Origin: Physcia stellaris
Lineage: Eukaryota; Ascomycota; Lecanoromycetes; Caliciales; Physciaceae
DNA: 64,000 nucleotides
Assembly: GCA_018902385.1 (NCBI GenBank)
Contig: JABSSW010000047.1
Span: forward strand, 62,001 to 126,000
Direction: 5' to 3'
Both the position numbers and the translations under genes were made by a program. Positions within the stretch are counted from its first letter, which is position 1. Every line of letters begins with the position of its first letter. The notes below the pieces were generated by a model. The model was not told where the DNA came from. It worked only from the letters and a program-made list of their open reading frames with translations, and searched no databases. Positions 1-64,000 of this stretch are shown here, one piece after another.

Positions 1-318
1 ACCGGTGATCGATGTCGTATGTGTGAGAGGTTTTGAAGCCTGATAGTAAAAGTGGTCTTTTTGGTGTTCTAGAAACCTCTAATTTTATGTCTATCTATGT
101 CTACATTTTCTATGTCTACATCTGTGTCTGTTCTTGTTTCTATTTTTGTGTTTATTTTTCCGCATTCCTTCTGTCTATCACTCTGTCCATTCCTATGTCT
201 ATGCTCTTAGAAGAGGTGGTTATAGAGCAGCCCAAGAAGATACCCATTGTGTTGACCGTCATTCCCTTCTTCTAACGTTCATTCTCCACTATGGACGGCT
301 TTGTTATTCCACTTTGGT
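1..318. other. Non-coding stretch at window edge
   Basis: Low-complexity T/C-rich sequence containing repeated 'tctatgtcta' motifs. It lies downstream of the 3' end of the transporter gene that reads leftward. I see no supported gene here. Confidence 0.4.
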
Positions 319-2305
319 CTAAGCGGGAGACGGCTCTTTCGGCTCTTTCCTGGGTGTCTTAGAAAGCAGTGAGATGAAAAAGGTCAGAACAGACAACGCG
401 ATAGCCATCGCAAAGGTCCATTTGAGCGCAGTCATGTAAGCAGCAACCATAGCAGTAAGGTCGGTCCCCGAGAACGCGTGGCTTAGATCGGCTGCGCCTG
501 TCGCCAGAATGGTAGAGGCTTTGATGTTTGGCACCGTCTGGTGGGCAGCGTGAAGAAGACGATCCGTGAAGATACTCTGGCTTGCAGATACTATCATGGC
601 ACCGCCCATTGTATGGCAGACTAAGAATGTACATTAGAACAATCTAGTGGAGCAATGTAGAATGAACCTACAGAGGGTCATCGCTGTCACCGAGGGTACT
701 TCTGACGGCTCCACCGATGCCTGATTGGCGATGATAGGTACTTGAGTAGCCATACCGCGTCCTATACCGGAGAGAGCTTGATAGCCAATCCAGTACGGTG
801 ATGCTGTGCGAGCGTCGAAAGTGTATATTAGTCCGTCCCCAATCGCGGCAATAACAGGTCCAGCTGTTAACCAAGGACTAAGTAATTTGAACTTGGCAAT
901 CATGAGAGAAGATACGATTGTCATCAGAGCTAATAAGGTCAGCTTACATATCCATTAGCCTCAATTAAGACAGCGAAAGTCACTGACATGAACCAAGAAT
1001 GAGAGGTATGTTATCAACTCCACTTTGCGCAGCCGAGACTCCGTGTACTGATTGGAAGTAGATCGGAAGATGGTATACCAAGAGGAACATAGAGCCAGAC
1101 GAGCTTGGTAGAAGGTTAGCTTTATTGAAGTAATGGAAAGCAGCTGCACGTAACTGACAAGAACTTGAAGACGCAATGTACTACGATGGTCTGGCGCTTG
1201 AGAAAACGTCCCTGCACAATGGCACGGTCTCCAAGATGCCATTCGACGAAGATGAATGCAATGAACAATACAGCAGCAGCGGTTAGTAGTCCTATTACTC
1301 CTGGATCGTTCCACGGCCTCGAGACGCCAGCCCACTGCAGAGCCAGGAAAAGGCTTATGGACGTACCAAGTACGAGTAGCGTACCCATGATGTCCATTTG
1401 GCGGAGCTTTTCCGAGCATGATGCAACTGGAGGTTTGATGGAAGCCGGGGAGTGATAGAAGAGACATAGAATAGCGGCGGAAACTCCACCTACAGGTAGG
1501 TTGATATAGAAACTAGATGACGTTAGATCAGATAATTTTCTTGCGGCCAAGTGTGCTCATCAACATACCACCAACGCCAGCTAACATGGGTCGTGAATAC
1601 ACCTCCAATAAGTGGCCCAATCACGCTAGCACAACTGAATGCGACTCCCAGTATCCCAGTATAGGCTGCTCGATGGGATGGAGGTGCAAGAAAGACAACA
1701 ATGATGTAGGCACCGGACGAGATACCAGCAGCGCCAATCCCTAGATACCGTCAGCTTACACACATGATGCTGAGCGTTCTATGTTTGGTACCAGCAATTG
1801 CTCGTCCAACGATGAGCCATGGACTGCTCTGCGCGGTGCCGCATATCAGGCTACCTATCTCGAAGACTCCGATGGCACCAAGGAAAGAACATTTCAAAGG
1901 GAAGAATGTATAGAATTTACCCCATGTACATTGGAAAGAGGCAAGTGTCAGGAAGAAGGCAGAGCCATACCAGTTTACCTGGTCAAGGCTATGAAAGTCT
2001 GCAGTGATTTGAGGAATGGCAGTTGCCACGATCATCATATCAAGAGCCATGAGAAAGCTTGCCAAGATCAAAGCAAAGACGATAATCCCGAGTTTCAAGC
2101 CATGTGGATAGTCAGTTGCCACGACGGTCGTACTTGACCTAGTCGATGTGCTTGAATTGACTGTAATTTGTGAGGGAGATTCATGTTTGGTGATTCCAGA
2201 TGGATTGGGAGACCGGTCCAAGAGTATGTTAATGGCTTCCAGTGCTTTGCCATCAACTTCCCGGACTGTCGTCTGAGACCCTTCTACACTGGAGCGAGAC
2301 GACAT
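319..2305 (-). CDS. MFS drug:H+ antiporter, 14-TM type, six exons
   Basis: Predicted plasma-membrane major-facilitator exporter of toxic compounds (DHA2-like). Exons by position: 2305-1792, 1740-1569, 1512-1159, 1103-988, 929-672, 620-319. Joined they give 1716 nt, or 571 residues. All five introns are 51-58 nt with GT...AG ends and CTGAC or CTAAC branch motifs. Start chosen at MSSRSSVEG because the upstream in-frame Met lacks family-like sequence. After a polar tail of about 70 residues, the first TM segment carries [16 protein letters not shown], the DHA motif D1. Motif C follows as [16 protein letters not shown], then YINLPVGG. A later segment reads [19 protein letters not shown], typical of the 14-TM branch. 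No neighbouring biosynthetic gene is intact, so the substrate is unknown. Family call is firm; the role is inferred from family. Confidence 0.88.
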
Positions 2306-4917
2306 CTTGTGCTGGAAAAACGGAAAAGGTTTCGAAAGAGAAAATGAAAATTTGACGAGAGACATGGCACAGAGAAGTCTCACAGGTATTCAAGCGAGAT
2401 ATTTCGTCATTGATGTGGGGAACACCAACGATGGATGAGTGGAGTTCAGTCTACTTTTTCCAACGACCACTGCTAAGAGATGACCCACTTGACGTCACAC
2501 AATCGCGAGAAAGAACAAAGGGAGAGAGAGTGCTCTGTGTCAGATATCTTATCAACCCAGGATGTGTAAAGATAAAGAGAACCTTGGTGGTGCGCCGAGG
2601 AGGTTTCCTGTGTAAGACGGAGGCAGGGGGACTAGGTACTTCTCAGCTACTTAGTAGGAGTAGACATTGACTCGTCACTCGATCAGTCACGATCGAGTTC
2701 ATCGTGGAGCCAATACAAGTAGCAATGAAGCCACCCGGATGATGAATCCAAGAGGCAACACCGAGAGAAATCACAACACCGGCGATTTGTTCCGTGTGAA
2801 GGACTGCAATCTCTCCGATGCTGTCAGGAACACTTTGAAGGGAAAGCTATGCGGTCGTAGATCGTAGCAGAGGCGTGTCCGACTGGCGGTATCCACTATC
2901 CGTAGCTCTGAGGACACTGTGTACAAAGATTCTGGCGCTTATCTCCGATAGCGTATGACGATGATGTTTGCGCTGAAGAGTGGAGCACTGTTGGCTTTGT
3001 CATAGTGGAGAAAGGATCGGGATCTAGTGTAGCCCTTGATAAGGTACATTAGTGGACACACCGATGCAAAGATAAAGTACTTACATAGGCGGCTTCTGCG
3101 TGGAGCTCTGGACGGTAGTTCTACAGTTTATGTAGAATTGACCGCTTAGAACAGTAGAAAACCTACTGTAGTTGGAAGACTTGGAAGAGCAAGAGAGCTG
3201 GGGCTGGAACCCTAGAAAGAATTGCAACCCTGATGGTCAACGGGTAGATAGATGGATCTTGGCGCCAAGTGATATAGTCGGATTAGTCATTTTCGCCATC
3301 TGTCTCTTACATCTAGGGACCTGTCTCGAGCTTCTCTGTCCAACTCCTACCGACAGGTGAGATGAAACAACAATCCAACAGTCCTCACCCATTTTGAGTG
3401 CCTGACCAATGCGGATTGTAGGATGTACATAGCAAACGCCAAGAAAGATCAGCAACAAATCCCCGCTTAGGCTGATGAAATGTGTCCAAATCTTCAGCAC
3501 CGACAGCGGTACGGTCCGTTGGCTTGTTGCATAGAACCAGGGACTGGATGCGCTGAACATTCAAGAGAGGCGTCAGACAGCCTGTCAGCTGATCCTCCAC
3601 CTTACATTGAAGGTCATTTCGTTTCCACGAGCTAGATGCTTTCTAGAAGCATCTCCCACGGCACTGCTACCAACCTCACCAACCATCAGTCATAAGGAAG
3701 GGTGATCGGTCCGCAGCATGTGCATGATATCGAAGTACCCTCACGTAGGACAGCGTCGCGATGACTTTTCATGATTGGGGCTATGCCGGGAGGCACTGCC
3801 ACGATTCTCGAAATTCATCCCCGAGGGTATCAGCTCCAGATGGCGATTCTGCAGAGGACGGAGAAGAGTTCGGAAACAGTTATGACTCTATCAACATACA
3901 TTCTGAATATTCCACATCGCGGTAAGCTGTAATATCTCGTATAATACGTCCTCCTCACGAAGTCAGTTCTTTCTATTGCTAGGCTATGGAGCATCAGTGC
4001 CCAGGTCTTGGACTTGTTTCCCTATTCCCCATTTCTGATCAAGGAACGCGTTCCAAATGCGCATGCCTTCCTCAGAAGAAGTAACATGAAACAATTCTCA
4101 AGCGATGACCTCCCAAAGTCCCTCAGAACTTTCGCTTATCTTATCACATCTCATCTGACACCAAGTTCTGAAACGCGTCTTAGCATCTTCCTTCCGTTTC
4201 ATCTACACTGAGGAAGTGAGGCTCAACGGATATTTCCTCCGCTACTTGCCTGACGTCACCGATACTTGTTGGTTACCAGTTTCACCTACACCAACGTCTT
4301 GGATCTACTTTGACTCATTTCAAGCACTTACAGAATTTCGCGGACGGTTAAGTTGCGGAAGTGATACGCGTCATCAATCCGCGAAGTTTCGAATAGCTGA
4401 CGTTGTGTACCCAACCTTGTTATGAGATGACCCATCCCCATCCCCACCCATTTGGCTGTACAATGTGACTCCTTGACACCAGTACGAGATCCTAGGTCCT
4501 GCCTGCTCTGACCTTGTTGGTTACCGATTGGCTTGAACATGATCTCATGGGCGAGGCAAATTGCTAGGAGACGACCATCCGGGCTGGATGGTTGTTGTAT
4601 GGTCATCACAACAATCTTGAAGGTATGACAGGCAAAAATCTTAGGCTATGGCGAAAGCATTGAGTTTCATGATTGACGAAGCCTTCGGTAATTTGTGAGT
4701 ATCTTGAAGAGTCTCTGATATATAAGACGATGAATGACCTCTCCCTCTTCAATATCATCAACAAGGTCTTCATCTCTATATCTACTTCATCAAGCCAATC
4801 TTGCGATCTCTACAGCTGTGCTGTACTTCATCAAGCCAATCTTTTCTCTAGACCGATAGCCGGGCTACTCAAAAACCCAACTCTTCACCAAGATACTTAC
4901 TTTTCATCCCAAAAACT
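2306..4917. other. Long intergenic region, no supported gene
   Basis: About 2.6 kb between the transporter start and the secreted-protein start. It must hold the upstream regions of both. Several open stretches occur, for instance minus strand 3237-3560, but none has family-like sequence or a clean exon chain. A TATA-like 'tatataa' lies near 4718, about 200 bases before the next start codon. Remaining sequence is mixed and unremarkable. Confidence 0.4.
4783..4843 (+). repeat. 20-bp direct repeat in a 5' leader
   Basis: The 20-mer tacttcatcaagccaatctt occurs at 4783-4802 and again exactly at 4824-4843, a spacing of 41 bases. It sits between the TATA-like element and the start codon of the secreted lytic-transglycosylase-like gene, so it probably lies in the promoter or transcribed leader. 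It looks like a small local duplication. Confidence 0.8.
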
Positions 4918-5892
4918 ATGTCTTTCAAAAGCACATTCTTGACTGCCTCCCTTTTGGCCCTAGTTTCGGCTAATCCTTTACCTCACGACGTCGCAGCAGT
5001 CCTCAAGAGACAACTTGCTCTACCATCCGAGTATGTAGCGGTCTCCAGCCCAGCAGCCGTGCAACCGACTGGTGTGTTGCCAACGGGCGTCATCCCAATC
5101 ACCACCGCCCCTGCAGGCACAGAGAGCGCTACTGCACCCGAGGCCACAGCTACCGCACCTTCCACCGATAGCGGTTCAATAGGCCAAGTCACCTCGAAAG
5201 GCTCCGTCTCAGGCTCCGTAGCCGTCTCAACCATCAACGACGCCGACGGTGTCGGCGCCGGCACAGACGCCTACAAATTCTATGAGGGAGATGGCACAAC
5301 CGGTGCGGGCTGGCCCGACACCACAGCCTGGGTCTCCTTCAGCGACATGTTCGAAGCCAACAAGGCAGTGATGAAATCATCTTGCTCGTCCATCTTCGGC
5401 GTCCCCGACAACACGGATGATGAAATCTCCGCCATCCACGACGCCATCGAGTCAGTCGCTACAGCTTCAAAGGTGGACCACCGCTTCATCCTCGCGGTTA
5501 TAATGCAGGAATCCAAAGGCTGCGTTCGCGTCAAGACTACCAACTACGGTGTGCGCAACCCGGGCCTGATGCAAGATCACGATGGCAAGGCTTCCTGCAA
5601 CGATGGGCAGATGATGACTCCCTGCCCCAGCGACACCATCGCGCAGATGATCTCCGAGGGAACTGGAGGCACTGACGGTGGTGACGGTCTTGCACAGGGG
5701 ATCAACCAGGCCGGTGGTGCTGATGTATCGGCTTTCTACAAGGCGGCGCGCATCTACAACTCGGGTTCGATTGATGCTTCGGGCGATCTTGGAAAGGGTA
5801 TTGCGACGCACTGCTACGCCTCGGACGTGGCGAACCGACTTACTGGCTGGGTCAGCGCCCAGTCCGCTTGCACACTTGCGCCTGCCGCTTAG
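4918..5892 (+). CDS. Secreted lytic transglycosylase-like protein (SLT/GH23 fold)
   Basis: A single exon encodes 324 residues. Residues 1-18 form a clear signal peptide (FLTASLLALVSA), followed by a Kex2-type site (LKR) near residue 31. A Ser/Thr/Ala/Pro/Val-rich linker runs to about residue 105. The C-terminal half resembles SLT/lysozyme-fold domains: helix ending ILAVIMQESKGC, then GLMQ, then YNSGS. Glu198 in MQES is the likely catalytic acid, and six or more cysteines suggest disulfides outside the cell. Family members cleave the sugar backbone of peptidoglycan, so an antibacterial role is possible. Start supported by the signal peptide and a TATA-like box about 200 bases upstream. Chitin or another polymer as substrate cannot be excluded. 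Confidence 0.78.
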   Translation: MSFKSTFLTASLLALVSANPLPHDVAAVLKRQLALPSEYVAVSSPAAVQPTGVLPTGVIPITTAPAGTESATAPEATATAPSTDSGSIGQVTSKGSVSGSVAVSTINDADGVGAGTDAYKFYEGDGTTGAGWPDTTAWVSFSDMFEANKAVMKSSCSSIFGVPDNTDDEISAIHDAIESVATASKVDHRFILAVIMQESKGCVRVKTTNYGVRNPGLMQDHDGKASCNDGQMMTPCPSDTIAQMISEGTGGTDGGDGLAQGINQAGGADVSAFYKAARIYNSGSIDASGDLGKGIATHCYASDVANRLTGWVSAQSACTLAPAA

Positions 5893-6863
5893 GTGCTTCC
5901 ATCTTTTCTTTCTCTCATTTTTGGTTTCAGCATTGGGATAGAGTGATCTCAATATCTAGCTTGTTTACTGCATCGCGCGGATGGGTTTATTGTACTACTA
6001 GATTCCTATTGGACGTTTTCTGGCTGGAGAAAAGCCCTAATGTGCCAAACATTTGTTTTCCTCATGATATTTCTACTCACGAAGTGCGTGTTATCTACCA
6101 CTGCCGCCGAAGTCACTCATCTTATCTCTACGGACTTGAATGAAGTCGAGAGGTCATTTCACAAATATAAAATCAACAGCAGTTGCTAAATAAATTGATT
6201 CGGCGTATTTTTCTTGGCAAAGCCTTTTATCCACTCTATACTAGGTAACCTCAACATGGACCAGGTTGACACACAAACCGCTTCGATCTCGGGCTTGTGA
6301 GGCCTCTGCCTGAACGCTCCTCACCGTGATGGACTGCTATACTTAGTTTATCAAAGACCTGATTGTGATTTGGATCACATGAAACGGATGCGTGCTTTGT
6401 TCCTAGTGTCCTCCGACAAATATGTGAAAGCAATCACATCATGATTTATATAAACACACATATCACCATTCACAAGTTGACGATGTCATCTTCTATATAA
6501 GACATCACATTTTAATGTGTCATGAAGCGTATATATTGATCTGACTGATTGAGCTCTTCACTTAAATATAACACCAATGTTAGAGTCTCACCACTTCGTC
6601 CTCATGACCTATCACTCCTCTATAAGATACTAGACACATCATCACTTCAAGACTTCTATTAGATCGCCAAGCTTTTATATTTGGCGCTATGCACCATCTC
6701 ATCGAATTTAATCCAACAATCCGATTGATCTTTCTATACTCAAGTTCCTTGCCTTCTTACAACGACTGACGCATTACCAACCACCCACATCGCACAACCA
6801 GCCGCTTCTACAAAAGCGTCATCTATCTGTCTTCCAGTCTCCAACGATTATTGTAAAACAAAG
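5893..6863. other. Intergenic region, AT-richer, no gene seen
   Basis: About 970 bases between two rightward genes. It is AT-rich with repeated 'tcatcac'/'atatataa' motifs near 6440-6550. The final 150 bases are CA- and CT-rich, as in leaders of filamentous-fungal genes. No open frame here has codon structure I would defend. Confidence 0.4.
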
Positions 6864-8240
6864 ATGCAGTCACTCTTCCTTGGACTGCCTGTCGAAATCA
6901 GAGTCGAAATCAACAGGTACCTTGTCGGCCGATATAGCGAGCAAGAAGTGACAGTCAACAGCCGCGAGGTTAGTAATATGCTGTGACGAACGATGCCTTG
7001 ACTAACAATTCAATAAAGTATAACTTAAATCGGAAAAGTATCCTAAGCGGAGGAGATTTCACGCACCAGTTCCATCCTGCAATCCTAGGTGTCAACAAAC
7101 AGATTCGCAAGGAAGCTCTGGATGTACTCATACATGAAGGCGGCTTGATCCATGTGACGACTTGTTTATGGACATACCATATGCTTTCCGATAGTGGTCT
7201 CTCGGTTATCGCAAAGGGTGCGCCCGCTCGTCTCTTCCAATATGCGGCTATGAGTTTTGAACTCGACGGAATCCTTTCGACGGAGGAGCTTAAACGACGA
7301 TCGTATTCCTACCGCTTATCGCCGTCGCAGGAGCCTATTCACTTCCTTACCAGTACTTCAAGTCTCCTCGTCTTATGTGCCATGATGACGCGGGAAACAT
7401 ACGATCTCCGAAGCTCAACTTTGAAGATTCAAATGGGAGAGCGCTCCCAACGTGGTCCTCGAGTAGGAAAGGGCTATCTTGGACCGTTTCTGCCCTGTCT
7501 GAATCGGGTGCGAGGCTTCGAGATGGTCAAAATACACGGCCTTCGGGCTGATCCATCACTTGTGGGTACTATGGAAGCAAAAATGTGCGGAAGCCGGCGA
7601 AATGCTGTGGAGACTATGTTCGCCGTTTCTGTTCTCCTCTATCGAGCGACGACAGCTCTAGACGAAGGCAAATATCGACTAGCCATAAAATACTATAAGA
7701 TAGGCCTGAATATTCTTCGTGGTAGCCATTTTGACAGCAAAGAAAGCTCGAAGGTGCTTAAAGATGATCGATACGATGGACTGCCGGCTGGTCTGTAAGT
7801 ATCCTATCTTCCCTTCAAGCAGCTCTGCCACATCAACATGAAATATCGCTAATCGGACTTTTCTTCACAGAGCTAGGTACAACGCAGAGATTCAATTGCA
7901 TAGCCTGATCGCAACATGCTACCTCCAACTGGGCAACAGTAGGCTAGCCCGCATCTACGTCGAGAGGATCTATGGGCCACTGTACAGCTTGGACGATCGA
8001 GCCAACAGGCAAAAATTCCCTCTTGCGAACTTGAAGGGTAGACCAGAGGCTTATGCCGAGCTTCTCGGTGTCGCTGCTCAAATCAGTTGGAGCCATGGCA
8101 AGTGGCGTGAGGCTTTTTGTGAGCTCCACTACGCCAAGGAGCTTGACTCATCGAATAGCGAGATCCAGCAACAACGTATCGAATACGAGAAATACAATGC
8201 AAAAGTAGATGCTCGATACCGTGCCAAAAGAAGGAAATAA
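6864..8240 (+). CDS. Uncharacterised fungal protein with helical/TPR-like C-terminus
   Basis: Three exons, 6864-6968, 7019-7794 and 7871-8240, give 1251 nt (416 residues). The introns are 50 and 76 nt with GTTAGT/GTAAGT donors and a TGACTAACA branch in the first. The N-terminus (LFLGLPVEIRVEINRYLV) and the segment HPAILGVNKQIRKEALDVL match the 2EXR/F-box-like opening of many ascomycete proteins. The last 150 residues are helical, with TPR-like spacing (LIATCYLQLGNSRLARIY; GKWREAFCELHYAKELD). The exon at 8353-8843 continues the same theme and may belong to this gene through alternative splicing (see that entry). Function unknown; a scaffold or ubiquitin-ligase adaptor role would be a guess. 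Confidence 0.68.
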
Positions 8241-8352
8241 ACAAGATACAACAGAAGAAAACCGAAGGTATGCACGAACTGCTTGTAGCCTCTCATATTA
8301 CTCTTGCGTCAATGATTGCCTAGGCAAAATGCTAATCCATGAATTTCCGCAG

Positions 8353-8843
8353 CTATCTTGCAAATAGTCCAAAACCGCCAGTCAAAAGGCGACCAATTTT
8401 TCCACACCGGAGATTTCCGACGCGCACACTCCAAATACCACGCCGCGCTCACGATGGCCCAAACGTGCCTAGACAGAGAGCAAGACTTATGCCATAGCCT
8501 AATGTCGAGCCTTGCGGTGGTATCGCTGAAGCTAGAGCTCTACCATGTGGCATGTTACTGGGCTGGCGAGATATTCGAAGCGGACCGTGAATACTGGCGA
8601 TACGATGATGGTGCAAAGAAAACCAGGTATAGGAATCGGCGGTTTTATACAGCCTACTGGGCTAAGGGCGTAGCGCTTGAGAAGCTCGGGAAGATCGACG
8701 AGGCGATCGATAATTTGGAGAGGGCGGAGATGTGTGACCCTACCTGTGACGACACGCGCCGCCGTCTCGCTGCTTTGATGGAGAATGGATACATCGAGCC
8801 ATTGACCGGAACAACGAGTATTGCTAAATTACTGGAATGGTAG
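8353..8843 (+). CDS. TPR-like exon, probably 3' part of the preceding gene
   Basis: An open stretch of about 160 residues with two TPR-like helix pairs (KGDQFFHTGDFRRAHSKYHAAL; YWAKGVALEKLGKIDEAIDNLERAE) but no good ATG start. It is preceded at once by a clean acceptor (ttccgcag) with a TGCTAATCC branch. A chain that skips the stop at 8238-8240 would use donor 8205, micro-exon 8255-8267, then 8353-8843. It stays in frame and gives 572 residues in total. The donor at 8205 (gtagat) is weak. Alternatives are a separate gene with an unseen start, or a read-out exon left by decay of the first gene's 3' end. Confidence 0.55.
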
Positions 8844-9372
8844 AGGTTCCCGGTAGTGCTTAATGCAAGAAAAGAAGAAATACCAGCAACATAGCGTTTT
8901 TCTCCAGCGAGTCATTCAATACTAGTAATTCTTGGAGACGAAAGACGCCCATTCCCGGTCGGCTGCTGATCTTGGCTCTGCAAATAGTAGGCATCCAGAA
9001 GTCAGATTAAGTGCGCCTAATCGTTTTTTCAAACTCCACAGCGTTGGCCCCTGACAGCACTATTCTCTTACTACGTACTTCAATTGTAGGAACTGCATCT
9101 CCTACGGTTCCTACTTTCTCATTGGGGTATATGTTCTCGTGAAAGAAATAGCTCTCGACACGAGGATGCACTGGTCATGGTCATCAGAGTCATAGCACCA
9201 AAAAACCAGAAAACAGAAAGCGCGGGAGACATAGAACAGAGCAGAGACTACTGATTCTTGTAATGCAGAAACTGAAGCTTTCTAAGTCTATCAATGGTCT
9301 AATCTTCTCTCGTCTCGCCCCCCTGCTATTATCGCGGCTGTAGTATTAGTCAACTACCCATCGCAAAGGTTG
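8844..9372. other. Convergent intergenic spacer
   Basis: About 530 bases between the 3' ends of two converging genes. No coding signal seen; it presumably holds both 3' ends. Confidence 0.4.
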
Positions 9373-10388
9373 TCACTCGCCCTTATCCGTCAAAGTACTC
9401 TTCCATTCCTTCAATATTGGCACCACACCACCGCAGTAACTCTTCTCAGCCTTGACATAGCTCTCATCACTCTTTCCGAAAGACCAAGCGATAGCCGTAA
9501 ACAGCTCAGCATCACGCGACGGCACTTCGTCAAAGAAAATCTTGAGTCGCCCATCCATACCCTGTGGAAAGGTGTCAAGTGGTAGGCCGAGAGCGTAGAA
9601 AGCCACACGCTTGATCGTTCCGGTTCCTACATCCAATGTCACTGCAAAGGTGAAGCCCTCGGGACTGAGAAACCTCTGCATATCCGCGAGGACGGAACCC
9701 TTGAGGGGAGGGAAGTGTGACCCGCCAAAGCGACCAAATCTTTAGCTCGCGATTCGAAGAGTAGTCCAGGGCCCGTACGGAAGTAGAGATTCACGGTGTT
9801 GAAGTGCAAGTCGACGGCCACGTGGCGAATGAAGTTGAGTTCGAGAGCGTCAAAGGTGCCTTTGTGTTAGCTGATGGAAGCCGGAACGCCGTCGACGCTG
9901 AGGATGTCATCCAAGGGTCGGAGCCCACCCATGTAAGCCCATGCTTTCGTGAGGCCCTTGTCCGCGTCGAAGTCACAGGATTGCTCAGGTACCACGTGTA
10001 GACTGGTACCCCAAGGCTTGCTCCACGACTTCAACAGGGTTGCGAGCGGATTCTTGGCTTCCAGGAGGCCGGTGTTTACTGCGATGTCAAGCACTTCGAC
10101 GGGGCGGCGCTCGTAGAAGCGGTAGTTGAGTGCATCTCCAGGTCGGTCGGTTGTACGCCATAGTACTGCCCCTTCGCTGAAGTTCTGGTTGTAAGCTGAG
10201 AGAACTTCGAGAGTTTTTGTCTCGGAATATGGGGCTTTCTATCATAGGTCAGTCTCAATTCGGCCAGCTGAGAAACGTGAATGCTCTGAACACGAATCGT
10301 GGTCCTAGAGCGGTCAACAAAGACTTACAATTGCCTCGCAACTTTCCTTGACGTCTTTCAGGAACTGGGAAGACGAGAAGGTGGCCAT
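9373..10388 (-). pseudogene. Decayed aromatic prenyltransferase (CloQ/NphB-like ABBA family)
   Basis: The reading begins MATFSSSQFL at 10388, has a 90-nt intron (10239-10328, GTAAGT donor), and ends at 9373. Along the chain, SWSKPWGTSLHVVPEQSCDFD, the helix GTFDALELNFIRHVAVDLHF with VNLYFRTGPG, and the end GFTFAVTLDVGTGTIKRVAFYALGLP...YCGGVVPILKEW resemble the soluble Orf2-type (PF11468) prenyltransferases that attach prenyl groups to phenols. An in-frame TAA lies at 9868-9870. The frame also shifts by one base near 9722-9740, so no full-length product is expected unless the assembly is wrong. Length without the breaks, about 310 residues, fits the family. A P450 fragment lies next door, suggesting a lost metabolite cluster. 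DMATS-type enzymes are longer and match less well. Confidence 0.68.
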
Positions 10389-10743
10389 GATGCTACTGTA
10401 TGACGACGACCTTTCTGAGTAAATGATAGAGTTGCTTGTCCAGATGTTGTGTTGTGATGGTTCTGGCTCTGAAATCTTGAAAGATTCACATGCCCCCCGC
10501 TTTTGGGCAAGACTTTGTTGCGTTCATGCGTCATAGCGTGTGCATCCCTTGGTGAATCTTTTCAATATGAGGAGATTCACACGTGTGTGACTCAATATAT
10601 GCCCTTTGTTCATGATGCGTCCTTGTGTCACCTTCACCACGGAAGGTCACTTCGCAGCTGCAGACCTGCATCTTTCACTTCGCAAAACCCAAGCAAGGAT
10701 GACGAGGACGAAGTCGCCCTGTACGGAGGCAATCCTTAGATTG

Positions 10744-10911
10744 ATGGGCCAAAACAACTTGCTTCCCACAGTAATTATCTTCGGAGTCTCTTGTTTCCTC
10801 GTCACAGCAATCTACCGACTTATAATTCACCCTCTAGCTATCATCCTGGCCTATGGCTTGTTAAGGTTGCCGAGCTCTAAGCGCATTCGAAGGCCCGAAA
10901 GATCACTTTGA
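10744..10911 (+). pseudogene. Cytochrome P450 N-terminal fragment
   Basis: An ATG at 10744 opens a 55-codon stretch with a membrane anchor (LLPTVIIFGVSCFLVTAIY) followed by RLIIHPLA. This order matches the N-terminus of microsomal fungal P450s, where the anchor leads into YRLxxHPLaxyPGP. The proline-rich hinge and everything after it are missing, and the downstream 900 bases show no heme-binding FxxGxRxCxG motif. It is a short relic, next to the broken prenyltransferase and read away from it. Chance resemblance is possible because the match is brief. Confidence 0.4.
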
Positions 10912-11818
10912 GGTTGCGAGAGATGCTACGAGCTTACTGGGCACTATCAGTGGTCTTTGTCTGCTGATTCCACCTGACCCATCTTTATGCGGCGGAGGCG
11001 GTCTTGTGCTCTACTACCGCCCTAGGAAGATATAAGTAAAAGCCTTGGCCGGGCTCTGTACGTTTTGTTGAATTCGATCGGAATGTCTCTAAATTTACGA
11101 ACTTCGTGCCATCTAAGGCTATAGTGGCTAAAGAGGGGATCTTGAGGTTTCCGTGCTATGTGGCGGTATATGCCGTACCGGGTCCGATGGAGATCAATCT
11201 CGAGATTGATTTGAGATCCGAGCGCTAGTGTCAATGCTTTCCCAGATCATCGCAGTCACTTTGGTATTTTGACTAGATATACCAGATGCACGGTTGGAAC
11301 CACATTTCCGCCTGTGTCATCATATCTGTCGTTATTGAATTTGTCACTTGTTCAGCAGGGTTTTGCGCTTTCTTGATAGAACGATTCTCTTATATATGGG
11401 TTGTTTCTTCTTCAGATCTTTCAGGTCAGCGCCAAATTCCTGGAGAGACATCCTCCCAAATGAGGTTGCCTCAGTCTTATCCAGTCAATCAGAGATGGCC
11501 ATGCAGATTCTTTGGTGCCTAGGCATATTACCTGTAGCAATTCCGGTTGCTGCTAGTGTGTAGGCTCTTTCCGGTCCTTCGCATTGGTAATAACACATAT
11601 GCTTGTTGGTGTACTAGTTGATATTTTGCATGTTGTCTCTGAGTATCGACCACGTTTTGTTCGCTACATGGTCTCTGAAAGGGGCAAGCCTGTACCTTCC
11701 TCGACGTTATCAACTATTCAGTACCATCTTCAAGAATACTTGAAAATCAGAAAGGATGCTCATTGCGAATCAGTATGTTCTCGATTTTATCGGACTGACT
11801 ACAGCACGTCTCGACGCC
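10912..11818. other. Gene-poor stretch, probably decayed coding DNA
   Basis: Roughly 900 bases with only short, broken open frames on both strands. Hydrophobic runs around 11330-11560 hint at former membrane-protein coding sequence, but I cannot assign a family. Confidence 0.35.
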
Positions 11819-14800
11819 TCACGAAGCGAGCTCAGCACGTGCAATCGGCACTTGAGTCCGACTCGAAGACTTCTGGGAATAAGGATTTGGAACCGGTGAT
11901 GGAGTTGACGCAGAATTAGGATTTGAAGTTGGGAACGGCAAGGAATATGGATTTGGAGTCGGCGGTAAAACTGGCGCGGTCGCGGGGGATGTTATGATGG
12001 TTTCTGGTGGTTTTCGGAGCTGCAATAGCCTACGAAAGTTTTCGCGGCGTCGCCTCCGCCAGATCTCTCGTCTCTTGTTCTTCGGCATCTGTTGTTTTTC
12101 GTCTGTTCGAGTCAGGCCTGGGGTTGAAACAACTTCTTTTTTGGGCGGTTCGGCTGTCTGCGCTAGCATGCCTTCATTTATGCTTGCCAGAGGGAACGTG
12201 TATGGATGATCTCGCGCTATGTGTCTGGCTATATCGAGTATAGAAGCAGAATTGGATGTTCTAGCAGGGGCTTCTTCATTGGTGGATGCTGGTTTGGGTA
12301 GCACCCTTGCCTCTGACAATAAGCTTTCCAGATGCCTCATGTCATTACATTTCCATAGGTTGTTCCGATACAACAAGCAGTTTCTGAGATCAGCAGAAAG
12401 GAGTTTGACAAAATCTGGAATGGGAGGTTCAGTGAGCGTATCGTTTTCATTTTCGGGTGGGAAACGAATTAGCGAATCTGCAATTGCGCAAAATTCTCCC
12501 GGTGATATTTGAAGTAAACCTAAGTCTCCTAGTTCGTAGAGCTTCTCCAGTGAACTGGTAAGTAGCTCTAATTGTCCAAACTTGTAAAAAGCACGACGAT
12601 GCTTTTCCTGAACGATTGCGGCAGGATCGAAGATGGACTTGACTTCGTCCCACAGCTGATTAATGTAGGTAATAAGGTCTCCCGAAAGAGCATCTACAAA
12701 AGCGCTGTCATCTTTGGGAACCAGCATAGATTGCCTCAACAGGCACAGGATACAATACGCTTCTCCGCACATTTCTGCTCGCATGAGCTCATTAATGCAG
12801 GACAAGACTTCTTGTGCGGCCCAGGATGAAGTCTGCGATGCTATGGCAGAAGTAACTTGATCACCAAGTTCGTAACAGAGTGTGGCCGCCAGAATTCCTG
12901 CCCTGTGTAATTCTTGAAGCTCCATTTGGACATTGAGTAGGCGTAACCATAGAGCAACACGTGTGTTTGTTGTGTAATTATCGTGTGAAGGCGAAGTATT
13001 TTCGATGGCCATTACCAGCATGGACGCTGCTGCCTGATAATTACCTTGATTCACATAACAATCAGAAAGGAGGGTTGCCAGAGCAACTTTATATTCGTCA
13101 AGCTCCGTGTACTGATGCATAACTTCAGGAGCGCCATCTTGTAGGGTTCCGCTTCTTTGCCATACATCCTTGCAGGCACTCGAGAGCCACAGCTCTGCCT
13201 CATCCCAGTACCCTTGACCGATTGCGATAGTCCAAAACTCCAAATAGTATCTCCATATGGGCTCGTTGGGCGATTCCTGCTCACAGTAGTGGATGCCAGA
13301 TAGGATAAATTGCGAAGCAAGTTGTGGCATACCACTACGAGAGAGGAAATGTCCGCACATCAAATGGTAACTTTGTGGAACTTTGTCTAATTCCTGGAAC
13401 GCTCTGAGTCTGACAAGTACGCAGCATAAAGCCGCCAGTTCTATGGGAGTCTTTGATAGTGACGATCTATCACACCACTCTCTCATAAGTCGTAAGATCT
13501 CGTCAATCGCCTCTTGGTCATGGGCGCGTTCAGCGATGTCCATTAGGTCGGCTTGGGCGTATGCAATCATGCCCCAAGCCTTGTAGCCAATCTTATAACC
13601 TCGAGGTATGGTGTTCTGCAAGTATTTGAAGTTCTCCCGGACCAAGCCTTGACCAAAGCTGTGCTTCCAAATATCCACTTGCGACATGATTCCACTGAGC
13701 TCTGCCAAATATAGCATGGCCTGGAGAAAGTGGAATTGTGATTCATCGCGAAAAATTGTAGTAGGCTCTAGCGACTCTGTGAGAGTGGAGAAGGGGAAGC
13801 CCTTGATGAATTCCAGAATTCTAGAATCTTTCTCGCAGTATCGAAAGCTGAGTACTTGTACAACAACATGAAAAAAGGATTGAAGGAAAATATCTTTGTG
13901 ATCATGAAACACTACGACATTATCATGTACCATTTGTAAAACGTAATGTATAGCAAGATGCGCATGGTAGTAATATATTTCTCTGTGACGCTCCGCGAGT
14001 TGGTGAAAACCCCTGTCCGGGATGCCTAAGTATAGTCTCATTAACTTTCGGCAGAGATCGATTGACTTGACCGTGCTCGGGGGTTTTGCAAACCACAAGC
14101 GCCCATGTACGTTCCAAGTGTCATCGTAAACCTTGGTAAGACTTTGTGCAACCTCTAGGACATCCAAAGAAGCCAATTTCTGCTCCAAGGCGCGAAGTTG
14201 GCCAACCCCAGATGCATTCCTTACAAGATGTAACAAAGATAGATTGTAGTTGGACGGTTTGCTGGAGTAACGCGATCCAGCTCGCGACCAGTGTCGGTCT
14301 CCATCAGATCTTGCAGCCGGGAAAGACATAACACGTACTAACATCAATAGCTCTTGCAGCCATACACCTTTGTTTCCGTATATCGACAAGAAGCCTTTAC
14401 AATCATCGACATCAGAGCTGGAGAACGAATTGAGTCGATCCATAAAAGATGATTTCATAAGATCAGGTTCAGAAGTCCTGGTATCCTTTACCTTGGACTT
14501 CTCTGTAGCTCGCATATTACTTGCAGGTTGATCTTCTTGTTCAAGGAAGAGTTCTAGAGGTCGTGCAAGTCGACGCTTTGACCTTGAGCACTGAAGGATT
14601 GCCGCGATCGCCATCAGTATAAATGCTCCAACACCTGCACCTATGCCAGCTTTGTCACCGGATGACAATTGTTGGGTTTTTCTCGAAGTGATTACAGCAG
14701 TGGGGGAAGTAGATGGTGCGGAAGTAGATGAGACCGATGTAGATGCCGGAGAATACCCTGACATGATGAAGGACGCTTGTACAAGTTGTGTCAGAGGGGA

Positions 14801-15465
14801 CAGTCCGCACTCAAAATTTCTCAGTACTCCAGTCCCATCATTGTTCGCCCCTAGACCGATCAAGTCATATTGCTGGCAAAAGGGAGAGCTGGAGACACTA
14901 CTCTTATTAGCGGGGGAAATCAAACAGGTCTGATATACTCACCATGTTCGAAGGAAAGGACTAATTTCTCTGGTGCTATTTGACGGATGACCTATATTAT
15001 CAATACAAGCGGTTTGGAACTTGCAATCAATAAAGCTGCCCAACATAGAACCCGCTGTTGCGTTACTGCAACATGCAAATGCTCCCAACCCTGTATTGGT
15101 TACGCATGTCAGAGAATGAGTAGAGCAAGTCAAAGGTTTGCCTGCTAATCTTAGTGGTCGAAGTTCTGATTAGAGGGTGATTCGTATTCACCGATATCGC
15201 CGTCAATGAAGCCACACGTATCCGGTCCATGGCTCTGTCTTCTCAACTGGACCTTTGGCGCAGACGTTGGCCTTGGGCTTGGCACAAGTGTAGGGACTTC
15301 GTCTCTAACGAAAGCTGTCATTTGAGGCCCACTCCAAGGCATGCCCATTGTGGTTCTGCACCAGCATCCGCAAAGCATCGCCAGTGTGACTGATAGTTTA
15401 AGCCACCCAAGGCCAACATGATGGGTCACTGGAGCTGAAAATAGCTGAGCGCGCCGGACCTCCAT
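11819..15465 (-). CDS. Single-pass membrane protein with Cys-rich ectodomain and large helical cytoplasmic region
   Basis: Exons 15465-15192, 15144-14943 and 14888-11819 join to 3546 nt (1181 residues); introns are 47 and 54 nt. A hydrophobic N-terminal segment (LKLSVTLAMLCGCW) looks like a signal sequence. A Cys-rich stretch (TCGFIDGDIG, then CVTNTGLGAFACCS) resembles the ectodomain of ascomycete plasma-membrane proteins with a Ser/Thr stalk. The stalk (TSVSSTSAPSTSP) is followed by a TM helix at about 239-258 and basic CSRSKRR. The next 700 residues are regular helices with TPR/clan-like spacing. Near the C-terminus come a strongly basic patch (KNKRREIWRRRRRE) and a Pro/Ser/Asn-rich tail. 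I do not recognise the cytoplasmic part. A sensor or scaffold role is inferred from architecture only. Confidence 0.75.
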
Positions 15466-16556
15466 ATTGTAGACTCACCGATTGGAGCTATCGGAGAGAT
15501 ACCTGCTCGACATCGTGATGAAGCTGCGCGTAATTATATTCGACGGTTTTTGGAGGGAAGGAAGGATGGAGGTAAGGTACTGTACCCATCCACATTTACG
15601 GACCAGAGTCAGATGAATCTTCTGGTAGCCCTAAGCCTAAATTAGCGCTATTCCCAATGGGTATTTGTTTACCATTGGTTCGCCATGGGCCATGGCCCAG
15701 TCACTTAGATCACCATTACGCTACTGCAAGCCACTCCAGCTGAGACATCGACCGAGGAGCGGGCCCCCAACTTTTACGCGTAAGCGCCTGAGTGCCTTGA
15801 CAGAACAACCACGGCATTGGGAAGGTCAACCATTCATACATCCTGTATTACTGTGAAAAGGGCCACGGGTGGCATGCGAGCGAGGAGTCATTTACATATG
15901 AGAACGGTGTGGGCTCTCATGTCCAAGGTGCATTCAAACCGCAATCTCAGAGGGATTCGAAGATCAAACATACACGCCGACGCGAGTCGCGACCACTCGT
16001 GCTGTTTCTCTGCTTCAAGAGTCAAGGCGTCAGTCCCGGGTGAATAGCGCGGATTAGGGTCAGGGATTAAATCCCTGTCCAGCAGGGATAAATTTGGTGG
16101 AGCTAACATTTCGAGGTTAAATCAAGCATTTTACGCTATTCACCCGCTGTGAAAGGGGACTGTATACTCCGTAGTCCGAAGTGATCTCCGTTTAGCCAGC
16201 CTAATGTGGGTTGGGGCCCAGGGTGGGAGATCGCCATTATTGATTGGCTCTAGAAGATACGACTGGGAAAGCCACGCGCGACACGTATCACACACATGCA
16301 TGTTATTGCCATGGCGGAATTCTGATTGGACCGCCCGATACTTGACCAGATCGAGTATCGTTGCCCTTATGTATCCAATTGGATTCATCTATAGGCCGGT
16401 GAGAGTTCACAGGGTCCCGCACCTCGGACACAATGCAGCAAGGCTGGCCTACTGGGGTACTACGCACCCACTGGATCGAGACATAAGTATGCAGCCTTTT
16501 CCCCCAAGCACTGCAGCCAGGTATAAATTCCCGTCATGTTGGAGTAAGACCCAACC
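15466..16556. other. Intergenic region between divergent genes
   Basis: About 1.1 kb holding the upstream sequences of the membrane-protein gene (-) and the NLR (+). It also contains the small palindromic element listed at 16037-16146. No gene supported. Confidence 0.4.
16037..16146. repeat. Small element with 13-bp inverted ends and internal palindrome
   Basis: CGGGTGAATAGCG at 16037-16049 is repeated inverted at 16134-16146. Inside lies a second palindrome, cagggattaaatccctg. The whole is about 110 bp, MITE-like in size. No clear target-site duplication is visible at the ends. It could be a miniature DNA transposon, or a hairpin of other origin. Confidence 0.5.
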
Positions 16557-19327
16557 ATGCAGTATCTAGATCCAATAGTCGTCCCCGAATATCCTGATAT
16601 TGATATTGTGTTTATTCATGGCCTAAATCACGCTCGTGATACTGGGACAAACGACAGGGGAATTTCTGGCCAGAGACGCTTATTCGCCAAGAATTACCAT
16701 CAGCGAGGGTCCTCCTGTTTGCGTACAATTCAAGCATTCTCAGTAATGCCTCAAGTGCACATGTGGCCAGCCATGCTCGAACCCTTTGCGACAGGCTCAT
16801 GAATCGTCGTCGAGAAGCTCAAGAGGTCCACAGGCCCCTGATCTTCATCGCACATTCCTTGGGGGTCTACTCGTCAAACAAGCCTTGGTCGAAGCTAGGA
16901 CGGATCCGTTATACAAGTGCTTGAAGATTTCAACATGTGGACTAGTGTTCTTCGCAACTCCACATCGGGGAGGTGAAGGAGCTGGCGTCGCTAAGGTTGC
17001 TGCTGATATCTGTAGTGCTTTTACCGGACAGCCGAGAAATAAGTTGCTTGAGTCACTCAAAACCAGGTCTCTAATAACCGAGTTATCTTCCGATCAGTTT
17101 AGACATCAGTTGAACGACTACGATGTTCTATCGTTCATTGAAAGACGCAAGATGCCTGTGAAGCTTCATGCACTCCTACCAGCGAAAAATATAGTAAGAA
17201 GACCTCTACACAATGTTAGCTCCTCTTACAGTGTACAGTTCATAGTCGACGAGACCTCAGCCAAGCTCGGGGCTGCCAGAGAGAACTTTCAGGACGTGGA
17301 CCGTAATCATTCTGATATATGTAAATTTTCTGGTCTTGATGACCATGCCTACGAGGGAGTTGGACCAAACTTGAAAGCCATGGCTGAGCGCGCACGACAA
17401 CGTGAAATACAATGCGAACACACGCAAGTAACAACCTGTAAGTAGCTCTTCTGATGCTCTTCTGATGCTCTTCTGTCGCTGTCACATTCAGATCCTGGGT
17501 ATTCCCGAACTTGATGGGATTTGCACAATAGAACGACAGTAAGAGACAGCCAATCCCATGATTATCTGATCAAAGCTTTGTGGGCTAATTTATTCATGTC
17601 GTTAATCGTGTCTAAACTCCCCGTAGTTATTAATCTGCCTGAGGGATCTTTCTAGCAATTGGCATGAAACTCGGGTTGAATATCAACGCTAATTTTTCTA
17701 CAACCAGCAGAGCCGAAAACGTCCATATCATTCTCACATACAAGCCGTATAGCTGGATCGCTTCCATCTCACCTTGCCTTTCGTCACCGAAATCCCCGTG
17801 TGAATCTTCCCAGGCTTTGCAGTCCATTCTTAGGTGAGCTAAACCCTACTCTCCATGCGAAATTGGCAGAGTCTCAATGTATGATGATCTCAAAGAGCGC
17901 GCGAGTCTTCATAGCTCTGTTGCCCCACATAAGATAACAAATGAAGAAACTCGAGCGTATTGCTAAAAGATATCTTTATAGGAAGGGAAAGGCTGCTAGA
18001 AGATATCTCACAAGTATGGCAAGATGCTACACCCCGCTGCCTCCTATTATCGGGACTCGGTGGGGCTGGGAAAACAGAGCTTAGTATTGCCCTCGTTGAA
18101 AAGCTTAATTTACAGGGATATGTACTGTGGCTGCGTGCCAGTAACGATCAAATATTAGAGCAAGATCTCATTACAGCAGCTGAAGAATTGAGGCATGAAC
18201 TGTTGCGGTTCGACGCTAGCAGCGACCCAGCCGCTGCAGAGGCTCGGCGAAACAGCACATTCTACTTCTCCCCAGTGCATGTGACAGAGCTGGTGACCAT
18301 CTTGAAGCGATGGTTGAAAGCACAACCCGAAGGCGCACAGAGAAAGTTATTGGTTCTTGACGACTTGGATGGACTCGACCAAGAACACCACGAGAAGTAC
18401 TCCCTGCTGTTCGCCGGGGATGCAGTAGATCTCATTTACACATCCAGAGATCCCTCCATGGCCGATCCCAGCATGCTTTGGGAAGCCATCAGTTTCGATG
18501 TGCCATCATTGACCTGCAATGATGCGGTTAAGATGCTGGATTTATTTGAACGACACAATCGTCCTACTCAGAAAACTCTCGACAAAAGTTCGTTAGATGT
18601 ACAATCTAGTCCTCAGAACAACGATGTGAAGGGAGCGCAGATGACCGATGTTGCAACATGCCTTGGTGGGCTCCCCGCAGCAGTTACCATGGGCTCTCAT
18701 TATATGAAGGACAATCTCGCTTCTAGATGGAATCCTAATAGCTACGCAAAATTCCTGGATCTATGGGCTCAAGAGGATGGGAAGCGCAACATTCTACAGT
18801 CTCATCGCGCCACCCTCAAGTACCGCCACAGCTTACTGGCTTCGTTCGAAGTATCATTACATCGCCTGAGGAGAAACATAGCGCACCTATCCTTTCATGA
18901 CACTCTCGAAGAGTGCTGTCTAGTATTGCTACAACTCTTCAGCATTATTAACATGGAACACATTTCACGGTATGACCTTGCTGAACTCAGGATTGGGATA
19001 CGCGCAGCACTGTCTCATCTTGAAGACCGTCCTGCAATTTTCAAAGATCCAGTGATGGAACACATGTTGAAAGATCTTGAGACTACATTAGACCAATGTC
19101 TAACAGAGATGGTCAAGGTCTCTCTACTCACAGAGCGGCCAAGTGATGGAACGCTTCTGCTCAACAATGTAACGAAAGTTTGCGCGCTCATAGTCGTACC
19201 AGAGACTGTTCCAATCGAGAGGAAGGCAGTTATTGAGGATAGCGTCAGGGAAATCACCGAAAACTGGAAGCTTAAGAGGGGTATGCGCATAGCAGGAAAG
19301 CAAGAAAATTCTCCCAATGATCCTTAG
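16557..19327 (+). pseudogene. Decayed NLR: SesB-like alpha/beta-hydrolase plus NB-ARC
   Basis: The N-terminal part has DIVFIHGLN, FWPETLIRQELPSARVL, the nucleophile elbow HSLG and FFATPHRGG, which together mark the SesB-type lipase-like domain of fungal NLRs. IVDETSAKLG and CKFSG follow, typical of the linker. The second part (from about 17950) has FIGRE, P-loop GLGGAGKT, Walker B LLVLDDLDG, and GGLPAA, an NB-ARC order. The frame changes by one base near 16645 and again at the G-run 16861-16865, just after the catalytic Ser. The linker at 17446-17950 is poorly preserved, apart from a 12-bp tandem near 17446-17475. No TPR or ankyrin repeats follow the stop at 19327. NLRs of this type mediate non-self recognition and regulated cell death; this copy is probably dead unless the assembly has indels. 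Confidence 0.72.
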
Positions 19328-20294
19328 CACTGTGGCTCTCCTGAACTCAGTCCCTGAGGCAGCTCTCGATAGCAAAAATTCAGCAGAATCCTTGACTGTT
19401 TCCAGGTTATCCTGTGAACTGGTAGAGTCAAACTTACTCTGTCTCGGGATTGTTGGGTAACCGGTCCGACAGATGAGGAGTTCAGGAATACGACGCGCAC
19501 TCAGACACTCAGGCCTATTTTCGTTACGACATCCTTTTGACTTCTAAGGCACATTGTGCCAATGAGTATAACTACTTCACAGCTTCATTTATAGGGGCAG
19601 CCGTCCAGAGACGGCCTTCTGAACTAAGATATTAACTAAGGAGAACCGCAACAATTTCCGAAAGAAAACCGACTCGCAACATTCCCAAAAATTGGGGAGC
19701 AAAATACCCTGTTTCATCGACTAATCAGGCTCCGGGATACAACACATTAGATTACCGCTATCGCTTTTCTCTCGACAGACTCAAAGGAAAGATCTCAATC
19801 GTACAGGGAAGACGATGTTCTAATGTTGATATGTAAATTCATTTTACCACCTCAAGAAACTTCACCTTGAAGCGCTGTCATGCTCCCGCCTTCAACATCG
19901 TCCTAGAATTTGAGGTGTCAGTTGTGCAATTGCCAACAGCAAGGATCAGAAATACACGCGTGGTTCGTTTAAGACCCAGACGAACAAACGGTCTGCTGCT
20001 AAGAAACTTCAACGAGATCCATCGAAGTCTACGTTCATGTTTCATGATATCTCCATTCACAATTATATTGTTCACTTTAAGACCAGTTTCAGCGCAACAA
20101 ATCGTATTTTTTTCTCTCTATCTTACACAAAAGGATCCAACTGACCAGACCGCTTAACGACCAAGCCAGCCTTGCACAATCAACGACATGCCTCAACTCG
20201 CGTCGGGAGGCTCTTAAAAGAAGAGTCGAAGTTGCAGACGCTGCTTCTTCTTGCAATCTCCCCTCCTCAACCCCCCTACACCCCCTTCAGCATA
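19328..20294. other. Intergenic region after the NLR relic
   Basis: About 970 bases. NLR repeats would be expected here but are not recognisable. The last 100 bases are C-rich. No gene supported. Confidence 0.4.
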
Positions 20295-20840
20295 TCATCC
20301 AGCACCAACCTCTCCACAAGCCAAGCCTTCAACCCCCTTCGCCAACCCACGCTTCACACACTCCTCCTTCAACACTGGCAGCTTCAATTTCGCCCACCTC
20401 TCCCTCGCCGCCTCCTCCTTCATCTTCTTCTCCTGCGCGAGCTTCCTCGGCTCCTCAAGAAACTCTTCTACATCATCATCCTCATCCTGTGCGAACTCGA
20501 AGGGCTCGTCGGAAGCGATGTCTTCCATTTCCTCATCGTCGGGCTCGGACTCGAAGTCGGAGTCATCGGAGTCGGAGTCGTTGGAGAAGAGAGGGCCGTT
20601 GATGGAGAAGGTGGTGGGGTTTTGGAGAAGGGGAAGGAAGAGAGCGGCGGGTCCTTCTTCGTCGTCGTTGTCGTCCTCCTCCTTGATAGGGCGCGCGGCG
20701 GACGAGGAAGGGAACATTAAGCTGAGACCCGGGGATGAGCTGGGGTCCTTGGAAAGCTTGGGTCTCCAGAAATCGATAACTTCCTGGTGGGAGTGGGTTG
20801 GGGAGTTAGGAGGGGAAGTGGGTGGGGAAATGGTATCCAT
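20295..20840 (-). CDS. Small acidic hypothetical protein
   Basis: A single exon of 181 residues starting MDTISPPTSPPNSP. The middle is strongly acidic (NDSDSDDSDFESEPDDEEMED) and the C-terminal third is basic-helical (AQEKKMKEEAARERWAKLKL, then KEECVKRGL, which faintly recalls a SAP-type helix). The N-terminal Pro/Ser stretch may be disordered. The opposite strand is also open here (20251-20886), but that translation is low-complexity serine and lacks gene-like features. A nuclear or chromatin-linked protein is possible from composition alone; I do not recognise the family. Confidence 0.55.
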   Translation of the reverse strand: MDTISPPTSPPNSPTHSHQEVIDFWRPKLSKDPSSSPGLSLMFPSSSAARPIKEEDDNDDEEGPAALFLPLLQNPTTFSINGPLFSNDSDSDDSDFESEPDDEEMEDIASDEPFEFAQDEDDDVEEFLEEPRKLAQEKKMKEEAARERWAKLKLPVLKEECVKRGLAKGVEGLACGEVGAG

Positions 20841-22941
20841 TTGTAGTAATTCGGTAGGGGCCTTGGCTTTCAGGATCTGCCTGTGAGTGTGAGTTTGTAG
20901 CGGGTTTGATTTGCTGTCGTTTTTGGACGGTTCGATATGCTTTGGAATGTAGGTTGTAGTCTCGAGTGTGGTGGTGAGATGAGATGAGATGGAGGAGTAT
21001 ATTGTGACTCCTTCGCGTCGCTTTTATAGTGTTCTCTGATCACATCGAAGACAAAGACTGTGATCCATGAAAGGACACTGCTGTGAACAATGCATTGTTC
21101 GGTCTTTTCAACCAGATATGCAAACAAAGCAAAGTACGAAAATGCACGCAACGAGAAACAATGGCGCTTTCTAGAAGACAATCAAATGCCCGAGAGCCTC
21201 AGACGAGCTGAAAGCCGGTTCTTGTTGTCGACTCTGACCCGGAAAAAAGCTGTCATAATCTACTGGCCACAGAATCGAGTCTCAGAAGCCGAAATAACTC
21301 ACGAGGAGCGATTAAGTTTAGGGCGTAGGATGGAGAACAAAGAGAACCATTTGTTACTTGTGAACCAACACGCTTTTGATGCCTCTTCTTTCATGATTTA
21401 GTAGGACAGTGATCGAATAGCTTGACGGAGCAGCAGTCGATCGATTTTGAAGAAGGTCATTACGGATACATTCCTCCAGCGATGACTATACATCGCGATC
21501 CTTTCCTGTCTCAACCTAAGAGAGTATTCCCATGGTAATGGGTCTCACCTATGATTTCCTAGAGCGAGAAAAGACCAACACTAGGAAATAGTGGTACGAA
21601 AGTGACCAAAAAAAGATTTCGGTAACTTAAGGAAGTGGCCAAGTCGCTGAACACTTGCCTGCTTACGGGTAGATGGGCATCATGCTTTTTCGGAATCGAT
21701 CCAACATAACCTAGCAGTTGTGGGAGCACCCTGAAATTCTCATATTTCATTACTTGCCAGCTCGTTGCACGTGAATATTGCTGGTGTTTGGCAAGCACTG
21801 TACAAGGTATCCCTAAATATGATGAGGATTTCGGTACGCGTGATGTGAGGGCATGGAGTTTCTATAGACATCACACCCTTTTCGTATTCCACTCTCTTTT
21901 GCATAGCGAAAAAGTCCTCGGAGGTCATAATCCTCCTTGAGGTAATCGACATTCATGATTAGAGTCAGTGTAAAAGTCTTTAGCATATACGAATGAATGT
22001 GGGTAACTTCTGAAACATGAGTTAATCGAATAGATTGAGTTGACGATTTTGAGCCACAGCCAAATGACTTTCAAATCAGTATTGAGCATTCCTAAGTCTG
22101 TTATGCTGATGTGGCTGTATCTTCCCAGGCTCCTGGTTCATGTTTCTCGGTTGGGTAGGGGGATAGGGGTACGGTTTTATATAAACGGCGCTGAGAAAGC
22201 TGTCTTCCTGGGTTTTTATAGCACAAGTTCTTTTTCTAGCGAACTTCACCATCAGAACATTTAGCATGCGGACAGGATGGAACGCCATACTTCGCTGTTC
22301 TTATCGTTTAGTCACGGAGCTTGTCGCATAATACCCTTTGCAAAGACAGACATTTTTTCTGATTTTGAGAGAAAACTTCGGTTCTACATAGCAAGCCAAA
22401 GAAAAAAAACTCTGTACATTGCAAGCTTTTGCTCACGGAGCCGGCCGGTCGATTGACTTGTTGATATTCTACTGGCCGGTCGCCACTATCGTACAGTGTT
22501 GAACATGCTCCTTGTCGCCCTCGTCACAGCATTGTCAGAACTTGAATGAAATATTAGCTTCCTGGAACCCTACCACGTTAGGAGATAGTCACATTTAGAA
22601 AGATTCAGGGGTATCCTTAAACCCAACCTCAATGACGTCCGCACCTTGTAGGTCTGGAAGCATGCCACCAATTCGCGTCTGAATCTTTGGTTCACCTCAC
22701 CTCCTCCACACGATTCATCCACGCAGCCCCTACACTATTCTTTACGACCTATCGCAAAACCCTCTCGGGCAAGCCAATTCATAGTGTGATTGCTATGTTA
22801 CGGAATAACCTTATTTTATGGTGATCTTGTCTGGGGTTGAAATCGTCGTGGCCAGACTCCTTGCAGCCATCGGCCTTTCAATGCTCATAGTAGGTCGCAC
22901 AGCATATTCTTAAAGCAAGGTGAAACTTTGACGTAATATAG

Positions 22942-23109
22942 GATGTGATTGATGGGTTCGATCTCATTCATGTTCCTGATATACATGACTATGGCGCAAT
23001 CCGTCTTGGTGGTGATGGCGTTCTCCGATCCTATCCTCCTAGCGGAACGGTTCTCGACTGTATGGAACCGGACTGCGATCGAATTCAACATGTCATTGAT
23101 CGTTTCGGT
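22942..23109 (+). pseudogene. Coding-like fragment, family unknown
   Basis: After an acceptor-like 'aatatag', the frame reads DVIDGFDLIHVPDIHDYGAI, then RLGGDGVLRSYPPSGTVLDC and ends at a stop after IQHVIDRFG. Regular codon-like composition and alternating Gly/Asp turns suggest a former exon. No start, no downstream partner exon and no family could be assigned. It may be the tail of a decayed gene. Confidence 0.25.
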
Positions 23110-24128
23110 TGAAATGCTCATAACGTGGAATGCCATAACGAGGTGAATGACCACAATGTTTGCCGACCTGGACCGGATCTCCGACTCCACATGGTCTTAT
23201 TTCTCTCATATCTTCACACATCAAGCAGCTCATATGGCTGAGCCAATTAGATATCTGAGCAAAGATGATAAGGACAAAAATCCAGATCTTAGGACTTCTA
23301 TGATCGTCGAACTGCCCACTCACGTACTCGTACTATCAGTGTCCTGTGATCTCGGTGCTTCTGCCTCAAATCACGGCAAGTCTCACAGGCCTGAACCTGT
23401 CAGTCTTGCATGATGGTAGTCTAGCTGAGTGTTCCCATGCGACTGACAGGATCGGAAACGGCCCTTTTCTAGGAAAGTGCAGCCGTGATCGTTATCCGAC
23501 TTGCGTCACTCTCGATTGGCGTCATGGCGTTTAGAAGCATTGTATATTCCTTCATCTATGACAAGCATATCGGATTGGTCCAAGTCTTCATGCAAATGAA
23601 AAAGCTCCGCGGTGATAACGACATGATGGGCTCTGTGGCATCAGGAAAGGGTGCGTGCATGACGGCTGCTGTACATGAAAGATTGTGGGATAAGCCTGTA
23701 GTGGATTCATGGATTCCGAAGATGCATATCTGCTCTGCAGATGCATGATTGTTAGCGCAAAAGAAGAGATAAGGGTAAAATTTCTTCTGTCCCAACATCC
23801 GATTTAACATCCCCATACCGAATACCAAAGATAAGGAAAAGTCTCGACTCTCAACTCTCAAATTTTTCAACCGTCAACTCATCTCGGGCCGATTCGGCTA
23901 CTGCCTTAGCGCATCGGAACGCGGTCCGGAACTACCTTATGCATGACTCGGCAGGGGTCCAATTAGTTGAGACAAGAAATTTCAACCAAACGTTTCGTCC
24001 GAGCTACCCTATCGGCTACTGCACCTACTCACCGATGGGCGATGGCTAGCAGTATTACTTGTGTGCAGGTGAGCTCTGACTCTCTCTCCTTTCCCCTCAC
24101 GCCCAATTCCTCTCTTCCTGCCTCTCTT

Positions 24129-24204
24129 CCATCTCAACCAGCTACTTAACAGCTCATCCTCTCTTCTCCCTCCCCTCCATCTCCGCCAGCTACTTAGCAG
24201 CTTT
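24129..24204 (+). repeat. Near-duplicate 26-bp leader segment
   Basis: The segment ccatctcaaccagctactta (with acagct following) recurs about 48 bases downstream as ccatctccgccagctactta (with gcagct following). Both lie in the CT-rich leader just upstream of the permease start codon at 24230. Confidence 0.6.
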
Positions 24205-24229
24205 CACATCCTTCTCGCTGCACCCAACC

Positions 24230-25766
24230 ATGTCCGTAACCACCAAAGACTACGCCGATGATGCTCCTTACTCAAACGGTCACGCGCCTGCGACGGATAA
24301 GGACGTCGAAAAGTTCGACATGGAAAAACTCGACGAGGATGAGCTGGATGAAAAGGCAGTGAGGCGGCGAGCGTCAATCGCTGAAGGGCAGGTCAAACAC
24401 AACAAGCTGGGATGGAAGAGGTTGACCGTATGTCATGCCCTCAAGGGTTCTACATAGATCCATGGCCATCCCCGTGGTCGCACTCCAGAGCACTTGCTAA
24501 TCTCTCAACTCATGTGTCCAGGTTTGCCTCATTGTCGAAGCCATCGCTTTGGGCTCCCTCAGTATGCCGAGCGCCTTTGCTGCGATGGGCATGGTCGCCG
24601 GCGTCATCTTGACGGTGGGCCTCGGGCTCATCGCCATCTACACCAGCTATCTCGTCGGTCAAGTCAAATTGAAGCATCCGCTCGTGCAGCACTACGCCGA
24701 TGCGGTCGGTCTGATGTGGGGTCGCTTCGGTTACGAGCTTACGAGCGTCATGTTCGTCCTCTTCCTGGTTCTCCTCACCGGCTCCCATGTTCTCACTGGA
24801 ACCATCGCCTGGGTCAGCATTATCGGCAAGACTAATGTCTGCGCCTTGGCGTGGGGCGTCATATCCGCCATCTTGCTCTACTGCCTTGCGCTTCCTCCTA
24901 CCTTCCATGAGTTTGCAGTCCTCGGATACATCGATTTCACCTCTATCATCATAGCTATCTTCATTACCATGGTCGGAACCGGTGTGCAGGCTTCAAAGGC
25001 GCCGGGTGATCTGTCGGCTGCCCCGTGGTCCGCCTGGCCGCCTCCAGATATAACTTTTGCAAAGGCCTTTCTCTCACTGACCAACATCGTCTTCGCCTAC
25101 TCCTTCGCGGTTTGCCAGTACAGCTTCATGGCGGAGATGCACACCCCAGAAGACTACATCAAATCAATCTGGGCGCTAGGCTTGATAGAAATAGCCATCT
25201 ACACTCTGACTGGGGCGATCATTTACGCCTTCGTCGGCGTCGACGTTGGAAGCCCCGCTATACTCTCCAACTCTAGTGTAGTTGCGCGCGTCGCTTTCGG
25301 TGTCGCCTTGCCGGTCATCTTCATCTCCGGCAGCATCAACACCACCGTCGTTGGCAAATACATCATGGGTCGCGTCTTCCCCGATTCCGAAATCCGCTAT
25401 GTGCACACGAAAAAGGGTTGGGTGATCTGGCTGGGCCTGATAGGTGTACTCACGCTCGTTGCCTGGGTCATTGCAGAAGCGATTCCGTTCTTCAATGCCC
25501 TCTTAGGCATCATCTCCAGTCTGTTCAGCAGCGGCTTCACATTCACCTTCCCCGCCCTCTTCTGGTTCTACCTCATCAAGGAAGGCAAATGGAATGCGAC
25601 CAGAAAGAACATCGGTCTCTCGATTGTCAATGGTCTGATCCTCGGGATTGGTCTGGTTGTGATGGTTTGTGGCACGTATGCAAGCGTCGTGGATATCCTG
25701 GATAGCTACAAGGAAGGAAGCGTGGGAGGGTCCTTTACGTGTTCGGCGGCTTCGTATGAGAAATAA
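24230..25766 (+). CDS. Neutral amino-acid permease (AAAP family, Neurospora Mtr-like)
   Basis: Two exons, 24230-24427 and 24522-25766, give 480 residues. The 94-nt intron has donor GTATGT and branch TGCTAATC. A hydrophilic, acidic N-terminal tail of about 65 residues precedes the first TM segment (LIVEAIALGSLSMPSAFAAMG), whose GSLSMP signature is diagnostic of the amino-acid/auxin permease family. About 11 TM segments follow, including the conserved FAYSFAVCQYSFMAEMHTPED region that contributes to substrate binding. KKGW and the C-terminal tail face the cytosol. Expected activity is proton-coupled uptake of neutral aliphatic and aromatic amino acids at the plasma membrane. A pyrimidine-rich leader upstream fits a well-expressed fungal gene. 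Confidence 0.9.
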
Positions 25767-27092
25767 TGTAGTTATCAAGGTCGCTGCATATGATTTTGAA
25801 TTTCACATAGCTGTACATACATATATACACTTCTGGGTGTCTGTACAGGAACGAGACCAGTAGTACGGAGTAAAATCATTGGATTACCCGATGCCAAGCT
25901 ATGACCCCATTCACGGGCGGTCTTGAATATAAGGATGTTTTCAGCGAGCTACTCTGCCTTATCGCCGTCCAGTCCTTCTCTGGCAAGATTCCTGCCATGG
26001 AGGTAAAGCTCGAATCAAAAGATCGAGGAGTGACGAGTGACGAGTGACCACTAACCTGACCCTGCATCGGCTTGAGACGGGTTTCAACGGCCAGCATCCT
26101 TGGCAGCGCCTTACCTGTTATAGTAGCCGTAAGCGACCGCGAAGACGGATCATATAATCCGTTAAGCTGATCAACACCATCCAAGATCGTCGGTATCGAA
26201 CACACGATGTTCGAATTCATGAGTAGTCCTTCTTTCTTTGCTCATGGTTAGTGCCCACCAAGATCCATTCGATTCCGCGTTCCGTCTGAAATCCGCCCCG
26301 GGTTCTGCACCAGCTGCCGCACTCACCCGGACGTGCTCGGCCTGCTGAGGTTTATTTGTGACAACAAACCTTCCTAAAAGGATAAGGGTTGAAGGAAATG
26401 ATGTTGCCTTTCGCTGCTGTCTGAACTCACCATCGCCTTAATAGGCTAGACGAGGATGAACGACATGAAGAGAGCTTTCGTGCAAGTTCCATCACGGCCC
26501 TTGATCTGTATCGTCGCGCGAATGAATTGTGGATACACACAAAAGGATCACTGTTCTGAAGTCTCTGAGCCGATATTCAGCATCATCGATGTACAATGGC
26601 TGAAGAACCCGCCTTATGCTAATACCACAAGTGTGTATTCATAGGTAGCTCTTTCTTGGCGTCAAAGCTATGTCTTTGGGCATGTAGGAAGACTCACACC
26701 CGAAGCTATCTTCCTATCTTCGACATCAATAAGATCGATTCTCTACATGAAGTGCAGTCTTGGCTACTGTACTTACGCTCCAGGCCTCGACCTTGGCTTG
26801 CCATGTGAAGGGACCAATACTCCCCCAAATCCTGGGCTACCATAAATGGGCGTTGTGCATTCAGGAACCAACAACATGCCTAAGATTGAGTTCATGAATA
26901 CATTCAATGTTCAAGACTGATCAAGTACAGTAAGCTTTCGCGGATACTACACGTCTTCTCAACTCTCATTTTTGAAGATCGCTTAGTATTCATACCGGCA
27001 AAACCAGACGTCCTCCAATAACTTCGCTGACCGACCAACCAGATCACCGCCATTCACGGAGGTACTCGTACATCAGCTCATGTAAATTCCAC
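25767..27092. other. Convergent intergenic region, no firm gene
   Basis: About 1.3 kb between converging genes. The minus strand 25876-26220 is open (MNSNIVCSIPTILDGVDQ...) and contains a donor-like gttagt after KPMQGQ, but upstream exons and family are not evident. A short tandem of 'gacgagt' occurs near 26030-26046. I list no gene. Confidence 0.35.
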
Positions 27093-28522
27093 CTACATCG
27101 GAGGATTAAAGGTCTTCAACCCATCCTCGGTCAAAGTCGTAGTCGTATTAACCTCATGTTCAATGCCTGCGATCCAAATCTTCCTAATATCCCTCGAACA
27201 GCTAATATCCACCGTCGGGTCACAACGCACGAGCACCAAATCAGCCCTCATGCCCACGTCAATCTTCCCGCGATCCTTCAACCCATAATACTTGGCCGGC
27301 AACACCGTCGCAGCCCTCAACGCATCCAAAGCATTCAACCCCGCTCTCACCAACAGCTGCAACTCCAGGTGCATCGAATCGCCAAAGGGCACGTGAAACG
27401 GCGGTCCCTGCTGCAGATTCGCATCCGTGCCCGCGAGAATCGGCACCCCGCCTTTATATAGTGCCGTCACGCTTTGCGATGCTGCCGAGTAATTATACCC
27501 TTTGGATGGATTGCGGTCCACGATGGCCTGCATAGCCGTCAGAGTGGGGCAGTTGGGCTGGCCACCGGATAGGTACTGCTGCACGAGGGCGTCATCGGCG
27601 GGACGGTCGAGCGGCGAGTGGTGGATTTGATCTCCGGAGGCGACAAGGGCCTGACGCACGCTGTCATAGGCGGGGGCGTGGATGACGGTGAACTTGCCGG
27701 CGCCGCGGGCGGCGCGGGTCAGGGCGTTGAGGACCGGTTGGGTGATTGAGGCGTAGCCTGGGGTCAGGGCGAGGATTTTGATCCAATCACTACATTGAAC
27801 AAAAAAAGCGTCAGCTTTCTCTATCTTGAGGGGTCGAAAAGAGGGGTTGAGGGGTTGAGGCTGACTATTGCGCACAACCGAGACGTTATGTGGAGCGGCA
27901 ATTTAGGCTTGGAAGATAGGGTGGAGGTCGGAACGACTGACCTTGTGGATTGGTTCGCGACGAACGGCTGCGCATCGGCGGGGGAGGGAATATAATTCTT
28001 GGCCACGAAAGCAGGAACTGCGCTTGACGAGTTTGCCACCGCTGCCGCTGGAGAAGCAAAACGGAGGTCGGTGAGGCCGTCGTGGTTCGTCAGAGACGCG
28101 TGCATGGCTGGCGAGATTCCGGACTGCAGGAAGGCCGTTGTGACGCCATAGCTGCTCAACTCTTGCAAGTCATTCACGGTCATCGGGTGGCAGTGAGTGT
28201 CGATGAGTCCGGGGAGGAGAATGTGGCCATTGCCATCGATGTGCTTGGCGCCTTGGGCGTCAGTTCCGATGACGGCTCCGTCGATGATGACCGTGCTGGG
28301 TGGAAGAATACGCTTGCCATTGAAAACCCGGACGTTGTCAAGAGCGATCTTCTGGGAGGCTGCCCTTCCGTGTTGTCGAGCTGCGTTGTTCGCTGCGATT
28401 GTGTCTGCCGGATCGAAAGGAGGAAGACTAGAGTCGGTGTCGTGATGAGGGCAGGCTCGAGCTGTTTTTAGAAGAGAAAGAAGCAGGAACAATGCCCAAA
28501 GAGTACACATACCATGTTGCAT
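27093..28522 (-). CDS. Secreted amidohydrolase-superfamily enzyme
   Basis: Exons 28522-27942 and 27789-27093 join to 1278 nt (425 residues). The 152-nt intron has GTCAGT, a GCTGACG branch and TAG. The start at MQHGM gives a signal peptide (LWALFLLLSLLKTARA) and is preferred over an upstream Met at 28576. Metal-binding HxH is in LIDTHCHP (His110, His112). The likely carboxylated Lys is in SDWIKI (Lys198). Other ligands fit His231 (VIHA), His251 and Asp316 (AGTDAN). The closest family pattern is imidazolonepropionase-like/aryldialkylphosphatase-related hydrolases that cleave cyclic amides or related bonds. Substrate unknown. The neighbour to the left converges on it. Confidence 0.85.
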
Positions 28523-31051
28523 GTTGAAGTATCTTCGGTATTCTGATGATGGGGAATACTGGTTGAGCAGTAGCAACTGGTAATTTAGAAGATGAAATCA
28601 CAGGAGGGGGAGAACTGCAAACATCTTATAGTCAGACAGACGGAGAATCAGTGCTTACAGTAAGCTTGCTTTCAGGGCAGTCTAAGTCGTGCAATATTGC
28701 CGATTACGACTAAAGGGTTCCACACTCCGGAGACTCGCCAAATTGCAGATAGCTTTGGCATGCGACTCATCTGATATTAGAAAGCTGGTCGAAGAGCGAG
28801 AAGCTAGGTCGACCGGACATTCACTCCCCTGTACCACGGCATTGGACTGGCCCTTGCGTACGCCAAACTCCATCGAGCCTCGTACAGACTCTAACAGTTG
28901 ACGTAAGCTTATTTTGCTGCCACCACTAACGCCATAAGCCGTCTCAATCGTGTAGGGGGCCGATAATAACTGAAAAGGGAAGAACGAAGTAGGCTGCATC
29001 CCTAGAAAGTGCCGAGAGGGCCAGATGTGCGACCTGCTGACCCCCCAGTACCTGCAGGCCCCACACCGTTGTATCACTGCAGAGACTCGCCTACCCGAGA
29101 ACCCGCTGAAGAAGCCCCCAAATAGCAGAAACATATATCACAGAGAACCAGCCACTATCATAGTCATACATCCGCGTGACGGACCCCATACAATACTATG
29201 GGGTCGGGCCTAGTACTCAATGAGAGAACCAACCAACCCGAAGATGCGGAAACCCGGAAACGGTGGTGTGCGATTCAGCCACCAGATACACCAGACCACC
29301 AAGCCCGGGTTTCACCACTAGCGTCGCAATCGCAGCGAATTGCTCAATAAGGCTAGTCGTGCGCCTCGTGGAAGATGAGGTGGGTGGGAAGACCGTGGGG
29401 TAGAGCGCCTCCGGGAATGATGCAACCCATTTTTATCTTTTCGTTTTTCTTTTTTTCTCTTTGTTCTTTGATGAAGGAGGATGGAGGCAATAATATATGA
29501 CGACAAGCAGCCCTTTCCATAACGAAGATCCTCTGAGCCGAGGATTTCCGGCTTATCACCTGCCTTCTTGGAAAGCAGCTGAAATATATGGTCAAGAGAG
29601 GAAATGAGAAAGCAACCCACCCGAAAGAGGCATCGAAAATAAATACCGAGAGGGTTGTGATATTTATTATCGTGGAGGCTCAGCTGAGATACGCTGGTGG
29701 TCCACCGATGTCGTCCGAACCAGAGCGTGTATTGTTGAAACACATGATCAGGTCGGGCCGAGCCTTACTGACTCGTGACGCTATCGAGGCATCGGGATGC
29801 GTCAAAGACTGAATGAAAGGTGACATCTTTACCGACAAAGCAGTGACCGCCGTACTCGCTCTAGCCAAACACGTGCAACGGACCTAGGAAAAGGAATAGC
29901 GCTAGCCCTAATCAAAGTGTATCAATCGCAGTAAGAGTCTCGGATTCGAACGAGTGACCTCAAACGGAACAGATCAGTACGGCGAGAAAACCCAGACAGA
30001 CGATCGAAATTGATTTTCGCCTTTCTTAGCTATCTCGAGCCCCTGTGGCCATCTTCGCAACAGACAAACACTCACACGAACCACAACCCCACAGACCACT
30101 ATACAAATCATCGATGCACCATCGCATTCGAGTAATAGTGCGGTACGGATCTCGCATTGTATTATACACCACGAAAAATAGATGGTGTGGTGTTGTACGA
30201 GCCCGTTTTGGATAGCTCGTACCACGGAGCGTCTTTGCTGGTCGGGCGCTGGGTGTTGGTTGCGAGATCTATTTAATCTAGGCCTTGCAGTGAGCTGGAC
30301 TCTGTCTCTTGCTTTCAAGAGAATGTAAGCATTCATTCAGCTCAGACGCAGTCAGCTGTTCTCTGATATACACCTTGTGGGATAAATTCATATGCGCTTT
30401 GTTGGATGGAGTGCTGACTGTGTCGGTTGGGGAAATTGCTGTTTAGGATTATCAGGCCGGGCTTTGGGGAAATGTGGTGGGAAAATTCCACGTCAATGTT
30501 TGGAGACAGTAGTGAAAGATCCAACCGTTTCTTTCCCTGAACGATTACCACGACAAGAAGTGTTGGATTTACCGATCAGGATGTTACTCTGGCGAAAGGG
30601 TCAATGGAAGGGCATGATAGTGGGACCAATACAAAAATCGCAAGATCTAGAGACGCCCTTTCAGACGTCCTGCTCATCCGCAGAGAATCGAGGACCAAGA
30701 AGAGATGAATACTCCGTGGATGGCCCATTTACCATGGAGGTAAGAAATCCATCCCCACAACCTATCTCCCACTCTACAATGACGAACCCGGAAATCAGCA
30801 TATTCGGCAAAAGCCCCCACTTCTCCAACCTTCCAGCCACATGACTCGGCACAGCGCTCGGCTCTCCCGGCTAAGATATCCGTCCATATACCGGAGAGCA
30901 TGCTCTTGAACCATGCACAGGGACTTGATGGATTCAGGATGGCGGTGGGTTTGGGAGTCGGCAATACCCCGGTCCACTCCCACACAGAACGCCACGCTCC
31001 CACCTGCTCACGCCCCGCCCCAGTGCTTCATGTCCTTCATGCCGCAGAGGC
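28523..31051. other. Long intergenic region, no supported gene
   Basis: About 2.5 kb. It holds the upstream region of the amidohydrolase gene and 3' sequence of the TMEM184-like gene. Open frames at 28682-29134 (-) and 30392-30844 (+) lack family-like sequence. A tRNA T-arm look-alike near 29934-29954 does not fold into a tRNA (see rejected list). Confidence 0.4.
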
Positions 31052-32264
31052 TCAATACCAAGATCCTGATAGCGCGCACTCTGTCCTCCCCTGATATCCA
31101 GCACCCTGACCAATGCCTTGGATGATCTCGAGCGGATTGCACGTCGCAGCAATAGCTTTGATACCGCATCGTCCACCCACGTAGCCGCCGCGAATGGAGT
31201 TGTGGTAGGGCGTACTATTAGAGGCGTAGAGATGAAGGAGGGAGAAAATGAGCATCTCGACGCAGAGCAGTAAATTCGGTAAACCGAACGTGATATCATC
31301 GTAGGATAGACTGGAGGTGGGTTTCAGAGCATTGGTGGAATGCAGAATTGTGAAAACGATGTTCTGCACAAAGGAGAGGAAGACGATGCCTTTGATACCC
31401 AGCAGCTTGGCGAATGGCTGGTGTGCTGCCAAGTCCGGGCGCAGACGGGTGTAGAGGCCGACGATGGCCAGGAACGCGATGGCTACGGAGATGGAGCGAA
31501 TGGCTTGGAGCCAGATGTGCGCGAAATGCGGTTTGCTCGATGCGACGCAGAAAAGACCAGCGCTCTGGGTGATGTCTGTTGCGAGGGCGACGAGGAAGGC
31601 GACGATGGGGTACTGGAAGACGGAGATCCATGTTTTCTGGTGCGAGTATCAATATATCAAGGATGCAGAAATAGTGTATTTCTCGAGAAAAGGACTTACA
31701 CGGAACCATTTGAGGCTTCCGTTTGCTGTTTCTTTGCCCCTTCTGTCCTTTAGGGGCAGTCTGTCGAAGAATGTATCTTGCTTCTCCGATACTGGGACGA
31801 GATAGACGACAAGAAGGAGGAAGAAACTTGCGAGCGCGACAGATTCGTACACGTCTGTCCACGGCTCAAGGTATGTCGCTGCCTCGGGAAAAGCGACGGA
31901 GAGAAACGATATTATGGCAAAAACTGGTACCAGTGCAATAATCCGCAAGATTCTAGGTTCTGTCAGCTGTGAGGGAACATTCTTCTAGAATGATCGCTTA
32001 CTTCGTCTGCTCATGTGGGTTGCTGAAATGTAGCGCCTGCCGCACGTGCGCAAAGCCTGAAATCAGGCATGCTGCTATCGTGAAGGCGGCGGCTAAGATC
32101 ACAGAGAGCTTATGGAATGTCAGAGATCCAGCGAGATGATCGGCGCCTGAGACATCTCAGCTTAGCTGATGATGTAAGCTGGGAACTCTGAGATTCTACT
32201 GACCATATTGAGGACCGGTCGGATGAGACGGACATGTCTGATTGCTACTACCGAATATACCCAT
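31052..32264 (-). CDS. TMEM184 / DUF300 (organic solute transporter alpha-like) membrane protein
   Basis: Four exons, 32264-32204, 32146-32002, 31952-31700 and 31636-31052, give 1044 nt (347 residues). Introns are 57, 49 and 63 nt with GTCAGT, GTAAGC and GTAAGT donors. The N-terminus (MGIFGSSNQTCPSHPTG) is luminal-like with few charges. The family core is clear: RIIALVPVFAIISFLS, the DVYESVALASFFLLLVVYLVP segment, then KTWISVFQYP, and LLGIKGIVFLSFVQN near the end. Seven TM helices are expected. Ascomycete homologues are usually 400 residues or more, so the tail may be short or have a missed exon. Cellular role in fungi is poorly defined; vacuolar or plasma membrane is possible. Confidence 0.85.
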
Positions 32265-33105
32265 TGGATGGCGAAGAAGTCGCGTATACGGACTGCAACT
32301 GAAAGCAGTGAACTATGAAGCCTCTAAACTCTGCTTACAGAACCAGAGAGCAGAGATAGGCGAGGAAAACTGAAGGGACAGCGAAAAGGAACGGGTGATG
32401 ACAGGTTGCTGGTGCTCCATGGTGAGCAAAGTCCAGGAGATATACCCAGCGTTGTTGAAAGCACAGCCATGAATCTCATTTCGCTGAGATTTGCTCTCTG
32501 GAGAATCTCTGTATCTCAGAAACGAAATCCAATCGAATGACGGACAAAGCATCAGAGTAGCTGAAGACTAGCTGATTTCCAGCTGGAGCAGCTATTGGAC
32601 GACAGGGGTATCGCATCGATTACCGGATTGGGACTGTTTCACGAGATCGCCCTATACCACATGGGTTATAGCAGCCGGTATAAGCCTCGTCTAGCGAGCG
32701 ATCCGGCTCTGGCCGATGCATACTACCCAAAGCCTCAAAGCCAAAATTGACGCCGAAAGATTTGAACTCAGGGGCAATCTGTGGAGTGTGGACGAAGGTG
32801 AAATTACGCAAGGGGGCTGAATTGCAAGCGTCGCCAGCTTTGAGGCAAGGCGGAATGCCGTCGAGGGCATGCTGGCTTGATATTCCGATAATAATGAGGG
32901 TCTGCCATTCTTCATTGTCGATCTTACTTTCTGTTGCGCCCTACTACGCGGCATTCTGTGGACGAAGGCCAGCGTGGGCGAATGCTAGATAGTGTACCAG
33001 CTATTAGAACTTCTCTCCAACAATTAAGATCGCAGAATTTGTCTCGTCAGTTCAATAGTCCCTTCCACAGAACCTGTCAAAAAACCTGTTTGTAGAAAAG
33101 AAGAA
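32265..33105. other. Divergent promoter region
   Basis: About 840 bases between the divergent TMEM184-like gene (-) and the Zn2Cys6 regulator (+). No internal gene seen. It is the natural place for shared control elements, but no specific site was identified. Confidence 0.45.
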
Positions 33106-34829
33106 ATGGCGTCTGCGCAGCCCCCACTCCGTAGCACAGGATGCCATGCCTGCAGGAAGATGAAGGTTAAGGTACGAGCAACCATGACGGTTTTTGCATC
33201 ACACGCTAGTCCTAACACTGCGATCCAGTGCGACGACCAGAAGCCTTCTTGCGCGCGATGCGAGCGAGCAGGTCGCCAATGTCCCGGCTACCGGGTTCCT
33301 GGAGACAGGATCTTCCGATCTATGAACGCAACCGCAGAGAACAAGAGTCTCAAGCCACGACGCAGACTCAACAAAGCGAATCAAGCTAAGGCAATTGTTT
33401 CCGCAAGTAGTAGATCTCAATCATCGGATAGCCAATCATCAGGAAGGTGTTCTTCGAATGCCGTTCTCGCCAATCGCAGTTCGAGTGCTTCAAGCGAGCG
33501 TCTCGGACAGCCTATGTCCACGGATTGGGACCAGCAAGCTATCTGCCAGTTCTTTGAGGATTATGTTATACCTGTTGAGATGGGCCGTGGTGGCTACTTG
33601 AGCTTCTTGCCAGATCTATATCGGCAGCATCAAGATATCGCATACTTGTCCAAGGCACTTAACGCGGTCTCAATGGCCAGTCTAGCCAATCGAACTAGCA
33701 TGTCTCATCTGGTAGTGCGCGCCAGGAGGTCATATGGAGAAGCGCTTACGCTGATCAATGCCGCTTTGAGCGACGAGCAGCTAGCGAAAAGCGACGAACT
33801 GCTGGCTTCACTCATGCTGCTGACTAAATATGAAGTCAGTCTCCTTTGTGATGTGTCAGGGAATTGGGCTGACGGTAGACACAGCACATTAGCGGCGACA
33901 AGACAACATTATGGGAATCGCATACTGCTGGTCAGGTCCAGCTCATACGGCTTCGAGGACAGGATCAATTCAAATCAAGCACCGGTCTTGAGCTCTACCG
34001 TTTAGTTCTTGCTCGACACAGATTGGCGGATCTGGCTTACCAGCGGATTCCGACTCTGGGTTCCGACATGCCCTCAGAAGGAGCCTATCGAAACCCGCAT
34101 GCAGCGCGGCTGGCCGATTTGATGGCCGGTATAAGTGCGCTTTACGGCTTCCTTCCCAAAAACGGAGTGAGTACACTGAGACGTAGCTCCTTTCCAGAGG
34201 GCTGGGTTGAGAAGGTGCTCGCTATCGAAGAGGAGATTCGGCAGTGGAGGGACACGGTCCCCGCTTTCTGGGGCTATCGAAGTATGCCTCCTTACGATAC
34301 CTCTGATAACCCAGGAAGAGAGGATGATTTGTTGTACCCGAAAGCTGTCCATGTCTACAGTGGGTTCTTGCAAGCGTCTTCTTGGAATATCATTTGGTGT
34401 GGTCGCATCCATCTCTTCCACGCGATGTTGGCCTACCGATCAACATTATCTCCCAACGAGGCACGGAGAGTGGCTTTACCTACTGAGTCAAGCATCAAAC
34501 AAGAGTTGCAGACGATGGCGGACAATGTCTGCAACAACGTGCCTTTCATGCTGAGCGAGGTGGATCAGACAGGGGCCTTGAACACCTCACGCAGAGGTAA
34601 GGCTATTGGTGCCTATTTCTTGATTTGGGCTTTGCATGTCGCCGGGTCAGTGGAGATTCTATCTCGGTCACAGCAGGACTGGATCGCTGGTCGGCTCTTG
34701 CACATTGGACATGTTGTTGGTATACAGCAAGCTCTGGTTCTGAGGGAGTTTCGGACTGCTCGGCGGCGGAACATTCACAGAGCCCCATTATCTATCAGCA
34801 GGATGTCTGCGTGGGAGCAATTTCAGTGA
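33106..34829 (+). CDS. Zn2Cys6 fungal transcription factor
   Basis: Exons 33106-33171, 33229-33834 and 33885-34829 give 1617 nt (538 residues). The first intron (57 nt) interrupts the zinc cluster after KMKVK, a common intron position. Its length is a multiple of three, so retention would add 19 residues inside the DNA-binding domain without a stop. The cluster is C13-x2-C16-x6-C23-x6-C30-x2-C33-x6-C40. A Ser-rich basic linker follows (SSRSQSSDSQSSGRCSS), then the helical fungal-specific regulator domain (from about residue 130: DWDQQAICQFFEDYVIP). The second intron (50 nt, GCTGACGG branch) falls after LTKYE. Such C-terminal domains (Fungal_trans_2-like) occur in regulators of metabolism and secondary metabolite clusters. 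Target genes are unknown. Confidence 0.9.
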
Positions 34830-35599
34830 CAGTTGCCGAATTTGAGTGCTACCAATGCCTAGACTTGTGGTCATGCTATCTAGTCGTAATTAGACTCAAA
34901 ATCGTCTCTCTTTTCAGACGAGGCGTTCACCTTTCAAAGCTAGGTATTCAATCTTGATCACTGACAATATGGTCATGCCTGGGTCAAGCAGGGATTCGGA
35001 GGCCCACGATTGACTTGCTCGAGATTATTGAATTTGACTGCTCCACGGGCGAGACAACTCTAATAAGCTCTCCTTTCTTTCTCATGTTTCAGCTTCACTA
35101 AGACTTCAAGCGCACCTCATCATTGCCAACGATGCACCCAGACTGATAGGCTGTCCTTCATTCTGTTTAAGGTCGAAGACACTCAATTTGTTGCATTGGT
35201 CGGCTCAAAAGCGTCTGGTGCTTCGAATTTCAGCCGCCAAGAAGAGGTAACAAAGCAGCCTATAAACCACACAATTGTCAACACGCAACATACTAATTTC
35301 TTTCTCTTAAACAATAGCTTCATATAACTCAACAGGTCTCAGCTTACATCCGGCCTCAAGGAGAACATCGCAACCAACAGTAAGACACCAAAGCCATGAA
35401 TCTTTTTCCATAGAAAAACAAGCAAACACGGAAAAGATAGAATAACGACAAGAACAAAAGTTTTCAGTCTAAATCGATGATATCAGACAAACGGCCGAGT
35501 CAGTTGATGACATCAAAAGCAAAGAGTAGCAAGAATATGTCCTCAACATCCTAGTATTGTAGTAGAAATGATCGATGAAGAGTCGTCGAAAATCCCTTC
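34830..35599. other. Convergent intergenic spacer
   Basis: About 770 bases between the regulator's stop and the membrane-protein gene's stop. AT-richer near 35300-35460. No gene seen. Confidence 0.4.
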
Positions 35600-36529
35600 T
35601 CAGGGAAGTACGGCCGTTATCTTTTTCCAGACTGCGACCGACTCGCAGGACAGGTATTCGTTCAGCGTTGCTGATCCAGACTGAGACGTGTTGCTGTGAT
35701 CGGCTGCAAACTTCAGATCCCTCCAAAGAATGAAAGCCGGCGCAGCAAGGAAAATGCCCGCAAAGGCGCCCATGAGCACATCCAGAATAATCCCAGCACC
35801 TTTAATACCACCATCTTCGACTGGAATGAAATTGAAACTTCCTGCAGCCCATATCACACAGCAGACACAGTAAATCAGTATGAAGTACCACTTCAGATTC
35901 AGGTCGAGTGCGCCCTTGACGAGAAGAGCCAAGCATATGGCGCCCATACCGAAAGCGCTGCCGCCATTAATGAGTTTGAATATGGCACCGGCTACTCCAC
36001 CTAAGCGCTCGGCGTACCGCCTTTTAGTGTCCATAGTGAGACCCAGCGCCGCGACTGAGACGCCTAGACCCCGAACCAGTTTCAATTGCCCTGATGCGAC
36101 TGACCAATTCGCAGCGAGCCACAGTATCTGTATGATCGGACTGTAGATCGCCGTATACACCCAGCCAACCCAGCCGAGGACAGTTATATCTATCTTACGT
36201 CTGCTCTTGGCCGAAAACGCCTTAGTGTTGCCACTTGGCGCAGGTTCAACTGGCGCAGCACCACCAGCTGCAGTGTCGGATACCAGCCCCTGCTGCTCCA
36301 GTGCGATTATTTCAGCATCGGTGGTCGAAACTTGTGTATATCTTGGGGAGAAGGCCTGATAAAGGCTGACTAATGCGCCGCCCAAGATGCGGAGCACGGC
36401 GAACCAGCTGATCCATCCGGTGATGAATGCGACGAGATAGCCGCTGGTGAGACCGTTTATGATGGAGCTGATGAATGCTGTAAGGACAGTGCTGAAGGCG
36501 CGACCTTGGGGCGAAAGCTCGCAGCTCAT
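35600..36529 (-). CDS. Multi-pass membrane protein, unknown function
   Basis: The continuous frame runs to 36658, but I prefer the start MSCELSPQGRAF at 36529, because the upstream 43 codons fall in a repetitive 'catcaactcatcat' leader. From 36529 the product is 309 residues with about seven hydrophobic helices (LTSGYLVAFITGWISWFAVL; VLGWVGWVYTAIYSPIIQILWLAA near the middle; GMGAICLALLVKGAL; YFILIYCVCCVIWAAGSFNF; GIILDVLMGAFAGIFLAAPAFILW). A cytosolic loop holds acidic and Ala/Pro-rich sequence. KRRYAERLGGVAG is a conserved-looking loop. I do not recognise the family. Its 5' end lies only about 170 bases from remnants of the gene hit by the Copia element. Confidence 0.6.
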   Translation of the reverse strand: MSCELSPQGRAFSTVLTAFISSIINGLTSGYLVAFITGWISWFAVLRILGGALVSLYQAFSPRYTQVSTTDAEIIALEQQGLVSDTAAGGAAPVEPAPSGNTKAFSAKSRRKIDITVLGWVGWVYTAIYSPIIQILWLAANWSVASGQLKLVRGLGVSVAALGLTMDTKRRYAERLGGVAGAIFKLINGGSAFGMGAICLALLVKGALDLNLKWYFILIYCVCCVIWAAGSFNFIPVEDGGIKGAGIILDVLMGAFAGIFLAAPAFILWRDLKFAADHSNTSQSGSATLNEYLSCESVAVWKKITAVLP

Positions 36530-36696
36530 TTGAAGGGAGACTGTTGTCGCAATGGCGGAGAGGAATCCGGTGATCAAATCAGAGGAGTGATGAGTCGCTG
36601 ACGATAGGAAAGAGATCAAGGGAATGATGAGTTGATGAGACGAAGAGAAAGAAACCAAAAGAAATGATGAGTTGATGGTGAGATGTAAGCTGAATC

Positions 36697-36836
36697 CTAC
36701 ACAGGCTCCAAGGCTCGACTCCAGCCTCGCCAGGATCCAGGATCTCTTGGAAGTGCGGCCCGTAAACCGTCGAGCCCATTCAGCTTCTTGCCAAGCACCT
36801 CGGCCCGCGCCGAAGCACTCCCGAAAATGTCGTTCT
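36697..36836 (-). pseudogene. 3' part of a decayed host gene, left of the Copia insertion
   Basis: Directly left of the retroelement the minus strand reads DIFGSASARAEVLGKKLNGL and continues open to a stop at 36697-36699. It is in the same frame as the open stretch that enters the element from the right when the 5-bp target duplication is counted once. The composition looks like a helical host protein C-terminus. Family not recognised. Confidence 0.5.
36832..36836. repeat. Target-site duplication (left), GTTCT
   Basis: GTTCT precedes the left LTR and recurs at 42731-42735 immediately after the right LTR. A 5-bp duplication is the usual size for Ty1/Copia integration and fixes the ends of the element. 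Confidence 0.85.
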
Positions 36837-37032
36837 TATTGAACGAATGTGAATGACTGCCATTGCATTGCATGCAATACTATCGAAGTTACGTACAGAA
36901 GTAAATACAATTTGATTGCGCAAATGTTTCTAATAATAATCGATTTTGACACGTTTCGTTTAATCGATCAATCAGAAATTTTGATTTTATTCGTGTTCAT
37001 ATTTCAGTTTTTTGTCATCGTATTTTTCAACA
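36837..37032 (-). repeat. Copia LTR (3' LTR of the minus-strand element)
   Basis: Aligns base for base, without gaps, to 42535-42730 over 196 bp. The outer portion keeps normal composition; the inner portion has the element's AT-rich mutation signature. The ends approximate the usual TG...CA form, closing with CAACA. Confidence 0.9.
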
Positions 37033-40000
37033 TTTTCATTCGATGACAATCATGTTCATTGCATTCGTGAATGCGATTTTCATTGAATTTCAATTTTTGC
37101 ATTGATTGTGATTTTTATTGAATGCTAATTCGTGCAACGACGTAATTTTCATTGAATTTCAATTTTTACGTTCATTGATGAAAAAAACATTGAATTTTTT
37201 TGATCAAAAAATCGAATTCGAACGATTTCGAAAAAAATCATTTTGTATCATCATGCAATTCGAATTTGAACACGATTAACGAATTTCTGTTTTCAATCAT
37301 AATTTGTCAAATTCGTACAATCGAATCATCATCGCTTTAAAATGAAAAAAATGACGTAATTTCAATCAAATTCGAATTTTCTTGATTATTGACGAAAAAA
37401 ACATTGATTTTTTTTTATCAAAGAATTAAATTCGAACGATTTCAAAAAAAATCATTTTGAATTATCATGCAATTCAAATTTGAACACGATCAACGAATTT
37501 TTGTTTTCGATCATGACTCGTCAAATGTGTACGATTGAATTATCAACATTTTAGCATGAAAAAAACAGTTTTGATTATTGAAAAAAATTTAATTGATTTT
37601 CGATTTTTTCAGTTTCAATTGTTTCACGAATTTTTTGAATTTATTTTTTGACAATGATTTAATCAAATTATCGATTATCATGTTTGCATTTGAAACGTAA
37701 TTCAATTAAATTAAATTTTTTTGATGCAAATTTTTGATGTTATGATAAATCACATCAATGTGTTTTGATCGTTCGTGAATATATGCGTTTTTGATCAACA
37801 AATTAGCGATTTGATTATTTTTCAAAAATTGCATTGATAAACAGATTTCATGTTTATCGTTTTGAATGATTATTATTTGATTCAATTCGATTTCGAAATA
37901 TTTGATGAAATTCAAATTTCGAAAAAATTGTGCTATTCATAGTTTTTTTTTTAGCGCATGTCGATAAAATTATATATTCGATTTCAATGATTGAAATAGC
38001 GATCGATTTTTGTTTACGATTCATTCATGATATTGATTTCTCAACGAACATGTAAACGTATTCGAAAATCGATTTTTTGTTCAATTTATCGATTGCGTAA
38101 TCAGAATTCGAATAAATTTTAATTTTGAAATTTTCATTGTTGTTCAATTTCAAGTCGTATACAAGATTTAAATCGATGATCGATCGAATGTAACGAAACA
38201 AAATTTTCATTGTTTTGTCATGATGTTTCGCAAAATTATTGAAATATTGATTTAATCGTTTTAATGCGAAAACGATATTTGAACGATTTTGTATGACAAT
38301 ATATATGAATTTTTCAATTTTGTGTTGATAATTTTTTGAATCAATTCGTTCGTTGTTCGATTCAATTGATTTGAATGAATCGTAATCGTTCATAAATAAT
38401 TTCGTACGTTCGTGTTTATCGATATTCATATGCAATTCATTCAATATTTCGTTCAAATAATGAATTTGATTCAATCGAATAATTCGTCTTTTACGATCGC
38501 GAATAATTTTAATGTCAAAAATTTTTTTCATTTTTTTCAAATTTTTGATTTTGAATATTTTTTTGAATTCATTTTTGAATCAATTGATTTGTTCGTTGAA
38601 TTTGACGACAACAAAAATGTCATTCACGTAAAAAAATAATATGATTTTTCGTTTTTTATGACGAAACATGCAAAAATCAATCGAAATCTGTTCGAAATTT
38701 AGTTTGTGCAATTTTTTTACGCAACGCTCGTGTCAATTTCTAGTCGTTTGTTTCAATTCATAAAAGTTTCGACGAATCAGAAATGTTTGTTCGAAAAATA
38801 AATTCACGTCGAATGACGATTTCATGTAAATTATTTTTTTTTAAAATGATTTCGTAAAAACATTGTTGACGTTCATTTGATGATATTCGAAATTTTTTAA
38901 CGCGACGATAACAAAAAACAGACGAAAAATATCGAATTTGACAATTGAAACAAAAATATTTGTATAGTTTATTTCATATATTTGCGAGAAATTGTTTACA
39001 ACGAATTTGATTTTCAATTTGTTCAACGTATCATTCACATGCATTTTGATTTTGAACATTCATTTATTAATGACGATATTGACGTTTTTCGATGAAATGA
39101 CGACGTTTCAAATTTCATTAATTATTAACGTCGTCAATTCGATTTGAATAATTTCGAATCAAAATTTATTTCAAATGAAATCATTGACAGTTTTTTGATA
39201 ATTTTCGAACACAAATATGATTAACTTTTCAACGAATTGTCGATTTATTTTTTTTGTTGTTGCAAATAAAATTTATTCATCATGTTCGCATGTATCAAAA
39301 TTTTCGATTAAAAAAATCATCATGACGCGTGCAATTTTGTTGCGATGTTCATTTCGTTTTTTCTCGTTCGTGATATTTCGTTTACGTTTAAAAATTGTCA
39401 CGTGAAAAAATTGCTACATCATGCGTGAAAATTTCGTGAAAAATGTTAATTTAATACGCGTTTGAATTGTCGATTTCGCGATAAACTCGTTGATTTCATT
39501 TTTTTCATTTGATGTATTCATAAATTCATCGTTTTTTTTCATGTGCATTGATTGAATTTTTTTTTTTGTTTTTCGAAATCATAAACGCAATAAAAATCGA
39601 AAATTTCGCAAAAATTGATACAACAAATGTTGATGCAAACGTCGATGTCATCGAAACGATTGCAAATGCAAAAATTATTTTGCGTGATTTTTCGACAAAT
39701 CGTTTTTCAAATAATTCGTTCATTGTAATCGTGAACAAATTCAACGATTCGTTTTTTCATTTTTCACGTTCAAAAAACATTATTTTGTGATGTTTGATGA
39801 CATCACGACGATCGAAAACTCATATTTTGTATTGAATCGTGATGTTTTCGTTATAATTCATGAACACGTTTGATTTTTTTGTATTGACGAATTTATTTTT
39901 TTTATTTTTTTCAAACAATGATTTAATATCAACGAACGAATAACATTTGCATTTTCAAACGCGTATGTAATTTATTGACGATTTGATATTTGTTCAAATT

Positions 40001-40677
40001 TCAATAAAATTTGTTGAATTGTCGTCAATTATTGATTTCGTGTTTATACGATTGCGAACATATGCATTTGTTTTTTTTGTTTCAAATCAAAATTTTATAA
40101 ACAGTTTTGCATTTTGAATCATTGTTCGAATTTGATTTTCGATCGTTTTTATGACACGTTTTATTACGTCATTTTGAATGAAATTATACGAAACGATGTA
40201 TTGTGAAACAATGTCGATAAATTCGCATCAAAAATCGAATATAGATTTCAGTTTTTTGACGTTGTCACAACGTATTGTTTGTAATTTTCGTTGAATTTCT
40301 AATTTCATTTTCAATTTTTATTTGTTGAAAATTTTTGATGCATCGACTCGTTTGCGAAAAAATAGAATTCACGTTCGTCGAAAATGATTATTCACGATTT
40401 TTAAAAAATATTCGTAATCGAGTTTTGAAACGAATAAAAATTCACAAATATCGATAAATATCAATTTCAATATGTGAGTTTTGCGTTCGATTAAACGACG
40501 ATTATATGTATTAATCATTTTCGTAATCGCACATATTTTGCATGAATCGTTGCGATTTTCAACAATGAATATTGATTTGCGTAAAATTGTGATTTTGTGC
40601 AAATTTCGAAATTTTGCAAATTTCATATGATCAAAACGTCGATGTCATAACTCGTATAAATTACGTTTTTTTTGATT

Positions 40678-40779
40678 AACATTTGAATCAATATTTGAAT
40701 CAACATTTAAATCAATATTTGAATCAACATTTGAATCAATATTTGAATTAACATTTGAATCAATATTTGAATCAACATT
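40678..40779. repeat. 12-bp tandem repeat inside the Copia element
   Basis: About eight units alternating aacatttgaatc and aatatttgaatc, giving a 24-bp super-period. On the element's coding strand it would specify an Asp-Ser-Asn-Ile/Val run. It lies between the protease-like and integrase-like parts. Confidence 0.75.
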
Positions 40780-42534
40780 CGATGATTAAAAATCGATTTC
40801 GATATCATTTCGAAAATCAATATTTGCATCGAACAAAATTTCGTTCGAATTCACGATTGCTAACATTGCAAATGAAACAAACAAAATTTTAAAAAATTCA
40901 ATTGCAAACATCGTGCTGTTCGTTAACAATGCGTACTTTTTAAATTTTGATGTGATTTTGTTTATTATGTAAACATTTTTTTGAGCGAATGCTCGAAATA
41001 TTTCAACGTTTTGTTTATTGCGTATGAACAAATTATCGTCATTGAAATTTTTTATCAAATTTTTTTTGATAAAGTGTTTGTCGAATAAAAAATTGACGTC
41101 GAAATTAATTATATAAAACATTTTCGTCAACGTGTTTTTATCGTTTTTGACGCGTATCGTCATTGAATCACATTGATTTGAATACAATTTTTTTTTTCGA
41201 TTTTAATCGTGCGTTTTTTAATCGATTTGAAAAATTCATTAAAAAATCGAAAATCGTCAATTATGTAAAACGAAACGTCAATGTTTGCAATTCAAACGAA
41301 TTTGAAAAATTTATTGATCAATTTTTTGAATAAAACGACGATTTTTTTTATGTGTTTTTCATTGTTTGAATCGATGTCGATATCGAAATTTGAATTACTG
41401 TTGAACGAAAAAAAATCGACGACGTTATACGTTTTGTGTTTTTTATTTTTGCGTAAAAATTTTTTGATTTTTTGTTTTTTCGTTCATTTTTTTAATTTTT
41501 TCAAAAAATCACATTTTGCGATTCGATGTGAATCATCGCAAAAAAAACATTTCGTTTTTTTCGTTTTAATTTTGAAACGACGAAAATTTTCGTCGAAATT
41601 GAAAAATCGTCGTTAAAATATGCGATAAAATTGACGACGATTGTTTTTGATTATCAATGTCGATTCGACGATTTTGTTTGCAATGAATTGTGTTTTTTTT
41701 TTTTGCAATTTTTGAATAAATTTATTGATATCGAAATTGTTTTGTGCGTCGATTGTATCACGAATGACATCGTATTCGACAAACAAAAATGCTAAAAATA
41801 TTTGAAAACGACGTTTTGATTTGAACAAATTTGTCATGTTTGATTGCATGTTTGCAATTTTGCGATTTTTTTTGATAATATCGATATAAACGATTTCAAT
41901 AATCACGTTTGAAAATTTTTTGTAATTCATGAATTTTTGCAACAATTGTCGTTCAATTGTAGCAAATTTTTGTTTGTATTTGTTGACAAAAAATTTTCAA
42001 ATTTTTTTGACAATTTTCAATTTCGTCATTAATTTTTGATCATCGTCATCGATACATTCGATAAATTGATATTGTGTTTTTGCGTCGAATTTTTTTTCAA
42101 TTTTTTTTTATCAAAATTCAAATCGACATTTCATTTTGATTTTCGAAAATCATTCAATAACAATTTCGACACATAATTTGAATCGACGATCATTCAAATT
42201 TTTTCGTCGATAAATCATTGTTTCATTAATTTGAATCATTTCTCGCAATTTTGACGAATAAAAATATCGCAAATTCGACGCGCGTTGAATTTGTTGAATT
42301 CGAAATCGTTCATGATGCGTAATGTAATATGTAAATATGTATTCGAATGTAAATTCTTTTTATTGTCGTGTGTTTTCTCGTGAAATTGTCGATCGAATCG
42401 TGTAAATTTTTTTTATTGTTTTAACGCGATCGAACGATGAATTTTTTCACAATTGTTTGATTTTCGTGATTTCGTAATCGAACGATTGACGTTGACAATC
42501 ACAGAAAATTTATGTTAATTCGAATTTCATAATC

Positions 42535-42730
42535 TATTGAACGAATGTAAATGATTGTCATTGCATTGCATGCAATATTATCGAAATTACGTACAGAAGT
42601 AAATACAATTTGGTTGCGCAAATGTTTTTAGTAGTGATCGGTCTTGACACGCTTCGCTTAGCCGATCAATCAGGAGTTCTGGTTCTATTCGTGCCCATAT
42701 TCCAGTCTCCTGCCACCATACTTTCCAACA
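42535..42730 (-). repeat. Copia LTR (5' LTR of the minus-strand element)
   Basis: Second 196-bp LTR. Its left (inner) third shares the mutated character of the interior. The remaining right part, bordering host DNA, keeps normal composition, the mirror image of the other LTR. Confidence 0.9.
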
Positions 42731-42735
42731 GTTCT
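42731..42735. repeat. Target-site duplication (right), GTTCT
   Basis: Matches 36832-36836. Directly abuts the right LTR's CAACA end. Confidence 0.85.
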
Positions 42736-43180
42736 CTCCTTTTTTTAAATTCCTCTTGAATTCAACAGTATTTGCAAGAAGCTCAAAATGTTGTATGAGA
42801 TCATGATAGTTGTAATTCTTATGGGAGAGGAGAACAGCTAGGCATGCGGAGGCTAAATACATAGGTGCGCTTGACCCCGGATTACTATTCCATATGGGCG
42901 GACCCAACCTCCAACATCCCGCCGTAAAGATTTCGCTTAAAGTCAATCAATAAATAGAGCATCTGTGGTCTGTTCCTTGGAAATGCTATTTTCATCATAT
43001 TCCCCGCACTCTAGTGGAATAAGTCTTGCAATATCGTCTAAAGCAGCATACCAGGTAGATGTCGGCGATTGTGTGCCATCACGTTTCAAGCAGCCCTTCT
43101 ATCATCTTATCTGGTGATAGATGCCGAAAAATGCCAGTTTCTGCGACGCAAAGGTGTTCGAAGAACTTGAGAGAAGCTTC
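42731..43180 (-). pseudogene. 5' part of a decayed host gene, right of the Copia insertion
   Basis: Minus-strand coding-like sequence runs from an acceptor-like 'gaaacag' near 43181: EASLKFFEHLCVAETGIFRH, LSPDKMIEGLLET, ALDDIARLIPLECGEYDE, then SNPGSSAPMYLASACLAVLL and EFKRNLKKGEN, which ends at the element. Readable blocks are separated by a stop (after LLET) and frame changes near 43060 and 42950. So this host gene also carries lesions apart from the insertion. The frame continues in 36697-36836. No family assigned; upstream exons are missing or replaced by the adjacent F-box gene. Confidence 0.5.
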
Positions 43181-43248
43181 TGTTTCATCTTAATGTGGTT
43201 TCGAACGCGTCCTCTTGTTCTTGTACTGCCAGTGCACGAATCTTTGAC

Positions 43249-44616
43249 TTAGGCCTGCAGTCTTTCCGAGTCAAATGGATTGGGTCCATTCCGCAGCAGG
43301 AAATTCTCAACGCTGCCATTATCATCATTGAATACCAGCCCAAATTCACCGTTTACGCCAAAGCGCCCCTCGATGTCATGAAGAGAGAGCGTCCTGATCT
43401 GAGACCTCTCCTTGATATACTCAAGGACGTGCATCCAGCAAGCAGTGGTTAATATGCACGAGTGAAAGCTGAGTGTGCTTATATTTGGCGAACTCGTGAG
43501 AAAGGCCAACAGGTCATTGTAGGTCATCGAGCAATCGCTAAGACTGAATGTTCGGAGACGCGGGAAGTGACAGTCGCGAAGGATACGATCGAAGCTACTG
43601 GCGTACGGACAGAGCGTCTCCTCATCATCGCCGCAAGTAAGTACCCTCAGAGCCAACACTTCAACACTTTGCGCTTGGGCAAGATACCCAGCTAGTTCTC
43701 GGAAGACACAATAAATTGGATGTTCGTATTTATAAGGTTTAGCGTCCACATCGAGCTTGAGTGTGGTTAAAGTTGCTAAGAAAGTTTTGGCCTGAAGAGT
43801 TGAAGTTGTCGTGGAAGCTCTGGCATGAGGATCGAAGTCCAGTCGTCCAAAGATATCTCTTGCAGTCATTCTATATCCACTGTATTCTTTCTCTGTTTGC
43901 TCGACGCTGAGTTCTCTCAGTCGGGATCCATTCTTGAAGACCACCTTATAGAAAGCCGTTAGGATATCTGGTCCCCAGTCTTCTTTGGCCTGCGCAGGTG
44001 TGGGTCGAAACATTGCATGCATATCTGGTGGGATAGTGCAGTCCTCCCAGCGACAAAACTTGGCAAGTTCAAGGCCTGTCAAATCCATAGCTCGCCGCCG
44101 ATCAGTGATAATTAGCTTCCGAATATTATGTGCATGTTGAAGTATGCTACAAAGAAGTTGTCTGGTTGGTGTATGTTCTACTTGTCTCCTACTCTTCAAG
44201 TCTTCATAACCCATCTTAATGTGCTCTGCAAAGCGCGAGCGGTATGGGAAGCGAAGAGGCATATGGAGTGGAAAGGTCTCGAGGTAAGATTTGAATTGTC
44301 CTCCTCGTTCGACGCATCTTTTGTACTGTGCCAAGGTAAGTTCGCCGATGAAGAAGGGAGAAAGGATGAGGGTGGTTATCGACGATTTGAATGTGGCAAA
44401 AACCCTCGCTGTTTTCTCTATGTCGACTGGATCTGGTGACAGGAACACGGCATTGAAGGTAAGGTATGTGGCCTGTTCAGCAAGTGCCTTTGATGTTAGT
44501 CGAAGAGACTTCAGGTCCCGGCGGGGTAGCTTTTTGAGAATCTGTTGAACAAGTTCCACGGGTAGCTCAAAGGATGCATTGCCCACAACTGGAGGTGAAA
44601 TAGACATGGCTGGCAA
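43249..44616 (-). CDS. F-box protein with LRR-like C-terminus (paralogue A)
   Basis: A single exon of 455 residues. An F-box occupies about residues 16-58: FELPVELVQQILKKLPRRDLKSLRLTSKALAE. The rest is irregular leucine-rich sequence, with conserved blocks TDRRRAMDLTGLELAKFCRWEDC and LLAFLTSSPNISTLSFHSC that recur in its divergent neighbour. It ends GPNPFDSERLQA. F-box proteins link substrates to the SCF (Skp1-Cullin-F-box) ubiquitin ligase through Skp1. The substrate is unknown. Start at 44616, or three codons later at MSISPP. It is transcribed away from its paralogue at 45550. Confidence 0.82.
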   Translation of the reverse strand: MPAMSISPPVVGNASFELPVELVQQILKKLPRRDLKSLRLTSKALAEQATYLTFNAVFLSPDPVDIEKTARVFATFKSSITTLILSPFFIGELTLAQYKRCVERGGQFKSYLETFPLHMPLRFPYRSRFAEHIKMGYEDLKSRRQVEHTPTRQLLCSILQHAHNIRKLIITDRRRAMDLTGLELAKFCRWEDCTIPPDMHAMFRPTPAQAKEDWGPDILTAFYKVVFKNGSRLRELSVEQTEKEYSGYRMTARDIFGRLDFDPHARASTTTSTLQAKTFLATLTTLKLDVDAKPYKYEHPIYCVFRELAGYLAQAQSVEVLALRVLTCGDDEETLCPYASSFDRILRDCHFPRLRTFSLSDCSMTYNDLLAFLTSSPNISTLSFHSCILTTACWMHVLEYIKERSQIRTLSLHDIEGRFGVNGEFGLVFNDDNGSVENFLLRNGPNPFDSERLQA

Positions 44617-45549
44617 CAGTCAGTGAACAGTAATGTTTCTCGATCGTGTAATCCACATTGAGAGGAAGACTGACTTTATGTTGCTATGGTGCTCAAACCT
44701 CTATGTCTACCTCAGCAGGTACCAAAGAAAAAGGTAATCAACGGGCACACTTTTGATTCAGACACTCGTGGGGTAGGTTTTTATACTTCCAAGTGCAGCG
44801 TCAGGGTTACCTAGGGCTGGAGGACTGTGAGTGTTACTGTATGTACCAAAAGTGGGAGTGAGATTCCCAATAATGGGATTATGGGAGTGTGTCCGCTGAT
44901 TACCAAGAAAAAGAGATCTTGGTTGATAGACGATACTGTGTCAAGGATGATCAGTATCTGAGTATGCTTCATTATTCAACTAGAGCATGTGTTGTGTAAT
45001 ATCTCAAAGATAAGTAATTACCTTCGGGTTTCAAGACTTCGGAAGACGAATGTCACTACTTGAGTTACTTGACTCGAACGGCAATTAACACTAAGTGTCA
45101 GCCAGAACTACAATGTTTTACCCAATCATCACCAAGCTATTTCCAGTTTTTTTTTTTTTTCAGTCGAGCACTTTGACAGGAGATGTTTCAAAGATCGATA
45201 TAGCTTGCTCAGGTAAGTCTCCATACTCCGAACCTACAGAGCAGAAGCAATTTTTATAACTGCTCCAGATTCTTGGGTTCTTTTCCATCTTGATTGTAGC
45301 TGACTTCTCGGCGTTGCAAGGATCTAACGCCTGCTATAGAAGGGTCTCTTCCCCCTGTGAATAGCATCGCTAGTGGTCCAAGGTATCATGTCCTAATGTC
45401 TTCCTGGTCTAAATCATCGAATTTGTCTTATCTTGCCAACCTAGCTGACTTCTTGTCGTAGGTAGCGAACAGGACTGAGTGCTAAGCAAAATCTCATAGA
45501 AGGGCCCCGTTATTCCCAGTCAAGGGACGTTGCCAGCAATCAAGCAACC
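44617..45549. promoter_or_regulatory. Bidirectional promoter region between F-box paralogues
   Basis: About 930 bases separate the two divergent F-box genes. It includes a 14-T tract near 45149-45162. No third gene is seen. Shared control of the pair is plausible but only inferred from layout. Confidence 0.45.
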
Positions 45550-47001
45550 ATGTCTAGTCTGCCGACCATTTCAAGCAAACGTTCACTCCAGCTGCCCTTG
45601 GAACTCGTGCAAGATGTCCTCCGCCCTCTACCAAGGAAAGACCTCAAGAAGCTCCGGTTGGTTTCAAAAACACTGGCGAATATAGTCACGACGTTATGTT
45701 TCAATTCAATCTTTCTCTCCACTGATCCTTTGGATCTAGAGAAAGCCAGGGAAATTCAGAAGAGCTTCACACCCCTGATAAAGACGATGGTCATATCCCC
45801 CATCAGATATGCGAACTTAGGCGAGGAAAAATACCGAGAATGTGTTCAGTCTTTCGAGCGTCCTGGACATCAAATAACAACACGTACGCACATCGATGAG
45901 CACATGAAGCTGGGTTTTAAGGAGTACAATGGTATCCAAGATCGCTCAAGCGATCGTTCTGCTCATTATAAGATGTTGCGCTGTCTCCGCGTGGCCCTTG
46001 AAACGTTGCCGGATCTTGAAAAGGTTGTCGTCACTCACCGCCGCCGATACACCGAGCTTACTGGTCTGGAACTAGCAAAGTTCTGCAGCTTTGAAGAGTG
46101 TGAAATACCTCTCGAGCTGCACGCTCTATTTCGACTCAGCCCGCACCAGAGTTGTTGGGGATTGCCCAGTCCCGATGTCTCATACGCTCTCAGCTCGATC
46201 GTCATGTTCAGCCAGCCAAGAATGAGGGAGCTGATCATGGAGCCCTGTGATAAGCCATTCATTCGTTTCGAGGTGAAGATAGCATCCGCTTTCGAAGCGC
46301 CATTTACCGACACGCCGAACCGCGATGAATTCCACTTTAGGTCAGGCCTAAGTAGGCTGCGGGTCCTGGCGAGCTGCGATGTAACCAAATTCATATCAAA
46401 CCTGACTAGGCTGCGGCTCGGAATCGACATAAGCTGGATGCCGAAATCGCCTAAAACGCGGATGATACCCAGCATTCTTGCACACGCGCGGGAGCTGAAA
46501 TATCTCTTTATGGATGGGCTTACTGGTTACCTCAACGACCCTGACGACCCCAACGACCCTATTGTGAGTTCCTTTCGCTACATGTTACATGGCTGTCGAT
46601 TCCCGAAGCTCCGGGTCTTTGTGCTGGGAAATAGCGCAATGCATGGCGACGAGCTGTTGCCTTTCCTTACTTCTTCGCCGTTATTAGAACGCCTGGTGAT
46701 AGATGACTGTTGTTTGTCACATCAAAGATGGGAGCATCTTATCGAAGGAATAAAGTTGAACGCACGTTTAGACGATTTGTTCGTTGATGTGCTGTGGGAG
46801 GTTTTTGTTGGAGCACAAGGCGATGAAAAGTTTGTGCACTATGCCGACTGTGCTGGCGATGTCAATGATTTTATCTTTCACAGCCACCCTAACCCATTCT
46901 CGGGCGGAAAGCGGAAACAATACAAGGACATGTGGTGGTCGGATAGGAGATTTCGGGAACCTTCAATGAAGGTGAAGGAGTATTATGAAAAGTATTTCTA
47001 A
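45550..47001 (+). CDS. F-box protein with LRR-like C-terminus (paralogue B)
   Basis: A single exon of 483 residues. The F-box at about residues 14-56 reads LPLELVQDVLRPLPRKDLKKLRLVSKTLAN. It shares with paralogue A the blocks THRRRYTELTGLELAKFCSFEEC, SFRYMLHGCRFPKLRVF (A has SFDRILRDCHFPRLRTF) and LLPFLTSSPLLERLVIDDC, plus HPNPF near the end, so the pair arose by duplication and inversion. It carries an extra C-terminal tail (DMWWSDRRFREPSMKVKEYYEKYF) and a short DDPNDP repeat. The likely role is SCF ubiquitin-ligase substrate adaptor with unknown substrate. Confidence 0.85.
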   Translation: MSSLPTISSKRSLQLPLELVQDVLRPLPRKDLKKLRLVSKTLANIVTTLCFNSIFLSTDPLDLEKAREIQKSFTPLIKTMVISPIRYANLGEEKYRECVQSFERPGHQITTRTHIDEHMKLGFKEYNGIQDRSSDRSAHYKMLRCLRVALETLPDLEKVVVTHRRRYTELTGLELAKFCSFEECEIPLELHALFRLSPHQSCWGLPSPDVSYALSSIVMFSQPRMRELIMEPCDKPFIRFEVKIASAFEAPFTDTPNRDEFHFRSGLSRLRVLASCDVTKFISNLTRLRLGIDISWMPKSPKTRMIPSILAHARELKYLFMDGLTGYLNDPDDPNDPIVSSFRYMLHGCRFPKLRVFVLGNSAMHGDELLPFLTSSPLLERLVIDDCCLSHQRWEHLIEGIKLNARLDDLFVDVLWEVFVGAQGDEKFVHYADCAGDVNDFIFHSHPNPFSGGKRKQYKDMWWSDRRFREPSMKVKEYYEKYF

Positions 47002-47564
47002 ACTTCGCGACGAATTGGTCGAACATTAGAATTTTCCTATCAGCGCGTTGAGCCAACCGTTGTGGAAGAATTACTGTTTTCTTCAGATAGAACACCTTAT
47101 GTCAGCGATGAACAAAAACGGTGGAGCAAAATTGCTCTGTCCCTTAGCTCTACTCTGAATCTGCCTGTGACGGCCAATGACTGAAAATTCCCGAACACGT
47201 GTAACCGGCTCAAGCCATGAGATAAACCACTTATTCAGATCTCTACGTGTCTTAGATGATGAAGATCAGAAGGCTGCATGATATATCGTTGTGCTAAAGT
47301 GCAATCCTTTTGCGAAAAGTAAAATATCTGCCCCTACAACCCTAATTCAACCCTGAAACACGTGAGACACGTTCCTCGAGGCGCAAAAGATTTGCCAAGG
47401 CGTTCATTTCAACTCAGCCTCGTCCCATACGGAGTACTGACTCGACTGCTAATGTACTCTCATGGCACCACCCACCTCAATCCCTCGTGCGAGCGAGTCG
47501 TCCGAAATCTCTGCATAACCCTCCAATCCCCATCGACCAACTCAGCTCACAACTACCCCAAGCC
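47002..47564. other. Intergenic spacer upstream of the mannosyltransferase
   Basis: About 560 bases between two rightward genes. It becomes C-rich toward the next start. No gene supported. Confidence 0.4.
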
Positions 47565-49229
47565 ATGTTCCGCCGCCTCCCCCTCCGCCGCTCAACCCGC
47601 ACCCGTCTCCTCCGCGCCTCTCTCCTCCTCCTCTTCCTCATCACAGCAATCGACATCCTCTCCCTCTCGCGCCTCCGCGCCTCCATTCCACCACCCATAG
47701 GTTCCCCGCAAAACCCTCCCTCGCTCCCCCGAAAACCCTACAGCGGCGCCCCCTCCTCCTCGCCTCAACCCACTGGAACAACGCCCCCGTACTAACCTCG
47801 AATTGGACCACCGCCGTCCTGGCCCTGGCTGCCTACCTCGGACCCGCCAACCTCTTCGTGTCGATAGTGGAGAGCGGTAGCTGGGATGCGAGCGGGGAGA
47901 TCTTGCGCGACTTGGATCGGGAGCTGGGGAAGTTGGGTGTGGGTAGGAGGGTGCTTACGGGGGTGGAGGGCGGGAGGAGCCATAAGCAGGAGCTGGAACG
48001 GCCGATGGGGAAGGGGTGGGTTGATACGGGTGGGGATCGGGGGAGGGAGTTGAGGCGGGTTCCGTATTTGGCGGGGGTGAGGAATAAGGTGTTAGAGGTG
48101 CTGGAGGTGGGGGGTGAGAGTGGAGAGGGGGATGGAAATGGAAAGAAGAGAGTTAAGGTGAGAAACGATGAGAAGGACGGTGAGAATGGGAAGGGGACGC
48201 AGGGGAAGAGTAAGGGGGGAATGAAGAGGAAACCTAAAGCGGAGAAGCAAAGGGTTGAAGCGAAAGGACAGAATGAGAAAGAAGAGACGAAAGAGGGCGC
48301 GTGGGATTGGAGTAAGCTTGGGAAGGTGGTTTGGGTTAATGATGTTGTATTTACGGTACGCAGCTATCTCATCTCATCTCAGACTATCAATCAACCACCG
48401 ATCAACCTTTTCCCTCTCCAACCCTCATCTCTCTCCATCGCCCCCTCCCTTCATCGTATTCCCTATCCTGTAACTAGAAATCCGTACAAAGAGCGTCAAT
48501 TTTGACAAGCTCATTTCCCAGGTGGACGACATCCTCAACCTAATCAACACCCGCGACGGCGACTACGCAGCCGCCTGCTCAATGGACTACGCCAAGCCAC
48601 CCGCATATTACGACACCTTCGCGCTGCGGGACATAGAAGGCTACGAAGCCGTCACCAGCACATTCCCATACTTCCGATCGAAGATCTCACGCGACGCCAT
48701 GATCGCGGGCCAACCAGTCCCAGTGCAGAGCTGTTGGAACGGGATGGGTAAGTTTCCCTTGCCCTCTCAAACCCCCACTCACACTCCCCACCTAGTCTCC
48801 TTCTCCGCCCCCCCCTTCCTCCCCCCCACCACCCCACCCCTCACCTTCCGCGGCATCCCCGACAGCCTCGCCGCCCTGCACCTCGAAGCCTCAGAATGCT
48901 GCCTCATCCACACGGACAACGCGCTCACGCCCTCCAAAGGCGTCTGGCTCAACCCCGCCGTCCGCGTCGCCTATTCGCCCGCTGCGTACCGTGCCGTGCA
49001 TCGCAGCGAGCCGTGGCCCGCGTTGGGGGAGGCGTGGGCGGGCGTGCTTTGGAATCGCGGGGTTAGGTGGACGACGACGGAGGGGTTGAAGAGGTGGAGG
49101 GTTGGGGGGCGGGTGAGGAGGTGGGCTGGGGAGGGAGGCGGGAAGGGGGAAGCGAGGTGGGAGCCTGGGGTAGGGTGTTTGATTAATGAGATGCAGGTTT
49201 TGAGGGAGAATGGGTGGGCGCATGTTTGA
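47565..49229 (+). CDS. CAP59-family alpha-1,3-mannosyltransferase (CMT1-like)
   Basis: Type II Golgi-like layout: MFRRLPLRRSTRTRLLR, anchor ASLLLLFLITAIDIL, then a lumenal domain. Family blocks: STHWNNAPVLTSNWTTAVLALA, LGPANLFVSIVESGSWD, VWVNDVVFT, AACSMDYAKPPAYYDTFALRD, SCWNGM plus FRGIPDSLAALHLEASECCLIH, and WLNPAVRVAYS. Introns at 48356-48521 and 48748-48795 join these cleanly. The anchor exon and the STHWNN exon are in different frames, with no usable intron at 47690-47745. Either a one-base assembly error or a real frameshift lies there. A long Lys/Glu/Gly insert (about 48100-48300) interrupts the domain and is unusual. It transfers mannose in glycan or capsule-like polysaccharide synthesis by family. 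Confidence 0.75.
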
Positions 49230-50022
49230 GTGGGTTGTTAGGTAGGTATTGTGTATATGTAAGATATAATGTATACGTTGTACATGAATGAGACCTTGTG
49301 TGATGGCTGGGACATGTTTGTGAGGTGAGATAATTGTGGTCTAGGATGATTGTCTCGATTCTGTGGATTGGAGGGAGGAGCTTTCAGGCTGTGTGCGAGA
49401 CAGGGTTTGGAGCGTGGGTGGTATTCTTACCTCTAGACTGGTTTTTTGAGGGGGACGATTTACATAATACAAAGATACCATGCTATCATAAAATCGTGGG
49501 AATTCAAGGGACCCCTAATCACCAGAATGACATACGTTTATTTCTGCTAGTTCTGAAGTCATGTTCCGTTGCTATGAGTAATGAGCGCCTCGCTCGCTGC
49601 TGAATCGCAAATTCTCGGATCTGTTATTTCCACCTCCTGGTAGACTCAGATCACTTTGTCTTCCTCATCTCTTCAAAGGCGAAGATTCAAGAAGCTGAGA
49701 CCTTGATCTGAGCTATTCTATGCAGGTTTCTGTACGGATTTCATGTCTGCATGCTCATCGTCATGAAGCTTTATTTAATACATTGATGTCCTCCTGGGTT
49801 GAAACTTTGAATCGTATGATAATTCGATCAGGTTGCTCACTGGCCTTATTTCCCACTTCATTGGATGATGGGCAGAGAACTAGACGCTATTCGGTGCTCG
49901 ACTCCAGTCCTGGTGCTATTTGCATCGTGCTGAGAAATTGCGTTCGATCCTGAGCAGGATGGAGTATCCGACTTTACATACCATTGCTTGAGCTAAGGTA
50001 CTGCGACAGAACCATGGTCTTC
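49230..50022. other. Convergent intergenic spacer
   Basis: About 790 bases between converging genes, with no coding signal. AT-rich runs near 49250-49280 may include the mannosyltransferase 3' end. Confidence 0.4.
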
Positions 50023-51290
50023 TTACACAGAAGCCGCTTCTCCATATGGGGGAGGCGGGACAGCGTCTTCCTGGTTGGCTACTGCATATGGCTGTCCCTG
50101 AATAGGAACTAAACCGGTGATTGGCATATTTCCCGCAGGAACCGAGGGCGCTTGGTAGAGCTCGGGTAAGATCTCTAGGTCTCGGCGGAACCATTCAGCC
50201 CTAAAAGTCTTATGCGCACATTCCACCACCACCTTGATCTTCAAAGCATGGTGCACTTCGAGGTTGAACGTTGAAAACCTGGGGAGATGAATTGAGCATC
50301 GAGATGCAGGTTCATCAGCTTCCGAAGGTCTATACGCTCGGTTATTGGTTGTGGATTTTTCGCACTGTTGAATTCGCCGATGATGATGCGCTGCTCGTAA
50401 GCCTCGACCTTGTCCTCGGTCTTACTTCTCAGAGCGCCGTCGTTGAGGCAGCGGATCGTTCCCAGAGTCTCGAGCGACACTTTCACCTGTTTCAGATATA
50501 CGGTTGGCGGGTTTTTATTCGCTGACCGTTCGAGATCATGGTCTAAGGTAAGGAACATCGGTAGACCCCAGCCCATCACAGCGACTCTTGGTATTCGGAG
50601 ATCTATTTGAAAGAATGCTGCGGGTAAATTCTTCGATCGTACTGAATGTAGCTTCTCTATTAGAGTGAGACTGCGGTCCTCGTAGCCGGGGAGTAAGTGC
50701 ATGCTTTTACATTCAATCGCTTTCGCTAGCGTGTATGGCTGGGGGTCCGGCTCTGCAACGTCACGCTGCCCTTTCACGAGCAGTCGCTCGACGGTCTCCG
50801 AACCGCCGGATCCGAAGAATTTAGAGCCGTCCTTTACTAGTCTGGCTTCGATTTCGTAGGAGACGTAGCCGGAAACTTCTTTGGATAATCCTTGACGAGG
50901 AAGATCGTATGAGGGAGGTAGAGCTTGGTGGGGGTCATCATTGAAATTGTAGGATGGTCCATGGAATTGGTCGCCTCCGCGCGAGTGGCATCGGGGAGGA
51001 AATCTGAAGGAGAAATCCCAGGAGTGCTGGTTTGGATGCAGGGTGCGTGGTCCAGTGAAAAGAATTGTCTCGTAGTGGAAAATTGGAACGCGTCCGCGGT
51101 AGTAGTCGCGTTTCTTGTCTTTACCGGTGCCTCTGCTGATGACGAGTTTGGACTTGCAACGGCCGGAGAAAGCGATGAGAATTTGGCTGACGTCGATGTC
51201 GGACTTGCCTACGAGATGTACGGTGCCGCTGATGGGGGAGTTGGCTGTGTAGTATCTTTGAGGGTTATGAATGGTTATCTGGAGAGACAT
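50023..51290 (-). CDS. Alpha-arrestin (ART-like) with C-terminal PPPY motif
   Basis: The N-terminal arrestin fold starts MSLQITIHNPQRYYTANSPISGTVHL and includes YETILFTGPRTLHPNQHSWDFSFRFP; a C-terminal arrestin-type strand region follows. The first frame stops at 50241. The family sequence continues in another frame from 50282 (NLEVHHALKIKVVVECAHKTFRAEWF) to a stop at 50023. The switch coincides with the A-run at 50274-50277 (T-run on the coding strand), so one missing base would explain it. The tail ends VPPPPYGEAASV, where PPPY is a docking site for Rsp5/NEDD4-type ubiquitin ligases. Such arrestins direct ubiquitination and endocytosis of plasma-membrane transporters. Full length would be about 420 residues. 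Confidence 0.78.
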
Positions 51291-52189
51291 GATGTGCTTC
51301 CTAAGTACCTATGAAGGGGGAAGGTGTTACGGAGAATGGAGATTCTTGCTTGAGAACTCAAAGCGCGCAAGTATGAGAGATACTTCCGTACTTGGGTGTC
51401 TACAGAGAGCTCGTGTACTCATGGAACCATTGAGAGAAAGCCGAGATGTAGTACCACCTGAAAGAAAGCTTTCACAGGGATACCGAAATGTGTCGAGTCT
51501 GGAAATGAAGTCTAGTCATACTGAGGCTGTGCTGGCAAGCGACACGAGACCTTCCAGCTGCGGCACAGCGAGTCACTTAGAATAACCCTACATGCTAGGG
51601 ACACGAGATGTCAAATGAACACCATAAAGATACTCCGTATGGGCGATGTTGTGAGTTCCCACCTGCATTCTTTGAGTGGGGACTGGGAGTGTTGTGACTC
51701 TATTTTTAGATACATAGCAACAAGGCTTAGAGGCTTGGCGAGTGTGCGGGGACTCGGAGAAAGGTATCTCCATCTCCGTACCATACGCGAAATCCGATCT
51801 CATTCGGGTTTCTCTTCCCCAATGATACGATTGCAGGGTACACTGCGTTAGTCGTCTTCAAGCTGTGGAACCGCACGAACTGGTGGTGCCCCCAAGTCAC
51901 AATCATTGGACAACTATGTGAGGCTGAGGCTGACAATGATTACCCGGATATGTAGTAGTACCTCAAACCTCCGAGACCCACGGCATTTTTTCGTCTGTTC
52001 TGCAACCTGCACCCAATGTATTGGATGAAGTCTAGGCTTATGTACCAATAACAGCGCAATTATCTGTGCGTAAATCAGGGACATCATGATCCCATCTCCG
52101 CTTCTACAAGATAGCTACCTCTCCTCCTTGATTCCCTTCCCTTCCCTCTCTTTTCTTCCTTTTCTCTCTTCCTTCTCTGCATTGACGCA
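51291..52189. promoter_or_regulatory. Divergent promoter region with pyrimidine tract
   Basis: About 900 bases between the arrestin (-) and cell-wall protein (+) genes. A strong CT tract at about 52120-52180 immediately precedes the ATG at 52190, as in many highly expressed filamentous-fungal genes. No gene inside. Confidence 0.5.
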
Positions 52190-55100
52190 ATGCTATTCGG
52201 TATCTCGGTCAACACCATGCTGAATTTCTCTTACTTTGTCAATCTGCTTGCTTTAATTGTTCGTGGAGTCTTGGCCGCCCAATCAAGTAAGTGAAGAAAC
52301 AGCTCTCTTCCGTATCGATGCCTAATATAATCTCCTCAGTCCCATTTTCATCAAACCCCTCCTTCACAAATATCACAATTTTGCCTTCTGGAACTATTAG
52401 CGCATCACCTAGCCGGATCACCTCCGCTCTGTCGACCAATACAAGCTGCTCCTCCTGTGTTATTGCGCTCGATTATCAAGGGTTACAGCAGGTCGTTTGG
52501 CTTACCGAAACATGGACTACGACTATCGACACGGAATTTGTGACCGTGACTACCTTCAATGGATCGAATGCGACTGCTTTGACCAGTATCAGGACCGTCC
52601 TTGGCGATGTTGCGTCGCTCAACGCATCAGCTAATCCCTATATAGCCTTACTGGCTTCAATTGATGCTCTCAACATCGGGTATGTCAACACTAAGGCGAC
52701 CTTTGCACGTAGTACTGATGGCAGCGTCGGTACGACGTCTTTCCCTTATGGCCAAGCTTTTGCGGAAGTACGTCGCATCAATTATCGGTATATGGTACCC
52801 ATTGATGGCTGTCCCATGAACATGGGGCATATGGGCTCTGGACCATGTACATGCTTGATGAACACCTGGTTTCCCGCTTTGGTCCCCTTCAGCGGTGTAT
52901 CCACTTCGACATATTCGCTGAACAGGACCTATTACCAGCCACTCTCTTCTTCGCAGATGAATGAACAACTAATGCAAGGTGCACAAGACTATCAACAGCT
53001 CAAGCCTTGGGATGGCGAGAAATTTTCTGCCTGGCTTGCGGAGGATGAAGGATTCAAGTCCGCGTTTCCCAATTGGGAAGACTGCGCTTACTGGAACACT
53101 GGTAAGCCTTTCATGGAAACAAAGCTATCATCCCGAGAAGGAGACTCTAATGACGGTATTGAAACAGCTGCCGGCCCTCCAGCTGTGAAGATTCCGGTCG
53201 CCGCACTGACTACCACTGTCAGCACCACGGTGCAAAGTGCAGCACCCACATCGTCCCCTACTGCCAAACCTGCAGATCAACCCACCACCCCTATCGCGAC
53301 ACCCACCGCCCAACCCAATACTGGTCAGAGTGGTAGCGGATCGGGAGGTGGTTCCAACGGAGCTCAGGGCGGTGGGTCTGGCCACTCGGGGTCCAGCGGC
53401 TCCAGTAACGGTGGGTCTGGTGGTTCGGGGTCCAGCAGCTCCAGTGATTCAGGATCGTCGGCCTCGCAAGATAGCAATGGGTCTGGAACCCCGGACAATA
53501 CAGGCTCTTCAGGGTCAGGCGGCAATACTGGCTCCGAGGGTAATAGTGGGACTGGAAGTTCCGGTACGGGCTCTACTGGGTCGCAAGATGGTGACGAGAC
53601 TACCGGCCAAGCAGGCAATACCGCCAATTCAGGGTCAACAAGCAACAGTGGATCACACAGTAGCGGCGAGTCATCTGAAGGCTCAGGAAATACAGGCACT
53701 ACTCCGGATGGTGGTGTTGGATCACAGAATGGTGGTGGCTCGTCTGAAAATTCGAGCAATCAGGGCAATACTGGTTCTAGCCAAAGTTCTGGGTCACAGG
53801 ACGGCAGTGGATCTTCCGGAGACTCGGGCAACACAGGTAATACTGGGTCAAGCGGGGGTACAGAACCGAAAGGCGGTTCGGAGTCATCTGGGCATTCTGG
53901 AGACTCCAGTAACACAGCTTCAGGTTCAGGTACTGGCACTGGAACGCAAGGCGGACAAAGCACTGCTGTAGGATCCTCGGGCGGCGATAATTCATCAGGA
54001 ACCCAAGGGGACGGAGAGGCAGGAAGTTCTGGATCATCAGGCTCACCAGGCTCGGGAACTTCGGAACCAGACAATTTTAATCCAACAGCACCTTTCGTGG
54101 TAAGCGCTAATGGGCATACTGTATCCGGCACTGTCCTCGGTAGTACGGCTGTTGCTGTTGCCGGAACCACTATCGCTGCTGGTAGCTCCCCTATGTCAGC
54201 AGGAGGAGTCCTTATCTCTGTTCACCCTGGTGCATCCAGTATTGCTATCAACGGAGATTCGAAGCCTTTGCCTACGGCCAAACCAGCATACGGACCTGCA
54301 CCAATTGCAACCATTGGCGGGCAAATTCTCACTGCATCACCTGGGGCCTCAGAAGTATATTACGCAGGCACAACCATCTCAAGAGATGGATCCCATGCCA
54401 CTATTAGCAACAAAGACATCTACGTGGGTCCCTCGGGCCTTGTGATCGATAGCAGCTCAACAATCGCTCTCCCTACTGCTTTAAGCCAAGCGTCCAGCTC
54501 CGCAGATGAATCTAGCGCCGTGACCTTTACGGCAGCCGGCCATACCTTCACGTCATCCCCTTCGGGAATCGCTGTCGCAGGCACAATCCTGCCCTCAGGT
54601 AGTGCAGCCGTCATCTCAGGCACTACCATATCCTACGGTACACACGGCCTCGCAGTCGGCAGTTCCATTATTCCGATCCCCACGCCTCATCCATCATCTG
54701 CCAATGTCGCATCTGAATCTATCCACATCTTCACCCTCGGCGGCCAAGCCTTCACTGCAAATCCCACCGCGATTGCCGTAGCCGGGACAACACTCACACT
54801 CGGTAGCCCTGCCCTTACCATCTCCGGCACTGCCATCTCTCTCGGAAGCTCAGGCATCGTCATCGCATCATCCACGTACGCTATCCCTTCCGACGCCTTC
54901 CCATCCAGCACAACGGTCATAAACGGCGAAACCTTCACCATAAAGCCCACCGCTATCGAAATAGGTGGGACAACGCTCAGTGAAGGCGGTAGCGCAATCA
55001 CAATCAATGGAACAGCGATTTCTCTTGGATCATTGGGGCTGGTGATCGCAGGCTCGACTGTCCCCTACCACCATGGTCCATCTACTGCAGCTAGTACGAC

Positions 55101-55317
55101 GAGTGAGGGTCTTGGAGCGATCATTCTTGCTGGCTTTGGGCCTAGCTCTACAACTACAAATCTAGCTGCACCTACAGGAACGGGGTCATTGAATGGAACC
55201 AGTACATTTCTGGGATTTCAGGGTAAGGCTACGAAGTTGGGACGGGACTGCAAAGAGATCTTGACATTGGCGTCTTTGCTCCTGGGTGGATGGATGATAT
55301 ATTTTTATATCAGCTAA
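52190..55317 (+). CDS. Secreted repeat-rich cell-wall/adhesin-like protein, probably membrane- or GPI-anchored
   Basis: Exons 52190-52286 and 52340-55317 give 3075 nt (1024 residues); the intron is 53 nt. The signal peptide is MLNFSYFVNLLALIVRGVLA within the first exon (ATG at 52190 or 52217). A folded N-terminal region of about 250 residues with several cysteines and N-glycosylation sites follows. A Ser/Gly/Asn/Thr-rich stretch (about 53320-54080) comes next, made of short SGSS/NTGSS units. Then come five related modules of 50-60 residues, each with an [A/G]GTT-[I/L] and [I/S]SGT-[A/T]IS-type core (54095-55075). The C-terminus (ILTLASLLLGGWMIYFYIS) is hydrophobic and could be a GPI signal or TM anchor. 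The likely site is the cell wall, with roles in adhesion or surface properties; inferred from architecture. Confidence 0.82.
54095..55075 (+). repeat. Five degenerate protein-coding modules of 50-60 codons
   Basis: Modules begin near GHTVSGTVLGST, GGQILTASPGAS, GHTFTSSPSGIA, GGQAFTANPTAI and GETFTIKPTAIE. Each then has a GTT/GTI turn and a GL/GIVI strand ending before a Pro-rich break. The later copies are most alike. The regular strand-turn pattern suggests a beta-solenoid or beta-roll. Confidence 0.7.
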
Positions 55318-55656
55318 GCTTGGAAACGTGGTACTGATTCTTAGACTTTTTCCGACGTACCGGTGAGGTTCTCAGAGATCTGCATGATATCGTTCTCTTT
55401 CCTCTTGTGGGCAACTTCACACCACTTTTCGCTCGATAACTCGAACTCGCTGGTCTATGCCTGGACTTCAAAAATCCATCGATTCAGCGCCGGTATTCCC
55501 AAAACCCGACTGGAACAAAACTTGTCTTTGCTAGATTCGAACGAAGTGTTTCAGAGACAGGAGACTGAAAGGGACAGGGTACCTCAACGACCCGGCTCGT
55601 CCCTGCAGTCCCCGCTACACATAACTCTATCCTCGCTATCTGCAGCAAATCACCGC
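55318..55656. other. Convergent spacer
   Basis: About 340 bases between the stop of the cell-wall protein gene and the stop of the candidate small secreted protein. No gene seen. Confidence 0.4.
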
Positions 55657-56122
55657 CTATAGGGATTGTCTCTCCGCAGTTGAGATCGCCGGTGTTTGGG
55701 ATTTGGTTTCTCTGGTGCGGCTGCTAGTGCAGCCGCTGGGAGGGCAATCACCTGCAAAGGAGCAGCGGGCAATAGATTGGCTGGGACAGGCACAGCCACA
55801 GGAACATCGTCCAAGTCCTCGGGCACTGGTCTGCGGCGGGGATAAATAAGGCCATGTTTTTCGGACGGGCTGCTGGGCAGAGTCCTTGACCTGAGAGTTC
55901 AGGCCTGGAAAGGATGGGGTGTAGGAGATGGAGGCTCGGAAGGCGATTAGTTGTGTGTTTCGTTGGTGTTTGGGGTTACGTGAGTTATATATCTTTTGAG
56001 GCTGAAGATTAGAAAGAATCGAGACTTTGGGGATGTTTGGGACTTACAGGGTGTTGGTAGGGTATTGCTATTGGGATAAGAGGTGCGAGGAAGAGGGTCG
56101 TAAGTAAGGGGTGGAGATGCAT
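55657..56122 (-). CDS. Candidate small secreted cysteine-rich protein
   Basis: Exon 56122-56048 encodes 25 residues with a strong signal peptide (MHLHPLLTTLFLAPLIPIAIP) and ends in phase 0 at a perfect GTAAGT. The best acceptor (ctctcag, exon from 55890) gives a second exon to 55657. Total is 102 residues with seven cysteines, clustered as CSCGCAC and then spaced singly, an effector-like layout. Caution: another frame of the second exon is also open and reads Pro/Ala/Val-rich (GLIYPRRRPVPEDLDDVPVAV...). A different acceptor could give a proline-rich secreted protein instead. The signal-peptide exon is the secure part. Function unknown. Confidence 0.45.
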
Positions 56123-57242
56123 TGTCGACGGGAGAGATTTAAGCAACTGGGTATGCCAGTTGCGGAGGGGAAAACAAATCAATGGGAAAGCTTCGTCGTG
56201 GCTACTATGGGGGAGACTAGCTGTCTGAACAGCCTGCGCCGTTTCTCGACGTATGTCAAGGCAAACGTACAAGGCGGACGACCCGAACAGATCTTCAAGG
56301 ACCAGGCCAGTAATAAGCCGCGATGTTCCTGGATAGCGAAACCCCCAAGTAGTAGTTGTGAATTTCAGATCTTCGTCATTTTCGAGGTAATTCGAGCAAC
56401 GTCCCAGCCAGATGTCCTCTCAACTCTGGTAACTCTAGCTAGAGCCCATATTAGCCTATATTCCACCAATTGAGGACTAGCTTGTATAACGACAATAACG
56501 GGACTTCTTCCAACACTACTATGCCATATGACTCTATTAAGGCCAGAAAAGTACTATCCAGCTCCCACCTGATCATGTCATAATCCCATAGTAGTGCTGT
56601 CCCTTGTTTCTTAGAAGAGTAGCATCCAACTTCACCAGAAATATACGAACACTCATGATCATCCTGCTTTATCCAAATCGAACGAAAGACGTATCAGTTG
56701 CCACACCATAAAGGTTCTAAAAGCAGACCATCCACCCTGCGCAGATGATCGTTTCTTTGTAGCACAGCGTCCGTGACATGTAGCCGTCTGCTCTTCGTGT
56801 TCGGAACACGAAAGAGTAGAAAGAGACACCTACGGCGCAGACCTCGCAGATCTGTGAAGGTTATATTTTCACTTCAACTTCAACGGTTGGTTTTATTGCT
56901 TTGAGTCTCTCATGGCTATACCTCCAATCGGGTAGCTCTGGATTATTCTCAATCACTCATCTCTGTATAAGTATCTTGTTGGCGGTTGTTGAGCTGATCT
57001 TGACGGGTTTGGTGGAAAAGCCATTCGTTGTTACGGGGGGCAAGCTTCATCAACATGCAAACCTATTTGACAATTTTTATCTTTGTTACTCGATCGATGG
57101 CATTGCAAACCAACTGAGATTTACAAAGCGCCATGGTTAGCGAACGACCATGTCACTACAGCGACTAACTCACTTTTGCCAATCTAGTCGTAGAGCAACA
57201 AACCTCAATCCATTAAGGCAATCTTTTTCAACGAAAGACACC
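56123..57242. other. Intergenic region, no gene
   Basis: About 1.1 kb between two leftward genes. It should hold the secreted-protein promoter and the 3' end of the ABC pseudogene. No supported coding sequence. Confidence 0.4.
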
Positions 57243-60200
57243 CTAGACCACCCCCTCCACCGCCCCAAAACAAAGTCTCAGAAACGCCGAATCCCTTTCC
57301 AACAACACTTGCGGACTCTCAAACTCCACCAACCGTCCCTCATCCACAAAACCAACGGTATCAAACTCCCGCACACTCTGCAACCGATGCGTCACCGCAA
57401 CAACGGTGCAGTCCGCAAACTCCTCCCACAGCAAGCGCATCAGCATCGTCTCGGTGTCCGGATCCACGCTCGCGGCGAACTCGTCCAGAAGCACGATACC
57501 GGGTGCCCTGTTGCTGCTGCCACGACGGAGCAACACCCGTGCGAAGCTGAAGAGCTGTTGCTGTCCCTGCGACATGGGGCAGGCATCTATAGACGCGTCT
57601 AGGCCGCCTCGGGCGGAAATAAGGGCCCATAAGCCTACCTTTTGGAGGGTGTGGGTGATGGCTGCGTCTGAAGCTGTGGTGTTGAGGGTCAAGTTGAAAC
57701 GGACCGTGCCTTTTAGGAGGAGGGGCTCCTGTGGGATGGTCAGGATGGCGGCGCGGATGAATTCACGGGTGAGGGTTGTGGTGTCGATATCGCCGATTGT
57801 GATGGATCCGCTGCTGAGGTCGAGGAGGCGGAGGAGGACTAGGAGAAGGGTGCTCTTGCCGCTTCCACTTCGTCCTACGATGGCGACTTTTTGGCCTGAG
57901 TTTATGCTCATGGTCACGTTCTTGAGGATTGGGGTGGCGGCAGGGCTATCTCTATGTCAGCGTTTTGTGTCTTAATTTCGTTACCACTTTTTGCGTGTTT
58001 ACCTGTAGGAAGCTGATACATTTGAGAGTCTGACACTGGTTAGGTTCGGCCAGCCTGGTGGAGGCAGGCTGTTTCCGCCGCCGGTGTTTTCGGAAGATAC
58101 TGTCGATTCAAACGTCTTGATTCTTGCTATCGCGCCTAGCGAGGTCTCGAGTTGAGTCCATGCGTCAATAAGATACGCTAGAGAGGTGTTCATGGATATG
58201 ACACTAATCAAGGCAACTCCCAACGCCCCGCCACCCGAGTAATGTGGCAGTTGGGTCACCAAGACGACAATCAAAGTTGCGACAGCAACCACGATCAGAT
58301 CTAGGACTAGATTGAGCCACCGCTGGATGCTATGTAAAAGGTAGTACGGTCTCTGAGATCGATCAAGTAAACTTGAGTTGAGTCCATTCCAGGCATCCTG
58401 CCACTTGAAAGCCCTGATGGTCACTAGGCCCTCCAGAGTCTCCAAGAAGTGGGTGTAAAGAGGCGACTTCTCCTCAATATCCATCAGTCGTAGTTGTCGT
58501 GATGTACGGAAGTAGATCCGCTGCAGTATTTATACGAAGGCAATACTGAGGGGTATGACGGCGGAGACATATTTTGATGCAGTCGCAATGAGCAAGAAAG
58601 CCCCAACAACGGTTAGAGCGTCATTTGTGGTCTGCAGAATCGCCGTCGGTAATTGTAGGTCGATAAGAGACATATCTTGGCTAAATCTATGCAGCTTGAG
58701 CGGCGATATTTTCCAAATCGTTGTGAGCGCTTACCGATTTAGAGTCACACCTATATCTGTAGCCAAAAAAAATGCGAGCGGTGCGCTCATCACACTCTGC
58801 AATAAGCTCTTATGTATTCTGGCAGAGGATTTTGGTACGGCGGAGACAAGAAGGATAAGAATGGCAGCTACGAGTGCAATCATAGCAAGGATGCCAAACA
58901 TGATGTAGATCCCAAGATATCTGCCAGTGCACCGTCCTGGATGGATATCTTCACTTTCGGCTCACCATCGCTGCCAGACACTGGAAAAGTCAAGGCCGAA
59001 GATCACCGTGACCATGGCGAACAAGAAGACAGAAGACCGAATCCATCCTACAGACTTCGCATAGCAAATATATAGGCTAAAGTCACCGTTTCGTCTTGTG
59101 AGATCATGGACCTCAGAGGCTTCGTCCGTAGCTGTAGAAGAGCAATCCTCCTGCCTATCGCCTCCACAGGCATGGTCTCGACGCGATATTCGGCTGACAG
59201 ATTTGTTATATATTAACTTTGAGATTCTAGCCGCTTCTTTGTGCCATGTTCTGTGATTTGGCCCTGGAAGTCAAGCACAACGACTGTTGTGTTTGGACTA
59301 AAGTACTGAATTATATAGCCAACAGCAGTGATATGTCGACCTAGGGCTACTAATTTACACCTCAAGGTTGGGTTCTTGGTACTACTTACGAGAATAGCTT
59401 GTAAGCACCACTGTCACCCCGTGCTTGCCACAGAGTCCTTCCGGACCAATTACAGGAGTTTGAATTCTCTGCTTGGTCTCTTCATCAAGACCACTCGATA
59501 TATCATCAAGAATCAAAACTTCTGGGCATGTATAGAGAGCGCGAGCCAAAGCTACTCTCTGTCGCTGGCCGCCACCAAATGAGGCTCCTTTACTCCCAAT
59601 CAAAGTCTGAGGGCCATGCAGGAATTTTGAAATTTTGACATCCAGAGTGCAGGCTTCATTGTACTCTGAGGTACCGATAATTACCTGACGAATCGAAGAG
59701 TTTGGTAGCCAAGGCTTTTGAGCACAGAAACCAATTGCGGCCACTGTAGCTCGCACGCAGCCTCTTGTAGGGTGTATTTCGCCGAGGCAAGCTTTTAAAA
59801 GCGTACTATTACCTTGCACGGCATATTAGGACATCATCAGACAGACACGTAGACGAGAACACATACCACATCCTGTAGGGCCTACAAGAACCGTGATCGA
59901 TCCGCTCAGAACACGGAGTGACATTCCTCGCAACACTAGCGGCCCTTTCAACGAATAGCCAAAATCCGCGTCTTCAATGACGAAAGATTCAGTGACCTCA
60001 ATAAGTCTTGACAATGAAAATCTGATTTTCCCTAATTCGTCGAGCTTGATGTCATAATCATACATGACAGGTTCGGAGATGTATTCGACCTCGGTTCATT
60101 CTTTGCTGCTGTTTTCAGATAGTCCTCTATACACCTAAAGTATCCTAGGCTTGCTTTAAAGGAAGGTATTACATAGACGAGACTTTGTAATGAGGTACTG

Positions 60201-61944
60201 ATCAGTGCAATCAGCGAGAGAGGGGTGAATGCACTGGCCGAGTTGAGGGGGATCTTAGAAGATGATTATGCAATAGCGACGTTGATGGCAAACTGAGACA
60301 GGTTATTTCCAGTTCACCCGGTAAGAGTGAAGAAGTAGTGGTGTTGGACCCTACCGTGAGTGGAGGCCCCATAACCAAGAGAGATTAGCTGAGGCCCAAT
60401 CAGCGTCTAATGAAAATCGGAGAATCCTGTTAGCTACTTAGAGCATTTCTACCTGTTGTGACCATACGATTTGTCTTCGAGAAATTGAGTTCTTTTACTC
60501 TGGAACCCTGTAGCAAATCTGACACGCAGACTATCAGACCAAGCATTGTGATCTCTCTGGTGGAAGAAAGGCCAGATGGCGTGATAGAGACCCTGGTCTG
60601 AATCGATTCGATCCATTTCTTTTGTGCTTTTAGCTGCATGACCTCCTATCCAAATCGTCTCCATCGTGGATCCTAGGAACATTCAGTGACTATCGTTATA
60701 TTTGGAAGAATTATCTTACCAATCGTCACGACTAGGGGTACAAGACTAGCTAGACCAAGTTGTTTCTGTAGTATGTACAAAGCGATGTCTATCTCAACCG
60801 AAGACGCCCATATGGCATCAGCCTGCTCTACTCCGGCAGCGATCCTGTCGGTATCTGTGCTCATCATGCTCACCGCAGCAGACTCAGTGATTGTGGTCGA
60901 TTTCATTGGGAGCTTCAGCGTCTTGTCGTATATTAACCCTATGAGGCACCCTCTGCTCATGGTGATAGCACGATAAACATTATGCTTGTAGAGCGCCCTA
61001 GAGAATGCTTGTTCCACGTAGATGATCGCTGTAGCCCCGGTCAAGGCTCTTCCTATATTAGCGCCATCTGTGCTTGATGGACTGTCAAGGAGTTCTACCA
61101 CACGATTGATCAGCAAAGGTTGAAAAAGCCGAAAGCCAATGAGACAAAGCCGTGGCAACACGACCAGAAGCAAAGGTAATTTGCTACAGGTAACCGCTGT
61201 CATAGCAAGTGGATAGAATTTTCGATCAGCGCGAGACCACCAACAGTCTTTAGCTCGTTGTTGCAGCCTTTCCGACAATAGATCTTCGTCTGTCTTGTAC
61301 AGATCGGTTGACTTCGTGATCTTCTGGTACCCCTTTGAAAATAGATCATTGAGCCACCAAAACAGACTGCGATTGAAAAAACCGCTGGTGGATTCTGGCG
61401 GCAAATCGCAATATGGCTTTTGTAACATAGACCTCTTCTCGGTAGATTCCAGTGCCAGTAGCACAACTTTGGCCACAAGGCTAGTAGTAAACAATGCCGC
61501 AATAGTATTATCAGTATATAACAGCCAAAGTGTTACAACTTGAGCGGTGTCGAGCAAAATGGACAAAGCAAGATAGAGACTAAGCAACGTCGAGGGGCGA
61601 ATAGATCTGCCATGCACAAGGCAAAAGAGAGAGCCTATGAGGTAGGTTGTCAGTAGTAGTAGCGACTGCTACATGAGGACTACTTTGCGGTGATCGGCCC
61701 TAAAAAACGAATAATGTTTGCTTGGTAGAGACAATTACTAGTACAGCAATCACTAGTATCAATCTGTTGCTCACCCCAGAGAATATCATATTTTAATCTT
61801 GCTCTCTTGATGGCTCAGATAGATAACGCCGAGCGGCACAATCGAGAAGATGACTTGCTCAAGGTACAAGGTAAAGTCAAACGCAGCGCGACAACCGACT
61901 ACATTGGGGCCGAATTTATCGTCGGCATCAAATGAGCAAGCCAT
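57243..61944 (-). pseudogene. Decayed ABCC/MRP-type ABC transporter
   Basis: Begins MACSFDADDKFGPNVVGCRAAF at 61944, typical of fungal ABCC N-termini (TMD0), and keeps full order. TMD0/TMD1 lie at about 60400-61800; NBD1 at about 59380-60065 (VGPTGCGNSTLL; C-loop FGGGQRQRVALARA; Walker B VLILDD); TMD2 at 58000-59200; NBD2 at 57243-57917 (GRSGSGKST; MSQGQQQLFSFAR; VLLDEFAASVD). In NBD1 the Walker A lysine is asparagine, and NBD2's C-loop is MSQGQ. In-frame stops occur at 59213-59215, 58962-58964 and 58530-58532 within otherwise well-preserved TMD2. Several introns remain clean (for example 59813-59866), so decay is recent. The intact ancestor would export conjugates or metabolites. Confidence 0.78.
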
Positions 61945-64000
61945 AGTTGGATAACAAGAATAGAAGATCCGCTTGGGGTCTGAAGCTTTGTATTGCTCTG
62001 TGTTTCACGAGCTGGTGGCGAACAAGTTGGTTGTGGGAAGTGGTAATCGCGCAGGGTTTGACAGAGCCTCCTTGCTGCCAAATGATTGAGCTCAGGTCAA
62101 CTACCCATGACTGGATAGAGATTGCTAAGGCGGAGGGGGCAATGTCGGCAGTGGTGATGAAGTCGTTTTGCGTCCCTTCACCAGTGGCGTTTGCATTTCT
62201 CACTGCCAACAACGTCACATCCAAGCTGACGCTTGCAAAATTACTCATGGCGGTGAATTGTTAATTTTTCATGTTTGCTGTGCGGTGGTGACAAAGTACT
62301 GGAAGGTTGCGAGAAGTAGAACCAAATTCTAAAAGCAGCAACCCGATCTCTCGGATCTACAGCCCTCTCGTCATTATGTGCATTAGCCCCTGAACGGGTA
62401 CAGCCCCGCTGCAACCACTATGCACCACACAGATGCAGATGTTCCACAGCTCGCATCAGCTCATGAAACTCAGAACGTGTTCGAGGCCTTCCTAGTGGGC
62501 CGGAATAACATCCACAAACATCTCTGCAATGCCTCGACCTCGGTGCTCAGTACAGTGATGCCCAGAGCCGAGAGGGTGGTACCGCGTTGTTTTCGTGGTA
62601 AATCTTCATTCCCCTCATCATGACTTCCTCCCATCCGCCTTCGGTCAAAGACTGGCTGCATCCGAAGCATAGGTCATCATTCTTACAGACTGTGGGACAA
62701 GCTACATGACATTCAGGAGTCCGGTGGAACGAGATGCAATTATTCTGCGGGCAGCCCCCTTCCTATAGCCCTCTACAGGCATTTAGCCGTCTTTCGTCTG
62801 GTTTATAACTAGCTGCGTCACCCCATGCGACACCAGCTCGACCGATATCCTGCAGGCTTCATGAAAAGGCGGAGAAGAAGCTTGACGACCAGAAGTATAA
62901 CTAAAGACTAGCAGTATACGGGCCCCCCATCTGGATAAATGAACGCCTCGCGTTCGGTAAATGAAAGCCCTCACCCGGAAGCCTCACCCGGAACCGGCCC
63001 CTGCCCCGAAACCGTTCCCGGAGGTCCTTCAGCCCCCGTCTCCTGTCAAAGTTCGCTTTAGGATACGCTATCGATCTGCCTCTCGATTATCTCGCATTTC
63101 GAGTTCCGCTGCAGAACCTCTTTCTCTATCTCATCATTTACGAGTACGAGTCATACAGTCATACTGCCCAATGAAAAGCTCAGACACGGATTGAATCGTG
63201 CCGGCAACACGCGGCCAAAAATCGGAACAGGACTAATCGTTCAAGCACAATGAAAAAAGCGATATGATCGTCGTTGAAAATGAAAACCGAAGGGGGTAAC
63301 GAAGACCGAGATTGACGCCAGCGAGAAGGTGTGGGCTCTGCCCCTCACCCTCACATCAACTCTGCAGCGGAGACGAGATTAATATTGACATGACGTTGTC
63401 GCGCGCCCAGCAAAAACTGCATGGGCAGTGTGCATCAATAACAGGTACGGAGGTACGGCGGCTAGATGTGCCCGTTTGACTAGTACAGTGGTTTGGCACA
63501 GCGGGTGGTTAGACTCTTTAGCTCGGTACGGATTCATATATCTTGTTCAGCGGGGTACGTATCTGTATACGAATGACTTATAATGGTTAGCGCAAACTGA
63601 GCGACACTAACCACCCGCTGCCCACATCCACTGCGCACTTCTCATATTTCATCATGACGGCGACAAGCCTGAAAAGGAAGATATCGTATACCAGGTAGTG
63701 GCTAATTACTAATAGTATGATTAGCGGTGACTAGTACGTAGAGGTGGCTAGAGTGTACCGTGAGGGACGGAGAAGTGTAGCCTGCAGGTTAAAGCGGCAT
63801 ATAGGGATGAGCGACTCCTTGAGCCGCGGCTGCATCCTTCTTAATTCCACGCGATATGCGCATCGTAAGCTTGGACAATCACTGCATCTCAGGCTTCTCA
63901 GCCTGTTCAATCGTGCTGCACTAATCGCGGGCTCTTAGTGCGCTTCACCTGACGTTCGTTTTTAACTGACGTTCGTCCCTTTTCGTATCACCGATCTCAA
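61945..64000. other. Gene-poor right end
   Basis: About 2 kb without a supported gene. It contains the ABC relic's upstream region, a short tandem of 'cctcacccgga' near 62970-62990, and the terminal-inverted-repeat element at 63486-63633. Open frames here lack gene-like features. Confidence 0.4.
63486..63633. mobile_element. MITE-like element with 27-bp terminal inverted repeats (hAT-like ends)
   Basis: The left end CAGTGG followed, after 7 bases, by CAGCGGGTGGTTAG (63486-63512) is matched inverted at 63607-63633 with the same spacing. Twenty of 27 positions match in those two blocks, plus some of the spacer. CAGTG-type termini are common in hAT transposons. The 148-bp length leaves no room for a transposase. 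No convincing 8-bp target duplication is visible, so the boundaries or the class may be off. Confidence 0.6.

Follow-up and report, generated by a model that had tools for sequence, protein, structure and literature searches.

The Copia element of the window

The window, a stretch of 64,000 nucleotides from the genome of the lichen-forming ascomycete Physcia stellaris, contains a Copia LTR retrotransposon, recognized by its RVT_2 domain, its pair of LTRs and a 5-nt target-site duplication. Its features, with a strand assigned for the reverse transcriptase, are:

36832..36836, left target-site duplication (GTTCT)
36837..37032, left LTR, 196 nt, bearing 25 of the 32 LTR-difference mutations, with a CC at 36860 left in its outer ~24 nt
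37033..42534, internal part of the element, with no CC/GG, 58 CT/AG, and normal CA/TG and CG density
37136..37563, two adjacent direct repeats of 214 nt each, 82% alike, within the element
38427..39119, minus strand, remnant of a Copia reverse transcriptase (RVT_2; match G000:C47:100427-101119 minus), with internal stops (4 TGA and 1 TAA)
42535..42730, right LTR, 196 nt, mutated in its inner ~80 nt and little in its outer part
42731..42735, right target-site duplication (GTTCT)

Each of the six frames of 37033..42534 holds between 82 and 123 stop codons, with TGA the most frequent in every frame.

A first-pass annotation made from the sequence alone had reported that this internal block lacks CC and GG and is poor in CT and AG, with CA, TG and CG still frequent. 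The full count bears this out: CC 0, GG 0, CT 28, AG 30, CA 321, TG 397, CG 322, and TA 290. The density of the flanks would lead us to expect about 630 CC/GG, and the base composition of the block itself about 184 (CC+GG). The longest stretch in the window without CC/GG lies between 36860 and 42612; the runner-up is 108 nt. Per kb, CC/GG is 0 in the block vs. 114.7 in the rest of the window, and CT/AG is 10.5 vs. 134.0, a 13-fold drop. CA/TG (130.5 vs. 138.1), CG (58.5 vs. 52.8) and TA (52.7 vs. 47.3) stay close to the rest, such that the block shows no loss of CpA, let alone one to the degree of CpC and CpT. The unique flanks of the element have normal dinucleotides.

Realigning the two LTRs gives the same count as before, 32 differing sites, 29 of them at CpC or CpT (13 and 16), 2 at CpA and 1 at CpG. 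All are transitions and none is a transversion; the 5′ LTR carries 25 of the mutations and the 3′ LTR carries 7. What the first reading had not seen is that the mutated zone reaches into the LTRs, taking in the 5′ LTR for the most part and ~80 nt on the inner side of the 3′ LTR, and that the outer right LTR (42614-42733) keeps 11 CC/GG.

Repeat-induced point mutation (RIP) is commonly called from two indices, TpA/ApT ≥0.89 and (CpA+TpG)/(ApC+GpT) ≤1.03 (thresholds quoted in PMC3828140). The block scores 0.38 and 1.53, and so it escapes both, as had been anticipated. The usual index tests are blind here because C-to-T falls on CpC and CpT, and rarely on CpA.

The signature in other repeats of the genome

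We observe the same signature in 18 of 20 Copia regions examined (chosen from 137 RVT_2 matches, 11 of them for their likeness to the window's family) and in 8 of 10 loci of DDE_1 DNA transposons. In order to count mutations with a direction, we compared mutated copies with a less-mutated copy of the same family, for those pairs in which one was at hand. The proportion of sites changed from C to T is 80-98% for CpC, 60-87% for CpT, 1-8% for CpA, and 0.4-6% for CpG. Examples, from reference to mutated copy, are:

L024 to L028: CpC 661/714, CpT 494/661, CpA 45/777, CpG 33/647
L025 to L029: CpC 331/351, CpT 296/493, CpA 9/646, CpG 2/472
L025 to L031: CpC 403/423, CpT 469/580, CpA 42/768, CpG 8/587
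L025 to L032: CpC 236/242, CpT 306/350, CpA 35/457, CpG 5/348
L033 to L039 (DNA transposon): CpC 219/273, CpT 182/298, CpA 20/292, CpG 18/308

These other copies, far from showing CpA-to-TpA changes only, have many more changes at CpC and CpT. CpC is struck harder than CpT, and this order, like the recurrence across the genome, goes beyond what had been noted at first. The changes are nearly exclusively C:G to T:A and fall on both strands: L024 to L028 has 1233 C>T/G>A vs. 56 reverse transitions and 65 transversions. CpT mutations are even between strands in five of six comparisons, the exception being a skewed DNA transposon. The +1 base is the main determinant, while the bases at −2, −1, +2, and +3 have modest effects at most.

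Multicopy elements of both class I and class II are mutated from C to T on both strands, and the mutation is confined to the repeat, sparing the flanks, and fades at the ends. At the 5′ end of the L024 to L028 comparison, CpC/CpT sites struck in successive 50-nt bins are 0/15, 1/9 and 1/6, vs. 400/454 beyond 1 kb. The sparing is clearest at the 5′ end, and weaker at the 3′ ends of L031 (4/7, 5/8) and L045 (2/7, 4/8). One Copia pair, L004/L005, which is 96.9% identical, shows no CpC/CpT excess.

In the window's own family, 8 heavily mutated copies (of 12, after excluding four with split or partial matches) were compared in pairs. Their differences amount to 5822 of CpT type, 3685 of CpA type, 1718 of CpG type, and 110 of CpC type, with 1092 transversions; in these copies CpC is already exhausted. 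Since the comparison of W with L022 in this family has 145 differences of CpA type vs. 20 transversions, a slow CpA activity exists as well. Thus, the proposal of a process directed at CpC and CpT and not at CpA holds in that these two contexts dominate, with the qualification that CpA is a weak target (1-8%), struck more often in old copies.

The coding outcome also differs from the classic one, in which the glutamine codons CAA and CAG are the source of stops. As seen in one pair of copies, L024 to L028, tryptophan codons become stops, mostly TGA, and glutamine codons survive: 31 of 31 TGG were converted (29 to TGA, 2 to TAA), against 1 of 60 CAA/CAG and 0 of 20 CGA.

All this fits RIP in the broad sense, and we consider it very probable that these repeats have undergone RIP with an inverted target preference, CpC > CpT >> CpA, CpG. 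The initial suggestion of an unusual, possibly undescribed genome defence stands as far as the unusual target preference goes; an "undescribed genome defence" is too strong because the class is still RIP.

Other mutators and artefacts

Could there be no active mutator at all? Non-CpG methylation of repeats occurs in fungi and a DIM-2-class gene is present, such that 5-methylcytosine at methylated CpC/CpT of silenced repeats might slowly deaminate by itself. We find this improbable. Both L017 and L023 have CpC at 0 across entire 9.5-kb regions. Moreover, the element L025, which must be young because its two LTRs are identical (it is flanked on both sides by the same 5 bases, GTCAT), already has 7 in-frame TGA in its RT region, all at tryptophan positions of L024, with 2 TGG left. 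These mutations fall on one strand, which does not fit slow decay.

Indeed, L025 looks to have been mutated mainly on one strand. Where the other strand offers a CpT context, sites at which a copy keeps G and L025 has A number 19 (L029), 13 (L031), and 3 (L032); the reverse is seen at 1, 1, and 2 sites. Between its LTRs, L025 has 329 CC vs. 74 GG, although part of this GG deficit may be inherent, because this strand is C-rich in the family as such (L031 has 481 CA vs. 255 TG).

A one-sided element is what an APOBEC/AID-like cytidine deaminase, acting on the elements as single-stranded DNA or cDNA, might leave behind, and the changes in L025 are mainly G>A on the coding strand, as expected of minus-strand cDNA editing. 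We regard such editing as very unlikely nonetheless. APOBEC-type cDNA editing affects a single strand, edits the LTRs together with the body, and is limited to retroelements, and the deaminases read the 5′ base. Here the 3′ base decides, with a modest effect of the 5′ base at most; the heavily mutated copies are struck on both strands, with L025 the sole one-sided element; DNA transposons carry the identical signature; and the LTRs of L025, which the edited strand would template, retain GG. Because both strands and DNA transposons are struck and element ends are spared, a DNA-level, homology-guided process is favored over cDNA editing, which we reject, and the preference for a RIP-like process over APOBEC-like editing in the first-pass annotation is upheld. 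A search of the genome for APOBEC_N gave 0 matches, with the control likewise silent, and so carries no weight. No relative of a Copia RT turned up in a scan of viral contigs.

It is also hard to credit an artefact of assembly or basecalling at methylated motifs. The assembly does mix Nanopore with Illumina data, but the latter are combined in at ~30-fold coverage (as given in the accessible text of PMC7513301), the remaining CpT sites vary from copy to copy, and less-mutated copies and LTR edges have normal CC/GG.

That canonical CpA RIP was the main mutator, with the CpC/CpT loss secondary and later, has a negligible chance of being right: there is a minor CpA component in older copies, but TpA is barely up in the block, CpA and TpG are not down there, and the same alignments have 1-8% of CpA struck vs. 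60-98% of CpC/CpT. Two further candidates were rejected: UV-type dipyrimidine damage, as there is no shortage of TpC (TC 386, ratio 1.38) and the 5′ base effect is modest at most, and an intrinsic composition of the family, as the changes are directly visible in the LTR pair and in less-mutated copies.

Enzymes, known systems and extent

How would RIP with an inverted preference come about? Pairing of homologous copies would take place in the premeiotic cell of the sexual cycle. The conversion may then be the work of a C5-methyltransferase, either one of the RID class (RID-A or RID-B) or DIM-2, its target recognition having presumably shifted from CpA to CpC/CpT. Several cycles of it would turn C to T, until no CpC and hardly any CpT is left. 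Methyltransferases of the RID/DIM-2 type, to which the first-pass annotation had pointed, are in place: the genome has a DIM-2-class gene and two genes, RID-A and RID-B, of the RID/Masc1 class expected with RIP. A 45-row tree (built without a Neurospora RID row) separates the latter two from DIM-2, and we take them to be of the RID class from their motifs and annotated relatives. Because both sit on short branches, no sequence change is tied to the new preference. A Pre-SET search has one match in the genome, which is presumably of DIM-5 type; a Chromo_shadow (HP1) search has 0 matches, but carries no weight because its control is likewise silent. A RID-class protein of P. stellaris is G7Y79_00005g016670.

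In the published parts of the literature accessible to us, RIP in Neurospora crassa has the order CpA>CpT>CpG>CpC (quoted in PMC5496416). P. stellaris is alike in its C:G to T:A on both strands of repeats, its spared flanks, and its RID- and DIM-2-class genes, and unlike in that CpC, least favored there, is most favored here, whereas CpA, most favored there, is nearly spared. Trichoderma reesei, with CpA~CpG ahead of CpT>CpC (PMC5496416), departs from Neurospora as well, hence RIP preferences can shift; yet CpC comes last there and first in P. stellaris. CpT-rich RIP, beside CpA, is already on record in other fungi. Magnaporthe oryzae, Botrytis cinerea, and Sclerotinia sclerotiorum have CpT-plus-CpA signatures (Amselem et al. 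2015, PMC4352252, where CpT is given as predominant for Magnaporthe and for one strain of Botrytis), and CpT to TpT dominates alignments of RIP-capable fungi (PMC7882544). The mutated C has a 3′ pyrimidine there too, but CpA is the second signature and no CpC signature is named in the accessible text of PMC4352252, whereas in P. stellaris CpC leads and CpA is marginal, and does not accompany CpT. Basidiomycetes (Microbotryum) have a repeat-biased C>T by yet another dinucleotide rule, CpG/TpCpG, with no RID-class gene found (PMC4352252, accessible part); CpG is hardly touched in P. stellaris.

The lichen fungus Cladonia rangiformis, also a Lecanoromycete, has strong RIP, compartmentalized GC, RID and DIM-2 homologues, and sharp boundaries. 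Its struck repeats peak at ~16% GC, unlike the 24-32% of the P. stellaris blocks, and the accessible text makes no mention of CpA, CpC, or CpT (PMC12542154). According to a k-mer survey published in 2025, which covered 1,239 fungal species, RIP-like defences have a CpA preference in common (PMC12543289, as far as accessible). We found no report of a CpC-led, CpA-sparing RIP in the open-access literature searched. P. stellaris is a strong case of inverted preference, recurring in a genome with both RID-class and DIM-2-class genes. As a natural specificity switch, comparable with Neurospora RID and DIM-2, it makes the determinant of the RIP target testable by enzyme swaps.

On balance we lean towards a more specific picture, in which P. 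stellaris, and perhaps other lichen-forming fungi, have a RIP mutator that reads a 3′ pyrimidine in place of A (CpC > CpT) and all but exempts CpA. This mutator, probably one of the two RID-class paralogues with its specificity re-tuned, would knock genes out by Trp-to-stop and not by Gln-to-stop changes. RIP in such lineages would then be undercounted, because the CpA-based indices used in surveys cannot see mutation at CpC/CpT.

The extent could be considerable. The published genome GC of P. stellaris, 43.3% (PMC7513301, accessible part), lies between the ~49% of the window outside the element and the about 27% of struck repeats, from which the mutated share of the genome could be about one quarter. 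A 5S search of the genome gave 8 matches.

The Copia element and its relatives

Our best reading is that repeats of Physcia stellaris, a lichen-forming Lecanoromycete, undergo a real and very clean variant of repeat-induced point mutation (RIP), with an inverted target preference and recurrent across the genome. The assembly analyzed has 43.97 Mb in 147 contigs, with the window in contig C47. The published genome (46.57 Mb, 43.32% GC) comes from ascospore-derived cultures with Nanopore and Illumina data, and the paper describing it (PMC7513301) never uses "repeat-induced" in its available text.

The Copia element in the window has these parts:

36837-37032, left LTR, 196 nt
42535-42730, right LTR, 196 nt
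38427-39119, minus strand, RVT_2 remnant
GTTCT, target-site duplication flanking the element

The 5502 nt between the LTRs contain neither CC nor GG, and CT/AG falls to 10.5 per kb vs. 134 in the flank. The other densities per kb stay near those of the flank: 130.5 vs. 138.1 for CA/TG, 58.5 vs. 52.8 for CG, and 52.7 vs. 47.3 for TA. The outer LTR edges and the flanks keep their CC/GG. All 32 sites at which the two LTRs differ are transitions (CpC 13, CpT 16, CpA 2, CpG 1). The standard RIP indices, TpA/ApT and (CpA+TpG)/(ApC+GpT), are 0.38 and 1.53, which against thresholds of ≥0.89 and ≤1.03 reads as no RIP!

Within the element, beside the left LTR, lie two adjacent direct repeats of 214 nt, 82% alike (37136-37563). 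Directly to its right, 43249-44616 and 45550-47001 each hold a gene for an F-box protein, one per strand, and elsewhere in the window an AAA/NB-ARC-like ATPase frame occupies 17960-19327. A second copy of the family, with the same signature, is found about 70 kb away on the same contig (L015, G000:C47:30637-31329).

We fetched 20 Copia regions, chosen non-randomly from 137 RVT_2 matches, and 18 of them contain AT-rich blocks. In these 18, observed/expected ratios are 0.00-0.18 for CpC, 0.08-0.66 for CpT, 1.18-1.40 for CpA, 2.07-3.79 for CpG and 0.38-0.48 for TpA; L024 and L025 are the two without AT-richness. Loci of the DDE_1 transposase family, which we take to be of the pogo/Tc1 type, carry blocks in 8 of 10 cases (two of the eight overlap each other), with ratios of 0.00-0.43 for CpC, 0.13-0.58 for CpT and 1.14-1.34 for CpA. 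The remaining two are L033, which has escaped mutation, and the lightly hit L036. For RVT_1 elements, the internal stop is usually TGA in the match list (150 scored of 527 candidates).

On the other hand, the Copia pair L004 (contig C8) and L005 (contig C42), 96.9% identical and with long open frames, seems untouched by the C-to-T defence. Their differences (CpC 20, CpT 19, CpA 15, CpG 13, transversions 25) have no clear CpC/CpT excess, which implies that some repeats escape or are recent arrivals.

The target rule

As references we used three unhit or lightly hit copies (L024, L025, L033), unaltered and without a consensus.

C-to-T changes by 3′ base, reference to mutated copy (hits/sites); with L025 as their common reference, three of the rows are not independent
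L024 to L028: CpC 661/714, CpT 494/661, CpA 45/777, CpG 33/647
L025 to L029: CpC 331/351, CpT 296/493, CpA 9/646, CpG 2/472
L025 to L031: CpC 403/423, CpT 469/580, CpA 42/768, CpG 8/587
L025 to L032: CpC 236/242, CpT 306/350, CpA 35/457, CpG 5/348
L033 to L039 (DNA transposon): CpC 219/273, CpT 182/298, CpA 20/292, CpG 18/308

The target order is CpC > CpT >> CpA, CpG. Each pair has 11-56 reverse transitions and 2-65 transversions. The bases at -2, -1, +2 and +3 have a modest effect at most, a G at -1 or +3 lowering CpT hits by up to about 0.2 in some pairs. CpC followed by another C has a slightly lower hit rate (80-92%), which is what prior mutation of the middle C, leaving a CpT, would produce. 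A counterpoint to the sparing of CpA is its slow loss in older copies: pairwise differences in the window's Copia family, from 8 of 12 copies in which CpC is already exhausted, number 3685 of CpA type, 1718 CpG, 5822 CpT and 110 CpC, with 1092 transversions.

Strands, ends and an apparent early-stage copy

Could editing of cDNA produce the same pattern? Both strands are hit alike (CpC hits in L024 to L028 are 289/319 vs. 372/395, and 5 of the 6 comparisons show no strand difference in CpT hits), which we count toward RIP; and since DNA transposons are hit, reverse transcription is unnecessary. In the hit DNA transposon L039 (358-2832), CpC hits are even between strands (92/112 vs. 127/161) and CpT hits uneven (99/133 vs. 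83/165, p 2.6e-5), a skew that is possibly a trace of strand-wise rounds.

Also in favor of RIP, the mutations fade toward the element ends, most clearly the 5′ end. In L024 to L028, successive 50-nt bins going inward have 0/15, 1/9, 1/6 and 5/7 CpC/CpT hits, and 400/454 are hit more than 1 kb in. The first bin is alike in L031 (0/11) and L045 (1/11), and the 3′ fade is less sharp (4/7 and 2/7). In the same L024 to L028 comparison, all 31 TGG codons become stops (29 TGA, 2 TAA), as against 1/60 for CAA/CAG and 0/20 for CGA.

One of the references is itself informative:

G000:C20, L025:803-6054, L025 Copia element

Its LTRs are identical and retain GG, with GTCAT on both flanks; between them we count 74 GG vs. 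329 CC. Its RT region has 7 in-frame TGA at Trp positions of L024, and 2 TGG are left. L025 has A where the other copy keeps G (CpT context on the other strand) at 19 sites for L029, 13 for L031 and 3 for L032; the converse holds at 1, 1 and 2 sites. This family is C-rich on the same strand in heavily hit copies too (CA 481 and TG 255 in L031), so the GG deficit may be partly inherent. L025 thus seems to capture the process at an early stage, in a round that struck one strand. With one strand hit over 5 kb and the LTRs unhit, RIP fits better than cDNA editing.

Known RIP and the methyltransferase genes

The orders quoted for Neurospora, CpA>CpT>CpG>CpC, and Trichoderma, CpA~CpG ahead of CpT>CpC (PMC5496416), both put CpC last and CpA first (level with CpG in Trichoderma), whereas in P. 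stellaris CpC leads and CpA is nearly spared. The CpT part has precedents: CpT changes accompany CpA in Magnaporthe, Botrytis and Sclerotinia (PMC4352252, which gives CpG for basidiomycetes) and in Neurospora and Stagonospora repeats (RIPCAL; PMC2621366). CpT to TpT also dominates alignments of RIP-capable fungi in an Ascomycota genome-wide study (PMC7882544), and N. crassa rRNA pseudogenes have raised CpT, and CpA too (PMC5555474). As for CpC, Monilinia repeats have CpC to TpT double changes besides CpA (PMC8959702), and in a table of CpN SNP spacing for Rhizoctonia AG8, under a heading of CpG-biased hypermutation, CpC is the closest of four single contexts (PMC4014442). Monacrosporium haptotylum has no CpA drop, with no replacement stated in the text available (PMC3828140). 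Strong RIP is on record for the lichen Cladonia rangiformis, in a paper whose accessible text mentions none of CpA, CpC or CpT (PMC12542154). A 2025 k-mer survey finds CpA preference common to RIP-like defences (PMC12543289). We found no report of a CpC-led, CpA-sparing RIP in the open literature searched, itself a partial coverage; so far as it shows, the P. stellaris variant is new, and the CpC lead with near-sparing of CpA is without precedent there.

The PF00145 profile has 4 matches in three genes, RID-A (contig C5, L011), RID-B (C6, L009) and DIM-2 (C3), whose class names we take from class motifs and from annotated relatives, in a tree without a Neurospora RID row. In that tree (45 rows of 46 picked, one dropped for lacking the motif used for domain cutting), DIM-2 is set apart at support 100, and the two RID genes, both on short branches, belong to separate groups (99 each). 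RID-B is nearer the Aspergillus and Talaromyces enzymes, with weak support (80), and its close relatives include Heterodermia. A RID-class protein of the assembly matches P. stellaris G7Y79_00005g016670 at 98%. Two distinct RID-class genes coexist with one DIM-2 in P. stellaris. We infer that a RID-class enzyme or DIM-2 may carry out the variant, and that it would act in the sexual cycle. Pre-SET has one match in the genome.
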